Assembly (NCBI GenBank): GCA_951812345.1
Contig: OX638295.1
Span: 1,250,759 to 1,314,758, forward strand
Reading direction: 5' to 3'
DNA length: 64,000 nt
Origin: Rhodothermales bacterium
GTDB taxonomy: Bacteria; Bacteroidota; Rhodothermia; Rhodothermales; VXPQ01
A program made the position numbers and the translations under genes. The notes under the pieces are model-generated. The model saw only the letters and a list, made by a program, of their open reading frames with translations. It searched no databases and was not told the origin of the DNA. Position 1 is the first letter of the stretch. Every line of letters starts with the position of its first letter. Positions 1 to 64,000 of the stretch are shown piece by piece.

Positions 1-632
1 GCATCGATATTCTCCATCGAGGCATTGCCCCAATCGAACAAAGCCTCCGAAGAAGAGGGGAAGGCCGATTGTGTGCGGATGCTTCCCTCTACGATGTCTA
101 CGAGACTGGACCGGAAGGACCAGGTGTTGGCGTTCGATCGGGAGGTATCGGTAACGGCCTGGAAAAGCTCGGTGATATTCCAGACGCCCGACTCATCTCT
201 TTGCAGTGTGAGGCGCGGGCGAACGAGCGTAACATGCCCTGTAGAGATGGTGCGGCTTATCAGCGAACGCCATGTGGGATGCAGAATCACCGAATCGATG
301 CGGGCGATCGTTTTCCCGTCGGGGGCCTGCACAACGACTTGCTGCGCAGTGAGCCGTCCGGGCACGCTGCCCGACAATCTGCCGATCTCCAGATGCCCTG
401 CCAGCGATCGGTTTATCAGGTACTCTGTTCCACTGTGCAGTATTTTCCGACCTTGCTCGGTACGTGCCAGAGCGAAGAATGCCAACACTCCAAACAGCGC
501 CGCGTACAAGGCGAACTGCAGGAGACGGCGGGAGATGCGTATGGCTCGGCGGGAGGACAAGGCATAAAAAGGTTTTATAAGATGAGTACGCAGGCGTTCC
601 GAAATAGTGCCTGCGTACGCAACGCGTTGCAC
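1..632 (-). CDS. tamB: TamB/AsmA-like outer-membrane assembly protein (C-terminus outside window)
   Basis: The minus strand is open from position 632 to the window edge, giving the first 210 residues of a large protein. There is no ATG; I chose the GTG at 632 because a GGGGGAGG ribosome-binding site lies 11 bases upstream. A TTG at 641 is the alternative. A basic stretch is followed by one hydrophobic anchor (FALYAALFGVLAFFALA) and then by TEQGR and a beta-rich region with GHLEIGRLSGSVPGRL, the usual start of TamB-type proteins that span the periplasm and help insert outer-membrane proteins or move lipids. It starts 21 bp after aroB, so the two are probably cotranscribed. The family call rests on the N-terminus only; an AsmA-like relative is possible. 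Confidence 0.75.
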   Translation of the reverse strand, partial: MQRVAYAGTISERLRTHLIKPFYALSSRRAIRISRRLLQFALYAALFGVLAFFALARTEQGRKILHSGTEYLINRSLAGHLEIGRLSGSVPGRLTAQQVVVQAPDGKTIARIDSVILHPTWRSLISRTISTGHVTLVRPRLTLQRDESGVWNITELFQAVTDTSRSNANTWSFRSSLVDIVEGSIRTQSAFPSSSEALFDWGNASMENID

Positions 633-653
633 GCTTGTCAAAACCTCCCCCGA

Positions 654-1724
654 TCAGCCGATAGCCTCCTGAGCGAACGCCCAGGCCTTTTTTACCAGGC
701 TGGAGGGTATGTCTGAAGCCACGTAGGCATGGCCGATTCGGTCAAGCAGCACAAGCCGGACGCTGCCCCTGCGCACCTTTTTGTCGAGATTCATGGCGTC
801 CATAAGATCCGCTATCGAAAGAGAAGCAAGTCCGGGGGGCACTGGAATACGCCGGACGATGCGATCGGCTCGCTCGGCGTCGAACCCTGGCGCGGTATGT
901 TCGGAAAGGTGCAAGGCGGCGCGCATGCCCGCCGCTACGGCTTCACCATGTGTGTATTCTCCGTATCCGGCTACTTTTTCGATGGCATGTGCGAACGTAT
1001 GGCCGAAATTCAGAATGGTTCGCAGCCCGGTTTCAAATTCGTCTTCGCGCACGATGCGCACTTTCACAGCTGCTGCGCGAGGAACGATGCGTTCTACGAC
1101 AGATTCATTTCGATCAAACAACGCATCCGCCTGCGTTTCCAACTCTGTGAAGAGCGCATCGTCGGCGATAAGGCCGTGTTTGATGACTTCCGCAAGGCCA
1201 CTGGTCCACTCGCGCGTTGGGAGGGATTTCAGTAAACCCGGATCCGTCAGGATACCGGTGGGGCGATAGAATGCACCGATCAGGTTCTTTCCGGTTGTAT
1301 GGTTGATTCCGGTTTTGCCACCGATAGAGCTGTCTACCTGCGCAACCAATGTGGTAGGAACCTGAAAGAGCGGAATGCCGCGAAGCAGTGTAGCCGCTGC
1401 AAAACCGGCGAGATCGCCTACGACACCCCCCCCGAAGGCCACGAGGGGCGTACCCCGTTCGATGCCCCATGCAAGCGCCCGGTTGTAGATTTCGGCGAGC
1501 CGGTCTTGCGACTTGGTTGCTTCGCCGGGCGGCAATACGATGAGGTGCGGCTCGAATTTTTTCAGTGCAAGGCTGTTACATACAGCGTCTCCGTAGAGCG
1601 CTGCCACGTGTTCGTCTGTCACCACGAGACACCGGTCGGCCTCGACGCCTCCGGAGCGTATTACCGCAGGCAACGTATCGAGCGGTGCGAAAGAGATGGG
1701 GATGGGAGTGGTCGTCGTATGCAT
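654..1724 (-). CDS. aroB: 3-dehydroquinate synthase
   Basis: This 356-residue protein has the length and motifs of AroB, which cyclises DAHP to 3-dehydroquinate in the second step of the shikimate pathway, using NAD and a divalent metal in the cytoplasm. The glycine-rich NAD segment (GGGVVGDLAGFAAA), the PTTLVAQVDSSIGGKTGIN stretch, the metal-binding EVIKHG and the NFGHTFAHAIE motif are all visible in order. It starts at ATG 1724, about 35 bp from palindromic element copy A, and is followed by the tamB-like gene. No other shikimate gene is in the window. Confidence 0.97.
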   Translation of the reverse strand: MHTTTTPIPISFAPLDTLPAVIRSGGVEADRCLVVTDEHVAALYGDAVCNSLALKKFEPHLIVLPPGEATKSQDRLAEIYNRALAWGIERGTPLVAFGGGVVGDLAGFAAATLLRGIPLFQVPTTLVAQVDSSIGGKTGINHTTGKNLIGAFYRPTGILTDPGLLKSLPTREWTSGLAEVIKHGLIADDALFTELETQADALFDRNESVVERIVPRAAAVKVRIVREDEFETGLRTILNFGHTFAHAIEKVAGYGEYTHGEAVAAGMRAALHLSEHTAPGFDAERADRIVRRIPVPPGLASLSIADLMDAMNLDKKVRRGSVRLVLLDRIGHAYVASDIPSSLVKKAWAFAQEAIG

Positions 1725-1760
1725 GGGACGGTGCGGACGAGTCCGTTGGGAGGCGCAATA

Positions 1761-1859
1761 TAGGATACTCTGATCAAAACCGCTTCGCTCAGCGCTTCAC
1801 GGACGTGAAGCGCCCCTCGCAATCTCTGAGCCTTGCGGACTTAATTCAGAGTATCCATA
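1761..1859 (+). repeat. Palindromic GGATAC element, copy A (about 99 bp)
   Basis: The copy begins TAGGATACTCTGATCAAAAC, continues with CGCTTCGCTCAGC, and ends GCGGACTTAATTCAGAGTATCC. It contains a perfect inner hairpin, GCGCTTCACG/CGTGAAGCGC, around 1793-1814. It occupies the divergent intergenic space between aroB and the lipoprotein gene, where both promoters should lie. Confidence 0.9.
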
Positions 1860-1941
1860 AGGGATGGGAGGGGAACTGTGTGCAGCCGATGCGATAAGAC
1901 ATACAGGCGTTGCGTATTTTTATGGAACAGGGAGGTGTGGC

Positions 1942-2382
1942 ATGATCATCGCAAGACTTGTTGTAACGCTGGCCGTTTTTGTTCCGCTTGTTGCGGGCTG
2001 CAGTGCGTCGAAAGATGTGGCCCAGGGGGACGAAGCAGTGGTGGATTCCCTTCGCTACGGGAAGGCTGTCTATGTACTCATCGACGGCAGGGACGCGGGT
2101 ACCGTTCCCAAGACCATTCGTTTGTACCGTAGCTACGGCACGCGGGAGGTTTCCCTTTTTCAGCAGGGCAAGGAGATTCGCAAGTACGAAATAGGTATTG
2201 CCGCGACCTCGGCCGGCGAGCAGGCCCGTATGGGATTCTGGAGCAACCGTTCGGCGGACGGGGAAACCTACGATGTGCGTACGCTGCCGAATAAGGACGA
2301 GGTATACCTGATTCCCTTTTCCGAGAATCCTATGCGGATCGAGGACCACCAGTATGGGCTTACTATGCTGGTTCGGGAGTAG
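1942..2382 (+). CDS. Small lipoprotein of unknown function, possible PEGA-like domain
   Basis: I do not recognise a specific family. The start at ATG 1942 is preceded by GGGAGGTG and gives 146 residues. The open frame reaches further upstream, but only this start yields a clean lipoprotein signal: MIIAR, a hydrophobic core, and the lipobox LVAGC. The mature part contains VYVLIDGRDAGTVPKTIRL, which resembles the PEGA-type beta repeats of surface proteins, but the match is weak. It probably sits in the outer or inner membrane facing the periplasm. It converges on the degP-like gene with about 31 bp between stops. Confidence 0.7.
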   Translation: MIIARLVVTLAVFVPLVAGCSASKDVAQGDEAVVDSLRYGKAVYVLIDGRDAGTVPKTIRLYRSYGTREVSLFQQGKEIRKYEIGIAATSAGEQARMGFWSNRSADGETYDVRTLPNKDEVYLIPFSENPMRIEDHQYGLTMLVRE

Positions 2383-2413
2383 CCGGCCCTAAGTCGTCTC
2401 CCGACGTCCTGTC

Positions 2414-3991
2414 TTATTCCTCTTGCGCTTCGGGCTTTCTCAACGCAGTTATTCCAGCGCCTCCGTTCGGTGTGCGTAGCCGGACGATAAAGGCCTTGCC
2501 CGCTTCTATATTTTCGTAGACCGCCTCGAACTCTTTAAGGTTGCCGACTTTTTCCCGATCGATCTCCGAGATGACAGCGCCACGGTGGAGGTTTGCTTCA
2601 CGAGCCGCGTAACTCGTCGGGTCTATATCCATAACGATCACGCCATCGATCGCTTCCTCCTCGAAACCTGCATCGCGAGCCAGATCCGGGGTAAGGTTGC
2701 TAAGGGTGATACCGAGTTCGCCCATCAGGCGGTCACCGATAGCTTCCGACGCGTTCTCGTTTTTGGCCAGGGGTGATTCATTGTTCTCCCAGCCTCCGAG
2801 TTTGATACGGAAGGTTTTCTGATCCCCGTCCCGGTTCACCTCGATCTCCGCAACGTCTCCCGGCTTCATGGCGCCGATCCATAGGGAGAGCTGCTGATGA
2901 TCGCTCAGTTGCTTCCCATTCAGGCTGACAATGATGTCGCCCGGGCGGATACCTGCATTGTCCGCTGCAGAGCCGGTCACTACGGACCCGACAACCGCTG
3001 CGCCTTGAGGCAGGCTCAGCGTCTCGACAAGGGCTTCACTCGCGGGGCCATAACTTACGCCAAGCTTCCCGCGCTCGACGCGCCCGGTGGCGATCAACTG
3101 ATCGGCCACGTTTCGTACGGTATTGACGGGGATGGCGAAGCCGATCCCCTGATATCCGCCCGTGCGGGTGATGATGGCCGTGTTGATACCGACCAGTTCA
3201 CCGCGCAGGTTGACCAACGGGCCTCCGGAATTTCCCGGATTGATGGCCGCGTCCGTCTGAATGAAGTTATACGTGGGCGCTGGCCTGTTTTCATCATTGT
3301 CATTTGCGCTGCCGTTTCCTATTCGAATCCGGCCTGTTGCGCTGATGATACCTGCTGTAACGGTATTTCCGAGCGATGCTTCTATAGGCGATCCGAAAGC
3401 CATGACCCATTGTCCAACCTTGATTTGGTCGGAGTCTCCCATACCGACATAGGGCAATGCTTCTGCGTCGATCTTGATCACGGCGACATCGCTCACCGGG
3501 TCCGCCCCGATGACGCGCGTCTCGTATTCCGTACCGTCCATGGCGATGACGGTCAACTCGTTCATGTTTTCGATCACATGATTATTGGTCAGGATGTGTC
3601 CGTCCGGCCGGATGAGTACGCCCGACCCGAGTCCCGTTCGGGGAATCTGCGGGACATTGAAGTCGAAATCTCTGAAGAAATTTCGGAACGGGCTGTTCTC
3701 GAAAGGATTTGTCCGCGGCTCATCCGGGTTCCACTCGGTCGGGATGTTTTTTGCCTGGATCTGTACGACCGCCGGATTGACGCGCTCGACTACCTGTGTA
3801 AATGCGTCTTCAAGGGTTGTTGCTTCAGGGAGCGCATCGGGAAACGGGGCACTTTCGGCAGCCCGGGTCTCGACGCCGGTTTTGTCCCCTATACCGAATA
3901 GGTTGGCTCCCATCATTGCAAACAAGCCGCCGGACAGGAAAACGACAACGATCACGGCCAGAGAAACGGGGTAATTTCTTTTTGTGCGCAT
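2414..3991 (-). CDS. degP: DegP/HtrA-family periplasmic serine protease (Do)
   Basis: A 525-residue trypsin-like protease with an N-terminal membrane anchor or signal (residues about 8-30), a protease domain, and two PDZ domains. The catalytic triad is visible: His in ILTNNHVI, Asp in DPVSDVAVI, and Ser in INPGNSGGPLVN. The first PDZ follows around residues 300-395 and the second around 425-515. Members degrade or refold misfolded envelope proteins. It is monocistronic as far as the sequence shows: 164 bp without a recognisable gene separates its start from the end of fumC upstream. Whether it is DegP, DegQ or DegS-like cannot be told from sequence alone. Confidence 0.93.
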   Translation of the reverse strand: MRTKRNYPVSLAVIVVVFLSGGLFAMMGANLFGIGDKTGVETRAAESAPFPDALPEATTLEDAFTQVVERVNPAVVQIQAKNIPTEWNPDEPRTNPFENSPFRNFFRDFDFNVPQIPRTGLGSGVLIRPDGHILTNNHVIENMNELTVIAMDGTEYETRVIGADPVSDVAVIKIDAEALPYVGMGDSDQIKVGQWVMAFGSPIEASLGNTVTAGIISATGRIRIGNGSANDNDENRPAPTYNFIQTDAAINPGNSGGPLVNLRGELVGINTAIITRTGGYQGIGFAIPVNTVRNVADQLIATGRVERGKLGVSYGPASEALVETLSLPQGAAVVGSVVTGSAADNAGIRPGDIIVSLNGKQLSDHQQLSLWIGAMKPGDVAEIEVNRDGDQKTFRIKLGGWENNESPLAKNENASEAIGDRLMGELGITLSNLTPDLARDAGFEEEAIDGVIVMDIDPTSYAAREANLHRGAVISEIDREKVGNLKEFEAVYENIEAGKAFIVRLRTPNGGAGITALRKPEAQEE

Positions 3992-4155
3992 GTTCGGATG
4001 TGGATTGGATTGCGACTATGTATGAGATACGGCGCCGCTGTACAAGGCAACGTGGCGGCCTATCTCTTTGGCAGACAAAAACGTGCCAAATTTCAAATTA
4101 TTGCGGGGATCGCATACAATGCGGGTTGTTTGTCCGTGTCACAGGCTACGTATGG

Positions 4156-5556
4156 TTATGTGCCCGGAATGCCCGGTTCAGTCATGGGGCGTACATCGAG
4201 AATGGCGTCAATCTCCGCCTCCGGGATCAGATTCATTTCCCGGAGGACATCCCGCACCGAGCGCCGTTCCAGCGCCGCCTTTTTGGCAACCTCTGACGCT
4301 TTGTCATACCCGATAGCGGCATTGAGCGCCGTTGCAATAGATGGATTCAATTCCAGCAATTCGCGGCAGCGTGCGCGATCCGCCTCAACACCTTCTATGC
4401 AGCGGGTTCGGAACGCATCGCATGCCCCGGCCAGGATCGAGATGCTTTCCAGCATGCAATGCGCCATAACGGGCATCATCACATTCAGTTCGAGGTTGCC
4501 ATGCTGTCCGCCGATCGTGATGGTCGCATGGTTACCCATTACGCGGGCGCAGGTCATCATCATGGCCTCGCTGAGCACAGGATTGACCTTGCCCGGCATG
4601 ATGGACGATCCGGGCTGTACGGCGGGGAGCCGGATTTCGGCCGCTCCGCTGGTAGGGCCTGCTCCGAGATAGCGCAGGTCGTTCGCTATTTTCATCAATG
4701 AGACAGCCAGCGTATTGAGTGCTCCGGATGCGCTGACGTACGCATCTCTGGCGGACTGTGCTTCGAAGTGATTTTCCGCTTCGCGGAATGTCAGCCCGGA
4801 TAACCCGGAGAGGTTTGCAATCGCTTTTTCGGGGAATTGCTTGTGCCGGTTGATTCCTGTCCCCGTGGCCGTACCTCCGAGGGCCAGTTCTTCCAATTCG
4901 CCGGAAGCATGGTGCAGGCGGCGCATGCCCTGCGCTATCTGGGACGCATATCCTCCAAACTCCTGTCCGAGTCGCACGGGCGTAGCGTCCATCAGGTGGG
5001 TGCGTCCGCTTTTTACAATGTCGTCAAATGAGATGGACTTGTCCGTAAGAGCCTCCTGGAGCCGCTCCAGCGCAGGGAGTAATGTATGCTCGATGACAAT
5101 GCGGGCAGCGATGTGCATGGCCGTCGGAATGACATCGTTCGACGACTGCGACATGTTTACATCATCGTTCGGATGGATATGCCTGTCATGCCGTTTTCCG
5201 CCTAACACCTTGTTTGCAAGCGTTGCGATCACCTCATTGGCATTCATGTTTGTAGAGGTGCCGCTGCCTGTCTGAAAAATATCCAGAACGAATTGGTCGT
5301 CGTATTTTCCGTCGATGATTTGCTGCGCGGCGTTCGCGATGGCCTCTGCCTTGTCCTCCGGTAGCATACCCAGCGAACAGTTTGCGCGGGCAGCAGCATG
5401 CTTTATCATACCGAGCGCCTGAATGAAAGCCCGCGGAAAGCGAAGACCGCTAATGGGGAAATTCTCGGCAGCTCGTTGCGTCTGTGCACCGAAGAGCGCG
5501 TCGGCCGGCACGCGAACCTCGCCGAGCGAATCGGTTTCAATACGAAACTCAGGCAT
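4156..5556 (-). CDS. fumC: Class II fumarate hydratase
   Basis: A 466-residue protein of the fumarase/aspartase superfamily. The signature GSSIMPGKVNP is present, along with TGSGTSTNMNANEV near the N-terminus and SGRTHLMDATPV in the middle; the combination of these and the length point to FumC rather than aspartase or argininosuccinate lyase. It interconverts fumarate and L-malate in the TCA cycle without an iron-sulfur cluster. It is divergent from panC with only 52 bp between the start codons, so the two share a short promoter region. Confidence 0.95.
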   Translation of the reverse strand: MPEFRIETDSLGEVRVPADALFGAQTQRAAENFPISGLRFPRAFIQALGMIKHAAARANCSLGMLPEDKAEAIANAAQQIIDGKYDDQFVLDIFQTGSGTSTNMNANEVIATLANKVLGGKRHDRHIHPNDDVNMSQSSNDVIPTAMHIAARIVIEHTLLPALERLQEALTDKSISFDDIVKSGRTHLMDATPVRLGQEFGGYASQIAQGMRRLHHASGELEELALGGTATGTGINRHKQFPEKAIANLSGLSGLTFREAENHFEAQSARDAYVSASGALNTLAVSLMKIANDLRYLGAGPTSGAAEIRLPAVQPGSSIMPGKVNPVLSEAMMMTCARVMGNHATITIGGQHGNLELNVMMPVMAHCMLESISILAGACDAFRTRCIEGVEADRARCRELLELNPSIATALNAAIGYDKASEVAKKAALERRSVRDVLREMNLIPEAEIDAILDVRPMTEPGIPGT

Positions 5557-5608
5557 GGGAATACAATATGATGATGGCGGGAGTACGAGACATTATACGC
5601 TGCACACT

Positions 5609-6511
5609 ATGAAAATAATCACTTCCGTTCGGAAGATGCAGGCATGGGCCGATCAGCGCCGCAGCGAAGGGCGCTGTATTGCGCTTGTACCCACCATGGG
5701 GGCTTTACACGCAGGGCATGATGCGCTCGTTCGGACGGCGCTTTCCTCTGCGGACGATGTGGTGGTATCCATTTTTGTAAATCCGACACAGTTCGGCCCC
5801 CAGGAGGATTTTAATGCCTACCCGCGTTATCTCGATGAGGATGTGGAAATTCTTGGCAAGTTGTCTTCCAGGCTTACTGTGTTTGCTCCCGGAGTAGGGG
5901 AGATGTACCCGGCAGATATAGAGGCGGATCGGATATCTGTCGATGTGGGGGATATGAGCCGGTATTTGTGCGGAAAATTCAGGCAGGGGCATTTCGAGGG
6001 CGTGGCAACGGTCGTGTTGAAGCTGTTCCATGCATGTCGTCCACACGTGGCTGTTTTCGGGTTGAAGGATGCACAGCAATTTGTCATTCTGAGCAGGTTG
6101 GTGCGGGATATGCTGCTGGACGTCAGGATGGTCGGTGTGCCGACTGTCCGTGCCGCAGATGGATTAGCGTTTTCGTCCCGCAACGCCTGTCTGTCTCCTG
6201 GGCAGCGCAAAGCGGCTGTCGTTGTGTCGCAGGCGGTGCATGGCGCAGAGGAGGCTATCAAGGAGGGGGAACAGCGTTCGGAAGCACTGGTTGAAATCAT
6301 GCGCTCCATCCTGCGACGAGAGGACGATGCACGTGTACAGTACGCGGATGTAGTGGATGCGGATACGTTGCAGCCGATCAAGGAAATATTGCCGGGCCAG
6401 CACGTACTGGCGGCCGTAGCCGTTTATTTCGGGGGTACACGGCTCATTGACAGTGTTTTTACGCAGGCTCCGGCGGATCAGGGTATAGAAAAACATGACG
6501 AAGAAAGTTAA
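5609..6511 (+). CDS. panC: Pantothenate synthetase
   Basis: This 300-residue enzyme joins pantoate and beta-alanine with ATP to make pantothenate. The nucleotidyl-transferase HIGH-like motif (PTMGALHAGH), FVNPTQFGPQEDF and the catalytic-loop region FGLKDAQQF are visible. The open frame extends upstream to 5423 antisense to fumC, but homology begins at ATG 5609 (MKIITSV). The TAA stop at 6509-6511 is part of the terminal repeat of palindromic element copy B. panD follows in the same direction, so the two beta-alanine/pantothenate steps are likely one transcription unit interrupted by the element. Confidence 0.96.
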   Translation: MKIITSVRKMQAWADQRRSEGRCIALVPTMGALHAGHDALVRTALSSADDVVVSIFVNPTQFGPQEDFNAYPRYLDEDVEILGKLSSRLTVFAPGVGEMYPADIEADRISVDVGDMSRYLCGKFRQGHFEGVATVVLKLFHACRPHVAVFGLKDAQQFVILSRLVRDMLLDVRMVGVPTVRAADGLAFSSRNACLSPGQRKAAVVVSQAVHGAEEAIKEGEQRSEALVEIMRSILRREDDARVQYADVVDADTLQPIKEILPGQHVLAAVAVYFGGTRLIDSVFTQAPADQGIEKHDEES

Positions 6512-6557
6512 GGATACTCGGCCTCTGAACTTTGCGGACTTAATCAGAGTATTCTTA
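6508..6557 (+). repeat. Palindromic GGATAC element, copy B (minimal, about 50 bp)
   Basis: The sequence reads TTAAGGATACTC, then CTCTGAACTTTGCGGACTTA, then ATCAGAGTATTCTTA. It is one of two minimal copies (the other is copy I) that keep only the termini and the GCGGACTTAATCAGAG core. It lies between panC and panD, and its left terminus includes the panC stop codon. Confidence 0.85.
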
Positions 6558-6611
6558 GATTACCTGTGATGCTCACCTCAGTTATGTGAAAGACCGGACA
6601 GCCGGATTGTT

Positions 6612-7007
6612 ATGACCGTTTCGATGTTCAAGGCAAAGTTGCAGCGCCTTCGGGTTACCGAAGCCGATCTCTATTACGAAGGCTCCATTACGCTGGACGA
6701 ATCGTTGCTTGAAGCAGGAGGGATCCTTCCCTACGAAAAGGTGCAGGTCGTCAATGTAAACAACGGTTCGCGCCTTGAAACATACGCTATCCCGGGTCCG
6801 GCCGGCAGCGGTATCGTCAAGTTGAATGGTCCGGCCGCCCGCTCGGCTTCCCAGGGGGACGAAGTCATTGTCATCGCGTATGTCCACATGACGCCCGAGG
6901 AGACTCGCCATCACCGCCCTCGCGTGGTTCTGGTGGACGAAGAAAACAGACCGGTGGACATAAAGGATCTCCCGGCGATAGAGTCAGCGGGCATGCTGGC
7001 GTTCTGA
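6612..7007 (+). CDS. panD: Aspartate 1-decarboxylase (pyruvoyl type)
   Basis: A 131-residue protein matching PanD, which decarboxylates aspartate to the beta-alanine used by PanC. The self-cleavage site that makes the pyruvoyl group is visible as Gly-Ser in YYEGSITLD, and the Tyr and Thr residues of AYVHMTPEE fit the family. ATG 6612 (MTVSMFKAK) is used here; the internal ATG at 6624 matches the usual MFxxKL start equally well. It is slightly longer than the common 115-125 residues because of a C-terminal tail. Confidence 0.95.
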   Translation: MTVSMFKAKLQRLRVTEADLYYEGSITLDESLLEAGGILPYEKVQVVNVNNGSRLETYAIPGPAGSGIVKLNGPAARSASQGDEVIVIAYVHMTPEETRHHRPRVVLVDEENRPVDIKDLPAIESAGMLAF

Positions 7008-7039
7008 TCTTTCCTTACGGATATTCTGGTTCAAGTCGC

Positions 7040-7885
7040 ATGAGCCAGTGCAGGACATCTGTAGTGGGAGCCGGCGCCATGGGGTGCGGCATTGCTCATG
7101 TCTTTGCCCTGCATGGGCATCCGGTACATCTCGTCGACGTGTCCCCGGTCGCTCTCGAACGGGCTCTTGTTTCGATCCGGCGAAATCTGGGCCGGCAGGG
7201 CGTAGCGCATCCGGAAGAAGTCTTGCGCCGTATCGTTTCTTTTTCCGATCTGCACGAGGCGGTGGCGCACGCCGACCTGGTTATAGAGGCCGTACCGGAG
7301 GACCTGGCACGCAAACAAACCGTGTTCGCAGGCCTGGATGCTGCGGCGCCGGCCCATGCCGTGTTAGCAAGCAACACATCCTCCATATCTATTGCCTCGC
7401 TGGCCTCGGTTACTACCCGCCCCGAACAAGTCATCGGTATGCATTTCTTCAATCCGGTTCCGGTTATGGAGTTGGTTGAAGTCGTACGTGGCCCGGCGAC
7501 GAGCGAGGCGACATTCGAGCAGGTGTTCAACCTTGCGCGTGATCTGGGGAAGGAGCCGGTCGAGGTGCGGGATGCTCCGGGATTTGTTTCGAACCGGATA
7601 CTGATGCCGATGATCAACGAGGCCTGCCGCTGCGTTATGGACGGCGTGGCGTCGCCGGAGAGTGTCGATAAAGTGATGACCCTTGGGATGCGTCACCCGA
7701 TGGGACCGCTTGCCCTTGCGGATTTTATCGGGCTGGACGTGTGTTTGTCCATTATGGAAGTGCTCTATGAGGGACTGGCCGACGAGCGATACCAGCCCTG
7801 TTCTCTTCTCCGGGAGATGGTGGATGCGGGCCGACTGGGCCGCAAATCCGGACGCGGGTTTTACGATTACGACGCCGCTTCCTGA
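7040..7885 (+). CDS. 3-hydroxyacyl-CoA (3-hydroxybutyryl-CoA) dehydrogenase
   Basis: This 281-residue NAD-dependent enzyme interconverts 3-hydroxyacyl-CoA and 3-oxoacyl-CoA. The N-terminal Rossmann motif VVGAGAMGCGIAHVFA, SNTSSISI, the catalytic HFFNPVPVMELVEVV and the C-terminal helical domain with APGFVSNRI and GRLGRKSGRGFYDY are typical of the short, single-function Hbd/PaaH form. No thiolase or enoyl-CoA hydratase neighbours it, so chain-length and pathway (beta-oxidation, phenylacetate or butyrate) are open. Its end overlaps the end of the convergent phoH gene by 19 bp. Confidence 0.93.
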   Translation: MSQCRTSVVGAGAMGCGIAHVFALHGHPVHLVDVSPVALERALVSIRRNLGRQGVAHPEEVLRRIVSFSDLHEAVAHADLVIEAVPEDLARKQTVFAGLDAAAPAHAVLASNTSSISIASLASVTTRPEQVIGMHFFNPVPVMELVEVVRGPATSEATFEQVFNLARDLGKEPVEVRDAPGFVSNRILMPMINEACRCVMDGVASPESVDKVMTLGMRHPMGPLALADFIGLDVCLSIMEVLYEGLADERYQPCSLLREMVDAGRLGRKSGRGFYDYDAAS

Positions 7886-8859
7886 TCGGGCGTACTATCT
7901 CTGACATCCGGACCGCCGCGTTCGTAGGCATCGATAATGTTTTTCACGAGGCGGTGACGCATAACGTCATGGCGGTCAAAGTAAACGAATCGGATGCCTT
8001 CTATGTCCGACAGTACGTCCCGGACCTCCACGAGTCCGCTTTGCTCGCGGGCCGGCAGGTCCGTCTGGGTGATGTCTCCGGTAACGATCGCCTGACTGTT
8101 TACTCCGAGGCGGGTCAGAAACATCTTCATTTGCAGCGAGGTGGCATTTTGAGCCTCATCCAGAATGACGAACGCATTGTTCAGCGTACGCCCGCGCATG
8201 TAGGCCAACGGCACAATCTCCACCACTCTTTTTTCCATGAGCCCCCGCAATTTTTCACTGGAGAGCATGTCTTCAAGGGCGTCATATAGCGGCCGCAGGT
8301 ACGGGTCAACCTTTTCCCGGAAATCTCCCGGCAGAAAGCCAAGCCGTTCACCGGCCTCTACTGCCGGCCGGGACAGTACGATCCGTTTTACCTTGCGTGA
8401 CTTGAGCGCAGATACCGCCAGAGCAACCGCAGTGTAGGTTTTCCCCGTGCCCGCCGGGCCAATGGCGAAAACGATGTCGTTCGATCTGGCGGCCTCCACC
8501 AGGTGGATCTGGCCGCGCATCGTCGCCCGAATGGCTTTACCTGAGGGTGTGAACAGGATGACATGGTGCGTGCCCATGGAACGGGAACCCGCGCCGTTCC
8601 CGGTGGTGAAGAGAGCCAGTACCGTGTCTACATCGTTTTCGGTCAGGGCGCCGTTACGGGTAATGACGCCAACGAGTTCTTCGACGATTCGCTCAATATC
8701 TTCTACGGCGCTTTTTTTACCGTTGAGCATGAGCGCATCGCCGCGTGCCGTGACGTGCGTTTCGGGAAAGGCCTGTTCGATCTTGCGCAGGTATGCGTCG
8801 TTGAAGCCGTACAGGAGGAGGGGTTCGACGCCTTCGATCGTTAATGTCTTTTCCGCCAA
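7867..8859 (-). CDS. phoH: PhoH family ATPase
   Basis: A P-loop protein with GPAGTGKTYTAVALA (Walker A) and VILDEAQNAT (Walker B), preceded by the KH-like region usual in PhoH/PhoL (GFNDAYLRKIEQ through AVEDIERIVEELV). The frame is open far upstream into dapF, but the family's N-terminus begins just before EGVEPLLLYG. I therefore place the start at TTG 8859, five bases after AAGGTG, which gives 330 residues, the usual size. It is likely an RNA-associated ATPase; in many bacteria it precedes ybeY, which is not here. The start is only 18 bp from that of dapF on the other strand. Confidence 0.9.
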   Translation of the reverse strand: MAEKTLTIEGVEPLLLYGFNDAYLRKIEQAFPETHVTARGDALMLNGKKSAVEDIERIVEELVGVITRNGALTENDVDTVLALFTTGNGAGSRSMGTHHVILFTPSGKAIRATMRGQIHLVEAARSNDIVFAIGPAGTGKTYTAVALAVSALKSRKVKRIVLSRPAVEAGERLGFLPGDFREKVDPYLRPLYDALEDMLSSEKLRGLMEKRVVEIVPLAYMRGRTLNNAFVILDEAQNATSLQMKMFLTRLGVNSQAIVTGDITQTDLPAREQSGLVEVRDVLSDIEGIRFVYFDRHDVMRHRLVKNIIDAYERGGPDVRDSTPDQEAAS

Positions 8860-8880
8860 GAGGTCACCTTGCTTGCTATG
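8857..8880. promoter_or_regulatory. Head-to-head phoH/dapF translation start region with a shared palindromic ribosome-binding site
   Basis: GAGGTCACCTT (8860-8870) reads as GAGGT before dapF on the plus strand and as AAGGTGACCTC before phoH on the minus strand. The core GGTGACC/GGTCACC is almost a perfect palindrome. The two coding regions begin 9-18 bp apart, so each promoter must lie inside the opposite gene. Confidence 0.6.
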
Positions 8881-9708
8881 CAAATCATTGTGGAATTTAC
8901 GAAAATGAATGGGGCCGGAAACGATTTTATCGTGATTGACAATCGTTTCTATCGTTTTTCCGATGAAGAGTTGAGCGGCTTTGCACAGCGCCTGTGCGCC
9001 CGGCGGAAGGGCATTGGTGCGGATGGCTTGCTGGCGTTCAATCCTCCGGACGATCCCGGGTGTGATTTTCGGATGCGTTACGTCAACGCGGATGGTACGA
9101 TCGGCACGATGTGCGGAAACGGCGCCCGTTGCCTTGTTCTGTTTGCCCGGCGGGCCGGGTTGGATAAGCCGGAGATGTGGATCGAGACCGATGCGGGCAT
9201 TTTTCGGGCGGAAGGATCGGAAGACGGGCCGGTCCGCGTTTACCAGCATGCACTGGCCGGCTATGCACCGCACCGGGTGCTCCGCAGCATGGCGGAAACG
9301 GACGTTGCCGATGCCCATTATATTTGGACCGGTACGGAACACCTCGTGTGTTTCGTGGATCGTGTGGCGGATATTCCCGTGGGGGCGTGGGGACCGGCCA
9401 TCCGGCAGGACGAAACGCTGGCTCCGGCAGGAGCCAATATCGACTTTGTCGAAGTCGTAGACGATGACCGGCTACTCGTCCGCACCTACGAGAAAGGCGT
9501 TGAGTCAGAAACGCTGGCATGCGGTACGGGGGCCGTAGCGTCCGCTGTAGTGGCTCGTATGTTGGAACGCACGGGGTCCGATCGGATCTGTGTGGATATG
9601 CCCGGGGGGCGCCTGACGGTGGGGTTCCGCCTGGAAGAAGGGGGCATACAGGACCTTTACCTGGAAGGTCCTGCAGAGGTGGTATTTCGGGGAACCTTTG
9701 AGGCGTAA
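8878..9708 (+). CDS. dapF: Diaminopimelate epimerase
   Basis: A 276-residue DapF, which interconverts LL- and meso-diaminopimelate for lysine and peptidoglycan synthesis. The N-terminal KMNGAGNDFIVIDN motif, the first active-site Cys in GTMCGNGARC, and the second in LACGTGAVASAV are all present. I use ATG 8878 (MQIIVEF); an in-frame TTG at 8869 lies at better spacing from GAGGT and would add three residues. It converges on ppiD with 13 bp between stops. Confidence 0.96.
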   Translation: MQIIVEFTKMNGAGNDFIVIDNRFYRFSDEELSGFAQRLCARRKGIGADGLLAFNPPDDPGCDFRMRYVNADGTIGTMCGNGARCLVLFARRAGLDKPEMWIETDAGIFRAEGSEDGPVRVYQHALAGYAPHRVLRSMAETDVADAHYIWTGTEHLVCFVDRVADIPVGAWGPAIRQDETLAPAGANIDFVEVVDDDRLLVRTYEKGVESETLACGTGAVASAVVARMLERTGSDRICVDMPGGRLTVGFRLEEGGIQDLYLEGPAEVVFRGTFEA

Positions 9709-9721
9709 AGACGCCCGCCCG

Positions 9722-11806
9722 TTATTGCTGCTGGCGGAAACGACTGCGGAAGTCCTCGATATCCGCGTGTTCGCGCAGGGATGCAAGCCATTGTGTGCGT
9801 ACGGCGTTTTGCCGCTGCTGCAATAATTGCCGCCGGATATTTTCCTGTTCGTTTTCCGTGATAGGCGCCGGCTCGTTGATCTGGGTCACTCGCAGGGCGA
9901 AGGCGGTATTGTCTCCAGCGACAATGCCTGAGGAAGCTCCTGCTTCGAGAGCGAAAGCAGTGCCCACAAACAGAGGTTCTGCACCGAGCCCGGGTACCAC
10001 ATTCGATTCAAAGGTTACGAAGGCATTCTGCATCCGGATGCCGGGGATGCTCGAAAGATTGTCGAAGCCCCCTGCCTCGTAGGCGCGTTCCAGGCGCTCT
10101 ACCAGCACCTCTTTTTTCTTCTCGATATAGGTCCGGGGTTCTATTTCCGTTTGCACTTCCTCGAAAGGCTGGTAGCCCTCCGGTATAATGTCGTCGACAT
10201 GAACGGTGATAAAGGTTTCGTCCAGTTCGATGATGTCGCTTATATCGCCCTGCCCCGCCGTTTCGAGAAAGTCGAGCACGGCATACCCGCTGCCGATACC
10301 CGGAATGTTTACCTGTTCCTCTTCAACCCGGACCCGCTGAATGCTCATACCCATGCGTTGCGCTTCCTGGTCAAAATTCCCCGTCTCTTCCGCAAAGTAC
10401 CGGAGGTCTTCCAGTTGTTCCTGAAGCTGGTTGAGCGTGGCGACATTCGCGTCGATTTCCAGGGCGAAATCCGCGATGTTAACCTCGTTTTCCGCACGTG
10501 CGACGACAACAATCAGGTGATAACCGAACTGTGTTTTAATGGGGCCGACAACCTGGTCTGCGCGAGCCCCGAATGCCGCCTCTTCAAAGGGCGCCACCAT
10601 AACGCCGGGACCGAACCAGCCCAGGTCACCACCTTGTGCCGCCGAGGCGTCTTCGGAATATTGCCGGGCCATTTCCGCGAAATCAACCTCTCCCGACCGG
10701 ATGCGGTCTCGTATTCCGACCAATTGACTACGTATGTTCTCATCTTCTTCGGCGGCACGCAGCAATATATGGGATGCGCGTACGGCAACCTCTTCAGCCG
10801 GTCGTATGCCCCTGATCTTGATAAGGTGCGCCTCATTGCCCACAGCGACAGGGCCCAGCACCGACCCCTCTTCCGGGTTGGGGAAAGCCAATGCTGCGAT
10901 CTCCGTATCGAGGTCGCTTGCACCAAACCAGGCGTCGGAAAAGGGCCGCCGGGACACATTACGGAGGAGAAACAACGAATCGTCTTCCGCCGCGGCAAAA
11001 CTGTCCTTCATGCGTTCGAGTTCTGCAAAGACAGCGGCGGAATCTTCTGCGGAGGGCAACTTGGATTGCGAAACGTACGCTATGTCAAATGCGCGATTGC
11101 GAGCATACTCGTCCCGGTGGTCGTCATAAAATCTCCTCAGGTCACGCTCCGCAACCACCACGGAGTCGTTTGGAATGGACGCATACGGCAATCCCACCCA
11201 TTCCACATTCACGCTCCGGTTCTGGCGCAGGTATTCTTCCTCTACGTTACGATCAGTGATGTGCACCGTTGCCGAGATGAGGTTGTCCATCTTCTCCCGG
11301 CGGCGCTCCGAACGGAGATAATCCTCGATCTGAATCCAGTCCTGGCTGGCATCCGGATTGTCAATGAAATTTTGAAGAAGAGCCCGGTCCACATTCCCTT
11401 GCTCATCGCTGAAATACGAGCGGATGATCGCATGCGGATTGTCGCCTGTCACCATTTCGTAGATTTCCTCGGCGGTAACCGAGATGCCCAGGCGATTCAT
11501 CTCATGTTCGCGTAACTTGTTTTCGACCAGGGACTGGAAAATGAGCTCCCGCTGTTGCTCCAGCAGCTGCGGGGGCATCGTTTCCCCCGTCTGATCCTGA
11601 TATTGCTGTGCCTGTTGCTGTACTGTCTGGACATATGTCTGATAGGGGACGGGATCTCCATCCACGACGGCAATGTCTACCCCGGTACCGACGCCGACGG
11701 CATCCAGACCGCCGGAATCCTGGAGCACCCAGATTACTCCGAACGCGAACACCAGAATCCACAGGACGATGCCTGTGTTCTCGCGCATCTTGTTCATTGT
11801 GCCCAT
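9722..11806 (-). CDS. ppiD: PpiD-like membrane-anchored peptidyl-prolyl isomerase/foldase
   Basis: A 694-residue protein with a short cytoplasmic start, one transmembrane segment ([17 protein letters not shown], about residues 13-29), a SurA/PpiD-type N-terminal helical domain and a parvulin domain around residues 345-435 ([37 protein letters not shown]). A second, divergent rotamase-like region follows. PpiD sits in the inner membrane facing the periplasm and helps newly exported proteins fold. MGTMNKMRE offers two possible ATG starts (11806 or 11797). Element copy C lies in the divergent gap to the mtfA-like gene. Confidence 0.88.
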
Positions 11807-11900
11807 CAGATCACCTCGTTGAAGATACTATCCATGAGTAGGTTTGCCGGATCGGTACTACAAACCCTCTTTCACTACTCGGCAGCTGTTTTGTTCGTTG

Positions 11901-12137
11901 AAGGATACTCTGATCAAAACCACTTCGCTCAGCACGTCGCTTTTGTGCGTAAAGAACATCATGATAATACTGCGGATGCGGGGCGTCGCACGCGTGACGC
12001 GCCCTTCGGGAGGCTGCGAGGGGTGCGCTGGTCGCGTCATTCCTCATTATGTGCAGCCTGCCACACTGCTTCGTCATTCCTTGCCAGCGCACCCCTCTCA
12101 GCCTCTGAGATTTGCGGACTTAATCAGAGTATCCTTA
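11901..12137 (+). repeat. Palindromic GGATAC element, copy C (full length, about 237 bp)
   Basis: One of two full-length copies. It starts AAGGATACTCTGATCAAAAC and ends GCGGACTTAATCAGAGTATC. Inside lies a long-armed inverted repeat, GAGGGGTGCGCTGG (about 12018-12031) against CCAGCGCACCCCTC (about 12084-12097), plus the CTTCGTCATTCCTTGCCAG segment shared with copies G, H, J and L. It fills the divergent gap between ppiD and the MtfA-type gene. Confidence 0.92.
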
Positions 12138-12150
12138 AAAACACAGAATC

Positions 12151-13011
12151 GTGCAAGTAGCGAATCGGAAAACCGTAGCGTTTTCGTTAACGCTGGCAGC
12201 GCTGACGGGCGGGGGCGTAGGCATCGCGACTGAGCCGTCCACTTCGGCGGGTTGGATATTCGGCGCAGCAACGTTTATCCTTGTGGCGGGCTGGGGAGCA
12301 CGGTATCCATTGCGTCGCTTCCTGGTCGTACGCAAGCCGCTGTCCCCGGCTGTGGCCGCGTGGCTAAGGGCGGATTTCCCCTTCTATCGTTATGTCGAAC
12401 GGGAGCGATTCGAGCGCGACATAAAAATTATCCTTGCCGAATGGACATTTGAAGGCGTAGGAGAAGCGGAGGTTACCGATGAGCTGAAGGCGGCGGTAGC
12501 GGCCGGCGCCGCGCTCCTGTTACATGGACGGCCGGATCGGGAATGGTCTTCGCGCCGAACGATACTGTTGTACCCGGACCGTTTCGACGATGAGTATACA
12601 GCCGGCGAAGAAGGGGAATTCGAAGGCATGGCGCATTCGCAGGGGCCGGTGATTCTTGCTGTGGAATCCGTTCGTCAGGGATGGGAAAATCCGGCGGACG
12701 GCCACAATGTGGTGCTGCATGAAATGGCCCACCTGCTCGATTACGAAAGCGAATTTTCCAATGGGACGCCGTCCCTCGTTGCTTCAGAGTCTGCGGCGGC
12801 TTGGCGGGAACTGGTGCGCAAGGAGATACGGCGCGTGCGTATAGGGCGATCTATCCTGCGTCGTTACGCGGCTCAGAACCCGGCGGAATTATTCGCCGTA
12901 GCCGTGGAGAATTTTTTCGAACGTCCCGAGCTCATGGCAAGGAGACATCCGGAATTGTTTGCGGCGCTCAGGAATATTTTCCGGATCGATCCGCTGACAT
13001 GGGGTCCGTGA
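12151..13011 (+). CDS. mtfA: MtfA-type (M90 family) zinc peptidase
   Basis: A 286-residue protein with a hydrophobic N-terminus (residues about 8-50, one or two membrane segments) and a metallopeptidase domain. The zinc motif HEMAH is at residues 190-194, with the supporting glutamate likely in ELFAVAVENFFERP. E. coli MtfA controls glucose uptake through Mlc; that partner is not visible here, so only the peptidase call is safe. The start is GTG 12151, which lies only 14 bp after element copy C, so the promoter is probably inside the element. Confidence 0.82.
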   Translation: MQVANRKTVAFSLTLAALTGGGVGIATEPSTSAGWIFGAATFILVAGWGARYPLRRFLVVRKPLSPAVAAWLRADFPFYRYVERERFERDIKIILAEWTFEGVGEAEVTDELKAAVAAGAALLLHGRPDREWSSRRTILLYPDRFDDEYTAGEEGEFEGMAHSQGPVILAVESVRQGWENPADGHNVVLHEMAHLLDYESEFSNGTPSLVASESAAAWRELVRKEIRRVRIGRSILRRYAAQNPAELFAVAVENFFERPELMARRHPELFAALRNIFRIDPLTWGP

Positions 13012-13046
13012 ACGGTGCGTGTCGATGCGCCATGCGTTCAGCGCAA

Positions 13047-13307
13047 TCATTCCTCGCCGAGATCAACATGCACGAACCGTCGTCCTGCATGACCGCGCGA
13101 GAAGCGTACCGTGCCGCTCGACTTGGCGAACAGCGTGTCGTCGCCGCCGTGACCGACATTGCGCCCGGGGTGAAACCGGGTTCCGCGCTGACGCACGATA
13201 ATGCCGCCGGCCTGGATGGATTGGCCGGCATAGACTTTCACCCCCAGCATTTTGGGGTTCGAGTCACGGCCGTTCTTGGTGGAGCCTACGCCTTTTTTAT
13301 GCGCCAT
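13047..13307 (-). CDS. rpmA: Ribosomal protein L27
   Basis: An 86-residue L27 of the large ribosomal subunit, near the peptidyl-transferase centre. The N-terminus [16 protein letters not shown], the [10 protein letters not shown] motif and the [10 protein letters not shown] stretch are diagnostic. There is no Firmicute-type N-terminal cleavage extension. It follows rplU by about 50 bp in the usual rplU-rpmA order. Confidence 0.97.
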
Positions 13308-13357
13308 GACGGCTTTTCCTGTTTAGTGGTAAAAAAACGCTCTGTCGAAGCAGGATT

Positions 13358-13972
13358 TCAGGAAGAGGCTTCGTTTTCGGGAGGTATACTCTCCGCAGCG
13401 GGTTTCTTTGCGGTCGTTGCCTTTGCGGCGGGCTTCTTTGCGGTCGTTGCCTTTGCAGCGGGCTTCTTCGCGGTCGTTGCCTTTGCGGCGGGCTTCTTTG
13501 CGGTCGCTGCCTTTGCAGCGGGTTTCTTCGCGGTCGTTGCCTTTGCAGCGGGCTTCTTCGCGGTCGTTGCCTTTGCAGCGGGCTTCTTCGCGGTCGTTGC
13601 CTTTGCGGCGGGCTTCTTCGCGGTCGTTGCCTTTGCGGCGGGCTTCTTTTCCTTCTCTTCGCCGAAGGCAAGCGCCCCGATTTCAATACGCGTATAGGGC
13701 TGGCGATGCCCGCGCTTTACCTTGAACCGCTTACGCCTTTTCTTGCGGAAGACAAGTATTTTATCGCCCTTGACATGCTCGAGGATCGTCGCATTGACCG
13801 AGGCGTCGGGTACGACCGGCGTTCCGATCTGTACCCCATCGTTTCCGGCTATCAGGAGCACACGGTCCAGTGTAACGGAGTCGTTCGCATTTCCTTCCAG
13901 ATGCGGGACGATCAGCCGATCTTTTTCGCGGACTGAAAATTGCTTACCGGAAATTTCTACGATGGCATACAT
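13358..13972 (-). CDS. rplU: Ribosomal protein L21 with a repetitive Lys/Ala/Pro-rich C-terminal tail
   Basis: Residues 1-103 are a normal L21 (MYAIVEISGKQFSVREKD, then KRRKRFKVKRGHRQPYTRIEI), a 23S rRNA-binding protein. About 100 further residues follow, made of eight units of KKPAAKATTA (one reads KKPAAKAATA) and a last partial unit before an acidic SIPPENEASS end. Family members usually stop near 103 residues. The tail is encoded by near-identical 30-bp units and resembles histone H1-like basic tails. It forms an operon with rpmA; upstream is the divergent FAH-family gene. Confidence 0.95.
   Translation of the reverse strand: MYAIVEISGKQFSVREKDRLIVPHLEGNANDSVTLDRVLLIAGNDGVQIGTPVVPDASVNATILEHVKGDKILVFRKKRRKRFKVKRGHRQPYTRIEIGALAFGEEKEKKPAAKATTAKKPAAKATTAKKPAAKATTAKKPAAKATTAKKPAAKAATAKKPAAKATTAKKPAAKATTAKKPAAKATTAKKPAAESIPPENEASS
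13399..13649 (-). repeat. 30-bp tandem repeat encoding the L21 tail
   Basis: Eight near-perfect 30-bp units and a partial one, differing at a few positions (GCAGCG/GCGGCG, TTTCTT/CTTCTT). They lie in frame inside rplU and encode the 10-residue KKPAAKATTA unit, so copy-number changes by slippage would keep the frame. Confidence 0.95.
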
Positions 13973-14014
13973 ATTCTTTTCTCTTCTTTTGGGCGCCGGA
14001 TTGGGTACCGACGC

Positions 14015-14177
14015 GAGAGTATCCTTAAAGACAACGGATTCATGCCTGCGGCGTTGAAGGTGTTTTCGGAGCCTGCTTTAGCGGGGCTTGTCTTTCACCT
14101 TCCAGGTGCCGCATTGAATGCGCAGCACAATCTAACAAAGTAAAAAATGTCGTGTTCCGTATAGAATATCCTGATCC
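14015..14177. repeat. Possible relic of the palindromic GGATAC element, copy D
   Basis: Only end-like pieces are visible: GAGAGTATCCTTA at about 14015-14027 and TATAGAATATCCTGATC at about 14161-14177. They sit in the divergent gap between rplU and the FAH-family gene, the same type of location as other copies. The inner sequence does not match the family, so this may be chance. Confidence 0.35.
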
Positions 14178-14207
14178 TGTGCAGAAAAGCCTCTTGCTAA
14201 GAATGTC

Positions 14208-14867
14208 ATGAACATACATCTGCCCATGTCCGGTTTGAAGGTCCGGCCGGGAAAAGTATTGTGTATCGGACGTAACTATGCCGCGCACGCTGCCGAAATG
14301 CAAAGCGACATCCCTGTGGCGCCGGTAATTTTTCTAAAACCTCCGACCGCCCTGCTCGGGCATGGCGGAGAGGTACTGCTGCCACCCGCCTCGAAGGATG
14401 TGCATCATGAGGTGGAGCTGGTTGTCGCCATTGGAAAAAAGGGAAAGAACATTCCCGTCTCCGATGCACTGAATCATGTGGAGGGATACGCGCTCGGAAT
14501 CGATATGACGGCTCGGGATCTGCAGTCTGAAGCAAAGCGATGCGGTCTTCCCTGGTCGGTCGCAAAGGGATTCGATACCTTTGCCCCATTGGGGACTTTC
14601 ACACCCGCTCGCGATATTTCCGATCCTCGGCGCCTCCGTATTTCCCTGCACGTGAATGGTATGCTGCGGCAGCAGGGGAGCGTTTCCCGGATGTTGTTTG
14701 GCGTGGACGAACTCGTTGCGTATGCCTCGTCCATTTTTACGTTGATGCCTGGCGATCTTATGTATACGGGTACGCCGGAGGGCGTTGCGGCCGTGGAAGA
14801 CGGTGACCGGCTTGTGGCGACGGGAACAGGCTTGCAGGACCTGGCGGTGGATGTGCGGCGCATATAA
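14208..14867 (+). CDS. Fumarylacetoacetate hydrolase family protein
   Basis: A 219-residue protein with the compact FAH fold. Visible motifs are KVLCIGRNYAAHAAEM near the N-terminus, FLKPPTALLGHGG, the metal-binding HHEVELVVAIG, and the C-terminal PGDLMYTGTPEGV. Members of this short form include acylpyruvate hydrolases and oxaloacetate decarboxylases (FAHD1-like) and 2-hydroxyhepta-2,4-diene-dioate isomerases; the sequence does not choose between them. It converges on greA with 20 bp between stops and has no catabolic neighbours. Confidence 0.88.
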   Translation: MNIHLPMSGLKVRPGKVLCIGRNYAAHAAEMQSDIPVAPVIFLKPPTALLGHGGEVLLPPASKDVHHEVELVVAIGKKGKNIPVSDALNHVEGYALGIDMTARDLQSEAKRCGLPWSVAKGFDTFAPLGTFTPARDISDPRRLRISLHVNGMLRQQGSVSRMLFGVDELVAYASSIFTLMPGDLMYTGTPEGVAAVEDGDRLVATGTGLQDLAVDVRRI

Positions 14868-14887
14868 GCCCGGAAGGGGGCTGCGCA

Positions 14888-15352
14888 TTACCGGCTTATT
14901 TCGAGGACTTCCATTTTCACCTTACCTGCCGGGACGTCAACCTCTATGATGTCGCCGGGCGCCTTTCCAAGAAGTGCTTTCCCTACCGGGCTTGTCACGG
15001 AGATTTTCCCTGTTCGGATATCTGCCTCGGCTGCCGAGACCAGTTGGAAGGTTTGCTCGGCGCCCGTCCCATGATTTTTTACGCGGACGTTCGATAGAAT
15101 ATATGCCTTCTCGGGGTCTACCTGTTTCTCGTCCACGAGGCGGGCTCGCGAGACCGTCGTTTCCATTTTGGCAATCCGCGCTTCGAGAAGCCCCTGAGCT
15201 TCCTTTGCGGCGTCATATTCTGCATTTTCGGACAGGTCGCCCTTTTCCCGTGCTTCCTGAATCGATCTGGAAATACGGGGACGCTCTTTTGTCTTCAGGA
15301 AGCGCAACTCTTCCCTGAGATTGTCGAGTCCCTCCTGGGTCAGGTATACGAT
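14888..15352 (-). CDS. greA: Transcription elongation factor GreA (non-canonical start)
   Basis: GreA rescues backtracked RNA polymerase by stimulating transcript cleavage. The coiled-coil tip (ARIAKMETTVSRARLVDE) and the preceding GDLSENAEYDAAKEAQ are diagnostic, and the C-terminal FKBP-like domain is complete. The conserved N-terminus YLTQEGLDNLREEL is encoded in frame, but no ATG, GTG or TTG precedes it. The only canonical start (TTG 15307) would delete it. I therefore extend to ATC 15352, which gives 154 residues, close to the family's 155-160. An ATC start, or a sequencing error, must be assumed. Confidence 0.85.
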   Translation of the reverse strand: MVYLTQEGLDNLREELRFLKTKERPRISRSIQEAREKGDLSENAEYDAAKEAQGLLEARIAKMETTVSRARLVDEKQVDPEKAYILSNVRVKNHGTGAEQTFQLVSAAEADIRTGKISVTSPVGKALLGKAPGDIIEVDVPAGKVKMEVLEISR

Positions 15353-15541
15353 ATTTGAGCCCTGCGCGGAGATACGCGTTCCGAATGGTTGACGAAGAGA
15401 TGAGGGACCGGACAGGTGACAATGCGGGGAACGTTACGGTAGGTGTACGGGTCGCGGAAACACGCAAAAAAACGACCTCAGAGAGACCCGGTAAACGTAT
15501 ATCCGGCATGATCTGTTCCGATCGCCTCCGATCGCTTCCGA

Positions 15542-16075
15542 TCACCAGCCCGGTCTCTTTGCAGGCTTCCGTTCGGGTTTGTCCCGATCTTTATCCCGCG
15601 TTGTCCGACTGCGACCGCCGGGATTGTCGAGCACACGGCGAGAGGTCCAATAGGCGGATTGCCAGTATGCCTCATCCATGGAAGACAGCGTAACGCCTTG
15701 CGATGTGGAAGCGTGCGCGAAGGTCCCGTTTCCCAGATAGACGCCCACGTGTCGCGAGGCGCCCGGAGGCCGGAAAAAGACAAGGTCTCCAGCCTTCAGT
15801 TGCGCCGGCTGCACCCGGCGCCCTTCCCGGACCTGATCTGCGGTGGAGCGAGGAATATCGACCCCGAAGGCATCGGCGTATACGTGCTGCACGAATGCCG
15901 AACAATCGATTCCCCTTCTCGTCGTGCCGCCCAGCAGATACGGGGTTCCTCGCCAGCGGGCGTACTCGGCGCGAATGCGCGTTTCAACGGCCCCCGATTT
16001 GTTTGTCGCCCCGGACGATGCGCACCCGGAAACAAGCAGGAAAAGCATTACCCCCGTTAAGGATACTCTGATCAA
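15542..16075 (-). CDS. NlpC/P60-family lipoprotein peptidase, start inside element copy E
   Basis: A cell-wall cysteine peptidase. The catalytic Cys is in GIDCSAFVQHVY and the His in SRHVGVYLGNGTFAHAS; the fold covers about residues 30-140 and is followed by a basic, low-complexity tail. Such enzymes cut gamma-D-Glu-diaminopimelate bonds. The lipobox LVSGC lies only nine residues after the ATG at 16048, too short for a signal. TTG 16075 gives MIRVSLTGVMLFLLVSGC, a complete lipoprotein signal, and lies inside palindromic element copy E. GTG 16093 is a further alternative. Confidence 0.82.
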   Translation of the reverse strand: MIRVSLTGVMLFLLVSGCASSGATNKSGAVETRIRAEYARWRGTPYLLGGTTRRGIDCSAFVQHVYADAFGVDIPRSTADQVREGRRVQPAQLKAGDLVFFRPPGASRHVGVYLGNGTFAHASTSQGVTLSSMDEAYWQSAYWTSRRVLDNPGGRSRTTRDKDRDKPERKPAKRPGW

Positions 16076-16205
16076 AACCGCTTCGCTCAGCACGTCATGT
16101 TTGCAAATCATAATTCCATCGTCGGAATCAGGGGTAAGCACTGCGAATTCGGCGCGTCGCGGACGTGACGCGCTCTTCGGGAGGTTGCGGACTTAATCAG
16201 AGTAC
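16057..16205 (+). repeat. Palindromic GGATAC element, copy E (about 149 bp)
   Basis: Left end TTAAGGATACTCTGATCAA followed by AACCGCTTCGCTCAGCACGT; right end TTGCGGACTTAATCAGAGTA, where the last bases (TCCTTA) are lost. An inner hairpin GCGCGTC/GACGCGC lies at about 16152-16172. The GTGCGCTGG-type arms of copy C are missing. The left terminus overlaps the start of the NlpC/P60 lipoprotein gene. Confidence 0.9.
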
Positions 16206-16520
16206 AGAATCTACGATTCTTCGGAGAATTCCTCATAACGGCATTTCCGCCGGGTGCGGGGCGTGTGGGGGATTGAGTAATTTCTATACCTTTTTCGCAC
16301 CTTTTCTACTCAAATTCGAGAAAATGTCCTGAAAATGGCAGGGGAAAACCGCCTGTGGAAACACTTCCTGCGTCGCCTGGCGTTTTCATGCGTCGCGGGA
16401 TCAAAGGCAAGGCATACAGGTACCTGTATCCTGAAAATACGGCATATGTATTTTGCAGTGCATACGCGAGCAGTCTGCTGCGCCGGTATCCTTTATCGAT
16501 CCATCCAACCTTGCGGTATC
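16206..16520. other. Intergenic stretch without a recognisable gene
   Basis: About 315 bp between element copy E and the bacilliredoxin start. Short open frames cross it in several phases, but none has a convincing start, length or protein pattern. It should contain the bacilliredoxin promoter; I cannot point to one with confidence. Confidence 0.5.
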
Positions 16521-17027
16521 ATGCCTTATCCCGAAGCCCTTGTAACGCCCATGCGGCAGGAACTCGCGCAACTGGGCGTCGAAGAATTGCTCGATGCAGA
16601 GGCGGTCGAGCAATCTCTTGAGGAAAGCAAGCAGGGAACTACGCTTGTCGTCATCAACACGGTATGCGGCTGCGCTGCTTCAAGCGCTCGTCCGGCGGTA
16701 GCCATGGCGCTCCGTAATCCTGCGCAACCCGATCGGAAAGTAACGGTGTTTGCCGGTCAGGACCTCGAAGCCACCGAGCGCCTGCGCGAGTATCTTGTGG
16801 GCATTCCTCCCTCGTCGCCGTTCTTCGCCCTGCTGAAGGAAGGCGAGCCGGTGTATGTCATGGAGCGTCGCCATATCGAGGGGCGCAGCGCCAGTGCGAT
16901 AGCCGCCGATCTTGTACATGCATTCGACATGCATTGCAATGGCGCGCAGTCCGACGCCGCCGAAAGCCCGGAGGCTGTGCATTCGGAGGGGAACGGATTG
17001 CCGCCTACGTTTCGCTCTATCCTGTAA
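16521..17027 (+). CDS. Bacilliredoxin (BrxA/BrxB, YphP/YqiW family)
   Basis: A 168-residue thioredoxin-fold protein starting at ATG 16521 (MPYPEALVTPMRQEL, the family's typical N-terminus). The redox CGC motif is visible in NTVCGCAASSARP, and GIPPSSPFFALLKEG follows as usual. In Firmicutes these proteins remove bacillithiol from oxidised proteins; in Bacteroidota the same family is common. The frame is open further upstream, but that part has no homology. The C-terminal 25 residues are a non-conserved tail. Confidence 0.92.
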   Translation: MPYPEALVTPMRQELAQLGVEELLDAEAVEQSLEESKQGTTLVVINTVCGCAASSARPAVAMALRNPAQPDRKVTVFAGQDLEATERLREYLVGIPPSSPFFALLKEGEPVYVMERRHIEGRSASAIAADLVHAFDMHCNGAQSDAAESPEAVHSEGNGLPPTFRSIL

Positions 17028-17041
17028 CGGACAGTTTATGT

Positions 17042-17088
17042 GCGAACGTGAAGTGCTGAGCGAAGCGGTTTTGTTCAGAGTATCCTGC
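17042..17088 (-). repeat. Palindromic GGATAC element, copy F (left half only)
   Basis: Read on the minus strand it begins AGGATACTCTGAACAAAACC and continues CGCTTCGCTCAGCACTTCAC, then stops matching the family. The right half is absent. It lies between the converging bacilliredoxin and flippase genes. Confidence 0.8.
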
Positions 17089-17094
17089 ACCTGA

Positions 17095-18600
17095 TTATTG
17101 TTCTTCTTTTCCGTCGTTCTGGCCCGGCTCCGGGGTTTCGTTTACCCCCGGCCAGATTCTTTCCCGCCATACGACGAAGCCTAAATAGGCTGCGCCCGCT
17201 GCGATCGCTGTCAGGGCAACCGCCCACCCAGGCCATACGCCCCGGATCAGCCAGACGCAAGCCACCGGGGGCAGTGCGATAAGGGCATAGCGAATATAGG
17301 CGCTTCCGGCGCGCCGCAGGGATACTCCCGCATATTTCAGCATTGCGGCGAGCTGGAAGATGCGCGCGAATGCCCCGGCTCCGGCCATCAGGCCCATCGT
17401 AAGCAGGACGTTGCCTGTACTTCCACCCCAAAAAAGCGCTGCCGCGAGAAGCAGGAACGATCCGATACTGATTCCCAATTCCGCGCGTTGCAGTTCGAGA
17501 ATGTCGAAGATGCGCGTGAGCGGGGAGGCTACAGCGTTCAAAAAGAACCAGCAGGCAAGGTATTGTTCGTAGGTACCGGCTGCGCGCCAGCCGGCTCCGA
17601 AGACGAAAGCAAACAATTCCGGCCCGGCAGCAATAAGCAGCATGCAGGGAAACATCCCGATCATGACCAGACGCGCATGCACGCTTTCCGTAAAGCCGGC
17701 CAGTCGGTTTTCCCGGTGCGCTGTTGCGCCGTCCACGAAAAAAACCTGCGCTACCGCTGTTCCGATGAGGCTCAAGGGGATCGCCAGCGCGGCGAAGGCG
17801 CGTCCGTACAGGCCTGTTACTTCCCATCCGAAATAGACCGGGAGCAGGAGCACCGGCAGGCGGCCCAATACGGTATTCAGCAGAGAGGAAGGCATAGCGT
17901 ACAGGGGAAACCGCCGGTAGCGCCGGGCCACGGATCGGAGTTCGCTCATCGAAGGGCACTGGATGCGAAGCGCCCTGGTGCGTCGCAGGAGCGCCGCCCC
18001 GAAATACGCCGCCCCCAATGCCTGTCCGGCTATGAACCCTCCAATCAATCCGCCTGCGCCGAGGGTCGTGCCTGCACCAAGGCCGATGCGGCTGGAAATG
18101 ATGGCTATCTTGTTGGTTGCTTCCGCGCCGGTAATCGTCCGAAACGCCCGTTTACGCGTGAGCCATGCTTCGGCGAGTTTTCCGAACCGTATCAGCAGCA
18201 ACGCAGGCGCAACCAGCCACAACCAGACAGCGATCTCTTCAGGGGCGCCCAGCAGGGAGGTAAGTTCCCGGCTCCATAGCGAGGCCACGGCTACCATGGC
18301 CGTGACGCCTATCGCAAGGATTCCCGCCAACCACAGGACGGAGCGCGCCTTTTGGTCGCGTTCGGGCAGCATGACGGCTTCTTCGTAGCGCAAGGAGGCA
18401 AGCGCCGTCAGGACACTTACGATCGTTACGAAATAATCGGAAATCCCAAAGGCCTGGGTTGTGAATAAGCGGGTGAGCACCGGAAGCGCCAGATACGAGA
18501 TGACGAAGGTGACCGCCGTACCGGAAAGCAGGGTCATTACCGGCCCGCGGAATCCTTCCCGCGCATACAGCTGTCCGATCCGGGTCCGTAGGTTCTTCAT
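17095..18600 (-). CDS. Wzx-type polysaccharide flippase (MOP/MATE superfamily)
   Basis: A 501-residue integral membrane protein with about 12-14 hydrophobic helices. The N-terminus (VTFVISYLALPVLTRLFT, then FGISDYFVTIVSVLTALAS) is the pattern of O-antigen/teichoic-acid lipid-carrier flippases. It likely moves lipid-linked glycan across the inner membrane. Its ATG overlaps the stop of the upstream membrane-protein gene by three bases (ATGA type), which suggests translational coupling, and it is last in a three-gene surface-glycan operon. Confidence 0.88.
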   Translation of the reverse strand: MKNLRTRIGQLYAREGFRGPVMTLLSGTAVTFVISYLALPVLTRLFTTQAFGISDYFVTIVSVLTALASLRYEEAVMLPERDQKARSVLWLAGILAIGVTAMVAVASLWSRELTSLLGAPEEIAVWLWLVAPALLLIRFGKLAEAWLTRKRAFRTITGAEATNKIAIISSRIGLGAGTTLGAGGLIGGFIAGQALGAAYFGAALLRRTRALRIQCPSMSELRSVARRYRRFPLYAMPSSLLNTVLGRLPVLLLPVYFGWEVTGLYGRAFAALAIPLSLIGTAVAQVFFVDGATAHRENRLAGFTESVHARLVMIGMFPCMLLIAAGPELFAFVFGAGWRAAGTYEQYLACWFFLNAVASPLTRIFDILELQRAELGISIGSFLLLAAALFWGGSTGNVLLTMGLMAGAGAFARIFQLAAMLKYAGVSLRRAGSAYIRYALIALPPVACVWLIRGVWPGWAVALTAIAAGAAYLGFVVWRERIWPGVNETPEPGQNDGKEEQ

Positions 18601-20366
18601 ATCGATCCGTTCGAATCTGCGGGAGACGGAGGGCGTACTTCGCGGGATTTTCCGGAACGGTCTGCTTCCTCCGGATCGTCGGACAATCCGGCGTCCGGCC
18701 TGGACGTATCCGGCGTATTGCTTTCTTTGTGGTCCAAACGTTCATACACGAACAGATTTTCCGCGGCGAATGCCTGCCGGAATGCAAAGAGCGGTTCGGG
18801 CAGCGGCGTGCTCCGGAGCACATAGCGGAATGTGTACCGTTGCCCGAGTTCGCCGAGTTGCCGCTCGGTGAGCGACTCGAAGGCGGCGTCCAGCTTGGAG
18901 AGCAAGTCCGGCGCCCCGCGTTCCGGCCGGCCGACCGGCGCCAGATCAGTCAGGCGTTCGAACCAGGTAATCATGTGCCGGTCCGTGAACGGGATCGCCT
19001 TGTGGTTCACTACGATGGCCCGCTGCGCCTCCGACCGGAAGCTGGACAAGGAGGGAGGCGTTGCAAATACTGCATCGCGCGGCGTGTGCGTCTTTACCCA
19101 TTTCTGCACGGCGCCTATTGGGGCAGCGGCTCTCTGCCAGGGGCCTACGCGGTTGCGCAGGGATCCGTTTTCGGGCAGGGTGAGCGCCATGGTAACAACC
19201 CAGGCTGCGGCGACCGCGATCGCCCCGATGCGTCCGTGACGCAAGAACCCATGCAGCATCCGACGGATTCCATGGGGCAACAAGGCGCTTACTGCACTTC
19301 CTGCCGCAATGATCAGTAACGCTTTCGCCAGCACGGTCGTCTTGAACAGTTGCAACTTTGCAATCGCCAGCACGGGGACGATCTCCGTGAAAACCCATCC
19401 CGTTATGCAGAATAGGGCTATGGCGACGAGGATGCGCACAAGAAACTTCCTGTGGTGGAGCTGTTGCCGGACCGGGCGCCATGCAAGGGCCGCAAGCCCG
19501 GTGCCGGCAATCAGGGCAAACCCCAGCAATCTTTTAGCATGGAACGATCCGGGCAGATAGTGATGCGGATTCCGGAATTCCGCCAGAATGTAGAATAGCG
19601 AGGGGTCCGCTTCCTGTGATGTCGTTGTAAAAACCTGCTGATAGAAAATCGGCCCGAGTGTCGGCAGAGCGCAAGCCGCAAAGACAAGGCAAAATGCGAC
19701 AAGGCTTCGCAAAGGGCGCTCCCGCTCCCGCCAGGCCAGCAGCTGGACGATGCACAGCAGGGCGGCAAGCTGAAGCCCCACAAGGGCGTGCATCCAGCAA
19801 GTAATCCCAAGCAGTGCCGCCGCTGCAAAAGGGCGCGATTTCAGAAAGAGATATAAGGCAAGGCCCCCGAGTGCCCAGCCGGCCATACTGGGGACCAGCA
19901 TGCCATGCACCAGATCGTTGTCGCCCAGCGTCCATACCGTGGTGGCCACAAGCGTCACGAACACAGCTCCCGAAGCAACGAGGCGATCTGTGGTAAGGTA
20001 CCAGGCGATTTTCCATACAGCCCATGCAATGCACAGCCAGCAAACCGCATACAGGATCAATATCGCAAGCCAGACGGGCATGATCGCGGAAAAGGCCTGC
20101 ACAAGCCATACGAAGTAGGTGCGCACGCTGAATTCGGTAGATTGAATGTGCACGAGCCAGTCTTTGGCAAACAATGCAGGGTCCAACCGGTGAAGCAGAT
20201 ACGGAATGAATTCGTCCTGATCGCTGTGGGCATAATCGTATCCGAAGCGCAAATAATAACAGAGTAAGGCGCCAGCGAGTACAAAGAACGGGGGACGGGA
20301 TTCCACCCTTTGCCGGCTGTGATCGTCTGCATTATGGCGATCTGCTCGATGAGTCGGGATATGCAT
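18597..20366 (-). CDS. Large multi-pass membrane protein, DUF6798-like
   Basis: A 589-residue protein with about 11-12 transmembrane segments (from residue 28 to about 400) and a soluble C-terminal domain with DAVFATPPSLSSFRSEAQR and VVNHKAIPFTDRHMITWFER. This C-terminal pattern occurs in uncharacterised glycosyltransferase-like or polymerase-like membrane proteins (I believe DUF6798), but I cannot confirm a reaction. Between an acyltransferase and a flippase, a role in polymerising or modifying a surface glycan is plausible. The last 40 residues are Asp/Ser/Pro-rich. Confidence 0.7.
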   Translation of the reverse strand: MHIPTHRADRHNADDHSRQRVESRPPFFVLAGALLCYYLRFGYDYAHSDQDEFIPYLLHRLDPALFAKDWLVHIQSTEFSVRTYFVWLVQAFSAIMPVWLAILILYAVCWLCIAWAVWKIAWYLTTDRLVASGAVFVTLVATTVWTLGDNDLVHGMLVPSMAGWALGGLALYLFLKSRPFAAAALLGITCWMHALVGLQLAALLCIVQLLAWRERERPLRSLVAFCLVFAACALPTLGPIFYQQVFTTTSQEADPSLFYILAEFRNPHHYLPGSFHAKRLLGFALIAGTGLAALAWRPVRQQLHHRKFLVRILVAIALFCITGWVFTEIVPVLAIAKLQLFKTTVLAKALLIIAAGSAVSALLPHGIRRMLHGFLRHGRIGAIAVAAAWVVTMALTLPENGSLRNRVGPWQRAAAPIGAVQKWVKTHTPRDAVFATPPSLSSFRSEAQRAIVVNHKAIPFTDRHMITWFERLTDLAPVGRPERGAPDLLSKLDAAFESLTERQLGELGQRYTFRYVLRSTPLPEPLFAFRQAFAAENLFVYERLDHKESNTPDTSRPDAGLSDDPEEADRSGKSREVRPPSPADSNGSI

Positions 20367-20382
20367 CGGTTGTGCGATGACG

Positions 20383-21360
20383 CTACCCCCTCATTTCCCG
20401 AAGTGTACAGAGCCATTGCAGCATGGGCTTCTTGCAGAACCCTATGCGGTAGTATGGCGTGAGCCTAGCCCCGAAGCGCCGCTTGAATTCGGCGATGGTC
20501 GGGGTATTGGCTCCCATCAGATCAAACTCCTCGATACCGGAAGCATGCAGTTTCGGGAGCATTTTGCCCAGAAGTACGGTCATGGCTGGTCCGGGGATAC
20601 TGCCAACCACCCAGTAGTAGCCTCTTTGGTTCGACCGAAGCGCTACGATGCCGGCTTGTATGTCTCCGCTGTCGCGGCGGCGAACGGCAAAGGAGGAAGC
20701 CATTCCGGTGCTTTCGGCGTTTCGCACGAGCGTTTCAAGCGTACCCGTATCCAGTGGGATTTTGCGGCGCTGTCGTGCGTAGCTTGCTGCGGCCAGCAGG
20801 ACAGTGGCGCTGCCGATTCCGTTTCCTTCGAGCAGATCGTAGGCGTCCTTTCCACTTCGAAAGGTGCGTGCGGTACCCTTCGACCATGTTTCCGGGCCGT
20901 CAGCGGTGCGCAGCCGGTATGTATAGAGGGGGCGCGTTGTCCATCTCCTCCACTGCACGGGACGCACATCGGTATGCTCCGGGTCCAGGTGCAAGTGAAT
21001 GCGGTCATATCCGGCTTCCAGTTCGGCGAGCAGGGATTCCAGCGGCGTAGTCCGGGAATGGATGCCGGATGGATTCAGGGAATCGCGTAGAATCAGCGCC
21101 GAAAACGGGGTGAAGGGGGGCACGATGGCTTCTCGCCACGGGCCGCGCCGTTTCCATGTGACCGCTGCGCCTGCCAGATCTTGCTCGTTGTCCGAAACGA
21201 TATGGATACCGAGCTGTAACCCTGCTCCGGAAGCTACGGCGCGTACATAGTCGAGCCGGGAAAACGGCGTGTGTAAAGGGGAAGTCTTCCGCAGTGCTTT
21301 CCAGCGTTCCACTGCGTCATCCTGCACAGATGCGGCATGGTCCGGGCAGACGCGGTTCAT
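20383..21360 (-). CDS. FemAB/GNAT-like acyltransferase
   Basis: A 325-residue protein with the double-GNAT look of FemAB-like, exopolysaccharide-linked acyltransferases: an N-terminal half with TPFSRLDYVRAVASG and a C-terminal half with SIPGPAMTVLLGKMLPKLH, FDLMGANTPTIAEFKRRFG and PYYRIGF. It probably transfers an acyl or aminoacyl group onto a surface sugar or peptide. It is first in the operon with the membrane protein (16 bp gap) and the flippase. Its ATG is directly next to the left inner arm of element copy G. Confidence 0.75.
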   Translation of the reverse strand: MNRVCPDHAASVQDDAVERWKALRKTSPLHTPFSRLDYVRAVASGAGLQLGIHIVSDNEQDLAGAAVTWKRRGPWREAIVPPFTPFSALILRDSLNPSGIHSRTTPLESLLAELEAGYDRIHLHLDPEHTDVRPVQWRRWTTRPLYTYRLRTADGPETWSKGTARTFRSGKDAYDLLEGNGIGSATVLLAAASYARQRRKIPLDTGTLETLVRNAESTGMASSFAVRRRDSGDIQAGIVALRSNQRGYYWVVGSIPGPAMTVLLGKMLPKLHASGIEEFDLMGANTPTIAEFKRRFGARLTPYYRIGFCKKPMLQWLCTLREMRG

Positions 21361-21501
21361 GGGATACGCTGAGGGTTATGTTTCCTCACAAGGGCGCCGA
21401 TTTTCACGTCGTTTCCGTTTCCTGCCCGCTGCTTCGTCATTTCTTGCCAGCGTATCCCTCTCAACCTCTGAGATTTGCGGACTTAATCAGGGTATCCTAT
21501 A
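21361..21501 (+). repeat. Palindromic GGATAC element, copy G (right half plus inner arm)
   Basis: Inner arm GGGATACGCTG at 21361-21371 pairs with CAGCGTATCCC at about 21449-21459; the right part then reads TCTGAGATTTGCGGACTTAA and ends CAGGGTATCCTATA. Both inner arms differ from copy C at the same two paired positions. The left terminus is missing. The right terminus overlaps the hslU stop codon (TAG at 21497-21499). Confidence 0.85.
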
Positions 21502-22912
21502 AAATATACTGGCTAAGGTCCCGGTTTTCGACCACCGAGCCCAATGTTTCATCCACCATCTCTCCATCGATGACGATTTCCGTCCGGTGATCGTTAGGGG
21601 TATCGAACAGGATGTCTTCGAGCAAAGTGGTCAGGATTGTGTGTAACCGGCGCGCCCCTATGTTTTCCACATCGGCGTTCACTTGCGCCGCAACGGCTGC
21701 GATACGCCGCACTGCACTGTCCATGAATTCGATACGCACGTTTTCCGAAGCAAGAAGCGCTGCGTATTGTTTCAGGAGTGCGTTCTGCGGCTCGGTGAGA
21801 ATCCGGTAAAAATCTTCCTCTCCCAAACTTTGCAACTCGACCCGGATCGGGAAACGTCCCTGCATTTCCGGAATGAGGTCGCTGGGTTTCGAGACATGAA
21901 ATGCGCCGCTCGCGATAAAGAGGATATGGTCTGTTTTTACCATACCGTGCTTCGTCGTTACGTTCGATCCCTCTACCATAGGGAGCAGGTCTCGTTGCAC
22001 GCCTTCCCGGGAGACATCAGGGCCGCCGCTTTTTCTGCTTCGTCCCGCCACTTTGTCAATTTCGTCGATGAAGACAATGCCCGAGTTTTCCACGCGCTCA
22101 AGAGCCTCTCTCTTCACCTTGTCCATGTCGATCAGCTTTTGGGCTTCCTCCTTCGACAGGAGCGTACGGGCTTCGCCGATTTGTACCCGGCGCTTTTTTC
22201 GTTGCCGGTTTCCCATTTCCCCGAAAATATCCTGGAGGTTCATTCCCATTTCCTCCATACCCATGGGGCCGAAGACCTGCACCATCGGTGCATTATCCGC
22301 CGACACTTCCACCTCGATTTCCCGATCTTCCAATTCCCCTGCAGCAAGCTTTTTGCGGAATTTTTCACGCGTTCGGTTTATCGAGTCATCTCCGCTTTCG
22401 GCAGTATTTTCTCCATTGCTTTCAGGCTGCTGTACGGTAAAACCGGTTCCGACGGCAGTCGCCCCCGGCTTCTGTGGAGCCGGGACAAGGATATCCAGGA
22501 TGCGTTCCTGGGCCAGTTCCTGCGCACGTTCCTTCAGAATCTCGGTTTGTTCCTCCCGCACCATATTGATGGCGATATCGACGAGGTCCCGGATCATACT
22601 GTCTACATCACGCCCTACATAGCCGACTTCCGTAAATTTTGTCGCTTCCACCTTGATAAAGGGGGCTCCTGCAAGTTTCGCAAGACGACGTGCGATCTCG
22701 GTTTTTCCAACGCCTGTCGGGCCGATCATCAGGATGTTATTCGGAATGATCTCGTCGCGCATTTCCTCCGATGCATTCCTTCTTCTCCACCGATTTCTCA
22801 GCGCGATCGCCACGTTCTTCTTGGCGTCTTTCTGCCCGACGATATACTTGTCGAGTTCCGCCACGATTTCACGCGGGGTCATTTCATCGGGTTTGCAGAT
22901 CGTTGTCGTCAT
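21497..22912 (-). CDS. hslU: HslU, ATPase subunit of the HslVU protease
   Basis: A 471-residue AAA+ unfoldase that feeds substrates to HslV. Walker A GPTGVGKT is at about residues 64-71, [16 protein letters not shown] follows, Walker B is [10 protein letters not shown], and the C-terminal tail DLSQYIL, which inserts into HslV, is intact. The start is ATG 22912 ([11 protein letters not shown]); ATG 22921 is also possible. It lies downstream of hslV but is separated from it by an NYN-domain gene. The stop codon lies in the terminus of element copy G. Confidence 0.97.
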
Positions 22913-22974
22913 GCTGCACATAATCAGGGGTTCGGGTTCCGCGCACTATGATGCCGCCACCATTGTTCGAGCCG

Positions 22975-24117
22975 TTACGCGCTGGCGCCGACATCCCGGT
23001 CGTATTCGTCGTAATCGAACGTATCCTCTTCGTATTCCCCGGATTCCTCCTCCTTGTCGGCATTCACCCGGATACCATCCTCGGCATCTTCGGACGTATC
23101 GTCGTCGCCGTAGTACCAGGCAGAAGAGGCGCCGGCCGCATCCTGAAGGTCTGCGCTTCTTTCCCTTCCGGACAGGATACGGGCGACGGTCGGATGCCGC
23201 TCGTCGAGGATAAGCACGGTGTAGTCGTGCGGAAAGCCGCTGCGCTTTTCAAGCCGCACGGCTTGTCGTTCTTCAAGATCACTGATGAGATTCTTCGGGT
23301 CATACCGGCGTTCGTCCACGAGATCGGAGAGTTTCCGAAGCAACGGGGTCAGGTACACCTCGTCATATTGCCCGAAATGATCATCGATGATTTCGAGAGT
23401 GCGAACGAGAATCGGATCGTCGAGTTCTTCGAGGGATTCCGCAGGAGCAGGCGGGGCTGTTCGAATCCGGCGTTCCATCGAGGCAATGGGGCCGGGTATA
23501 CGGGGTCTGCGCTGGACAGGGGGCATGTTTCCCCGGGGCGCTGCTGCAGGAGACGGTGCATTCAAAAACTCTCGGGCCGAAGCGCTCAGCAGTTCCCGGG
23601 CCGCCAGGAACCAGTCGTTTCCTCCGGAAAAGCCATGCTCCGGAGAAGCGGGGTCTGCAAGGCCGGCGACCAGAATGTCACGTCCGTATTTTTTGAAAAC
23701 CTGCACCAGGGGAAGATATAGACGCTGTCCACTGAGCAGCACGAGACGGGTAATATCCGGACGGCTGTGCAACAGTTCCATGGCGTCTACGCCAATCTGC
23801 AGTTCGATCGTACTTTCCCGGTTTGCACTCGGTGCATAGCGGGTTTCGATGCCCTTCATATAGAGCATGTTTTTTGCCTGATCCCCGACTCTTTTCAGGG
23901 CTTCGAAATCACCGTATGCACGCGTTTCCGCGATAGGTCCTTTTTCTTCCGGAACGTTATTCCGGAGTGCATCGATCATTTCTGAAATCACTTTTACGGA
24001 TGCACTTTCGTTGTGGGTGAGGCGGGCGAGATTCCGGTGAAGGTCGTCATAGTCGACAAAAAGTGCGGCGCTCCCGGTACTCTGGGCGGTTTTGCCTGTT
24101 TTTTTCGTATTGGTCAT
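22975..24117 (-). CDS. NYN-domain (LabA/DUF88-like) protein between hslV and hslU
   Basis: A 380-residue protein from ATG 24117. Residues about 15-165 look like a PIN-type NYN domain: ALFVDYDDLHRNL, AYGDFEALKR and ELQIGVDAMELL. However, the usual SGDSDF acidic motif is replaced by LLSGQRLYLPLV. A Pro/Arg-rich linker follows, then a region (about 240-330: ILVRTLEIIDDHFGQYDEVY and ISDLEERQAVRLEKR) that looks like a winged helix, and a very acidic tail. NYN proteins are usually RNases. The missing acidic residues make activity doubtful. It is 77 bp after hslV and 62 bp before hslU, so cotranscription is likely. Confidence 0.75.
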   Translation of the reverse strand: MTNTKKTGKTAQSTGSAALFVDYDDLHRNLARLTHNESASVKVISEMIDALRNNVPEEKGPIAETRAYGDFEALKRVGDQAKNMLYMKGIETRYAPSANRESTIELQIGVDAMELLHSRPDITRLVLLSGQRLYLPLVQVFKKYGRDILVAGLADPASPEHGFSGGNDWFLAARELLSASAREFLNAPSPAAAPRGNMPPVQRRPRIPGPIASMERRIRTAPPAPAESLEELDDPILVRTLEIIDDHFGQYDEVYLTPLLRKLSDLVDERRYDPKNLISDLEERQAVRLEKRSGFPHDYTVLILDERHPTVARILSGRERSADLQDAAGASSAWYYGDDDTSEDAEDGIRVNADKEEESGEYEEDTFDYDEYDRDVGASA

Positions 24118-24194
24118 GGTATCAACAGTTTGCTTGTTATACAGATATTGGGGGATTTCGTGTTGTATTCGTGCGCGGGTTGTCCGCTCGCCGT

Positions 24195-24740
24195 TTACTC
24201 GGCGTCCGTTGCGTCTATTTCCATAACAGACAGATGATCGTTCGTGTATATACAAATGCCAGCGGCGATACGAAGCGCTTGTTCAACAATGTTTCGAGCC
24301 TCGAGGTGGTTGGCATGGAGCAGGGTAGCGCGGGTAGCGGCAAGCGCATAGGCCCCGCCCGATCCTATGGCGACAATCTCATCGTCCGGTTCGATCACAT
24401 CTCCCGTGCCGCTCACCAATAATAACCGTTCGGGAGCACCGACAGCAAGCAACGCCTCAAGCCGTCGCAAGTAGCGGTCTGTGCGCCAGTCTTTGGCGAG
24501 TTCGACAGCCGAACGGGTTACGTTTCCTCCGTAATGTTGCAGTTTTTCCTCGAAGCGTTCGAATAGTGTGAAGGCATCGGCGGTCGCGCCTGCAAACCCT
24601 GCAAGTATCTTGCCGTCGTAGAGCGTGCGCACCTTCTGCGCCCGGTGCTTTACGACGACATTGTTCATGGTGGCCTGGCCGTCGGAACCAAGTACTACTT
24701 TTCCGCGGTGGCGCAGTCCCAGAACAGTTGTCCCATGCAT
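24195..24740 (-). CDS. hslV: HslV, peptidase subunit of the HslVU protease
   Basis: A 181-residue proteasome-like threonine peptidase. The catalytic Thr follows a short propeptide in [18 protein letters not shown], and SDGQATMNN, the [20 protein letters not shown] stretch and [10 protein letters not shown] are typical. I start at ATG 24740; ATG 24773 would add eleven non-conserved residues. It is the first gene of hslV-NYN-hslU and forms a double ring capped by HslU. Confidence 0.96.
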
Positions 24741-24835
24741 ATTGGGGTATACGGAAACACTCGCAGGCGTCATCTAAGTCGTTTTTCGTTCGCTTCTCGA
24801 AACAATGTTCTTCTTATTCCTGATAAACACGAATC

Positions 24836-24927
24836 TATAGGATACTCTGATTAAGCCCGCGAAGTTCAGAGGCTGAGAGTGGTGCGCTGGCAAGGAATGA
24901 CGAAGCGGTTTTGATCAGAGTATCTCT
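24836..24927 (-). repeat. Palindromic GGATAC element, copy H (internally deleted, about 92 bp)
   Basis: Read on the minus strand it begins GATACTCTGATCAAAACCGC, then jumps into the right half (TCGTCATTCCTTGCCAGCGC, CTCTCAGCCTCTGAAC) and ends CTTAATCAGAGTATCCTATA. The terminal repeats are intact; the middle is deleted. It lies upstream of hslV and downstream of dacB. Confidence 0.9.
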
Positions 24928-25026
24928 ACTATTGCGTATAGACGTGAATGTCCCTGAAAGGTTCTGGAAAAAGGTTCTGAAAAAGCTGTGCCGGGTGGGG
25001 GAGACATGCCTGTGTTTTGCACATGA

Positions 25027-26565
25027 TTATTCGAATCCCGCCAGCAGTTCCACAATAGCATCCTGTGTTCTGCGGATACCGCCAGACCCCGAGGTATGGT
25101 GGTTGGACATAATGGAAAACGCGAGCATGCGCCCGTCTCTGGCCCGAACATATCCGCTCAAACTGCTCGCAAAGGTTAAGGTGCCTGTCTTGCCGCGCAT
25201 ATTTCCTGCAGCGAACCCCTGTCTCATACGATGTTCCAATGATCCGTTTTCTCCTGCGACGGGGAGTGAATCGTAAAACGCATCGCGCACCCTTGCGTCC
25301 GGGTGCATCCACATGAAGGACAGGAGCGCAGTGGTCATCTCCGGCGCAATAAGGTTCAGGCGTGACAATCCCGACCCATCCACCAGCCGGATAGCACTCG
25401 TGTCAACGCCGGCGCTGGTAAACGTACCCATCGCGGCCTCGATACCCATGGCCGCCGAGCCCGGATCGAGGTCGCTGTCCTCTTGAGGAAGCGCCACCCC
25501 GAGCATTTTCATCAACAGATCGGCGTAAAGGTTCTGGCTTGGTTTATTGATGAGGGAAGCCACTTCCGGGAGCGGCGCCGAGCGATGGACAGCCACTCGG
25601 CGATACGGCGGCGTGTCGTAAGCAGGTTTGATAGACAGGGCATCTACGTCCACGGGATCGCCTGCCACGGCAATTCCTGCTTCAAGCAGCGCTTCTCGCA
25701 GCACATACACCGTGTATCTGGTTGGATTTTCGACCGTAATCTCCTCAAGTTCACTGAATCCCGGGGGTACGCGTGTAGTAACCTCGATCGTGTTCGTGCC
25801 GCGTTGGCGAAGGTAACCTTCTTTCATGGCTGTGCCGGGCTCTGTCGTGAGCGTCCGGTTAATAATCTGTACGTAGCCTGTACTCAGCGGCTCCCATGTT
25901 AATCTGGCAGGCATGCCGGGCATTCGTCCGTCTACATACAGGTGAATGACATTGTCATGGAATGCCAGCCCTCCAAGTTGTGCGGAATAATACCAGGTTT
26001 CATCGTCCCACGACCAGTTTACGCCCAGTGGCACATCGTCAATCACATCGTCGTCTCCTATGATGTCGCCTGCAATGCGGCGTATGCCGGCGGCGCGTAG
26101 CGAATCCGCCCAATCACGAAAGATCCTGAGGGCGTCGATGTCCTCGTCCCAGTCGCCCGAATCGCTCAGATAATGTCCCCCCAGCGTCGGATCGGCTCCC
26201 CCGCGCACGATTAGATTGCCGTCGAGCACACCCTTGTCATCAACGGTCCCGTCGATATACAAACTGGTTTCGAAGCGATAGTCCGGTCCGAGCAGGTCCA
26301 AAGCAGCGGCCGTGGTATACAGTTTGGTGTTCGAGGCGGGTACAAAAGATTTACCAGCGTTACGAGCATAGAGAACGTGTCCGCTTTCGATATCCACCAC
26401 ATGCACGCCCCAGAACCCATTCTTAAATGATTTTGCATCAAGGAGGCGGTCGATAGGGTTGCGGAGGCGACGAATGCCCTCGTTTTCTTGCCGGGCATGC
26501 GCTGCCGTGACGTAGCTCACTGCGGAGCACAGAAACAGAATGACGAAAAAACGCTTTGCGCCCAT
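25027..26565 (-). CDS. dacB: D-Ala-D-Ala carboxypeptidase/endopeptidase (PBP4 type)
   Basis: A 512-residue peptidase family S13 enzyme with an N-terminal signal peptide (FFVILFLCSAVSYVTAAHA). The SxxK motif is SNTK at residues 78-81, SxN is SQN in NKPSQNLYAD, and KTG is in GKTGTLTF. The large insertion between SxxK and SxN is typical of PBP4. It trims or cleaves peptidoglycan cross-links in the periplasm. It follows mreC by about 45 bp, so it likely belongs to the wall-shape operon. Confidence 0.93.
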   Translation of the reverse strand: MGAKRFFVILFLCSAVSYVTAAHARQENEGIRRLRNPIDRLLDAKSFKNGFWGVHVVDIESGHVLYARNAGKSFVPASNTKLYTTAAALDLLGPDYRFETSLYIDGTVDDKGVLDGNLIVRGGADPTLGGHYLSDSGDWDEDIDALRIFRDWADSLRAAGIRRIAGDIIGDDDVIDDVPLGVNWSWDDETWYYSAQLGGLAFHDNVIHLYVDGRMPGMPARLTWEPLSTGYVQIINRTLTTEPGTAMKEGYLRQRGTNTIEVTTRVPPGFSELEEITVENPTRYTVYVLREALLEAGIAVAGDPVDVDALSIKPAYDTPPYRRVAVHRSAPLPEVASLINKPSQNLYADLLMKMLGVALPQEDSDLDPGSAAMGIEAAMGTFTSAGVDTSAIRLVDGSGLSRLNLIAPEMTTALLSFMWMHPDARVRDAFYDSLPVAGENGSLEHRMRQGFAAGNMRGKTGTLTFASSLSGYVRARDGRMLAFSIMSNHHTSGSGGIRRTQDAIVELLAGFE

Positions 26566-26610
26566 GTTTCTACGGGGCATACTGACGGGGGAATGTTGCT
26601 GTGAGGGGCT

Positions 26611-27438
26611 TTAACGGATGCTCTGCTGTTCGAATTCGATGCGCTCCGGGTCCGGTCGTTCCCGCACCACAAAAACATGCTCTGCCGTCGATATAGATGC
26701 GGCGGGGCGGACAAATATGGTAAGTTCGTCTCGTCCGGGCCTGACCGAGATGGAATCTATAGAGCCGATAGCAAGGCCTGGCGGAAATATGCTGCTGTAC
26801 CCTGCAGTTACGACGGACTGGCCTGTTTCGACGGGTTCTGTCTTGACGATAGAATCAAGCTGTAATCGATCCGTCCGTACCCCGTCCCATCGGACGATCC
26901 CGGAGGCCTGCAACGGATGGATTTTTGCAGGAATATGTATTTCTGTGTTGATGTAAGGTATCACCTTCGAATAATGTTCGCTCACCAGTGTGGTATATCC
27001 GAGGATGCCGCGTTCGTTTATGACGGCCATCTGGGTCGTCACGCTGTCTACCTCGCCTACATCGAGCGTAAGGTAGTTCCATTGTCCGGTGAGATCCTTG
27101 TTGATAATCCGTGCGGGGAACAGGTCGTACGCGGCTTCATTGCGATACCCGATAAGATGCCGGAGCCGCTCGTTCTCGATCAGTACTTCGCGAGAACGTG
27201 CAAGCTGACTGGATAGTCGGATGTTTTCCTCGCGCAGGACGCTGTTCTCGGAGATGGCATTGAAATTTTGGGCCAGCCGGGCATAGCGGGCTTCCAGCCA
27301 CGCTGTGGTTTCAAGCGCCCCGGCCTGCATACTGCGTACGACGCCCCGGTTGGAGGTCAGCATGGTGAACCCGGAAATGATGAGGAGCGTGCCGAGAAAC
27401 AACCCATCCCGAATATGAGCCAGAAGACGGGTATTCAT
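26611..27438 (-). CDS. mreC: Rod-shape protein MreC
   Basis: A 275-residue protein with one transmembrane segment (GLFLGTLLIISGFTMLTS), a coiled coil (about residues 55-95) and the periplasmic double beta-barrel domain (FPARIINKDLTG, VINERGILGYTTLV, VTAGYSSIFPPGLAIG). It links MreB filaments to wall synthases. Its start overlaps the mreB stop by four bases (ATGA type). No mreD follows; dacB does instead. Confidence 0.94.
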   Translation of the reverse strand: MNTRLLAHIRDGLFLGTLLIISGFTMLTSNRGVVRSMQAGALETTAWLEARYARLAQNFNAISENSVLREENIRLSSQLARSREVLIENERLRHLIGYRNEAAYDLFPARIINKDLTGQWNYLTLDVGEVDSVTTQMAVINERGILGYTTLVSEHYSKVIPYINTEIHIPAKIHPLQASGIVRWDGVRTDRLQLDSIVKTEPVETGQSVVTAGYSSIFPPGLAIGSIDSISVRPGRDELTIFVRPAASISTAEHVFVVRERPDPERIEFEQQSIR

Positions 27439-28445
27439 GAAAGGACATTGTGATAATCCTTCAGGTTTTCAAGTACTTTTCCGGTGCCCTGCGCTACCGC
27501 ATACAAAGGGTTTTCCGATTGATGCACAGGCAATTCCACACGACTTCGAATCAAGCTGTCGAGGCCTTTCAACATAGCGCCTCCCCCTGTCAACATAATG
27601 CCGCGTTCCAATACATCGGCGCCGAGTTCCGGCGGCGTACGTTCCAGGCAACGCAGGATGGCTGCGACGATCAATTCGATCCGGTCCCGCAATGCTTCTC
27701 GGATGTCTTCCGAAGAAATGTTACGCACCTTGGGGATACCGCTTACCAGATCCCGTCCTCGTACTGCGATTTCCAGTTCCGGATCGAGTTCGCGGGCGCT
27801 TCCCACCTCGCATTTCATACGTTCGGCGGTTCGTTGGCCGATAAGCAGGTTGTGATTCCGCTTGAAATACTGCAAGATGGCATTGTCGAGTTCATTGCCG
27901 CCGATGCGTATGGACTCATTAATCACGATCCCTGAAAGCGTAATGACCGCAATTTCCGTGGTGCCTCCTCCGATGTCCACGATCATATTGCCGACCGGCT
28001 CGTTCACGTCCAGCCCGATTCCAATGGCTGCAGCCATCGGTTCGTCAATGAGGTACACCTTCCGCGCGCCCGCGTGCTCCGCCGAGTCGCGCACTGCCCG
28101 CTTTTCCACCTCGGTGATGCCGCTGGGTACGCAGACAACCATGTTATGGATAGACGAGAGCCAACCTGTCTGCACCTTGCGAATCAGTCCCCGGATAAGT
28201 TGCTCGGCGATCTCGAAATCGGCGATGACGCCATCCTTGAGAGGGCGGATGGTTTCGATTTGCTTATGAGTACGCTCATGCATTCTCTGTGCATCGTACC
28301 CGATCGCCATCGCTTTCCCCGTGGTCCGGTTCACGGCCACGATGCTGGGCTCGTTGAGCACAATGCCCTGCTCCTTGATATAAATGAGCGTATTCGCCGT
28401 GCCGAGATCAATGGCGACGTCCGAAGAAAAATTCAAAAAACCCAT
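27435..28445 (-). CDS. mreB: Rod-shape actin-like protein MreB
   Basis: A 336-residue bacterial actin. The phosphate-1 loop DLGTANTLIY, VVCVPSGITEVEKRAV, the phosphate-2 region IVDIGGGTTEIAVI and GIMLTGGGAMLKGLD near the C-terminus are present. It polymerises under the inner membrane and organises lateral wall growth. It is preceded by about 110 bp without a gene and then purH, and is coupled to mreC. Confidence 0.97.
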   Translation of the reverse strand: MGFLNFSSDVAIDLGTANTLIYIKEQGIVLNEPSIVAVNRTTGKAMAIGYDAQRMHERTHKQIETIRPLKDGVIADFEIAEQLIRGLIRKVQTGWLSSIHNMVVCVPSGITEVEKRAVRDSAEHAGARKVYLIDEPMAAAIGIGLDVNEPVGNMIVDIGGGTTEIAVITLSGIVINESIRIGGNELDNAILQYFKRNHNLLIGQRTAERMKCEVGSARELDPELEIAVRGRDLVSGIPKVRNISSEDIREALRDRIELIVAAILRCLERTPPELGADVLERGIMLTGGGAMLKGLDSLIRSRVELPVHQSENPLYAVAQGTGKVLENLKDYHNVLS

Positions 28446-28554
28446 TGCGTTTCCAGAAGAACGGTTCGGAAAAACCGCTGGTAGTCCTAAGTCCTAATGT
28501 GCTTGCAGATCGTAAACGAGCGCGCCTGGGAATAGATTCGCCCTGCCCAAGGCG

Positions 28555-30162
28555 CTAATGGCGAAAATGGCGTATTCCTGTACATACCATCGCCATACCG
28601 TTTTCGTTCGCTGCAGCGATCACTTCGTCGTCTCGTCGGGAGCCGCCTGGCTGAATAACGGCCCGGGCACCGCTTCTGGCCGCTGTGACCAGTCCGTCGG
28701 CGAATGGGAAGAAGGCATCCGATGCTATCACCGCATTTTTGAAGTCGAGTTCCGATTTCACCCCCTTCATTACAGCGATTTCAGAAGAGTCGATGCGGCT
28801 CATTTGTCCGGCGCCGATACCGAGCGTACGACGATTGCGGGCGTAGACGATCGCATTGCTCTTGACATGTTTGACGACCCGCCAGGCAAAATCGAGATCT
28901 TGCCATTCGCGCTGGTCGGGAGCGCGTTCAGTCACTACCCGCAGGTCGTTTCGAATAACTTCCGGAGGGGGAAGGGGCGCATTTACCGTCTGCACGAGCA
29001 GGTTACGGGAGATGCTGCGTATGTCGAGCGCCGCCGCTTCGCGTACGCCGGCGCCCGAACGGATCAGGCGCCGATTTTTTTTCTGCTCCAGCAACGCCGT
29101 AACACCTGGTTCGAATTCCGGCGCGATAATGATTTCCGTGAAAATACGATCGATAGCTTCTGCGGTGGCTTGGTCAAGCGGGCGGTTGACAATCACAATG
29201 CCGCCGAATGGCGATTGCCGGTCGGTGGCGAAAGCCCCGGCCCAGGCGTTTTCCAGCGTGTCGTCTATTGCTACGCCGCATGGGTTGGTATGCTTCAGGA
29301 TTGCGCAAGTCGGCGTATCTGTGCCGAATTCGCCGATGAGGTGTAACGCCGCATCGAGGTCTATGAGATTGTTGAAAGACAACTCCTTCCCATGGATTTG
29401 CGTCCAGGCATCCTCGACTTCGCCATATAATGCTGCTTGCTGATGAGGATTTTCGCCGTATCGGAGTGAGCGTCTTTTAGGCAGGCCCGTAGGCAGTTTT
29501 AAGGGCAGGGCGGATACATTGTTGTCGTTGTCTGAGCTGGTCTCCTGTGCGAACCAGGCATCAATGGCCTGATCGTACGTTCCGGTGCGTTGGAATGCTT
29601 CTTGCGCGAGCGCGCGGCGTGTTGTCATGGTAAGGCCGCCGTTTTGTTCGACCAGTTCACTGGCCACTGCTTCGTACTGTGCCGGCGAGGTAACAACACC
29701 CGTGTGAAAATAATTTTTTGCGGCGGCGCGAATCATTGCAGGGCCCCCGATATCAATATTTTCGATAGCCTCGGCCTCTGTAACGTTCTCGGATACGACT
29801 TTTTCGAAGGGATATAGATTAACCACAACGAGATCGATCGGTGTAATGGAAAGCGTATCCAGTGCGTTCATGTCTTCCGGATCGTTCCGGCGGGCCAGCA
29901 GGCCACCATGTATAACAGGATGTAGCGTTTTGACGCGCCCGTCGAGTATTTCAGGATATCCCGTCACGTCGGAGACATCGGTGACCGGCAACCCGGCTTC
30001 CCGCAGGTTGCGGGAAGTACCCCCCGTGGAGATCAGTTGGATGCCCAGTTCATGCAAGCGTTGCGCAAAGGGGATAAGGCCGGTTTTGTCGAACACGGAG
30101 AGCAGGGCCCGGCGCACGGGAAAGATATCATCGGGCGGGGGCAGGTCCTTTACGGGAATCAT
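28555..30162 (-). CDS. purH: Bifunctional AICAR transformylase/IMP cyclohydrolase
   Basis: This protein of about 535 residues carries out the last two steps of IMP synthesis. The N-terminal MGS-like cyclohydrolase domain ([33 protein letters not shown]) is followed by the transformylase domain with [22 protein letters not shown] and [11 protein letters not shown] chose ATG 30162 (MIPVKDL). An upstream TTG at 30198, directly after the purN stop, would add 12 residues. It forms a purine pair with purN. Confidence 0.96.
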
Positions 30163-30198
30163 CGGGTCGGTGAGATCGGTGAGTTTCCGGAAAACCAA

Positions 30199-30858
30199 TC
30201 AGTCGGTTTGCGGAATGCTGGTTTGCGATGCGGCAATACGCACCCGGCGACCTTCAAACGTCACCCGGCCTTGCGCGAATAGCCGTAATGTTTCGGGGAG
30301 GAGGCGGTGTTCCACGGCAAGTACTCTTGCAGCGATGTCGTCCGGGGTGTCTTCTGGCAGGACAGGCACGGCTTCCTGCAGAACGATGGGGCCGGTATCG
30401 TAGACTTCCTCTACGAGATGCACAGACGCTCCCGTCCAGTGGACGCCGTATTCTATGACGGCTTCATGTACCCGGCGTCCGTACATGCCCGGGCCGCCGA
30501 AGGCAGGCAATAGCGACGGATGCACGTTGACGATGCGGCCCTTGAACTGTTCGATGACATGTGTGGGAATTTTTTTCAAAAATCCGGCCAGTGCGATAAA
30601 ATCGGCGCCGTACGTACGCAATTTTTCGAGCAGTATCCGACTGTAGTCCTCTTCGGTCGGAAAATCCCGCGGATGGAGGATCACTGCAGGAATCTCTCGT
30701 TCGGTAGCCAGATCAAGTGCGCCCGCATTGCGCCGATCCGATACGCAGCAGACCACCTTGAAGTCAGGATCCGGCTTGTCTGCCTGATCCAGGATGGCTT
30801 GAAAATTTGAGCCGCGCCCGGAAGCGAAGACGGCTACGCTGAGACGGGATTGCGTCAT
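30199..30858 (-). CDS. purN: Phosphoribosylglycinamide formyltransferase
   Basis: A 219-residue GAR transformylase that uses 10-formyl-THF in purine synthesis. FASGRGSNFQAI at the N-terminus, the catalytic Asn-His-Asp set (NVHPSLLPAFGG and VYDTGPIVLQ) and GASVHLVEEVYDTG are visible. I use ATG 30858 (MTQSRLSVAVF); an in-frame start at 30873 overlaps nothing and adds five residues. It lies between ldcA and purH on the same strand. Confidence 0.95.
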   Translation of the reverse strand: MTQSRLSVAVFASGRGSNFQAILDQADKPDPDFKVVCCVSDRRNAGALDLATEREIPAVILHPRDFPTEEDYSRILLEKLRTYGADFIALAGFLKKIPTHVIEQFKGRIVNVHPSLLPAFGGPGMYGRRVHEAVIEYGVHWTGASVHLVEEVYDTGPIVLQEAVPVLPEDTPDDIAARVLAVEHRLLPETLRLFAQGRVTFEGRRVRIAASQTSIPQTD

Positions 30859-30879
30859 GAAGCCTGTAGGCACATGGCT

Positions 30880-31824
30880 TTACAAGGGGGGAGAAACAAT
30901 GGGTTCGACGAGACTGAGCTGCGCCATGCCGGAAATTACCTGTAGACGGGCGCGTCCGCCAACAGGAAGCGAATTTTTCACTGGAAAATGACCATAGACC
31001 AGTCCCTCGGCGACGGGAAAGCCTGCTTCGGCGAAATACTCGCGAAAAATCTCGCCGGGCGAGGGCGATGCGCAGGTCTTGTCGGATTCAGGTTGCCAAC
31101 GGGTGAAGCCTCCCAGAACAAGTCCTCCCAATTTGTCGAAAGCGCCCGCAAGGCGCAATTGGGCAAGCATAGCGTCAATGCGATAGGGGGGTTCACCTAC
31201 ATCCTCAACGAACAGGATAGCATTTTCAAACGAGGGTAGATAAGATGTGCCGAGCAGACGAACGATGGTGGACAGGTTACCGCCAAGAAGGGTGCCTTCC
31301 GCCGTTCCTTCACGGACTGGCCGGAGGATTTCCCCGGAGGGACCGGCCAGAGAGTCACAGGTTTCTCCTTGGGCAATTGCCCAGAACAGCGCTTCCGAGG
31401 CAGAGTCAAGATCGGGCCAGTCTACGGCGATCATGGGGCCAGAAATGCCCGGCAAATCAGCATAACGCAACAGGGCAAGATGCAGTGCCGTTATGTCGCT
31501 GTATCCAACAAGAAGTTTGGGATGCGCCCTGGCTGCTTCGTAATCGAGGTGCGGCAACAGGCGCAAGCACCCATACCCGCCACGTACAGCCATGAGCATC
31601 TTTATGTCGTCCCGCCGGAGAAATCCATTCAATTCGTCGAGTCGTTCGCCATCTGTTCCGGAGAGGTAACCGCTTTCTGCGAATGCGGATCGACTCAGTT
31701 CCACCCGGTAGCCCCGGCGTTCCAGTTGCGCGATGCCTGCCCGGAATCGGGCCATGTCCGGCGGGGCGCTTGCCGGCGCGACGACACCGATCGTATCGCC
31801 CGGTTCGATGGGAAAGGGTTTCAC
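30880..31824 (-). CDS. ldcA: LD-carboxypeptidase (S66, murein tetrapeptide carboxypeptidase)
   Basis: A 314-residue S66 peptidase that releases the terminal D-Ala from tetrapeptides during wall recycling. The nucleophile Ser is in LLVGYSDITALH. The Glu lies in a VLGGFT-containing region and the His in YGHFPVKNSLPVG. There is no signal peptide, which fits a cytoplasmic location. Translation starts at GTG 31824 (KPFPIEPGDTIGVVAPAS follows). It heads the minus-strand run with purN, purH, mreB, mreC and dacB. Confidence 0.92.
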   Translation of the reverse strand: MKPFPIEPGDTIGVVAPASAPPDMARFRAGIAQLERRGYRVELSRSAFAESGYLSGTDGERLDELNGFLRRDDIKMLMAVRGGYGCLRLLPHLDYEAARAHPKLLVGYSDITALHLALLRYADLPGISGPMIAVDWPDLDSASEALFWAIAQGETCDSLAGPSGEILRPVREGTAEGTLLGGNLSTIVRLLGTSYLPSFENAILFVEDVGEPPYRIDAMLAQLRLAGAFDKLGGLVLGGFTRWQPESDKTCASPSPGEIFREYFAEAGFPVAEGLVYGHFPVKNSLPVGGRARLQVISGMAQLSLVEPIVSPPL

Positions 31825-31899
31825 GCTGCGAATCGAGGCATCCTGACAGGAAACGCAGAGCGAGAAGTCTGCATCATGCGTTCCGGTTTGTTTCGGACA

Positions 31900-31946
31900 G
31901 TTAAGAATACTCTGAACTTCGCGGACTTAATCAGAGTATTCTTAAC
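31900..31946 (+). repeat. Palindromic GGATAC element, copy I (minimal, about 47 bp)
   Basis: Perfect 15-base terminal repeats TTAAGAATACTCTGA and TCAGAGTATTCTTAA flank ACTTCGCGGACTTAA. Both arms carry the same change relative to other copies (GGATAC to GAATAC, GTATCC to GTATTC), so pairing is kept. It lies between ldcA and a truncated LRR gene. Confidence 0.9.
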
Positions 31947-31979
31947 ATACGAAGAAAATGTTGTGCATTGTTTCGGTTT

Positions 31980-32230
31980 TCATTCTCGTTTTCCCGTTTT
32001 ATTCGCAAACGGAAACGAAGCGGCATCGGTGGAGACGCCATACCATTCACCGAGGGGCTCGCTACTTTTCCAGTTGGTCTTGCTGGCCCAATCGTCCCCG
32101 CTCGTCCTGTCGTAGAGCGCGACCAGCGCCGCTCTGTCGATCTGAGCGTTCTGAGCGTACGCCGTCCCGGATGCGGCCAGCGAAGCAACCGCGACAAGAG
32201 GAACCGCCACTTGGCGAAGGATTTTTTATC
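31980..32230 (-). pseudogene. Truncated LRR surface-protein gene (N-terminal fragment)
   Basis: The minus strand encodes a signal-peptide-like start (ILRQVAVPLVAVASLAASG) followed by DRAALVALYDRTSGDDWASK and SSEPLGEWYGVSTD, the same N-terminal cap seen before each LRR block in the large neighbouring protein. After STD the similarity ends and a stop follows at once. The best start codon is only a GTG at 32210, and the presumed original start is degraded. I read it as the remains of a paralogue of the LRR lipoprotein, broken on both sides. Confidence 0.75.
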
Positions 32231-32249
32231 GAAGGCGCTCGGTCGCGAC

Positions 32250-32550
32250 CGTTAGCCGAGCGCCGCGCCATGATAGCGCGCACGCATCGCTTGCCCGTAG
32301 TTCGCCAGTGCAAACTGGTCGAACCGGGCCGTTCTACGGTCTACTACCGTCTCCGGGAAAGGGGCACAAGATTTACCCCTACCTGCTCGCAAGCACGGAG
32401 GTGACCAGGCCCGGTCAGGTCTATGCGGCGGACATTACGTACATCCCTATGGCGAAAGGCTTTCTCTATCTCGCAGCCGTGATCGACTGGCACAGCCGCA
32501 AGGTACTGGCCCACCGGCTCTCGAACGCACTCGGCGCAGCTGTATGCTTA
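32250..32550 (+). pseudogene. IS3-family transposase (OrfB) remnant
   Basis: Two pieces of an IS3-type integrase-fold transposase are visible in different frames. First, ERRAMIARTHRLPVVRQCKL with GRSTVYYR (about 32258-32350) matches the N-terminus of OrfB. Then KIYPYLLASTEVTRPGQVYA, ADITYIPMAKGFLYLAAVID and WHSRKVLAHRLSN (about 32365-32545) match the start of the DDE core. About 80-90 residues between them and everything after the first catalytic region are missing. It cannot be active. No clear terminal repeats were found. Confidence 0.8.
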
Positions 32551-32774
32551 AAAACGCCTGAAAAACTGTCCTATTTTTCGGACCATTTCTGTGCGCAGAG
32601 TGGACGCGTAAGGCGGGTTCCGGGGCCTTTTGAGCAGGTTTTATGCCTGTGAATAATAAGTGAAGAACGTTTTTGTCCTTGTGTTCCACCGGTTTCTTAG
32701 ATTAGGATTTCCGCTCCTGTGCCGCAAGGGCATAAAAAAACAACCTATAGGATACATACCTCCTGGAGAAGTAA

Positions 32775-35700
32775 ATGAGAACTATATCCTGGATCGTCGC
32801 GGGCATGGCGGCTATAACGGTCTCGCTCTTGACGCTGAGCGCGTGCGACGACGGGGCGCTGACGGGCCTGGACGATGTCGATCCGTCTGCGGCGGCTAAT
32901 GCGCGTGTCGCCGTCGGGGACAGTACGGCCCGTGCAGGCGGCGTTCCAGGAGAGGGCGCGTCTTCCCTGGATCGGTATGCGCTTTTGGGTCGGATCTTGA
33001 GCGCCGACGGCAATCCGGATAGCGTGCGCGTACATGTCAAATCCTGGCATACGGATTATAACGAGACCGGTTACGCTACGCTCGGTATACCTGCGAAGGG
33101 TACGATATACCACTGGGGGGCCGCGCATTCGGAGGGGGTAGATATCCATGGAGAGGGAGGCGTTCCCGCGCTTGGACGGGATGCTTTGTACGCCCTCTCT
33201 TTCGATAGTCCTGCGAGAGGCGATGCGTTGCTGGTCCTTTTGCCCTCCGCTGTCGATGTCGATACGTATTTCACATGGGATAACGGCGATATCGCTATTA
33301 CGTCCCAGGCCATCGGGGCCAGGACGCATATCCTTGAGGATATATCGATCTATAACGATATTGGGTGGAGAAAAGCCGTTTGCGCGGGCGGTCGGTTCGG
33401 ACGAATCGTTTTCGAGGGGGATAGCCTGGATGTGTCTACCGTGTTGCACCGTCGTTTTTATGGCGCCATATCCGGCGAAGCGGAAGGGGAGATACCGAAA
33501 GACGTTTCGGGCTGCGGAACGTCCTCGGATGCTTTCGATGTGCAATTGCTGGGATTCGCGGACGACGATGCGTACCAGATGATCGATTGGCGTCCGATCG
33601 TTTCGGAGTCGATATCCGAATCGGAATCGGTATTGGTTTCTAAATCTAAATCCGAATCGGTATCGGAATCGGAATCGGTTTCTGTATCGGAATCGGTATC
33701 TGCGAAGAGTTCGACGGCGAGTACGACCGCGAGCGCCAGCGGCAACCGATTGAACCGTTCAAAACCGGCGGGCCATGCGCCTCCTTCGGTGAATTTGTCG
33801 GCTTCTCCGGGCAAGATCGACCTCGGAAATAGTTCGACGCTTACCTGGTCGTCGTCGAACGCTACGAGCGTATCGATAAGTCCGGATGTCGGCCCGGATA
33901 TCGGTACGGTTGCGACGTCGGGGCAGCGATCGGTTTCCCCGACGACTTCGACGACGTACACGATCGTGGCGAAAGGTCCGGGAGGAAGCAAATCGGACCG
34001 TGCAACCGTGAAGGTTCATATGCCTCCTTCGGTGAGTTTCTCCGCGTCTCCGGGCACGATTAACCTCGGCGGCAGTTCGACGCTTGGCTGGTCGTCCGAG
34101 CACGCTACGCTCGTATCGATCGGTCCGGATATCGGTTCGGTTGGGGCGTCGGGAGAGCGATCGGTTTCTCCGGATAGCACGACGACGTACACGATCGTGG
34201 CCACGGGCGCCGACGGAACGTCTACGCAGCGGGCAGAAGCAACCGTAACGGTTAATCGGCCGCCGACGGCCAACGCAGGCGCTGACCAGACGGTGGACGA
34301 GGGGGATACGGTGACGCTATCCGGTTCGGGTAGTACGGACCCGGAGGGCGCGACGCTGACCTACGCCTGGACGGCTCCGGCAGGGACCGTGCTGTCGAGT
34401 ACCACGGAGCCGTACGAGCGGACGTTCACGGCGCCGACGCAGCTTGTGTCGGACTCGGTGCTGACATTCACGCTGACGGTGAACGACGGGGCGCAAGACT
34501 CCGAGGCGGACACGGTGGCGGTGACGGTGACGGCGGACGCTCAGAGCGACAGAGCGGCGCTGGTCGCGCTCTACAACGCGACCGACGGGGCCAATTGGCA
34601 AACCAATACCAACTGGAACAGTAGCGCCGCCATCGATACGTGGTTCGGCGTCAGGACCGACGACGCCGGACGGGTGGTTTCTCTGGATCTCTTCCGCAAC
34701 GACCTTTCGGGCTCGATCCCTGCGGCGTTGGGCGACCTGGCCAACCTCGAATACCTGGCTCTCTCCAACAACTCCCTTTCGGGCTCGATCCCGGCGGCGT
34801 TGGGCGACTTGACCAGCCTCACGAACCTGAATCTCTTCCGCAACTCCCTTTCGGGTTCGATCCCTGCGGAGTTGGGCGACCTCGCCAACCTCACGAGCCT
34901 GTCGATCGGTGAGAACTCCTTTTCGGGATCGATCCCTGCGGCGTTGGGCGACCTCGCCAACCTCGACTGGCTGAATCTCGCTAGCAACTCCCTTTCGGGC
35001 TCGATCCCTGCGGCGTTGGGCGACCTCGCCAACCTCACGAACCTGAATCTCAGTGGCAACTCCCTTTCGGGCTCGATCCCGGCGGCGTTGGGCGACCTCG
35101 CCAACCTCAGGAGGCTGTGGATCGGTGAGAACGACCTTTCGGGTTCGATCCCTGCGGCGTTTGTCAACCTGGACAATCTCATTCTCTTGCAAGTCGACAA
35201 CGAGCTGTGCGTGCCGGGAGATACCGCATTCCAGCAATGGCTTGGCGATCTCGATGAGTTCGAGGGCGACAGCGACAACATCTGCAATCAGCCGCCTGCA
35301 TGCGATACGATTTCGGATCGGACGCTGAACGAGGGCGGTTCGGGCCTCGAGATCGATCTGTCGAGCTCCTGCAGCGATCCGGAGGGCGAGGATCTGGCCT
35401 ACACGGCGATATCGTCGGCCAGCGATAAGGCGAGCGTAAGCATCTCGGGTAGCACGCTAACGATCACGCCTGTGGCGGCCGGTGAGACGACCGTCGAGGT
35501 GACGGCGACGGATCCGCACGAGGCGAGCGACACGGTGTCCTTCGACGTGACGGTTAATGCGCCTCCTGAGGTGAGTTTGTCGGCGTCTCCGGACAAGATC
35601 GCTCTCGGGGGTAGTTCGACGCTTGGCTGGAAGTCTGCGAACGCCGATAGCGTATGGATCGATCAGGGCATCGGTTCGGTTGCGCTATCGGGGTCGCAAT

Positions 35701-38700
35701 CGGTTTCTCCCGATAGCACGACGACGTACACGATCGTGGCCACGGGCGCCGGCGGAACGGATACGGACCAGGCGAGCGTGACGGTCAAAGCGCCTCCTCC
35801 CGTGGTGAATTTGTCGGCGTCTCCGGGCAAGATCGACCTCGGGGGTAGTTCGACGCTCGAGTGGTCGTCGTCGAACGCTACGAGCGTATCGATAAGTCCG
35901 GATATCGGCCCGGATATCGGTACGGTTGCGACATCGGGTAAGCGATCGGTTTCTCCGACGAGTTCGACGACGTACACGATCATGGCGACAGGTCCGGGAG
36001 GAAGCAAATCGGACCGTGCAACCGTGAAGGTTCATGTGCCTCCTTCGGTGAGTTTCTCCGCGTCTCCGGATACGATTAGCCTCGGCAGCAGTTCGACGCT
36101 TGTCTGGTCGTCCGAGCACGCTACGCTCGTATCGATCGGTCCGGATATCGGTTCGGTTGGGGCGTCGGGAGAGCGATCGGTTTCTCCGGATAGCACGACG
36201 ACGTACACGATTACGGCTACGGGCGCCGACGGAACGTCTACGGAGCGGGCAGAAGCAACCGTAACGGTTAATCGGCCTGCTTCGGTCACGTTTTCGGCCT
36301 CGCCGGGCACGATTTGCAAAGGGGTATCGTCAACGCTCAGCTGGTCGTCGGAGCACGCTACGAGCGTATCGATCGATCAGGGCATCGGTACGGTTGGGGC
36401 GTCGGGAGAGCGATCGGTTTCTCCGGATAGCACGACGACCTACATGATCGTGGCCACGGGCGCCGGCGGAACGGATACGGACGAGGCGACCGTGACGGTC
36501 GATCAACTTCCTTCGGTGAATTTGTTTGCGTCTGCGGACACGATTAACGTCGGGGATAGTTCGACGCTCAGCTGGTCGTCGGAGCATGCTACGAGCGTAT
36601 CGATCGATCAGGGCATCGGTACGGTTGCGACGTGGGGATCGGAAGAGGTTTCTCCTGCGAGCACGACAACCTACACGATCACGGCGACAAGTCCGTGTGG
36701 CGCCGTCACGGACACGGTCCTGGTGACGGTTAATCATAACGACAGAGCGGCGCTGGTCGCGCTCTACGACTCGACCGGCGGGGCCAATTGGAAAACCAAT
36801 ACCAACTGGAAAAGTAGCGCCGCCATCGGTACGTGGTACGGCGTCGCGACCGATGACGCCGGACGGGTGGTTTCTCTGAATCTCGACCGCAACTCCCTTT
36901 CGGGATCGATTCCGGCGGCGCTGGGCGACTTGACCAACCTCGAGATACTCTATCTCCAATACAACTCCCTTTCGGGATCGATTCCGGCGGCGTTGGGCGA
37001 CTTGACCAACCTCGAATACCTGAATCTCCGCAGCAACTCCCTTTCGGGCTCGATCCCTGCGGAGTTGGGCGACTTGACCAGCCTCGAATACCTGAATCTC
37101 ATGCACAATTCCCTTTCGGGTTCGATCCCGACGGAGTTGGGCGACTTGACCAACCTCGTGAACCTGAATCTCGGTTACAACTCCCTTTCGGGCTCGATCC
37201 CGACGGAGTTGGGCGACTTGACCAACCTCGAGGGACTGTATCTCCAAGCGAGCTCCCTTTCGGGCTCGATCCCTGCGGAGTTGGGCGACTTGACCAACCT
37301 CACGAGACTGGATCTCGGTTTTAACTCCCTTTCGGGTTCGATCCCTGCGGCGTTGGGCGACTTGACCAACCTCGATGGACTGTATCTCTTCGGCAACGAC
37401 CTTTCGGGTTCGATCCCTGCGGCGTTGGGCGATTTGACCAACCTCACGAGACTGGAGCTCAACAAAAACGACCTTTCGGGGTCGATTCCGGCGGAGTTGG
37501 GCGACTTGACCGGCCTCACGAGACTGAATCTCGATTTCAACGACCTTTCGGGTTCGATCCCTGCGGCGTTGGGCGACTTGACCAACCTCACGAGACTGGA
37601 GATCAACAACAACTCCCTTACGGGCTCGATCCCTGCGGAGTTGGGAGATTTGACCAACCTCAAACTACTGTGGCTCCACGACAACTCCCTGACGGGATCG
37701 ATCCCTGCGGCGTTTGTCAACTTGAGCAATCTATGGAACTTTTCTGTCGACAACGGGCTGTGCGTCCCGGGAGATAACGCGTTCCAGCAATGGCTTGGCG
37801 ATCTTACTATATTCTCAGGCGACAGCGACAACATCTGCAATCAGCCTCCTGCATGCGATATGATTTCGGATCGGACGCTGGACGAGGGCGGTTCGGGCGT
37901 CGAGATCGATCTGTCGAGCTCCTGCAGCGATCCGGAGGACGAGGATCTGGCCTACACGGCGACATCGTCGGCCAGCGATAAGGCGAGCGTAAGCATCTCG
38001 GGTAGCACGCTAACGATCACGCCTGTGGCGGCCGGTACGACGACCGTCGAGGTGACCGCGACGGATCCGCACGAGGCGAGCGACACGGTGTCCTTCGACG
38101 TGACGGTTAATCATAACGACAGAGCGGCGCTGGTCGCGCTCTACGACTCGACCGGCGGGGCCAATTGGGACGACAATACCAACTGGAAAAGTAGCGCCGC
38201 CATCGGTACGTGGTACGGTGTCGCGACCGATGACGCCGGACGGGTGGTTTCTCTGGATCTCGGTTCCAACTCTCTTTCTGGATCGATCCCTGCGGCGTTG
38301 GGCGACTTGACCAACCTCGAGATACTCTATCTCCAATACAACTCCCTTTCGGGATCGATTCCGGCGGCGTTGGGCGACTTGACCAACCTCGAATACCTGA
38401 ATCTCCGCAGCAACTCCCTTTCGGGCTCGATCCCTGCGGCGTTGGGCGACTTGACCAGCCTCGAATACCTGAATCTCATGCGCAATTCCCTTTCGGGTTC
38501 GATCCCGACGGAGTTGGGCGACTTGACCAACCTCGTGAACCTGAATCTCGGTTACAACTCCCTTTCGGGCTCGATCCCGACGGAGTTGGGCGACTTGACC
38601 GACCTCGAGGGACTGTATCTCCAAGCGAGCTCCCTTTCGGGATCGATCCCGGCGGAGCTGGGCGACTTGACCAACCTCACGAGACTGGATCTCGGTTTCA

Positions 38701-39221
38701 ACTCCCTTTCGGGTTCGATCCCTGCGGAGCTGGGCGACTTGACCAACCTCGATGGACTGTATCTCTTCGGCAACGACCTTTCGGGTTCGATCCCGGCGGC
38801 GTTGGGCGACTTGATCAACCTCACGAGACTGGAGCTCAACAACAACGACCTTTCGGGGTCGATTCCTGCGGAGTTGGGCGACTTGACCAACCTCGAACAC
38901 CTGCGTCTCGAAAGCAACTCCCTGACGGGATCGATCCCGGCGGAGTTGGGCGACTTGACCAACCTTGAATGGCTGTGGCTCCAAGACAACTCCCTTTCGG
39001 GTTCGATCCCGGCGGAGTTGGGCGACTTGATCAACCTCGAACAACTGTATCTCGACGACAACTCGCTGACGGGCTCGATCCCTGCGGAGTTTATCAACTT
39101 GAGCAATCTATCGGACTTTTCTGTAGACGACGAGCTGTGCGTGCCGGGAGATACCGCATTCCAGCAATGGCTTGGCGATATCGATGAATTCGAGGGCGAC
39201 AGCGACAACATCTGCAACTGA
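32775..39221 (+). CDS. Giant LRR/Ig-repeat lipoprotein (2148 residues)
   Basis: The signal MRTISWIVAGMAAITVSLLT ends in lipobox LSAC (Cys24), so the protein is lipid-anchored. A unique domain (about 25-275) and a Ser-rich linker with SES/SVS repeats (about 277-322) follow. Next come two Ig-like repeats (PPSV..SAS), a PKD-like domain, LRR block 1 (7 units), a cadherin-like domain, five Ig-like repeats, LRR block 2 (12 units), another cadherin-like domain, and LRR block 3 (12 units). The unit is plant-type, LSGSIPAALGDLTNL. Each block starts with a DRAALVALYD cap and ends in CVPGD..FQQWLGD..DNICN. Blocks 2 and 3 repeat at a 1377-bp spacing. GGAG precedes the ATG. Likely an adhesin or surface recognition protein. 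Confidence 0.9.
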   Translation: MRTISWIVAGMAAITVSLLTLSACDDGALTGLDDVDPSAAANARVAVGDSTARAGGVPGEGASSLDRYALLGRILSADGNPDSVRVHVKSWHTDYNETGYATLGIPAKGTIYHWGAAHSEGVDIHGEGGVPALGRDALYALSFDSPARGDALLVLLPSAVDVDTYFTWDNGDIAITSQAIGARTHILEDISIYNDIGWRKAVCAGGRFGRIVFEGDSLDVSTVLHRRFYGAISGEAEGEIPKDVSGCGTSSDAFDVQLLGFADDDAYQMIDWRPIVSESISESESVLVSKSKSESVSESESVSVSESVSAKSSTASTTASASGNRLNRSKPAGHAPPSVNLSASPGKIDLGNSSTLTWSSSNATSVSISPDVGPDIGTVATSGQRSVSPTTSTTYTIVAKGPGGSKSDRATVKVHMPPSVSFSASPGTINLGGSSTLGWSSEHATLVSIGPDIGSVGASGERSVSPDSTTTYTIVATGADGTSTQRAEATVTVNRPPTANAGADQTVDEGDTVTLSGSGSTDPEGATLTYAWTAPAGTVLSSTTEPYERTFTAPTQLVSDSVLTFTLTVNDGAQDSEADTVAVTVTADAQSDRAALVALYNATDGANWQTNTNWNSSAAIDTWFGVRTDDAGRVVSLDLFRNDLSGSIPAALGDLANLEYLALSNNSLSGSIPAALGDLTSLTNLNLFRNSLSGSIPAELGDLANLTSLSIGENSFSGSIPAALGDLANLDWLNLASNSLSGSIPAALGDLANLTNLNLSGNSLSGSIPAALGDLANLRRLWIGENDLSGSIPAAFVNLDNLILLQVDNELCVPGDTAFQQWLGDLDEFEGDSDNICNQPPACDTISDRTLNEGGSGLEIDLSSSCSDPEGEDLAYTAISSASDKASVSISGSTLTITPVAAGETTVEVTATDPHEASDTVSFDVTVNAPPEVSLSASPDKIALGGSSTLGWKSANADSVWIDQGIGSVALSGSQSVSPDSTTTYTIVATGAGGTDTDQASVTVKAPPPVVNLSASPGKIDLGGSSTLEWSSSNATSVSISPDIGPDIGTVATSGKRSVSPTSSTTYTIMATGPGGSKSDRATVKVHVPPSVSFSASPDTISLGSSSTLVWSSEHATLVSIGPDIGSVGASGERSVSPDSTTTYTITATGADGTSTERAEATVTVNRPASVTFSASPGTICKGVSSTLSWSSEHATSVSIDQGIGTVGASGERSVSPDSTTTYMIVATGAGGTDTDEATVTVDQLPSVNLFASADTINVGDSSTLSWSSEHATSVSIDQGIGTVATWGSEEVSPASTTTYTITATSPCGAVTDTVLVTVNHNDRAALVALYDSTGGANWKTNTNWKSSAAIGTWYGVATDDAGRVVSLNLDRNSLSGSIPAALGDLTNLEILYLQYNSLSGSIPAALGDLTNLEYLNLRSNSLSGSIPAELGDLTSLEYLNLMHNSLSGSIPTELGDLTNLVNLNLGYNSLSGSIPTELGDLTNLEGLYLQASSLSGSIPAELGDLTNLTRLDLGFNSLSGSIPAALGDLTNLDGLYLFGNDLSGSIPAALGDLTNLTRLELNKNDLSGSIPAELGDLTGLTRLNLDFNDLSGSIPAALGDLTNLTRLEINNNSLTGSIPAELGDLTNLKLLWLHDNSLTGSIPAAFVNLSNLWNFSVDNGLCVPGDNAFQQWLGDLTIFSGDSDNICNQPPACDMISDRTLDEGGSGVEIDLSSSCSDPEDEDLAYTATSSASDKASVSISGSTLTITPVAAGTTTVEVTATDPHEASDTVSFDVTVNHNDRAALVALYDSTGGANWDDNTNWKSSAAIGTWYGVATDDAGRVVSLDLGSNSLSGSIPAALGDLTNLEILYLQYNSLSGSIPAALGDLTNLEYLNLRSNSLSGSIPAALGDLTSLEYLNLMRNSLSGSIPTELGDLTNLVNLNLGYNSLSGSIPTELGDLTDLEGLYLQASSLSGSIPAELGDLTNLTRLDLGFNSLSGSIPAELGDLTNLDGLYLFGNDLSGSIPAALGDLINLTRLELNNNDLSGSIPAELGDLTNLEHLRLESNSLTGSIPAELGDLTNLEWLWLQDNSLSGSIPAELGDLINLEQLYLDDNSLTGSIPAEFINLSNLSDFSVDDELCVPGDTAFQQWLGDIDEFEGDSDNICN
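36733..39115 (+). repeat. In-frame segmental duplication of LRR blocks 2 and 3
   Basis: The segment beginning CATAACGACAGAGCGGCGCT at about 36733 recurs at about 38110, exactly 1377 bp (459 codons) later. The first eight LRR units of the two blocks are nearly identical at the DNA level. The last four units differ more. The duplication is tandem, in frame and apparently recent. Confidence 0.88.
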
Positions 39222-39570
39222 TGCGCCGATGGCCAACACAGGCGCCGACCGGACGGTGGACGAGGGAGATACGGTGATGCTCTCCGGTTCGGGTACGGAC
39301 CCGGAGGGCGCGACGCTGACCTACGCCTGGGGCGCTCTGGCGGGTATCGCGCTGTCGAGCTCCACGGCGCAGTCACCGACGTTCACGGCGCCGACGCAGC
39401 TGCTGACGAAATCGTCGGTGTTGGAATTCACGCTGACGGTGCACGCCTTCTCGGCGGCCTGCTTATTCCAGGATTGGATACCGGATGCACCTCCAAACGC
39501 TCGGCGGGTTCGGCCAGCATGCTATCGCCTCGCATGGCGGCAAGGCGCCAGCCATTTCAGCATGTCTTAA
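39222..39570 (+). pseudogene. Decayed PKD-domain tail of the LRR lipoprotein, shifted frame
   Basis: Directly after the TGA of the LRR gene, the +1 frame encodes DAPMANTGADRTVDEGDTVM, TDPEGATLTYAWGALAG and PTFTAPTQLL..VLEFTLTV. This is the same PKD-type domain as the one at 34261-34540. Similarity ends at about 39445. The original gene seems to have continued here and lost its C-terminus to a frameshift or recombination. From 39571 to 39801 I see no gene. Confidence 0.75.
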
Positions 39571-39801
39571 GGTCCATTATTCAGGGCGTGGAAGTGTTCC
39601 GGTAAATTCCGTATCCTTACTTCCTACCCCGAACCCCTGATTATCCGGTTCCGGATCGCCGGAACGATTTTGCACATTCCCGGTTACCCGCCTGAAGTTC
39701 GGGAAAGCTTCTCAAAAAGGATTTTCACGTCGGCTTTTACTTTTGCGCTCTGTGCAAGGCCAAGTGTTCCGATCCGAAAATCCGGTTACAAGGGCATATT
39801 T

Positions 39802-41658
39802 ATGGACAAGACCGTCATGAAGAACCGTATTTCGTATACCGGCGCATTACGCACGCATTCATTATTGCGGCGCTTTGCGACCTGTATTCTCCTCGGCGTT
39901 CTCGCGTTTCTCCCCGCACAAGCCGCAAGAGGTCAGCAGCCATGTGCAGGGGTGATAACAACTTCCCTGTCGTTGAGCGAATCCGATGTGTTCGGCGAAT
40001 ATGACGTCTTCCTCAGGTTGGCCTCACTGGAGTCAAATGAAAGTGTGTACGTGGTTCCCACGGTCTTGAGCTCCGATTCCAATGTGATGGTGAGTATTTC
40101 GCCGAAATGGGTGCAGTTCGGAGCAGATGACTTCCCGGTAGATGGAGGGGTTGTCATAAAGAAGTTCCGGGTAGCCGTTCTGCCCGATACGGACAGTATT
40201 GGCGGCACGATTTCGATTGCGCATGCGGTGATCGGAACGGTGGGTGGAACGGATTGTGATCCGGAAGGCGGGACCGTTACCGTGAATATTTCCGACAGCG
40301 GCGCTCCGGTTCGGCGCGTAAACATCAGCAAGACCAGCCTCATCGCAGCGGAACCCCAGGATGGGAATACCGGCTTGACCGACGAGTATGCGCTGAGTCT
40401 TGCCACGCGCCCTTCGTCCACGGTGCTGGTCGTTGTAACGAGTAGCGACCCGCTCGCCGTGAAAGTTTCACCCCAGTTGCTGGAATTTACCCGGACTGAT
40501 TGGTTTGAGCCGCAGACGCTCACCGTTACCGCTGTGGAGGACGACGATGGGAATAACGAAAAAGTTGCGATACGTCACACGGCGAGCGGAGGGGGCTACG
40601 ACGATGTGGTCATCCCTGATGTTGAGGTGCTGGTCGTTGATCGGGATCCGTTCGTTCCCGCTCCTGCTGCGACGGTCTCGCGGACGAACCTGGTTATGCA
40701 TGAGGGACAAACGAATACGTATACCATAAAACTCGATACGAATCCTTCAGAGAAGGTGTTCATTGTTGTGCAGTCAACGAACACTGAGGTCGCAACCGTT
40801 TCTCCTTCGGTTCTGGAGTTTGTACAGGGCGCTCCTTCGGCGGATAATCTGCTGTTACACTGGAATACGCCCCATATCGTTAAGGTGACCTCCGTACAGG
40901 ACGCCAACGCCGTTTCCGAAAAGTTCGCGATCAATCACACTGCCGTCGGAGGCGATTATAACAATGTTTCTGTCAGCAGCGTCTACGCGACGATATGGGA
41001 CGATGAGGCGCGCGGCGTGACGGTATCGGACTCGATGCTTGTCGTCGACGAAGGGGAAAGCATTACCTACACGTTAGGCCTGGACGCATTTCCTTTGAAT
41101 ACGGTAACCATCACTCCGACGAGCAGCGTCCCGGGTAAACTTTCGGTGTCGCCGGAGAGGTTGCGGTTCACTACGTCCGTTTCGCATCTTCCGCAGACGG
41201 TTACGCAGACGGTTACGTTGACGGCGTTGCGGGATGCCGATATGGATGACGATGCGGTTACGATCACGCATCAAGCGTCGGGCGGAGGCTACAACATGGT
41301 GGCCATCGATGACCTTCCGGTGGTTATTAACGATACCGGCACGGTGACGGGCGTGGAAGATGCGGACGCCACGGTGCCGACGGACTTCGCGTTGGAAGGA
41401 AATTATCCGAATCCCTTCAATCCGGCGACGGAAATTCTCTATGCGTTGCCGCAGCAAGTCCATGTGACCCTGACGGTGTATGACGTGTCGGGCCGCGAGG
41501 TGCGGCGCCTGATCAATACGTCGCAGGCGCCAGGGCGCTATCGGGTGCGCTGGGACGGGAAAGATACGCGCGGTCACTCGGTGCGCAGCGGCGTGTATTT
41601 TTACCGCTTGTCGACGGATTTTTGGCGCAAAACGCAAAGCATGGTGCTATTGAAATAA
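39802..41658 (+). CDS. Secreted protein with Calx-beta-like repeats and a T9SS sorting domain
   Basis: A 618-residue protein from ATG 39802, with an N-terminal signal peptide (RRFATCILLGVLAFLPAQA, then ARGQQ). Four beta-sandwich repeats of about 110 residues follow, sharing a pattern like VSPQLLEFTRTDWFEPQTLT and IRHTASGGGYDDV. The last 85 residues form a type IX secretion type-A sorting domain: NYPNPFNPATEI, VYDVSGREVRRL, GRYRVRWDGKD and SGVYFYRL. It should be exported by Sec and then through T9SS to the cell surface. The repeats have no known ligand. Confidence 0.85.
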   Translation: MDKTVMKNRISYTGALRTHSLLRRFATCILLGVLAFLPAQAARGQQPCAGVITTSLSLSESDVFGEYDVFLRLASLESNESVYVVPTVLSSDSNVMVSISPKWVQFGADDFPVDGGVVIKKFRVAVLPDTDSIGGTISIAHAVIGTVGGTDCDPEGGTVTVNISDSGAPVRRVNISKTSLIAAEPQDGNTGLTDEYALSLATRPSSTVLVVVTSSDPLAVKVSPQLLEFTRTDWFEPQTLTVTAVEDDDGNNEKVAIRHTASGGGYDDVVIPDVEVLVVDRDPFVPAPAATVSRTNLVMHEGQTNTYTIKLDTNPSEKVFIVVQSTNTEVATVSPSVLEFVQGAPSADNLLLHWNTPHIVKVTSVQDANAVSEKFAINHTAVGGDYNNVSVSSVYATIWDDEARGVTVSDSMLVVDEGESITYTLGLDAFPLNTVTITPTSSVPGKLSVSPERLRFTTSVSHLPQTVTQTVTLTALRDADMDDDAVTITHQASGGGYNMVAIDDLPVVINDTGTVTGVEDADATVPTDFALEGNYPNPFNPATEILYALPQQVHVTLTVYDVSGREVRRLINTSQAPGRYRVRWDGKDTRGHSVRSGVYFYRLSTDFWRKTQSMVLLK

Positions 41659-41667
41659 GTGCCGGCC

Positions 41668-42348
41668 ATGCGTCCGCTTGTCGCCGTACGTCCGCCCGAA
41701 TATTGGCCCCGCCCGCTTTTTGTGGCGCTCATGGATGCCGCCGACAGGGTGGTGTTGGCAGATACATTGTCGTATAGTCGCCAGTCGCGTCAGAACCGGA
41801 CGCTGGTGCGCACTCCTTCGGGAGGGCAGTGGTTGAGCGTGCCGCTGGCGGCAGGGAGGCGAGGCCGATCCATCCGGGAAATCGAGATTAAGGGACCGTT
41901 TCGCTGGATACGCAAACATTGGCGGGCGTTCGCCTACAACTACCGGACCACGCCGTTTTTTGAGTTTTACGAGCCGGAACTGGTTCCGTTTTTCGAGCGG
42001 GAGTGGGATTGTCTTGGCGCGCTTACGTGCGCTTCCGTGGACAAGGTTGCCGAATTGTTCGGTATCGACACACCGCTTGTTCGCGCCTCGGAAGTAGAGG
42101 GCGCCCCGTCCACGGTCCGCGACATTCATGCGTCGACAGGCGGCGCTTTTCTTTCGGCGGCGGATACGGCGCAAGCAGATCGGCGCTTGACCGAGGTCGA
42201 TGCCGTGGTGCATCTCGGAGAACTCAGGTACCGGCAGAATTTCGAAGGATTCTTTCCGGAGATGTCTGCGCTCGATCTGCTGTTCAACTATGGTCCCGAA
42301 GCCTTGCCGATGATTCGGCGCAAGGCGTATACGGATGCGGGGCGTTGA
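41668..42348 (+). CDS. WbqC-family protein
   Basis: A 226-residue protein with the WbqC pattern: an N-terminal VRPPEYWPRPLFVALMDAAD, SYSRQSRQNRT, LSVPLAAGRRGRSIREIEI, and a C-terminal LGELRYRQNFEGFFPEMSAL and LLFNYGPEA. WbqC proteins occur in polysaccharide gene clusters and are proposed to modify sugars or amino acids, but the reaction is not established. ATG 41668 follows the T9SS gene's stop by nine bases (a GTG at 41659 is even closer), so the two are probably cotranscribed. Confidence 0.82.
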   Translation: MRPLVAVRPPEYWPRPLFVALMDAADRVVLADTLSYSRQSRQNRTLVRTPSGGQWLSVPLAAGRRGRSIREIEIKGPFRWIRKHWRAFAYNYRTTPFFEFYEPELVPFFEREWDCLGALTCASVDKVAELFGIDTPLVRASEVEGAPSTVRDIHASTGGAFLSAADTAQADRRLTEVDAVVHLGELRYRQNFEGFFPEMSALDLLFNYGPEALPMIRRKAYTDAGR

Positions 42349-42362
42349 ATATCGGGCTTTGC

Positions 42363-42446
42363 CTGCCACGCCGCTTCGTCACATTCCTTGCCAGCGCACC
42401 CCTTTCAGCCCTTGATCTTTGCAGACTTGATCAGAGTATCCTATAC
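42363..42446 (+). repeat. Palindromic GGATAC element, copy J (right half only)
   Basis: It matches the right half of the full copies: CGCTTCGTCACATTCCTTGC, CAGCGCACCCCTTTCAGCCC, then GCAGACTTGATCAGAGTATC and CTATA. The left terminus and left arm are absent. It lies between the wbqC-like and SGNH hydrolase genes and is the last copy before the catabolic cluster. Confidence 0.85.
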
Positions 42447-42484
42447 TGCTATCCCGATGAACGATCCGTTTGCCATGACATGAT

Positions 42485-43564
42485 ATGACATTTCATTTCA
42501 GACCGTGCTTTCCGGTATTTCTTTCGCATCCCCGCGGCAAGCCGTTTCTGCGGGGTGCGATGCGCTGTCTCGGGATTTTTATCCTTGCCGGGGTTGTGTT
42601 GAACCCGACGGCGCACACTTCCGCCCAGCCGCTTATGGACGGCGAGACATGGTTTGCCGCGGAGAATCACGTCGTGATTGTCGGGGGCGCCTCCGCCGAG
42701 CGCATGCAGCATTTCGGGTATTTCGAGGCGCTGCTTACCGCGCAATACCCTGACAGCGCCCTGACGTTTCGAAATCTCGCATGGAGCGGCGACGAGGTGA
42801 CGTTACGTCCCCGCCCGCTCAATTTCGGTTCGCTGGAGGTGCATCTGGCCCACCAGCAGCCGGATGTAGTGCTGATGTTTTTTGGAGCGAATGAATCGTT
42901 TGCAGGTCCCGAAGGGCTGGATGCATATCAAGCCGCCTTGCGGAACCTGGTTGTCGATATCCGGTCGCAGCGGTTCAATGCCGTCGCCCCGCCGAGGGTC
43001 ATGCTGGTTTCCCCGGCCGCGCAGGAAGAAGCGCCGGGAGTTTCTGTAGATATTGCGCAGAGAAACCGCGATCTGGCACTGTATGCCGAGGCCATGCGGG
43101 AAGTAGCGGAGGAACTGGATGTGGGCTTTACGGATCTTTTCGCTCCGACCCGCGCCATTATGCGGGAATCGGATCGCCCCCTGACCTTCAACGGTATGCA
43201 TTTCAATGCCTATGGCCACGTTGTCATGGCCGGATTGCTGCTTCGAGGATTCGGGATCACGGAAATGTCCGATACCGAGTTGCGGGAAGCTTCCGCAAAA
43301 GTGATAGAAGCGACCCCGGACGATAGCGGCTTCGAGCGCTTGCGGGCAATGATTGCCTATAAAAACGGGCAGTTTTTCTACAGGTACCGTCCGGTTAACG
43401 GCGAATATGTGTACGGGCGTCGTCGTCGGCCTTTCGGAGTGGTGAATTTCCCTTCCGAAATGGATACGCTGGATGCGATGGTGGTTCGTGAAGAGGGTGA
43501 GATTCAAGCATTTGCCCGGACCGTTGTCAGTCCCGAGATTTTTCCGCCCGCCGAAGGCCGATAA
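42485..43564 (+). CDS. Secreted SGNH/GDSL-type hydrolase
   Basis: A 359-residue protein with an N-terminal signal (CLGIFILAGVVLNPTAHTSA) and an SGNH hydrolase fold: the block I region VIVGGASAERMQHFGYFEAL, block III FFGANESFAGPEG (Gly-Ala-Asn), and the catalytic FNGMHFNAYGH. The usual block I Ser appears as GGASAER, so the nucleophile needs checking. Such proteins often remove acyl groups from sugars. It is the first gene of the catabolic run; the dehydrogenase follows 10 bp later. ATG 42560 is another possible start. Confidence 0.83.
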   Translation: MTFHFRPCFPVFLSHPRGKPFLRGAMRCLGIFILAGVVLNPTAHTSAQPLMDGETWFAAENHVVIVGGASAERMQHFGYFEALLTAQYPDSALTFRNLAWSGDEVTLRPRPLNFGSLEVHLAHQQPDVVLMFFGANESFAGPEGLDAYQAALRNLVVDIRSQRFNAVAPPRVMLVSPAAQEEAPGVSVDIAQRNRDLALYAEAMREVAEELDVGFTDLFAPTRAIMRESDRPLTFNGMHFNAYGHVVMAGLLLRGFGITEMSDTELREASAKVIEATPDDSGFERLRAMIAYKNGQFFYRYRPVNGEYVYGRRRRPFGVVNFPSEMDTLDAMVVREEGEIQAFARTVVSPEIFPPAEGR

Positions 43565-43574
43565 AGAGTTATCC

Positions 43575-46500
43575 ATGATCAAGCGAAATAGCCTCGTGCA
43601 TTCCCGTTTCTTGTCGTGCCGCTCGGCGTTCGTGTTTTTCGCCCTGTTTTGCGGCTTTTCATCCGGCAGCGTGTTTTTGCCCGGCGTACATGCCCAGGAA
43701 CGCTCGGCCCTCGACCAGTCTGTGGAAGCCACCGAGCCCAATCGGGGCGGGGTCATGGATATGGCCACCGTGGATACGGAGGTAGCCCGGCAGCATCTGA
43801 AGATGGCGGAAGGCTATACCGTCAATCTATTCGCCTCGGAGCAGGATTTTCCTATCGGGAATCCTGTCGCGATGACCTTCGATGCGCGCGGTCGGCTCTG
43901 GGTCATTACCATGCCCGCCTATCCGCACCAGGAGCCGGGGGTCGATCCCGACGACCAACTTATCATTCTTGAAGATATCGACGGGGACGGGAGCGCGGAC
44001 AAACATACTGTTTTCGCCGACGGGTTGTACCAGCCTGTGGGCTTCGAGCTGGGGGATGGCGGCGCGTATGTGTCGCAGCCTCCCAATCTTATTTTTCTGC
44101 GCGATACGGACGGGGACGATGTGGCCGACGAGCGGCGCGTGTTGCTGCACGGTTTCGGTACGGAGGACAGCCATCACGCCATCCACAGTTTCGTATGGGG
44201 TCCTGGCGGAGCGCTTTATTTTCAGGAGGGCACCTTCCATCATTCGCAGGTGGAAACGCCCTATGGGCCCGTGCGCATGCAGTATTCCGGGGTGTTCCGG
44301 TACGAGCCCCGGAGTCACCGCCTCGAACGCTACGTGAGCTACCGGTTCGCCAATCCCTGGGGGCACGAATTCGATCGCTGGGGGCAGAACTTTATTTCGG
44401 ACGCCTCCAACGGAAACAACTATTTCGGGCTCCCGCTGACCGGGTATCTGCCGTACCCGGAAAAGCATCCCCGCATGAAGGTGTTCACGACCATCGTACG
44501 CCCCACGGCCGGATCGGAATTCGTGAGCAGCCGCCATTTTCCCGAGGAGGCCCAGGGCGATTTCCTGTACAACAATGTCATTGGATTTCACGGGATCAAG
44601 CAGCACCGTGTCCGTCCGGAAGGGTCCGGTTTTGCGGGCGAGGAAGTCGAGCCGCTGCTTACGTCCACCGATATCAATTTCCGCCCGGTCGATATGCAAT
44701 TCGGCCCGGATGGGGCCTTGTATATCGTGGACTGGTTCAATCCGCTGGTCGGGCACATGCAGTACTCCCTTCGGGACGCCCGCCGCGACAAGACGCACGG
44801 CAGAATCTGGCGGATTACGCACGAGGGCAGCCCGCTGTTGACGCCGCCGGATATCGCGGGGCGTCCGATCGGCGAGTTACTGGATCTGCTGAAGACGTAC
44901 GAAGATCAGGTGCGCTATCGCGTCCGCCGGGAATTGCGTTTGCACGACGCGGACGCAGTGCAGGAGGCGCTCGGGGCATGGATCGATGGCCTGGACCCGA
45001 ACGGGGAGCACTACGAGCATTATCTGCTGGAGGCGCTATGGGTGCATCAGACGCACCACCTGATCAACGCCGGGTTGCTGGAGCAACTGCTCGAGGCGGA
45101 CGATCACCGCGCCCGCGCAGCCGCCACCCGCGTGCTGCGTCACTGGCGCCGGGATATTGCGGATCCGCTTGCGTTGCTTGCCCGGCAGGTTCGGGATCCG
45201 CATCCGCTGGTACGTCTGGAGGCTGTGGTGGCGCTGAGTTACATGGATTCGGCGGAGGCCGCCTTCCATGCGCTGGAGGCCCTCGACAGCGAGATGGATT
45301 ATTACCTCGACTACGGCCTCAACGAGACCATCCGGGCCTTGAAGCCGAGGTGGGAGCCGGAGATAGCGAAAAGCGCCCCCTCATTGTCTACGGAAGGGAC
45401 CTTATACTTGTTGCGCCGGGCCGATCCTTCTGTCCTGAAAGGGGCCGTATTTGCCCGGGAAATATACGAATCCGTGTTGCGCGAGGAGGGATTCGAGGAG
45501 GCGCATCGGGAGCAGGCAGTGGCGCGGCTTGCGGAAGACGCCTCCGCGCAGCCTGACGTTTCTGCCGATGCTATGCCGGTTGAGGATGATGGCGCACGCG
45601 CAGAGGCCATTATAGATGCGCTTTCGGAGGAGGACATTTCCGAAGAGGCCGCGGAGGCATTGAGTGCGCTTTTGCTGGCAGAACCCATGGAGGCGTTGCG
45701 TGCACTTGCGCAAGAACTTCCGGAAGGGTTTATGGAAGCGTTTCCGGACAGCTCGGATGAGGCCGTCGGGAACATGCGGATGATTAAGCATGGCCTGATA
45801 GCGTTGGCGATAGAAGGAAGCACCGAAGTTGCCCGGGAAACGGGAAATGCAGCGCTGATGCTTCTTGATAGCCCTGAACAAGTGTTAGCCAATACAGAAG
45901 ACCTGATCGCCAATCCGGTGGAACGGGATCCGGACATGGAGGAATATTTCGGGCACATGATATCCGCCTTGCGGGGCGGGCTCCGTATTCCTTCGGAGGA
46001 TGTGCGCCTGCAATTGCACGAAGCGATGCTGCAGCGCATGGATGCCTGGGAGGACGCCGCGTGGCGGGATGCGGTCGTCGAAGTGTTGGCGGGATTGGGG
46101 GTGGCGCCTGCCGAAACCTTCGCATTTTTCGCCGGGCGCATGGAAGCCGGGCGGATCGATCCCGTGTTGGTGGCGGCGGCGGATGCTGTTCCTGCAGAGG
46201 CATGGGGCGCCCACGATTACGCTGCGATTGCAGAACGACTCATCGGGGAGGCCCGCGAAATACCCGTGGAAGACCGGCACAGCGCCTGGTTCCGGGACCT
46301 TGTTTCCCTTGCGGAGAAAGCCGCTGCCCGTCTGGACGACTCCTCGGCATTCACGGAAGCGCTCAGGGTGTTGCAGACCCGTATCGTCGAGATTGCGACG
46401 GTCGAGGCGCAAATGATATATGACGTGACGGCGTTTCGGGTAGCGCCCGGGCAGCAGGTGGAAATCGTTTTGCGGAATGCGGATGTACTCCCGCACAACC

Positions 46501-46766
46501 TTGTGATCGTACGCCCCGGCGCCGGGGAGCTGGTGGGCAGGGCGGCAGACGCCATGGCGACGGACCCGGACGCTTTCGAGAAAGAGTTTATCCCCGATTC
46601 GCCTGCCGTGATGCATGCCACCAGGATGCTTCAGGAGGGCGAATCGGCCCGGCTCCGGTTTACAGCCCCCGAACGGGAAGGAAATTATCCCTACATCTGT
46701 ACGTTTCCCGCCCACTGGATTACGATGAAAGGCGTGATGGAGGTGGTGGCCTACGAAGAAGAGTAG
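43575..46766 (+). CDS. Beta-propeller dehydrogenase with HEAT repeats and a C-terminal cupredoxin
   Basis: A 1063-residue protein from ATG 43575 with a signal peptide (SAFVFFALFCGFSSGSVF). Residues about 70-420 form a membrane-bound dehydrogenase-type propeller (GNPVAMTFDARGRLWVITMP, NPWGHEFDRWGQNFISDASN, DMQFGPDGALYIVDWFNPL). HEAT-like helices follow (about 430-930). The last 110 residues are a blue-copper-like domain with ligand candidates His in LPHNLV, Cys in YICTF, His in PAHW and Met in TMKG. In this family the C-terminus is usually cytochrome c; here there is no CxxCH. The next gene supplies one. Confidence 0.87.
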   Translation: MIKRNSLVHSRFLSCRSAFVFFALFCGFSSGSVFLPGVHAQERSALDQSVEATEPNRGGVMDMATVDTEVARQHLKMAEGYTVNLFASEQDFPIGNPVAMTFDARGRLWVITMPAYPHQEPGVDPDDQLIILEDIDGDGSADKHTVFADGLYQPVGFELGDGGAYVSQPPNLIFLRDTDGDDVADERRVLLHGFGTEDSHHAIHSFVWGPGGALYFQEGTFHHSQVETPYGPVRMQYSGVFRYEPRSHRLERYVSYRFANPWGHEFDRWGQNFISDASNGNNYFGLPLTGYLPYPEKHPRMKVFTTIVRPTAGSEFVSSRHFPEEAQGDFLYNNVIGFHGIKQHRVRPEGSGFAGEEVEPLLTSTDINFRPVDMQFGPDGALYIVDWFNPLVGHMQYSLRDARRDKTHGRIWRITHEGSPLLTPPDIAGRPIGELLDLLKTYEDQVRYRVRRELRLHDADAVQEALGAWIDGLDPNGEHYEHYLLEALWVHQTHHLINAGLLEQLLEADDHRARAAATRVLRHWRRDIADPLALLARQVRDPHPLVRLEAVVALSYMDSAEAAFHALEALDSEMDYYLDYGLNETIRALKPRWEPEIAKSAPSLSTEGTLYLLRRADPSVLKGAVFAREIYESVLREEGFEEAHREQAVARLAEDASAQPDVSADAMPVEDDGARAEAIIDALSEEDISEEAAEALSALLLAEPMEALRALAQELPEGFMEAFPDSSDEAVGNMRMIKHGLIALAIEGSTEVARETGNAALMLLDSPEQVLANTEDLIANPVERDPDMEEYFGHMISALRGGLRIPSEDVRLQLHEAMLQRMDAWEDAAWRDAVVEVLAGLGVAPAETFAFFAGRMEAGRIDPVLVAAADAVPAEAWGAHDYAAIAERLIGEAREIPVEDRHSAWFRDLVSLAEKAAARLDDSSAFTEALRVLQTRIVEIATVEAQMIYDVTAFRVAPGQQVEIVLRNADVLPHNLVIVRPGAGELVGRAADAMATDPDAFEKEFIPDSPAVMHATRMLQEGESARLRFTAPEREGNYPYICTFPAHWITMKGVMEVVAYEEE

Positions 46767-46830
46767 CGCAGTTGCCGGCGCTTCTTCCATGCACGTCCCC
46801 CGGCCCGTTCCAAACAACTTCTTGTCTCCC

Positions 46831-49578
46831 ATGCGATTTCGTCGTTTTGTTCACAAGTCAGGTATATTGTATACAGCGCTTCTTGTGCTTTCCGTGTGGG
46901 TATTGGCCGGCTTTATGGCGGGGGATGTCGAAAGCGATGGGGAGCGTTCTGCAGCAAACGACGATCATGCCGCCATCCTGCGCAGTCTTGACGCGGAGAC
47001 CCTTGAAGCGGGGCGGGATATCTATATGCGGGCGTGCGCTGCCTGTCATGGGGTAGATGGGGGAGCGCTTTTGCCTTTCGCCCGGTCGTTCGATGCGGAT
47101 ACGTTGCGGTACGGCAACGACCCCTACGCCATGTGGCAGACCGTTACCTACGGGAAGGGGCAGATGGCCGCTCAGAGCTGGTTGACGCCGGAGGAGAGGT
47201 ATTACGTAATCCAGTACATTCGCGAGGAACTCGTCAAGCCGAAAAACCCCGGGCAGTATTTCGAGATCACGGAGGAGTATCTCGCAGGGTTGCCCACCGG
47301 AGACGAAGCGGGCCAGGATGTGGCCGAAGCCGCAGCGGAGGGGCTTCAGGAAGCCGGAATGCGCTGGGCTGTTCAGAACCCGGGAGATTACGGGAATGTC
47401 ATGTATTCCCAGCTGGACGGCAAGACCAGCGATGCGCTTACCGTTGCGCTGGATGAAGATGTCTATCTGAGCTACAACGTGCTGCGTATGCGCCTCGCTG
47501 CTGCCTGGCAAGGCGCGCTGGACCTTTCCGAAACGAAGTTCGCGCAATATCGGGGCGAGGGCAAGCCGGTTATTTCCGGACAGGAGTTGGAGGGGCTTGC
47601 TGTGTGGCGCTGGGAATACCCCGCCGAATACGCCGCGCTCGATGCGGAAACCTCACCCCGCGCGCCGCTCCCGGCAGAGGTAATGACGTTCCGTGGACAT
47701 TACCGGCATGGCAAGGAGGTGGTATTGTCGTACTCGATCCTGGGGCGCGACGTACTGGAATGGCCTACGGCAACGCGCGACGGAGACGATCTGGTGCTCG
47801 TCCACACATTGCAGATTGGCCCTGCGGAGCAGGAGCACCGCCTGGCGGTCGGGCAGGGAGTGGTGGTGGAGGTAACCGGAGACATTGAAGGGATGACCTC
47901 GTCCGGGGAAGACGGAGAAGTCTTTCTGCATATTCCCGCCAGTGACGTTGCGCGTACAGTGCAGGTTCGCCGGCGCGCGGGTGCGCAGGGCCATGGCGCT
48001 ATCGAGCAAGTATCCGCCGGGGATATCCCCGATCTTGCGGCCATGACGGAAGGCGGTCCTTCCCAATGGCCGGAAACGATCGTAACCGGGGGCGAACGGG
48101 ACGTGCCCCGCGCTCATTACGATCCGATGTATTACGAGGACGAGGACCGGGACACCCCGGAGAAACTGGTCGATCTGCCGGAAGATTATCCCTATACGGT
48201 GGACAAGATAGGGTTGCCGTTCGTCAATCCGTGGAACAGCTGGATACGCCCCACCGCGCTTGCGTTTTTCCCGGACGGGCGCATGGTGCTGACCACGTAT
48301 CTCGGCGACGCGTGGGTAGCCGATGGCTTGGACGATACGCTCGATAAAGTTACGTGGCGGCGCATCGCTACGGGGCTGTACGAGCCGATGGGGGTCGAGG
48401 TGGTCAACGGCGCTATCTATGTCTCGGCTCGCGACCAGATTGTGCGGTTACGCGACCTGAATGGAGATATGGAGACCGACTACTACGAAACGTTCTATGC
48501 GGACAAGGACGTATCGGACTTTTTCCATTCGTTTGCCTTCGGGCTCCAGGCCGATGCGGAAGGCAATCTTTATTACGCCAAGTCCGGGCAGTATACGAAC
48601 AACGCCACGCCAGGCGATCTGGTCCGGGTCGCTCCGGACGGGACAGGCGGTACGATCGCTACCGGATTCCGCACGCCGAACGGACTTACCGTGGCGCCGG
48701 ACGGGCGCGTGTTCGTCACCGACAACCAGGGAAACTGGACCCCGGCAAACGAAATCAATCTCGTGGAACCCGGCAAATTTTACGGGTACGTGAACAACTT
48801 CGCCGAACGCGGGTGGTCTCCCGACGGCCTGGACGTAGCCATTCCCGAGGGAGAGTGGTCGGCGGTGATCGATACCGCCGCCGTACCGGATTCCTTCACC
48901 GAGCCGGTGATATGGCTCCCCCAGGAATTCGACAATTCTCCGGGCGGGGGCATATGGACGGACGCAGGCTGGGGGCCGCTGGGGGATCGGATGCTCAACA
49001 CCAGCTTCGGTAAGGGCTGGGCGTATTATTTGATGTTCGACGAGGTGGATGGCGTGACGCAGGCTGCGGCGGCGGCGCTGCCTTTCCAGTTCGACGCCGG
49101 TACGCAGCGCGTGCGCGTCAACCCCGCGGACGGGCAGATTTACCTGACGGGCCTGACAGGCTGGGACGATGGATTCGCCACGCGGTATGCGCATCTCGAC
49201 CGTATCCGGTACAGAGGGGGCGAGGGGCAATACGTAACCGAAACCCGTGTAAAATCCGACGGCGTCGAGTTCACCTTCAATTTCCCGGTGGATGCGGCCG
49301 CTGCTTCGGATACTTCCCGCTACGACGTAACCCGATGGGATTACAAATGGCAGCGCCGGTACGGCTCCTACGACTGGTCCGTGGAGAATCCCGAAGAGCA
49401 AGGGCGTGACGCCGTGCCTGTGGAGGCGGTGCACGCGGATGGCCGGCGCGTACGCCTTGTCCTGCCGGACATGCGGCCCGCGGATCAGATGCTGGTGCGC
49501 ATGCAGGTTCCGTCCGTTGAGGGCGGCGTCCTGAAAGAAGCCGTTTACCTTACCGTACACAAGGTGCCCGGGAACTGA
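46831..49578 (+). CDS. Cytochrome c fused to a beta-propeller dehydrogenase-like domain
   Basis: A 915-residue protein starting at ATG 46831 with an uncleaved anchor or signal (ILYTALLVLSVWVLAGFMAG). One heme c site, CAACH, is at residues 69-73, with a likely axial Met in GKGQMAAQSW. The middle (about 150-420) resembles the DUF6797/ethylbenzene-dehydrogenase-type heme or sugar domain common in these proteins. The C-terminal part (about 460-790) is a six-bladed propeller (GFRTPNGLTVAPDGRVFVTD and NQGNWTPANEINLVEPGKFY). It likely takes electrons from the preceding cupredoxin-dehydrogenase. Confidence 0.83.
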   Translation: MRFRRFVHKSGILYTALLVLSVWVLAGFMAGDVESDGERSAANDDHAAILRSLDAETLEAGRDIYMRACAACHGVDGGALLPFARSFDADTLRYGNDPYAMWQTVTYGKGQMAAQSWLTPEERYYVIQYIREELVKPKNPGQYFEITEEYLAGLPTGDEAGQDVAEAAAEGLQEAGMRWAVQNPGDYGNVMYSQLDGKTSDALTVALDEDVYLSYNVLRMRLAAAWQGALDLSETKFAQYRGEGKPVISGQELEGLAVWRWEYPAEYAALDAETSPRAPLPAEVMTFRGHYRHGKEVVLSYSILGRDVLEWPTATRDGDDLVLVHTLQIGPAEQEHRLAVGQGVVVEVTGDIEGMTSSGEDGEVFLHIPASDVARTVQVRRRAGAQGHGAIEQVSAGDIPDLAAMTEGGPSQWPETIVTGGERDVPRAHYDPMYYEDEDRDTPEKLVDLPEDYPYTVDKIGLPFVNPWNSWIRPTALAFFPDGRMVLTTYLGDAWVADGLDDTLDKVTWRRIATGLYEPMGVEVVNGAIYVSARDQIVRLRDLNGDMETDYYETFYADKDVSDFFHSFAFGLQADAEGNLYYAKSGQYTNNATPGDLVRVAPDGTGGTIATGFRTPNGLTVAPDGRVFVTDNQGNWTPANEINLVEPGKFYGYVNNFAERGWSPDGLDVAIPEGEWSAVIDTAAVPDSFTEPVIWLPQEFDNSPGGGIWTDAGWGPLGDRMLNTSFGKGWAYYLMFDEVDGVTQAAAAALPFQFDAGTQRVRVNPADGQIYLTGLTGWDDGFATRYAHLDRIRYRGGEGQYVTETRVKSDGVEFTFNFPVDAAAASDTSRYDVTRWDYKWQRRYGSYDWSVENPEEQGRDAVPVEAVHADGRRVRLVLPDMRPADQMLVRMQVPSVEGGVLKEAVYLTVHKVPGN

Positions 49579-49602
49579 GCAGGAGGCTCGATATAAGCGC
49601 CC

Positions 49603-50160
49603 ATGTCTCTTTTTTCCTCCAATCGGGAACGGCGTCTTTGGGGCTGGACGCTTGTCGTCCTGGGGGCGGTCTACCTGTCTTTCGGAGTGGCTCAAAAGCT
49701 GGCTGCGCTATTGCCGAGCAGCAACTGGAACGCAGTCTTTTTCCTTCTCGGTTGCTTCCTGGTGCTGGGGGCCGTCGTTTCGCAAGGGCTGAAGATGCGC
49801 CCAAGCGGGGCCGAAATCAGCGTTGCGCTGGGCGTGGCGGCCGCCTATCTCATGGTGTTCGTTCGGATGACGGCCGTGACCGAGCGCTCCCACCTCGTCG
49901 AATACAGCGTGGTGGCTGTTCTGATCTATGAAGCGCTGCTGGAAAGAGCGAGCCAGGGGCGCCGTGTCCCCGCACCCGCCCTGTTGGCCCTGGTCGTGAC
50001 CTCTCTGATCGGGGTAATCGACGAAGGTATCCAGGCGTTTCTTCCGAACCGCGTGTTCGATCCTGTCGACATGTTGTTCAACTTCGTGGCGGCCGTGCTG
50101 GCGATCGGCGCGAGTCTGGCGCTGGGCTGGGCGCGCAGGCGGGCAAGGCGGTCCGGGTAG
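49603..50160 (+). CDS. VanZ-family membrane protein
   Basis: A 185-residue protein with four or five transmembrane helices and the VanZ-type motif: ERSHLVEYSVVAVLIYEAL followed by VIDEGIQAFLPNRVFDPVDM and LFNF. VanZ confers teicoplanin resistance in enterococci, but most homologues are membrane proteins of unknown role. It follows the cytochrome gene by 24 bp. Its link to sugar oxidation is unclear and may only reflect operon position. A gap of 172 bp follows, with no gene seen. Confidence 0.82.
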   Translation: MSLFSSNRERRLWGWTLVVLGAVYLSFGVAQKLAALLPSSNWNAVFFLLGCFLVLGAVVSQGLKMRPSGAEISVALGVAAAYLMVFVRMTAVTERSHLVEYSVVAVLIYEALLERASQGRRVPAPALLALVVTSLIGVIDEGIQAFLPNRVFDPVDMLFNFVAAVLAIGASLALGWARRRARRSG

Positions 50161-50332
50161 GTGGAGATCAACCCGCACCGGGAGGCCCGCGCATATTTAC
50201 CGGGCGAATGCCCTCGCCATGCGCTTGCTTTCGTCGTATTGCGTTCGTTCGCCTCCTGACGTAGTATAGGATAAGTCACTTTGCAGACAGGTCGCGTCGC
50301 ATAAACATATCACCGAACAGCATCTTTCCGTC

Positions 50333-51388
50333 ATGATTCCACGATTCTTTTTGCTTTTCGCCCTGGGCGTAGCGCTTGCCGCAGTCGCCCCGGCATTCGT
50401 GGCCGCGCAATCACAGGACGACACGCCCTGGGTCGTGTACGAAGGCGCCGAGGGGCCTGGTCAGGGCAAGCACATCGTTCTCGTAACCGGAGACGAAGAA
50501 TACCGCTCCGAAGAGGCGCTCACCCAGTTGGCCCGCATCCTGACGTTCCGGCACGGTTTCAAAACGACGACGCTTTACGCCATAGATCCGGAGAGCGGGG
50601 AGATCGACCCGGAATACCTGCATGGCATCCCCGGATTGCACCTGCTCGAGGAAGCGGATCTGATGATTCTCTTCACGCGCTTCCGCGATCTGCCGGAAGA
50701 GCAGATGCGCCATATCGAGGCTTTCACCAATTCGGGCAAGCCGATCATCGGACTGCGGACGTCCACGCACGCCTTCCTTTTCGAGGACAGGGATCACCCG
50801 TTCATACGATACGATACGAGGAGCGAGGTCCCCGGATGGGAAGGGGGATGGGGCAGGCAGGTACTCGGCGAAACCTGGATCAGTCACCATGGACGCCATG
50901 CCGTGGAGGGGACGCGCGGCGTGGTCAACTATCTCTATGAAGACGATCCGATGCTGAACGGTATCGGCGACAACGTATACGGGGATACGGATGTGTACGG
51001 GCTCACGGTCTTGCCGGAGGGCACGGAGGTGCTGCTCTACGGGTTGACCCTGAAGGGACTGGACCCCTATGCTCCGCCCGAATACGAAACGTCCATCGTG
51101 CCCATTGCCTGGCGGCGGCACTGGACCGGCGAAACAGGAAACGTCTCGCGCGTTTTCGCCACGACGCTGGGCGCCTCCGTGGACCTGGAAAGCGAGGGGG
51201 TCCGGCGCCTCCTGGTCAATGCCACATTTTGGGGGCTTGGCATGGAAGACATGATGCCGGAAGAGGCCGATGTAGGCTATATCGGCCGGTATCGGCCCAC
51301 GTTCTACGGTTTCGGGAGCCATGTAACCGGCGTCTATCCGGCGGACCTGGACATGACCGCCGAAGAAGCCGCCGAATGGGTCCAGTAG
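50333..51388 (+). CDS. Secreted ThuA-like domain protein
   Basis: A 351-residue protein with a signal peptide (FFLLFALGVALAAVAPAFVA). The ThuA glutamine-amidotransferase-like fold is shown by KHIVLVTGDEEYRSEEAL, ADLMILFTRFRDLPEEQM, GKPIIGLRTSTHAF and PIAWRRHWTGETGNVSRVFA with TTLGAS. ThuA-like proteins take part in keto-disaccharide (trehalose) use in rhizobia and are frequent beside propeller dehydrogenases. The exact reaction is not known here. Confidence 0.87.
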   Translation: MIPRFFLLFALGVALAAVAPAFVAAQSQDDTPWVVYEGAEGPGQGKHIVLVTGDEEYRSEEALTQLARILTFRHGFKTTTLYAIDPESGEIDPEYLHGIPGLHLLEEADLMILFTRFRDLPEEQMRHIEAFTNSGKPIIGLRTSTHAFLFEDRDHPFIRYDTRSEVPGWEGGWGRQVLGETWISHHGRHAVEGTRGVVNYLYEDDPMLNGIGDNVYGDTDVYGLTVLPEGTEVLLYGLTLKGLDPYAPPEYETSIVPIAWRRHWTGETGNVSRVFATTLGASVDLESEGVRRLLVNATFWGLGMEDMMPEEADVGYIGRYRPTFYGFGSHVTGVYPADLDMTAEEAAEWVQ

Positions 51389-51422
51389 CTCCGTATCCGC
51401 GATACAGCAAACGGTACAGCGC

Positions 51423-54038
51423 ATGAAGGTCTCGTCGTCGTTGCGAAAAGGTGCGAAAGCATGTGCAGGGTTCATTGCCTGCGCTGCGCTATGGAGTTTC
51501 GCCTGGCCTGCGCCGGCGTCGGCGCAATCCGCGGGCGTCTTCCCTGTGACGAGTTATTTCGGAGGATATCCGGGGGCTCGCGCAGGCGGCGGGTACATGG
51601 AAAACTTCTATCTTCCGCCTGCTCCCTCTTCCACGCCCTGGTATCCGAGCTGGCATCCGGACGGAGAACATATTGCCGTAGCCATGCAGGGGGCGGTCTG
51701 GAGCGTGGAGATTTCCACGGGCATAGCGACCCAGTTGGTATCCGGCCCGAAATACTATTCGTCCCCGAACTATTCGCCGGACGGGCGCTGGCTGGTCTAC
51801 ACCGCCGACGAGCATGGCGGGGAGATAGGTCTTGAGATACTGGACACGGAGACGGGAGAAACGCAGCCGCTCGGCGAGCGGAGCCTGCACCTTTTCGCGG
51901 ATCCGCGCTTCAGTCCGGACGGAACCCGCATCGCCTACGTTTCGACGGAGCCGGCAGGGTATTTCAATGTGTATGTCCGGTCGATTTCGGAAGGGCGGTG
52001 GACCGGGGATCCTGTTCCCGTCACGCGGGATAACGATTTCGGGCGGGACCGGCTTTATTTCGGGCCGCAGGACATCCACACCAGCCCGGCATGGTTTCCT
52101 TCCGGCGACGAGTTGCTGCTGGTGTCGAACCGCGACGTAGCGCTCGGCAGCGGGAACGTGTTTCGCGTACCGGCCCGCGAGGACGGATTTACGGACCGCG
52201 TGGTCGTGCTCCGGGAGCAAACATTGTATCGTACGCAACCCGACGTGTCGATCGACGGGAGGCGGTTCGTGTTTTCGTCCACGCGGGGCGCTGCGGATCA
52301 GTTCAACAACCTCTATGTGCAGCCGACCGTCGGGGGCGAGCCGTACAAGCTCACGTTCTTCCATCACGATGCGTTTCATCCCCGCTGGTCCCCGGACGGG
52401 GAGTGGATCGCCTACATCGACAACCGGGATGGGCTGCCTCAGTTGAAACTGCTCGAAACCTACGGAGGGAAGATCGTCGATGTGGAGATCGTGGAGCGTC
52501 GCTGGAAGCATCCTGTGGGCACGCTGTCCGTCACGACCACAGGCCCGGACGGACTCCCCGCGGGGAGCCGGATTCACCTGATCGCTTCCGACGGCAAATT
52601 TTATGCGCCCACCGACGCCTATGCGCGCATTGCGCCCCGCGCCGAGCAGTGGGCGTTCCATCATACCGGATCGTTCGATCTGGAACTCCCCGAGGGGCAA
52701 GTGGTCGTCCGGGCGGTCAAGGGCTTCGAATATGCGCCGGTAACGGATACGCTGCGGATCGTCGCGGGAGAGACGCTCCGGCATACAATGATGCTCGAAC
52801 CTATCATCGATATGGCGACCCAGGGCTGGTACAGCGCTTCCACGCACGTACATATGAACTATGGGGGCAACCTGCACAACACCCTCGAAAACCTGATGAT
52901 GATGTCCGAGGCGGAGGATCAGGACCTGGTGCTCGAACAGGTGGCGAACAAGGACAATCGCATTCTGGATCAGCAATTCTTCGTGCCGGGCGGGGAGGCG
53001 CACCCCTTGTCGACGCCCGACATGGTGGTGGTGGTCGGACAGGAATACCGGCCGCCCTTCTACGGGCATGTGTTCATGTTCGGGATGCGGGATCATCTCA
53101 TTTCCCCGTACGTGACCGGCTACGAGGGCACGGCCATCGAGAGCCTGTATCCCTCGAATACGGACATGTTCAGAAAGGCGAAGGAGCAGGGCGCCTGGAC
53201 CGGGTATGTGCATCCGTTTTTTCGCGGCGACCCGTTGGAGGAGGATCTCGGTCGGGCAAGGGGCTTCATGGTGGACGCCGCGCTGGAGACTGTCGACGCC
53301 CTGGAGTGGTCTACGGCCCTGGACGGCTATCCTCCGCTGTACGCCGTGTGGAACAACGGGATACGAACCGCGCTCGTTGGCGGGGAGGATTCTATCAGTA
53401 ACCTGCAGCAGACTCCTCTGGTCGGATCGGTCCGGACGTATGTCAAGCCGGCGGATGGGAATCTGAGTATGCGGAGTTGGTTCGAGGGGATGGCTGCCGG
53501 GCGCGCCTTTGCAACGAGCGGGCCTCTCACAGATTTTACCGTGGACGGGCGGATACCGGGCGAAACCGTCGATATTGGCGGGGGAGAGGGCGTGACGGTG
53601 CGTTTCGAGGTTACTTCGATTACGCCGCTGGAGAAAGCCGAACTCGTATTCAACGGGGAAGTCGTGCAGGAACTCCTTTTTGAAGGCGACCGCACGTCCA
53701 TGACCTTCGAGGACACGTTCTATCCGGAGCGGTCGGGGTGGTACCACCTGCGGGTGAACGGCGTGCCCGAAGAACGATTCCCGCTCGATATCCCGTATGC
53801 CTTCGCCTTAACGAATCCGGTCTGGGTTATTGCGGACGGCGTTCCGGTGCGCTCGGTGCAGGCCGCCGATTACAGTATTGCCTGGATCGACAAACTGCAT
53901 GCCATGGCCGAAGAATGGCCCGGATGGCGCTCCCAACGGGAAAAAGATCACGTCTATGCGCAGTTCGAAGAGGCGCGAGAGGTGTACCGGCAGCTGCGGA
54001 CCGAGGCGGAAGACATAGCGCGTCGCCGCACCCGATAA
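51423..54038 (+). CDS. TolB-like propeller fused to a CehA/PHP-type metallohydrolase
   Basis: An 871-residue secreted protein (signal CAGFIACAALWSFAWPAPASA). The N-terminal half (about 60-360) has WD40-like PD40 repeats such as SPNYSPDGRWLVYTAD and FHPRWSPDGEWIAYIDNRD. The C-terminal half has a PHP-like metal site: His-x-His in STHVHMNYGG, GYVHPFF and LVGGEDS. CehA/McbA relatives hydrolyse esters or carbamates, but substrates in this group are unknown. It follows the ThuA gene by 34 bp in the cluster. Confidence 0.82.
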   Translation: MKVSSSLRKGAKACAGFIACAALWSFAWPAPASAQSAGVFPVTSYFGGYPGARAGGGYMENFYLPPAPSSTPWYPSWHPDGEHIAVAMQGAVWSVEISTGIATQLVSGPKYYSSPNYSPDGRWLVYTADEHGGEIGLEILDTETGETQPLGERSLHLFADPRFSPDGTRIAYVSTEPAGYFNVYVRSISEGRWTGDPVPVTRDNDFGRDRLYFGPQDIHTSPAWFPSGDELLLVSNRDVALGSGNVFRVPAREDGFTDRVVVLREQTLYRTQPDVSIDGRRFVFSSTRGAADQFNNLYVQPTVGGEPYKLTFFHHDAFHPRWSPDGEWIAYIDNRDGLPQLKLLETYGGKIVDVEIVERRWKHPVGTLSVTTTGPDGLPAGSRIHLIASDGKFYAPTDAYARIAPRAEQWAFHHTGSFDLELPEGQVVVRAVKGFEYAPVTDTLRIVAGETLRHTMMLEPIIDMATQGWYSASTHVHMNYGGNLHNTLENLMMMSEAEDQDLVLEQVANKDNRILDQQFFVPGGEAHPLSTPDMVVVVGQEYRPPFYGHVFMFGMRDHLISPYVTGYEGTAIESLYPSNTDMFRKAKEQGAWTGYVHPFFRGDPLEEDLGRARGFMVDAALETVDALEWSTALDGYPPLYAVWNNGIRTALVGGEDSISNLQQTPLVGSVRTYVKPADGNLSMRSWFEGMAAGRAFATSGPLTDFTVDGRIPGETVDIGGGEGVTVRFEVTSITPLEKAELVFNGEVVQELLFEGDRTSMTFEDTFYPERSGWYHLRVNGVPEERFPLDIPYAFALTNPVWVIADGVPVRSVQAADYSIAWIDKLHAMAEEWPGWRSQREKDHVYAQFEEAREVYRQLRTEAEDIARRRTR

Positions 54039-54054
54039 CCTTTTTTTGGGGATT

Positions 54055-54204
54055 CGCCTTATTCTACGCAAAAAATGCGTTGATTATTTTTCCGTAACGC
54101 CTTACGGCACGGCCTGGTTATGGCCTCCATACTCGACCCGCCTTATTCTACGCAAAAAATGCGTCGATTACTTCTTCATAACGCTCTGTGGCCCGGCCTG
54201 GTAG
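54055..54204 (+). repeat. Imperfect tandem duplication across the start of the next gene
   Basis: CGCCTTATTCTACGCAAAAA is present at about 54055 and again at about 54139. In both copies the match continues for about 65 bp through ATGCG, GATTA, AACGC and CACGGCCTGGT/CCCGGCCTGGT. The upstream copy's ATG is followed at once by CGT TGA, so it is dead; the second copy is the working start region. Confidence 0.8.
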
Positions 54205-55187
54205 GTAAGGGGCCGGATGCTGACGAACCCGCTATTGGGCTGGAACGGATGCTCCGGCTTACGGCGGATGCCTGTATCGATGGGGAAGAGCCCGTTCGTT
54301 TCGATGGGGTAGACCTTTTCCTGTATCCCCCGCATATCGACATTGATGCTTCGGGCGACGACATCCGGCGCCTTGCGGACCGGATCGCATCGCTGGGTCT
54401 TGGCGTGGGGTCCGTGGTAGCGCCCGTGTACCCCGACATGTTGGGCGGCAGCGCGATGGGCGACCGCGACGATCGCCGACGCTTCGTGGAGGCCGTGCGG
54501 ACGGCGTGCCGGTATGCTTCCGTGCTGAATGCGCACGGCGTTCGATCCTGCGGGGTCGTCCGGATCGATTCGGCGGCAGGCCCTGTCGAGTGGGCGGAGC
54601 ATCCCGTGGAAAACACGACAAAGATTGCGGACACGTTTCGCGAGGCGGCTATTATAGCGGAGGACCACGGGGAACGCATTGCCGCGGAAGGGGAGATTTG
54701 CTGGGCGGCCATGCATTCCTGGACCGAGATGCTGCGCCTCCTGGAGGAGGTCGGGCGCCCCGGTTCGCTTGGATTTCAGGCCGATCTGGCCCACACCTAT
54801 TTGTATTTGCTCGGATACAATGCGCCCGAAGCGGCTTTGCTGCAGGATGGGTACACGGAAGAGGAGTTCCAGGAGGCGTACCGGATCATGACCGGCGCCC
54901 TGGGGCCCTGGCTATTCGATTTTCATGTGGCGCAGACCGACGGATCCGTGTTCGGAAGCGGCTCGCACGACAAGACGGGAAGGCATTGCCCGGTCGATTC
55001 TCCCGACGGCAAGCTGGACATGGTATGGTGCAGTCGGCAGTGGCTGCTCGACGATGAGGGCGAACTGCGGGACGGCATCCGGCACATCTGCTGGGACGGG
55101 TGCATGTTTCCCAACGCCGTAATGGAGGATCAGGAGACGTGGAACCGGGTGCTCGGAGCGATGGAGGCGGTGAGGAGGGGGTTGTAG
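54159..55187 (+). CDS. Sugar isomerase/epimerase-like TIM barrel 1
   Basis: A 342-residue xylose-isomerase-like barrel from ATG 54159 ([15 protein letters not shown]); ATG 54120 is an alternative that adds 13 residues. Metal-ligand candidates are Glu in [10 protein letters not shown], Asp/His in [13 protein letters not shown], His in [11 protein letters not shown], and the late [11 protein letters not shown]. It probably isomerises or epimerises a ketose; IolE/IolI-like or tagatose-epimerase-like roles are open. Its 5' end is partly duplicated upstream. Confidence 0.8.
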
Positions 55188-55349
55188 GGGGGTGGGGGGT
55201 TGTTTCATGTTTCGGGCAACTGCTGCTTTGAAGCCTTTCTCCATAATCTTTTTGAGTTACATCGCAGTTCCTGCTTTTCAACCGCTTCCTTATCTTGCTT
55301 CCGCCGCATCATTATCGATCCTGCGCCCTGAAACCGCTCCCAGCCCGCT

Positions 55350-56204
55350 ATGCACCGCATCGGATTCAACCTGCTTCCTTGGTCCGCCACCGTATCGGAA
55401 GCGCTTTACCCGCACATTGAACGGATCCGGGACATTGGATACGATGGGATAGAGTATTCGATGGGGGCGCAGGACGCCGCTGCCTACCGCAGCCTCGGGG
55501 CCTTCCTGGCCGATCTGGATATGGCGTGCTCGTCGTGCCTCGCCCTGGCGCCGGAGCACAACCCGGCCAGTTCCGACGCCGCTGTCCGGCAACAAGGCTT
55601 GGAGAAAATCCAGTGGGCTATCGATCGGGCCGTAGATACCGGCGCAAACGTAATCTGCGGACCGTTCCACTCCGCCTTCGCCTGGTTTACCCAAGCGGCG
55701 CCCACGCCGGACGAGGCCAAGTGGAGCGCCGAAGTGCTGCGGCAAGCGGGCGAATACGCCGAGCAGGCCGGCGTCATGCTGGCGCTGGAGGCGCTGAACC
55801 GTTTCGAATGTTACTTGTGTAACACGATGCAGCAACTGGTCGAACTCACCGAAATGGTGGATCATCCGTTCGTGCAGGTCATGTTCGACACGCACCATTC
55901 GAACATCGAGGAAAAATCCTTCGCCGGGGCTATCCGCGCGGCGGCGCCCCATCTGGTCCATGTGCATATCAGCGAGAACGACCGGGGTACGCCGGGCGAT
56001 GGGATCGTAGCCTGGAAGGAGGTCTTCGAAACGTTGTCGGAGGTGGGCTACGAGGGGTGGCTTACCATCGAGTCGTTCACCCGGGCCGATCCGGACTTTG
56101 CGAATGCGATCAACGTGTGGCGAAGTTTTTCCGAACCCTGGGACATTGCGGAACAGGGGTACGCCTTCATCAAGCGGCAACTACGCGAAACGGGGGCCGG
56201 TTAA
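55350..56204 (+). CDS. Sugar isomerase/epimerase-like TIM barrel 2 (ketose 3-epimerase-like)
   Basis: A 284-residue barrel with the metal set of D-tagatose/psicose 3-epimerases: Glu in MLALEALNRFECYL, Asp in VMFDTHHSNIEE, His in LVHVHISENDRGTPG, and Glu in WLTIESFTR. Two catalytic glutamates and a Mn or Mg ion move the C3 hydrogen of a ketose. The product could feed L-ribulokinase downstream. A gap of 162 bp before it (55188-55349) has no gene. Confidence 0.85.
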   Translation: MHRIGFNLLPWSATVSEALYPHIERIRDIGYDGIEYSMGAQDAAAYRSLGAFLADLDMACSSCLALAPEHNPASSDAAVRQQGLEKIQWAIDRAVDTGANVICGPFHSAFAWFTQAAPTPDEAKWSAEVLRQAGEYAEQAGVMLALEALNRFECYLCNTMQQLVELTEMVDHPFVQVMFDTHHSNIEEKSFAGAIRAAAPHLVHVHISENDRGTPGDGIVAWKEVFETLSEVGYEGWLTIESFTRADPDFANAINVWRSFSEPWDIAEQGYAFIKRQLRETGAG

Positions 56205-56271
56205 ATTGCCTAACTGATCTCCCGGCCCCATTTTTTCACAGACCTGTCCATATCCATACCCTTTCCGACAC

Positions 56272-57111
56272 ATGTCCGGCACATTCATTCCTCCCTTTCG
56301 TTTCGGCGCCGAGGTGTACACCTGGTTCATGAAGGAGAACGGCAAGGCGCATGCGAATCGCCTCGATCATATGATCCGCGTGTCCGCAGAGGCGGGCTTT
56401 ACGGGTATCGAACCGGTGCATTCCTGGATGGGCGACTTGTCCGATCCCGCGCGGCTCGAGGATGAACTGCGCCGGGCGGGCATCGATCTTGCCGCCCTGG
56501 CGCTCGTGCTCGAATGGAACGGTCCCGAAGAAACCGAAGAGGAGCGCCGGCAGGCCGACGAAACGATTCGGCTGCTGCAACGCTTCCCCGGCGCGTTGCT
56601 GTGCACTGTGCAGATTCCCACAGGCCGCCACGAACTCGAAGCCCGCCGACAGCATCTCGCATCCATTATCAACGCGGTGTCGCGCCGCGCCGCCGATGCA
56701 GGGGTGGTATCTACGTTCCATCCCAATTCTCCGCATACGTCCATTAGCCGCACGGAAGAGGATTACCGGATTATTCTGGAAAGCCTGAATGCGTCCGTCA
56801 CCGGGTGGACGCCCGATGTCGGGCACATCGCTAACGGGGGGATGGATCCGCTCGCCAAGATGCAGGAGTATGCGAGCCTTATCAACCACGTCCATTACAA
56901 GGACTGGGACGGCAACCCGGAATTCGTCATCATGGGCGCCGGGAAGATCGACTTTGCGGGCATTACGAACTGGCTTGTCCGCCAGGGGTACGAAGGGTGG
57001 ATCGTCTGCGAGGACGAAGGGGCCGAGGCGGTGGACGATCCCGATGGCGTGACCCGTCACGACGGAAGATGGATCCGGGACACGTTGCTGCCCGCACTCT
57101 CCGATTCGTAA
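56272..57111 (+). CDS. Sugar isomerase/epimerase-like TIM barrel 3 (IolE-like)
   Basis: A 279-residue barrel. RFGAEVYTWFMKENGKA, STFHPNSPHTSISRTEEDY, GWTPDVGHIANGGMDP, INHVHYKDWDGN and GWIVCEDEGAEA supply the His, Asp, His and Glu ligand positions. The Asp-Val-Gly-His and His-Tyr-Lys-Asp pattern is like inosose dehydratase and related sugar isomerases. Substrate unknown. It is 67 bp after barrel 2 and 36 bp before the alpha/beta hydrolase. Confidence 0.83.
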   Translation: MSGTFIPPFRFGAEVYTWFMKENGKAHANRLDHMIRVSAEAGFTGIEPVHSWMGDLSDPARLEDELRRAGIDLAALALVLEWNGPEETEEERRQADETIRLLQRFPGALLCTVQIPTGRHELEARRQHLASIINAVSRRAADAGVVSTFHPNSPHTSISRTEEDYRIILESLNASVTGWTPDVGHIANGGMDPLAKMQEYASLINHVHYKDWDGNPEFVIMGAGKIDFAGITNWLVRQGYEGWIVCEDEGAEAVDDPDGVTRHDGRWIRDTLLPALSDS

Positions 57112-57147
57112 CCGATTCTCGAATTCGTCATAAGCGCAAGACCAGCC

Positions 57148-57951
57148 ATGCCTATCGTCCGGACCAATGGGATCGACATGTATTACGCGGAAGCCGGCGA
57201 CGGACCGCCGCTTCTTATGATTATGGGCATTACCGCCCCGGGCTCCGTATGGGAGGTTCACAAGGAGGCCTGGAAGGCGCATTTCCGGTGCATCATGCCG
57301 GACAATCGCGGCGTAGGGCGCTCCTCGAAACCCGGCGGAAGCTACACGAGCGCCCAGATGGCGGACGACATGTCGGGCTTGCTCGACGCGCTGGAACTCG
57401 ACCGGGTGCACGTCGTCGGCGTGTCCATGGGCAGCATCATTGCGCAGCAGTTGGCTATCCGTAACCCCGAGCGGGTGCGTTCCCTCGTGCTTATGTGCCC
57501 CTGGGCGCGATGCGACCGGTACGCCGCCAGCATTTTCCGGCACATGATGACCATCAAGGCGCGTCTTCGGCCCGAGGAATTCACGGAGTACATTCAACTC
57601 CTCATTTTTTCGAAAGGCACCTGGGACGATATCGAAGGGTATGCCGAACTGATTAATGAGCGTACGCATGCTTCCGCGGGAGAGGACCCGCAACCTTTGC
57701 ACGGGCTGGAGGGGCAGGGGCATGCCTGCATCGAACATAATGTGCTGGAGGCGCTTCCGCAGATTACGGCGCCGACCCTCGTAGTGGGCGGAGAGCAGGA
57801 TATTTTCGTGCCGCTCTGGATGGTGGAAGAAGTGGCGGCGGGGATTCCGAATGCGGAGTTGCATATGTATCCGGGGGCGGGCCATGCATTTCACTGGGAG
57901 CGCATCGAGGATTTCAATCCCCGGGTGGCCGACTGGCTTCTGGCGCACTAA
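57148..57951 (+). CDS. Alpha/beta-fold hydrolase
   Basis: A 267-residue cytoplasmic hydrolase. The nucleophile elbow is GVSMGS, the oxyanion-hole region GITAPGSVWE, the acid is likely Asp in GGEQDIFVP, and the His is in GAGHAFHWE. PDNRGVGRSSKP is the usual motif after strand 4. It may open a lactone or ester made from an oxidised sugar, but that is only inferred from neighbours. Confidence 0.87.
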   Translation: MPIVRTNGIDMYYAEAGDGPPLLMIMGITAPGSVWEVHKEAWKAHFRCIMPDNRGVGRSSKPGGSYTSAQMADDMSGLLDALELDRVHVVGVSMGSIIAQQLAIRNPERVRSLVLMCPWARCDRYAASIFRHMMTIKARLRPEEFTEYIQLLIFSKGTWDDIEGYAELINERTHASAGEDPQPLHGLEGQGHACIEHNVLEALPQITAPTLVVGGEQDIFVPLWMVEEVAAGIPNAELHMYPGAGHAFHWERIEDFNPRVADWLLAH

Positions 57952-57976
57952 CGAAGGAGTCACGCACAAAAGCCGC

Positions 57977-59689
57977 ATGGCTTCCGCATACGCCATAGGA
58001 CTGGACTTCGGCACCAATTCGGTGCGCGCGCTGGTCGTGGATGTCGCCACGGGGCGCGAGGCGGGCACGGGCGTTTTCGAATACCCTTCCGGCGAGGACG
58101 GCGTGTTGCTGGACCGGGATCGCCCGGATCTTGCCCGGCAGCACCCCGGAGATTACGTACTGGGCGTGGAGCGGAGTATCGCTGCCGCGATGGGGGAGGC
58201 TCTGCGAGAAGATGACGGGTTCGACGCCCGCCGCGTGACAGGTATCGGCGTCGATACGACTGGCTCCACCCCGATCCCGGTGGACAAGGAGGGCGTTCCG
58301 CTGGGTCTTTCCGACCGGTTTCGGGACAACCCGGACGCGCAGGCCTGGCTCTGGAAAGATCACACGGGGCATGCCGAAGCCCGGGAAATCACGGATCGCG
58401 CCCGCGCGCTGCGCCCGGAATACCTTGCAAAATGCGGGGGAACGTACAGTTCGGAGTGGTTCTGGTCGAAGATATGGCATTGTCTGCGAGTTGCCCCCGA
58501 GGTGTTCGAGGCGGCGTATACCTGGGTGGAGCATGCGGACTGGGTTCCGGCGATGCTTTCCGGCACGGAGCGCCCCGACCGGCTGAAGCGGTCGATCTGC
58601 GCAGCGGGGCACAAGGCCATGTTTCATACGGACTGGGGCGGCTATTCCGACGAGGAATTTCTGGGGTCGCTGGACGAGGCGCTCCTGCGTGTCCGCGGAA
58701 CGCTGCCCGACCGGGCGTTCGACGTGTCGCAGGCGGCAGGCGCATTGACCGACGAATGGGCCGGGCGGCTGGGCCTGCCCGCCGGCATTCCTGTGGCTGT
58801 CGGCGCATTCGATGCGCATCTGGGCGCGGTAGGATCGGGGATTGCTCCCGGCACGCTTGTCAAGATCATCGGTACCTCCACGTGCGATCTGATGGTGGCG
58901 CCGCTGGAAGAAAACCCTGGGGACATTCCCGGATTGTGCGGCATTGTGCCGGAGTCCGTGCTTCCCGGGCACTACGGGATGGAGGCCGGGCAGTCTGCCG
59001 TGGGAGATATTTTCAACTGGTTCGTGCGCCGGGTGCGACCGGATGGGCAGGGGCACGAGGCGCTTACGGAGGAAGCCGGGCGGCTGCGCCCCGGCGAAAG
59101 CGGGCTCCTTGCGCTCGACTGGCTCAACGGGAACCGGACTATTCTTGTAGACCAGCGCCTGACCGGGCTGATCGTGGGATTGACCCTCCACAGTACTCCG
59201 GGGGAAATATACCGGGCCCTTATCGAAGCAACGGCCTTCGGCGCCCGCCGAATCATGGAGCGCTTCGAGGAGTACGGAGTACCTGTTGAGCGCATTGTGA
59301 ACTGCGGCGGCATATCGGACAAAAACGAATTAGTCATGCAAATTTATGCAGATGCGATGGGGCGCCCGATCATGATTTCGCGGAGCGCCCGAACCTGTGC
59401 GCTGGGCGCCGCCGTGAGCGCGTCCGTAGTGGCGGGGAAGGCTGCAGGGGGACACGACGGATTTCCTGAAGCCATACGCGCCATGACAGGCGTACGCGCG
59501 CGAGTGTTCGAGCCCGATCCGGAACGCTGCAGGACCTACGATGGACTGTACGCGCTCTACCGTCGGCTGCATGACGCCTTTGGCGTGGAGGCCGTACAGG
59601 GAGACGATGCGCCGGATATGGTGGAAGGACCTCACCTGTTCGATGTGATGAAAGCGCTGCTCACGTTACGCGACGAGGTGCGGGGATGA
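57977..59689 (+). CDS. araB: Ribulokinase (FGGY carbohydrate kinase)
   Basis: A 570-residue kinase from ATG 57977 (MASAYAIGLDFGTNSVRALV). The frame continues upstream inside the hydrolase gene, but homology starts here. Further motifs are GIGVDTTGSTPIPVD, KIIGTSTCDLMVAP and NCGGISDKNELVMQIYADAM, in the arrangement of L-ribulokinase rather than xylulokinase or glycerol kinase. It phosphorylates L-ribulose (AraB also accepts other ribuloses). Its stop overlaps the araD start by four bases. Confidence 0.93.
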   Translation: MASAYAIGLDFGTNSVRALVVDVATGREAGTGVFEYPSGEDGVLLDRDRPDLARQHPGDYVLGVERSIAAAMGEALREDDGFDARRVTGIGVDTTGSTPIPVDKEGVPLGLSDRFRDNPDAQAWLWKDHTGHAEAREITDRARALRPEYLAKCGGTYSSEWFWSKIWHCLRVAPEVFEAAYTWVEHADWVPAMLSGTERPDRLKRSICAAGHKAMFHTDWGGYSDEEFLGSLDEALLRVRGTLPDRAFDVSQAAGALTDEWAGRLGLPAGIPVAVGAFDAHLGAVGSGIAPGTLVKIIGTSTCDLMVAPLEENPGDIPGLCGIVPESVLPGHYGMEAGQSAVGDIFNWFVRRVRPDGQGHEALTEEAGRLRPGESGLLALDWLNGNRTILVDQRLTGLIVGLTLHSTPGEIYRALIEATAFGARRIMERFEEYGVPVERIVNCGGISDKNELVMQIYADAMGRPIMISRSARTCALGAAVSASVVAGKAAGGHDGFPEAIRAMTGVRARVFEPDPERCRTYDGLYALYRRLHDAFGVEAVQGDDAPDMVEGPHLFDVMKALLTLRDEVRG

Positions 59690-60396
59690 GCGCAGCGTAT
59701 GCCGATCTGAGGGAACAGGCGTGGCGGGCCAACCTCGATATCGAGGGGCTGGTGGAAAGAACCTGGGGAAACGCCAGCGCTGCAGATGCCCGGGCGGGCG
59801 TCATGGTGATCAAACCCAGCGGGGTTCCGTACGATCGGCTTGCTGCGGACGACATGGTGGTGCTGTCGCTGGAGACGGGGGAGGTCGTGGAAGGCCGGCT
59901 TCGCCCCTCCTCGGACGCCCCGACCCATCTGGAACTGTACCGGGCCTGGTCGAACACAGGGGCTATCGTACATACGCATTCCCGGTACGCTGTGAGTTGG
60001 GCGCAGGCCGAGCAGCCCATCGATTGCCTCGGAACGACCCATGCCGATCATTTTCGGGGAAGCATTCCGGTGACGCGCCGGATGCGCGAAGACGAGATCG
60101 CGGAAGAGTACGAGCGAAACACAGGTCTTGTCATTGTCGAGTGTTTCGAGCAGGGGGGAATAGACCCTGTGGAGATGCCTGCCGTGCTGGTGGCTTGCCA
60201 TGGACCGTTTGCCTGGGGCCGGAATGCTGCCGAAGCGGTAGAGAATGCTATCGTGCTTGAGACCGTGGCGTGCATGGCGTGGCGGACCCGGCTCCTTCGG
60301 CCGGGGGTCGGCCCGATCGACGATGCGCTCCGGGACAAGCATTTTCTGCGCAAGCATGGTTCCGGGGCCTATTATGGGCAGTCCCGAAAAAGATGA
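59686..60396 (+). CDS. araD: L-ribulose-5-phosphate 4-epimerase
   Basis: A 236-residue class II aldolase/epimerase. WGNASAADARAGVMVIKPSG, the zinc ligands in VHTHSRYAVSWAQ, TTHADHFRG and ACHGPFAWG are typical of AraD, which makes D-xylulose 5-phosphate for the pentose phosphate pathway. It is translationally coupled to araB. No araA (L-arabinose isomerase) is in the window. Confidence 0.93.
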   Translation: MSAAYADLREQAWRANLDIEGLVERTWGNASAADARAGVMVIKPSGVPYDRLAADDMVVLSLETGEVVEGRLRPSSDAPTHLELYRAWSNTGAIVHTHSRYAVSWAQAEQPIDCLGTTHADHFRGSIPVTRRMREDEIAEEYERNTGLVIVECFEQGGIDPVEMPAVLVACHGPFAWGRNAAEAVENAIVLETVACMAWRTRLLRPGVGPIDDALRDKHFLRKHGSGAYYGQSRKR

Positions 60397-60483
60397 ACCG
60401 CGCCCTTGCATTGGCGTATTATGGTGAGCGGGTAGAAGTGCTGCCGACATTGTCGTCTTCGATGCAAATCAAAGGGTAAATCT

Positions 60484-60924
60484 ATGGTTTGGTGGGGCTG
60501 GTTGGTCATTGGGTTTGGCCTGATGATTGTAGAATTGATGGGCGTCGAGGCAGCGTTCTATCTGGTTATCATCGGCGTCGCAGCCATATTGACAGGATTG
60601 GTCGGGTTGGTCGGATTGACCCTGCCCATCTGGGGGCAATGGGTGCTTTTTTCCGTGCTGGCCATTGTTTCCATGCTGTTTTTCCGGCAAAGTCTGTACA
60701 CCCGCTTGCGAGGCAAGATGCCTAAATCCGGCAATCCCCTTGTCGGCGAGACCGTTAGTCTCTCCGAGGACGTAGGGCCAGGTGCGCGTTGCCGGGTGGA
60801 ATTGCGGGGATCGACATGGAGCGCCAGAAACGTCGGCGCCGAATCGCTTCCGGCCGGTGGACAAGCCGAGGTAATCGCTGTCGACAACACCTTGCTGGAA
60901 ATCGAAGCTCCGGCGGACGCGTAA
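60484..60924 (+). CDS. NfeD-family membrane protein (short form)
   Basis: A 146-residue protein with two or three N-terminal transmembrane helices (WWGWLVIGFGLMIVELMGV, FYLVIIGVAAILTGLVGLVG and a third after it) and a C-terminal OB-fold domain (GETVSLSEDVGPGARCRVEL, AEVIAVDNTLLEIE). NfeD-short proteins pair with SPFH/stomatin proteins to shape membrane microdomains. The SPFH gene follows, separated by element copy K. Confidence 0.9.
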   Translation: MVWWGWLVIGFGLMIVELMGVEAAFYLVIIGVAAILTGLVGLVGLTLPIWGQWVLFSVLAIVSMLFFRQSLYTRLRGKMPKSGNPLVGETVSLSEDVGPGARCRVELRGSTWSARNVGAESLPAGGQAEVIAVDNTLLEIEAPADA

Positions 60925-60941
60925 GGCTGCTGTATCCATTT

Positions 60942-61066
60942 TAAAGGATGCCCTGGCCAGAACCACTTCGCTCAGCACGTTAACTTTCGCGCGGACAGGA
61001 CATCATGATTCCATCGTTGAACACTGCGGATTCGGGGTGTTGCGGACTTAATCAGAGTATCCTTAT
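60942..61066 (+). repeat. Palindromic GGATAC element, copy K (about 125 bp)
   Basis: The left end is degenerate (AAAGGATGCCCTGGCCAGAA, then CCACTTCGCTCAGCACGT); the right end is intact (TTGCGGACTTAATCAGAGTA, then TCCTTA). The middle shares CATCATGATTCCATCGTTG and CACTGCGGATTCGGGG with copies C and E. It separates nfeD from its SPFH partner. Confidence 0.87.
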
Positions 61067-61081
61067 CAACAGGTAAAAAAT

Positions 61082-62020
61082 ATGCTGGACATTGGCTTGA
61101 TCGTTGGCGGCGTCATCGCTTTGGCGGCCATCGTGGTTATCGTCAAAACGGCGGTGATCGTGCCGCAGCAAAGCGCCTATGTGGTCGAGAATCTGGGGCG
61201 TTATTCCCGCACGCTGGATCCCGGCTTCAATATTCTTATCCCCTTCGTCGAGCGGGTAGCGTACAAGCACAGCCTGAAGGAGCATGCAATGGACATCTCC
61301 GAACAGGTGTGCATTACCAGCGATAACGTGCAGGTGGGTATAGACGGGGTGCTCTACATGCAGGTCATGAACGCCGAGCGCGCCTCCTACGGAATAGGGA
61401 ATTACGTATTCGCTATTTCCCAACTGGCTCAGACTACATTGCGCAGCGAGATCGGGAAAATCGAACTCGACAAGACTTTCGAGGAACGCGCCGCCATCAA
61501 TCTGAATGTCGTCAAGGAACTCGACCTTGCTTCCGAGCCCTGGGGCGTGAAGGTGCTTCGCTACGAAATCAAGAATATCAATCCGCCCGACGATGTGCTC
61601 TCCGCCATGGAGAAGCAGATGCGCGCCGAGCGCGAAAAGAGGGCTGTCATTCTGGAATCGGAAGGGGATCGGGATGCGCAGGTCAATCAGGCGGAAGGCG
61701 AAAAGAAGCGGGTCATTCTTGAATCCGAAGCGGCTATGCAGCAGCAAATCAATGAAGCGCGAGGCGAAGCGGAGGCTATTCTGAGGGTGGCCGAGGCTAC
61801 CGCCGAGGGCTTGAAAAAGGTTGCCGAGGCCTTGCTCGCCGAGGGAGGCGACAAGGCGCTGCAACTTCGTATTGCAGAAAATTACCTGGAACGTTTCGGT
61901 GCGCTGGCTAAAGCCGGAAATACGTTGATTCTTCCCGCCAACATGGCGGATATGGCGTCCATGATTAGCGCCGCCACGAAGATTTTTCACGAAACGGACG
62001 GAAAGGCGAAGGATAATTGA
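61082..62020 (+). CDS. SPFH/band-7 (stomatin, paraslipin-like) membrane protein
   Basis: A 312-residue protein with one N-terminal hydrophobic segment (GLIVGGVIALAAIVVIVKTA), the band-7 domain (VPQQSAYVVENLGRYSRTLD, then FNILIPFVERVAY), and a long Glu/Ala/Arg-rich coiled coil (about residues 175-260). It should form oligomers in membrane microdomains together with NfeD and may help quality-control proteases. QmcA of E. coli is the nearest well-known relative. Its stop overlaps an alternative TTG start of the glycerate kinase. Confidence 0.92.
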   Translation: MLDIGLIVGGVIALAAIVVIVKTAVIVPQQSAYVVENLGRYSRTLDPGFNILIPFVERVAYKHSLKEHAMDISEQVCITSDNVQVGIDGVLYMQVMNAERASYGIGNYVFAISQLAQTTLRSEIGKIELDKTFEERAAINLNVVKELDLASEPWGVKVLRYEIKNINPPDDVLSAMEKQMRAEREKRAVILESEGDRDAQVNQAEGEKKRVILESEAAMQQQINEARGEAEAILRVAEATAEGLKKVAEALLAEGGDKALQLRIAENYLERFGALAKAGNTLILPANMADMASMISAATKIFHETDGKAKDN

Positions 62021-62031
62021 AAGAGACGGCC

Positions 62032-63360
62032 ATGCGCCCTTCTTTTTCTTGTCGGGCCGAAGATTCCCTCCGGATTTTTGGCGCAGGCGTAGGCGCTGTG
62101 CAAGCGGATGCCCTGCTGGATGGCGCGGACTGGATGGCGGAGCTTTCCCGCCCTCTTGACGGGTACGACGAGATATTTGTGGTCGGCATGGGGAAAGCTT
62201 CCATAGCAATGGCTGCGGCGCTGCAGACACACCCCTCTATTCTCGACAAACGCAAAACATCCGGATGGGTATCCGCTCCTTACGGATATACGCGGGAAGG
62301 ATGGTTCGGCAGGCCGCCGGTCTCGGACGATCTGAAAATGAAAAACTTTGGCGTTATCGAGGCGGGCCATCCTTTGCCCGATAAGAACAGCGAGATGGCG
62401 GGGAATTTCGCAATGGTCGGAGCGCAATGTCGCGGCCCCGACGATTTGCTTATCGTCCTTGCTTCGGGAGGCGGCTCTTCGCTGTGCGTTGCGTTCCCGG
62501 CAGGCATTTCGCTGGAGGACGCCCGCGAAGCGTTTTACAGGCTGCTTGTCGCCGGAGCGGACATTCACGCCATAAACAAGGTGCGCCGGCGCATCTCGCA
62601 TATTGGAGGCGGCGGTCTGGCCCAGGCGGCGGCGCCCGCCGAGGTGCTGACGCTGTGTCTTTCCGATGTGCCGGGCGACGATACGGAAAATATGTACGTT
62701 ATCGGAGGCGGTCCAACCCTGCCCGATCCGTATACGGCGCAAGAGGCGCTGGATGTATTGAAACGGTACGGCGAGAAAGTCCCTGCCAGCGTTTGGCGAT
62801 ATGTCGAGGAAAGCATCAGGCGTTCCGAACCGCCCGCACCGGAATCCGGACGGGTGCATGCCGTGCTGCTGGGAAGCGTGCGCACGGCGCTGGAGGCCGC
62901 TGCCGCCGAAGCAAAGCAGTTAGGTTACCGTGTCGAGGTCGTTTCGTGTGAGATGTCCGGAGAGGCGCGGGAAGTCGGGGAGGCTATGGCCCGTCGCGCG
63001 CTGGCGCAGGAGCCCGGATGGTGCCTGTTATGGGGGGGCGAAACATTTGTGACGGTCCAGGGGGATGGTCTTGGAGGACGCAATCAGGAGCTTGCGCTTG
63101 CCGCCGCCATCCGTATGGCGGGGGAGGGGAAAGACGTAAGCCTTATGAGCGCGGGCACCGATGGGATAGACGGCCCTACGGATGCCGCCGGTGCGATAGC
63201 TACTCCGGATACGGTGGCCGAGGCGCGTCAGCGAGGCCTGGACCCGGAGGCGTTTCTGAAACGGAACGACGCCTACGGATTCTGGCGCCGGATGCCGGGA
63301 TTTCTACAGACAGGCCCAACCCATACGAACGTGATGGACATACAGATTGTCCTCACATAA
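62032..63360 (+). CDS. Glycerate 2-kinase (GckA/MOFRL type)
   Basis: A 442-residue kinase from ATG 62032 (an in-frame TTG at 62017 is possible). The N-terminal domain has VVGMGKASIAMAAAL and LASGGGSSLC; the C-terminal MOFRL domain has GGETFVTVQGDGLGGRNQEL and SAGTDGIDGPTDAAGA. It phosphorylates glycerate to 2-phosphoglycerate, linking glycerate or hydroxypyruvate pools to lower glycolysis. It follows the SPFH gene by 11 bp. Confidence 0.92.
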   Translation: MRPSFSCRAEDSLRIFGAGVGAVQADALLDGADWMAELSRPLDGYDEIFVVGMGKASIAMAAALQTHPSILDKRKTSGWVSAPYGYTREGWFGRPPVSDDLKMKNFGVIEAGHPLPDKNSEMAGNFAMVGAQCRGPDDLLIVLASGGGSSLCVAFPAGISLEDAREAFYRLLVAGADIHAINKVRRRISHIGGGGLAQAAAPAEVLTLCLSDVPGDDTENMYVIGGGPTLPDPYTAQEALDVLKRYGEKVPASVWRYVEESIRRSEPPAPESGRVHAVLLGSVRTALEAAAAEAKQLGYRVEVVSCEMSGEAREVGEAMARRALAQEPGWCLLWGGETFVTVQGDGLGGRNQELALAAAIRMAGEGKDVSLMSAGTDGIDGPTDAAGAIATPDTVAEARQRGLDPEAFLKRNDAYGFWRRMPGFLQTGPTHTNVMDIQIVLT

Positions 63361-63361
63361 T

Positions 63362-63622
63362 TTAAGGATACTCTGACCAAAACCGCTTTGCTCAGCGCTT
63401 CACGTTCGTGCGTAAACGACATCATGGTTTCCTCGTTGCAATTTGCAAAAAACACTGAGGTTTCGGGCATCGCGGACGTGAAGCGCCCTTCGGGAGGCTG
63501 CGAGAAGCACGCTGGCCGCGTCATTCCTCATTGTGTGGGGCCTACCACACTGCTTCGTCATTCCTTGCCAGCCCACTTCTCACAACCTCTGAGATTTGCG
63601 GACTTAATCAGAGTATCCTTAG
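63362..63622 (+). repeat. Palindromic GGATAC element, copy L (full length, about 261 bp)
   Basis: The longest copy. The ends are TTAAGGATACTCTGACCAAA and GACTTAATCAGAGTATCCTT. Inner arms are GCGCTTCACGT against ACGTGAAGCGC, and GAGAAG..GCTGG against CCAGC..CTTCTC. The outer part of the second stem (GAGAAG/CTTCTC) replaces GAGGGG/CCCCTC of copy C on both sides. It lies between glycerate kinase and tRNA-Asp. Confidence 0.92.
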
Positions 63623-63684
63623 GGAGGAGAAAGCGCGTTGCGGCGCAAGCCGTGCGGTGGCGGCACGGAAAGACATGGCGTAAG

Positions 63685-63759
63685 CGGTCCGGACGGGACT
63701 CGAACCCGCGACCTCCTGCGTGACAGGCAGGCGTTCTAACCAAACTGAACTACCGGACC
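63685..63759 (-). tRNA. tRNA-Asp (anticodon GTC)
   Basis: The minus strand folds into a standard cloverleaf. The acceptor stem GGTCCGG pairs with CCGGACC (discriminator G), and the D loop is AGTTCAGTTTGGTTAGAAC. The anticodon stem-loop is CCTGC-CTGTCAC-GCAGG with anticodon GTC, and the T arm is CGGGTTCGAGTCCCG. CCA is not encoded. There are 75 bases. Confidence 0.96.
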
Positions 63760-63936
63760 AATACGGTACGGTCGCTGTACCCTGAGAATGTGCAACGGTT
63801 CCGTCTTTACGGGAATTGCACAGAGGCGCTGGGACTGGTTTCTGTTTTGGTGCGAGATGCTGTTTGGGTCCGGCGGTGCACTGTTTTTTTACCTGATCGA
63901 TGCACAACTTGACGCGAGTAGACATATGGCCGAACC

Positions 63937-63966
63937 GGCACCGTCCCTCGGATGAAGGACGGCGCC
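63937..63966. other. GC-rich hairpin near the window end
   Basis: GGCACCGTCC and GGACGGCGCC form a ten-base-pair stem (one mismatch) around a ten-base loop. There is no following T-run, so it is not a standard terminator. From 63760 to 64000 I see no gene; the hairpin may belong to an RNA or element that continues beyond the window. Confidence 0.3.
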
Positions 63967-64000
63967 CGGCCCGGCACTACGCAGCACATCTCGCCGGATG

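Follow-up and report, generated by a model that had tools for sequence, protein, structure and literature searches.

An IS5-related MITE within the signal-peptide codons of a MepS-like lipoprotein gene, and the start codon that it may supply

Introduction

The question raised by this locus is where translation of a lipoprotein begins when a mobile repeat lies across the start of its gene. In the window, by which we mean the whole 64,000-nucleotide stretch of Rhodothermales DNA that was analysed, an initial annotation proposed that one repeat copy (copy E) is an insertion that became coding sequence for an NlpC/P60 lipoprotein, supplying its start codon (TTG 16075) and the N-terminus of its signal peptide, and probably also its promoter or ribosome-binding region. 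The genome that holds the window is called G000 here, and its congeners G001 to G005.

Results

The gene and its neighbours

The minus strand at 15542-16111 encodes an NlpC/P60 protein with the lipobox LFLLVSGC. The surrounding features are as follows.

15635-15949, minus strand: NlpC/P60 peptidase domain, MepS/Spr-like (PF00877, E=1.5e-32)
14888-15352, minus strand: greA, the downstream neighbour, in the conserved order greA-nlpC-brxB
16521-17027, plus strand: brxB-like gene (PF06491), the divergent upstream neighbour
17047-17086, minus strand: partial copy of the same repeat as copy E, after brxB and inverted relative to E

Membership of the NlpC/P60 family follows from the domain match together with the catalytic cysteine (DCS) and two histidines (RHVG, AHAS), which were located by eye. 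The best NCBIfam match, NF008096 (PRK10838), has E=1.3e-47 over 123 residues, and its score of 162.1 bits falls below the MepS family cut-off of 186, so the protein is best called MepS-like only.

The initial annotation had read the frame correctly to the base. On the minus strand it runs TTG(16075) ATC AGA GTA TCC TTA ACG GGG GTA ATG(16048) CTT TTC CTG CTT GTT TCC GGG TGC, with the terminus of copy E at 16060, and its translation is MIRVSLTGVMLFLLVSGC from TTG 16075 and MLFLLVSGC from ATG 16048. Further in-frame starts, absent from the initial annotation, lie within the element at ATG 16111 and GTG 16093, and GTG 16141 is also in frame.

Other genes in the window have peculiarities of their own. 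At the 5' end of greA (15350-15373, minus strand), no in-frame ATG, GTG or TTG precedes the conserved N-terminus (NIVYLTQEGLD) in G000, G001 and G002, and in G003-G005 the in-frame starts are only distant and non-conserved. A stop lying a few codons upstream shuts the frame in G001 and G002, where ATC and ATA codons are all that remains, and the ATC just before GTA-TAC (15352) is kept in six of six congeners; in most other families of the order an ATG lies a few codons before VYLT. This pattern suggests a genus-wide non-canonical AUC start for greA. Farther along the minus strand, 13358-13972 encodes ribosomal protein L21 (rplU, by eye), whose C-terminus is extended by a long series of AAKATTAKKP-type decapeptides in tandem, the product of 30-nt repeats in the DNA. 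The large repeat-rich coding region at 33600-39450, with 72-nt tandem repeats in three blocks and longer near-identical duplications, is probably a giant surface protein.

A repeat family related to IS5

Copy E opens, in its first 20 bases (AGGATACTCTGATCAAAACC at 16060), with the end of a dispersed repeat. Allowing up to three mismatches, AGGATACTCTGATCAAAACC is found at 260 places in the 2.82-Mb G000 genome and the reversed control pattern at none. Each of the six genomes of the genus contains the repeat end AGGATACTCTGATYAA, which is absent from the 34 other genomes of the order that were searched, so that the abundance of the repeat and its genus-wide spread are far beyond chance.

Element statistics were drawn from a sample that comprised some 0.46 Mb of G000 and chosen loci in its congeners. 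This sample holds 52 full-length copies of about 256 bp (mode 256 bp) with AGGATACTCTGATYAA on both sides as 16-bp inverted ends, and shortened copies that arose by deletion are frequent. Of the 52 full-length copies, 27 are flanked by a 2-bp target duplication, in most cases TA, against 12.3 expected on re-pairing, and none of 10,000 re-pairings reached 27. G000 also contains three IS5-family transposase remnants, found with PF01609 and named by NF033581, all of them decayed; they end in exactly TTGATCAGAGTATCCT, a 16-nt end identical to that of the repeat. Against NF033581 (IS5-type DDE transposase, cut-off 140) one remnant (L165) scores 142.9 bits, above the cut-off, and another (L169) 134.6, just below it, a test that applies to the presumed parent and not to copy E. 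The repeat itself is short, lacks a transposase and is present in many copies. Given its inverted ends, its 2-bp duplication and an end identical to that of the IS5-family remnants, it is best described as an IS5-related MITE. An IS630/Tc1-mariner parent, considered on account of the TA duplication, was rejected, PF13358 (DDE_3) having no match in the six genomes, and an Rfam search of 11800-17300 returned no RNA family even at E<=1.

An in-frame ATG followed by an open frame to the left edge is present in 41 of the 52 copies (13.5 in shuffles; commonest position 20 codons in). Since the copies share ancestry, this count describes the family rather than 41 separate events. The outward start is therefore not an accident of copy E alone. 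We considered whether the element-encoded peptide is under selection and rejected this, the outward frame having no codon-position bias. Nor is there a clear trend for full-length copies to serve as in-frame protein inserts: the frame is open from end to end in 25 of 52 (17 in shuffles), copy length is not consistently in frame, and few copies lie inside long frames on both sides. Long open outward frames running into the element were seen at 54 of 135 element ends; when other ends were considered as gene fusions, the start codon lay just outside the element in the cases inspected by eye.

Several further copies deserve mention in their own right. MITE ends lie a few codons upstream of starts at L137:14512, L138:16736, L142:16396, L153:8317 and L155:16266, beside argS, pyrG, rsmD, sucC and a phosphomannomutase/glucomutase (named by eye), and probably form part of the 5' untranslated region of these five apparent housekeeping genes. 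Many contigs of G001 and G002 (e.g., L030, L031) start about 123 bases before a MITE end, which is near mid-copy, and this suggests that near-identical, recently active copies broke the assemblies. The sequences on either side of one full-length copy (L006:1489-1767) form an inverted repeat (GGCGGCGTTTA / TAAACGCCGC), which looks like insertion into the middle of a hairpin or terminator.

Copy E divides a native signal peptide

Comparison with G003, G004 and G005 resolves the locus into the following parts.

16060-16203, plus strand: copy E, a deletion derivative of the roughly 256-bp MITE, absent at this site in G003, G004 and G005
16058-16059, plus strand: TA at the left edge, half of a probable TA target duplication (TA is the commonest 2-bp duplication)
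16205-16260 (about), minus strand: native 5' region, conserved in alignment with G003, G004 and G005 and in place upstream of the insertion
16022-16060, minus strand: native hydrophobic core and lipobox, LTGVMLFLLVSGC, following the element junction

All three orthologues carry an empty site and begin with a normal lipoprotein signal (MRN-P-K...LTG-x-x-LFLLVSGC), the native N-termini being MRNPPKNRRFCLLTGLALFLLVSGC, MRNSPKKHKLCTLTALVLFLLVSGC and MRNFPKKRTCSPLTGLVLFLLVSGC. In the window the native ATG 16236 and its basic n-region, MRNSPKNRRFCTL, conserved in the same three genomes, survive upstream of E. The order is MRNSPKNRRFCTL from ATG 16236, 144 bases of element and then LTGVMLFLLVSGC; the locus has gained about 140 bases net, which breaks the native frame. 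Because three orthologues carry the empty site, E is a real insertion, and by the same alignment it sits within the signal-peptide codons, between the n-region and the h-region, a position that could not be recognised without relatives. This agrees with the view of E as an insertion turned coding. The initial annotation had proposed comparison with element-free orthologues, where an identical N-terminus would have counted against it; the N-termini of the three differ from the one in the window. With E between them, the native start and n-region no longer join the hydrophobic core and lipobox, and a lipoprotein made today would need both its start and its n-region from the element, as had been claimed.

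That E was instead ancestral and lost in the relatives, with no insertion here, is hardly credible: the same site is empty in the three congeners, where the signal peptide is continuous and conserved, the remains of the split native n-region can be recognised in the window, and we found nothing that supports such a history.

The two edges of E differ. Its left 16-bp inverted end is intact (16060-16075), and its right end is truncated, with ATCAGAGT followed by host sequence. Only the left TA of the target duplication remains. The right half appears to have been lost in a small deletion, for which an event between two GTA triplets would be the simplest account. The join at the lipobox side is GTTA/AGG, where the TTA leucine codon consists of the last element base and the TA of the target. 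Relative to its nearest relatives, the element-encoded part of E has a 9-nt deletion that keeps the frame.

Candidate starts

Three open reading frames describe the present arrangement.

16108-16236, minus strand: ORF1, native ATG 16236 and MRNSPKNRRFCTL followed by about 29 element codons; 42 aa, stop TGA 16110-16108
15542-16111, minus strand: ORF2, the favoured form, from ATG 16111; 189 aa, MICKHDVLSEAVLIRVSLTGVMLFLLVSGC..., NlpC/P60 lipoprotein
15542-16075, minus strand: the form first proposed, from TTG 16075; 177 aa, MIRVSLTGVMLFLLVSGC...

Under the lipoprotein rules of PROSITE PS51257 (K or R in the first 7 residues, Cys at 15-35, and a lipobox), ATG 16111 (K4, Cys 30) and TTG 16075 (R3, Cys 18) pass. 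GTG 16093 (no K or R in the first 7), GTG 16141 (Cys 40) and ATG 16048 (Cys 9) fail, and the signal from the last is indeed too short, as the initial annotation held. The sampled stretches of G000 hold nine other lipoprotein-like ORFs; each has an ATG available as start, and their signals are 17-36 residues long. Long ORFs in G000 show no enrichment of Shine-Dalgarno motifs ahead of them, none of the candidate starts has one, and neither such motifs nor local folding discriminates among the candidates.

The TGA of ORF1 overlaps ATG 16111 (ATGA), and this ATG is in the NlpC frame. An ATGA overlap is the usual layout for termination and re-initiation, that is, translational coupling; by a rough estimate it could arise by chance in a few per cent of cases. 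Being an AUG codon that overlaps the stop of ORF1, ATG 16111 appears likelier as the start than TTG 16075; sequence alone cannot choose between the two. The n-region from ATG 16111 has a net charge of about 0 (K, R vs D, E), weaker than the native one.

Translation from TTG 16075, inside the inverted end and independent of the native start, would give MIRVSLTGVMLFLLVSGC and is a variant of the same explanation that we consider unlikely. It offers the shortest acceptable signal, with Arg at position 3, a net charge of +1 and Cys at position 18, and every copy of that end has TTG or a near variant as this leucine codon (Leu in 49 of 49). However, UUG is a weaker start than AUG, no upstream motif supports it here, and it lies 33 nt downstream of the stop of the native ORF, whereas ATG 16111 overlaps that stop. 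Of the start first proposed, then, the acceptable signal inside the element stands, but the choice of TTG is not compelled, ATG 16111 being at least as good.

The further proposal that the element serves as promoter or ribosome-binding region did not find support. Elements of this kind often carry promoters, as a matter of general knowledge, but the native 5' region is intact and conserved upstream, so that a new promoter is not needed, and Shine-Dalgarno motifs, as noted, are not enriched in this genome. We regard an element-borne promoter as very unlikely.

Selection on the gene after the insertion

The 172 codons after the junction contain no stop or frameshift, and their alignment with the three orthologues is free of gaps. 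Omega is 0.21 in the pairwise comparison with G003, and in a four-species codon model it is 0.255 on the G000 branch and 0.244 elsewhere; setting omega=1 for the whole G000 branch costs 7.1 log units, which rejects full neutrality. Averaged over the branch, the gene has thus been under purifying selection.

The insertion of E happened on this same branch. With 0.074 changes per site on the terminal branch of E relative to its nearest relatives, against about 0.207 neutral changes per site on the G000 branch, the age of E probably amounts to about one third of that of the branch, or to more. This age comes from 144 bp and a partial sample of copies, so that the test of selection after the insertion is only moderate. 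If the gene is taken to be neutral for the final 30-40% of the branch, the cost is 1.9-2.7 log units. This is moderate evidence that selection continued after the insertion, and the gene still looks functional.

The alternative is that the insertion inactivated the gene, leaving a young pseudogene with an intact domain and no effective start or export signal. In G001 and G002 the NlpC/P60 gene is missing between greA and brxB (L162, L163), with about 300 bp remaining between the neighbours, although the order greA-nlpC-brxB is conserved across many families of the order. Because these two congeners lost the gene from a conserved locus, its loss is tolerated and it is dispensable in the genus, and a slow decay in G000 is possible for the same reason. 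The separation of the start and n-region from the h-region, the weak charge of the new n-regions, and candidate starts without a Shine-Dalgarno motif, though the genome does not seem to rely on one, would also fit a pseudogene. Set against these are the unraised omega on the branch, the uninterrupted 172 codons with the catalytic Cys and His kept, the cost of at least 1.9 log units for neutrality over 30% or more of the branch, and the fact that E itself diverged and gained indels while the gene stayed intact. We therefore think inactivation unlikely, though it deserves to be taken seriously.

Discussion

A MITE insertion split the signal peptide, and we consider it moderately probable that the lipoprotein is now made from an element-encoded start and n-region. 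In this scenario, after the split between G000 and G003 a MITE, presumably mobilised by an IS5-family element, inserted at a TA within the part of a MepS-like NlpC/P60 lipoprotein gene that encodes the signal peptide, parting the native start and n-region from the core and lipobox. Through its left inverted end the element would already have had an open frame reading outward, including an in-frame ATG (...M...ALSEAVLIRVS); that frame would then have come to lie in phase with the lipobox half. The native start would now give a 42-aa peptide ending in the TGA that overlaps ATG 16111. Ribosomes may then re-initiate at ATG 16111, or start independently at TTG 16075, to make a lipoprotein with an element-encoded n-region. 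The insertion, the empty sites, the split signal peptide, the layout of the ORFs and the branch-averaged purifying selection are seen directly in the sequences, whereas synthesis and export of the protein, and the choice of start codon, are inferred; the product from ATG 16111 would be marked by the N-terminal peptide MICKHDVLSEAV.

A stronger form of this explanation holds that the element-encoded n-region works as an export signal in a translationally coupled two-ORF unit, and that the left end of the family is a portable start and n-region wherever it falls in phase. This is possible but doubtful.

MITEs are non-autonomous IS derivatives (PMC10969869), and the repeat in the window resembles them in being short and multi-copy, with inverted ends, a small target duplication, no transposase and an end shared with an autonomous-type IS of the same genome. 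Copy E differs in being shortened, with its right end and right target copy trimmed. The IS5 family (NF033581) is represented in G000 by the transposase remnants that share the end TTGATCAGAGTATCCT, whereas the element in the window has no transposase. With MepS/Spr-type endopeptidases the protein shares the NlpC/P60 domain and the lipobox, but its score is below the family cut-off.

The closest described case is that of the Rickettsia palindromic elements (RPE), MITE-like repeats of about 150 bp that end up as coding sequence of host genes (PMC10969869). RPE lie in frame within ORFs, each encoding a conserved peptide. Copy E is unlike them: the native frame stops inside it, and its outward frame shows no codon-position bias. 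Its insertion broke the frame, put element sequence in place of the start and signal n-region, and produced two overlapping ORFs. In the open-access literature we did not find a described MITE that supplies the n-region of a lipoprotein signal. As an instance of MITE exaptation the locus is good but ordinary, and it belongs to a kind of event already known.

Its value lies in showing, clearly resolved, the states before and after a bacterial mobile repeat turned into coding sequence: the empty sites, the old start that survives, the new start and selection on the gene are all legible in the sequence. It also indicates that automatic start calls near such repeats are unreliable. If our explanation is true, the signal-peptide n-region would be tolerant of replacement, and an element end with a start and one basic residue could be enough to rescue a gene.
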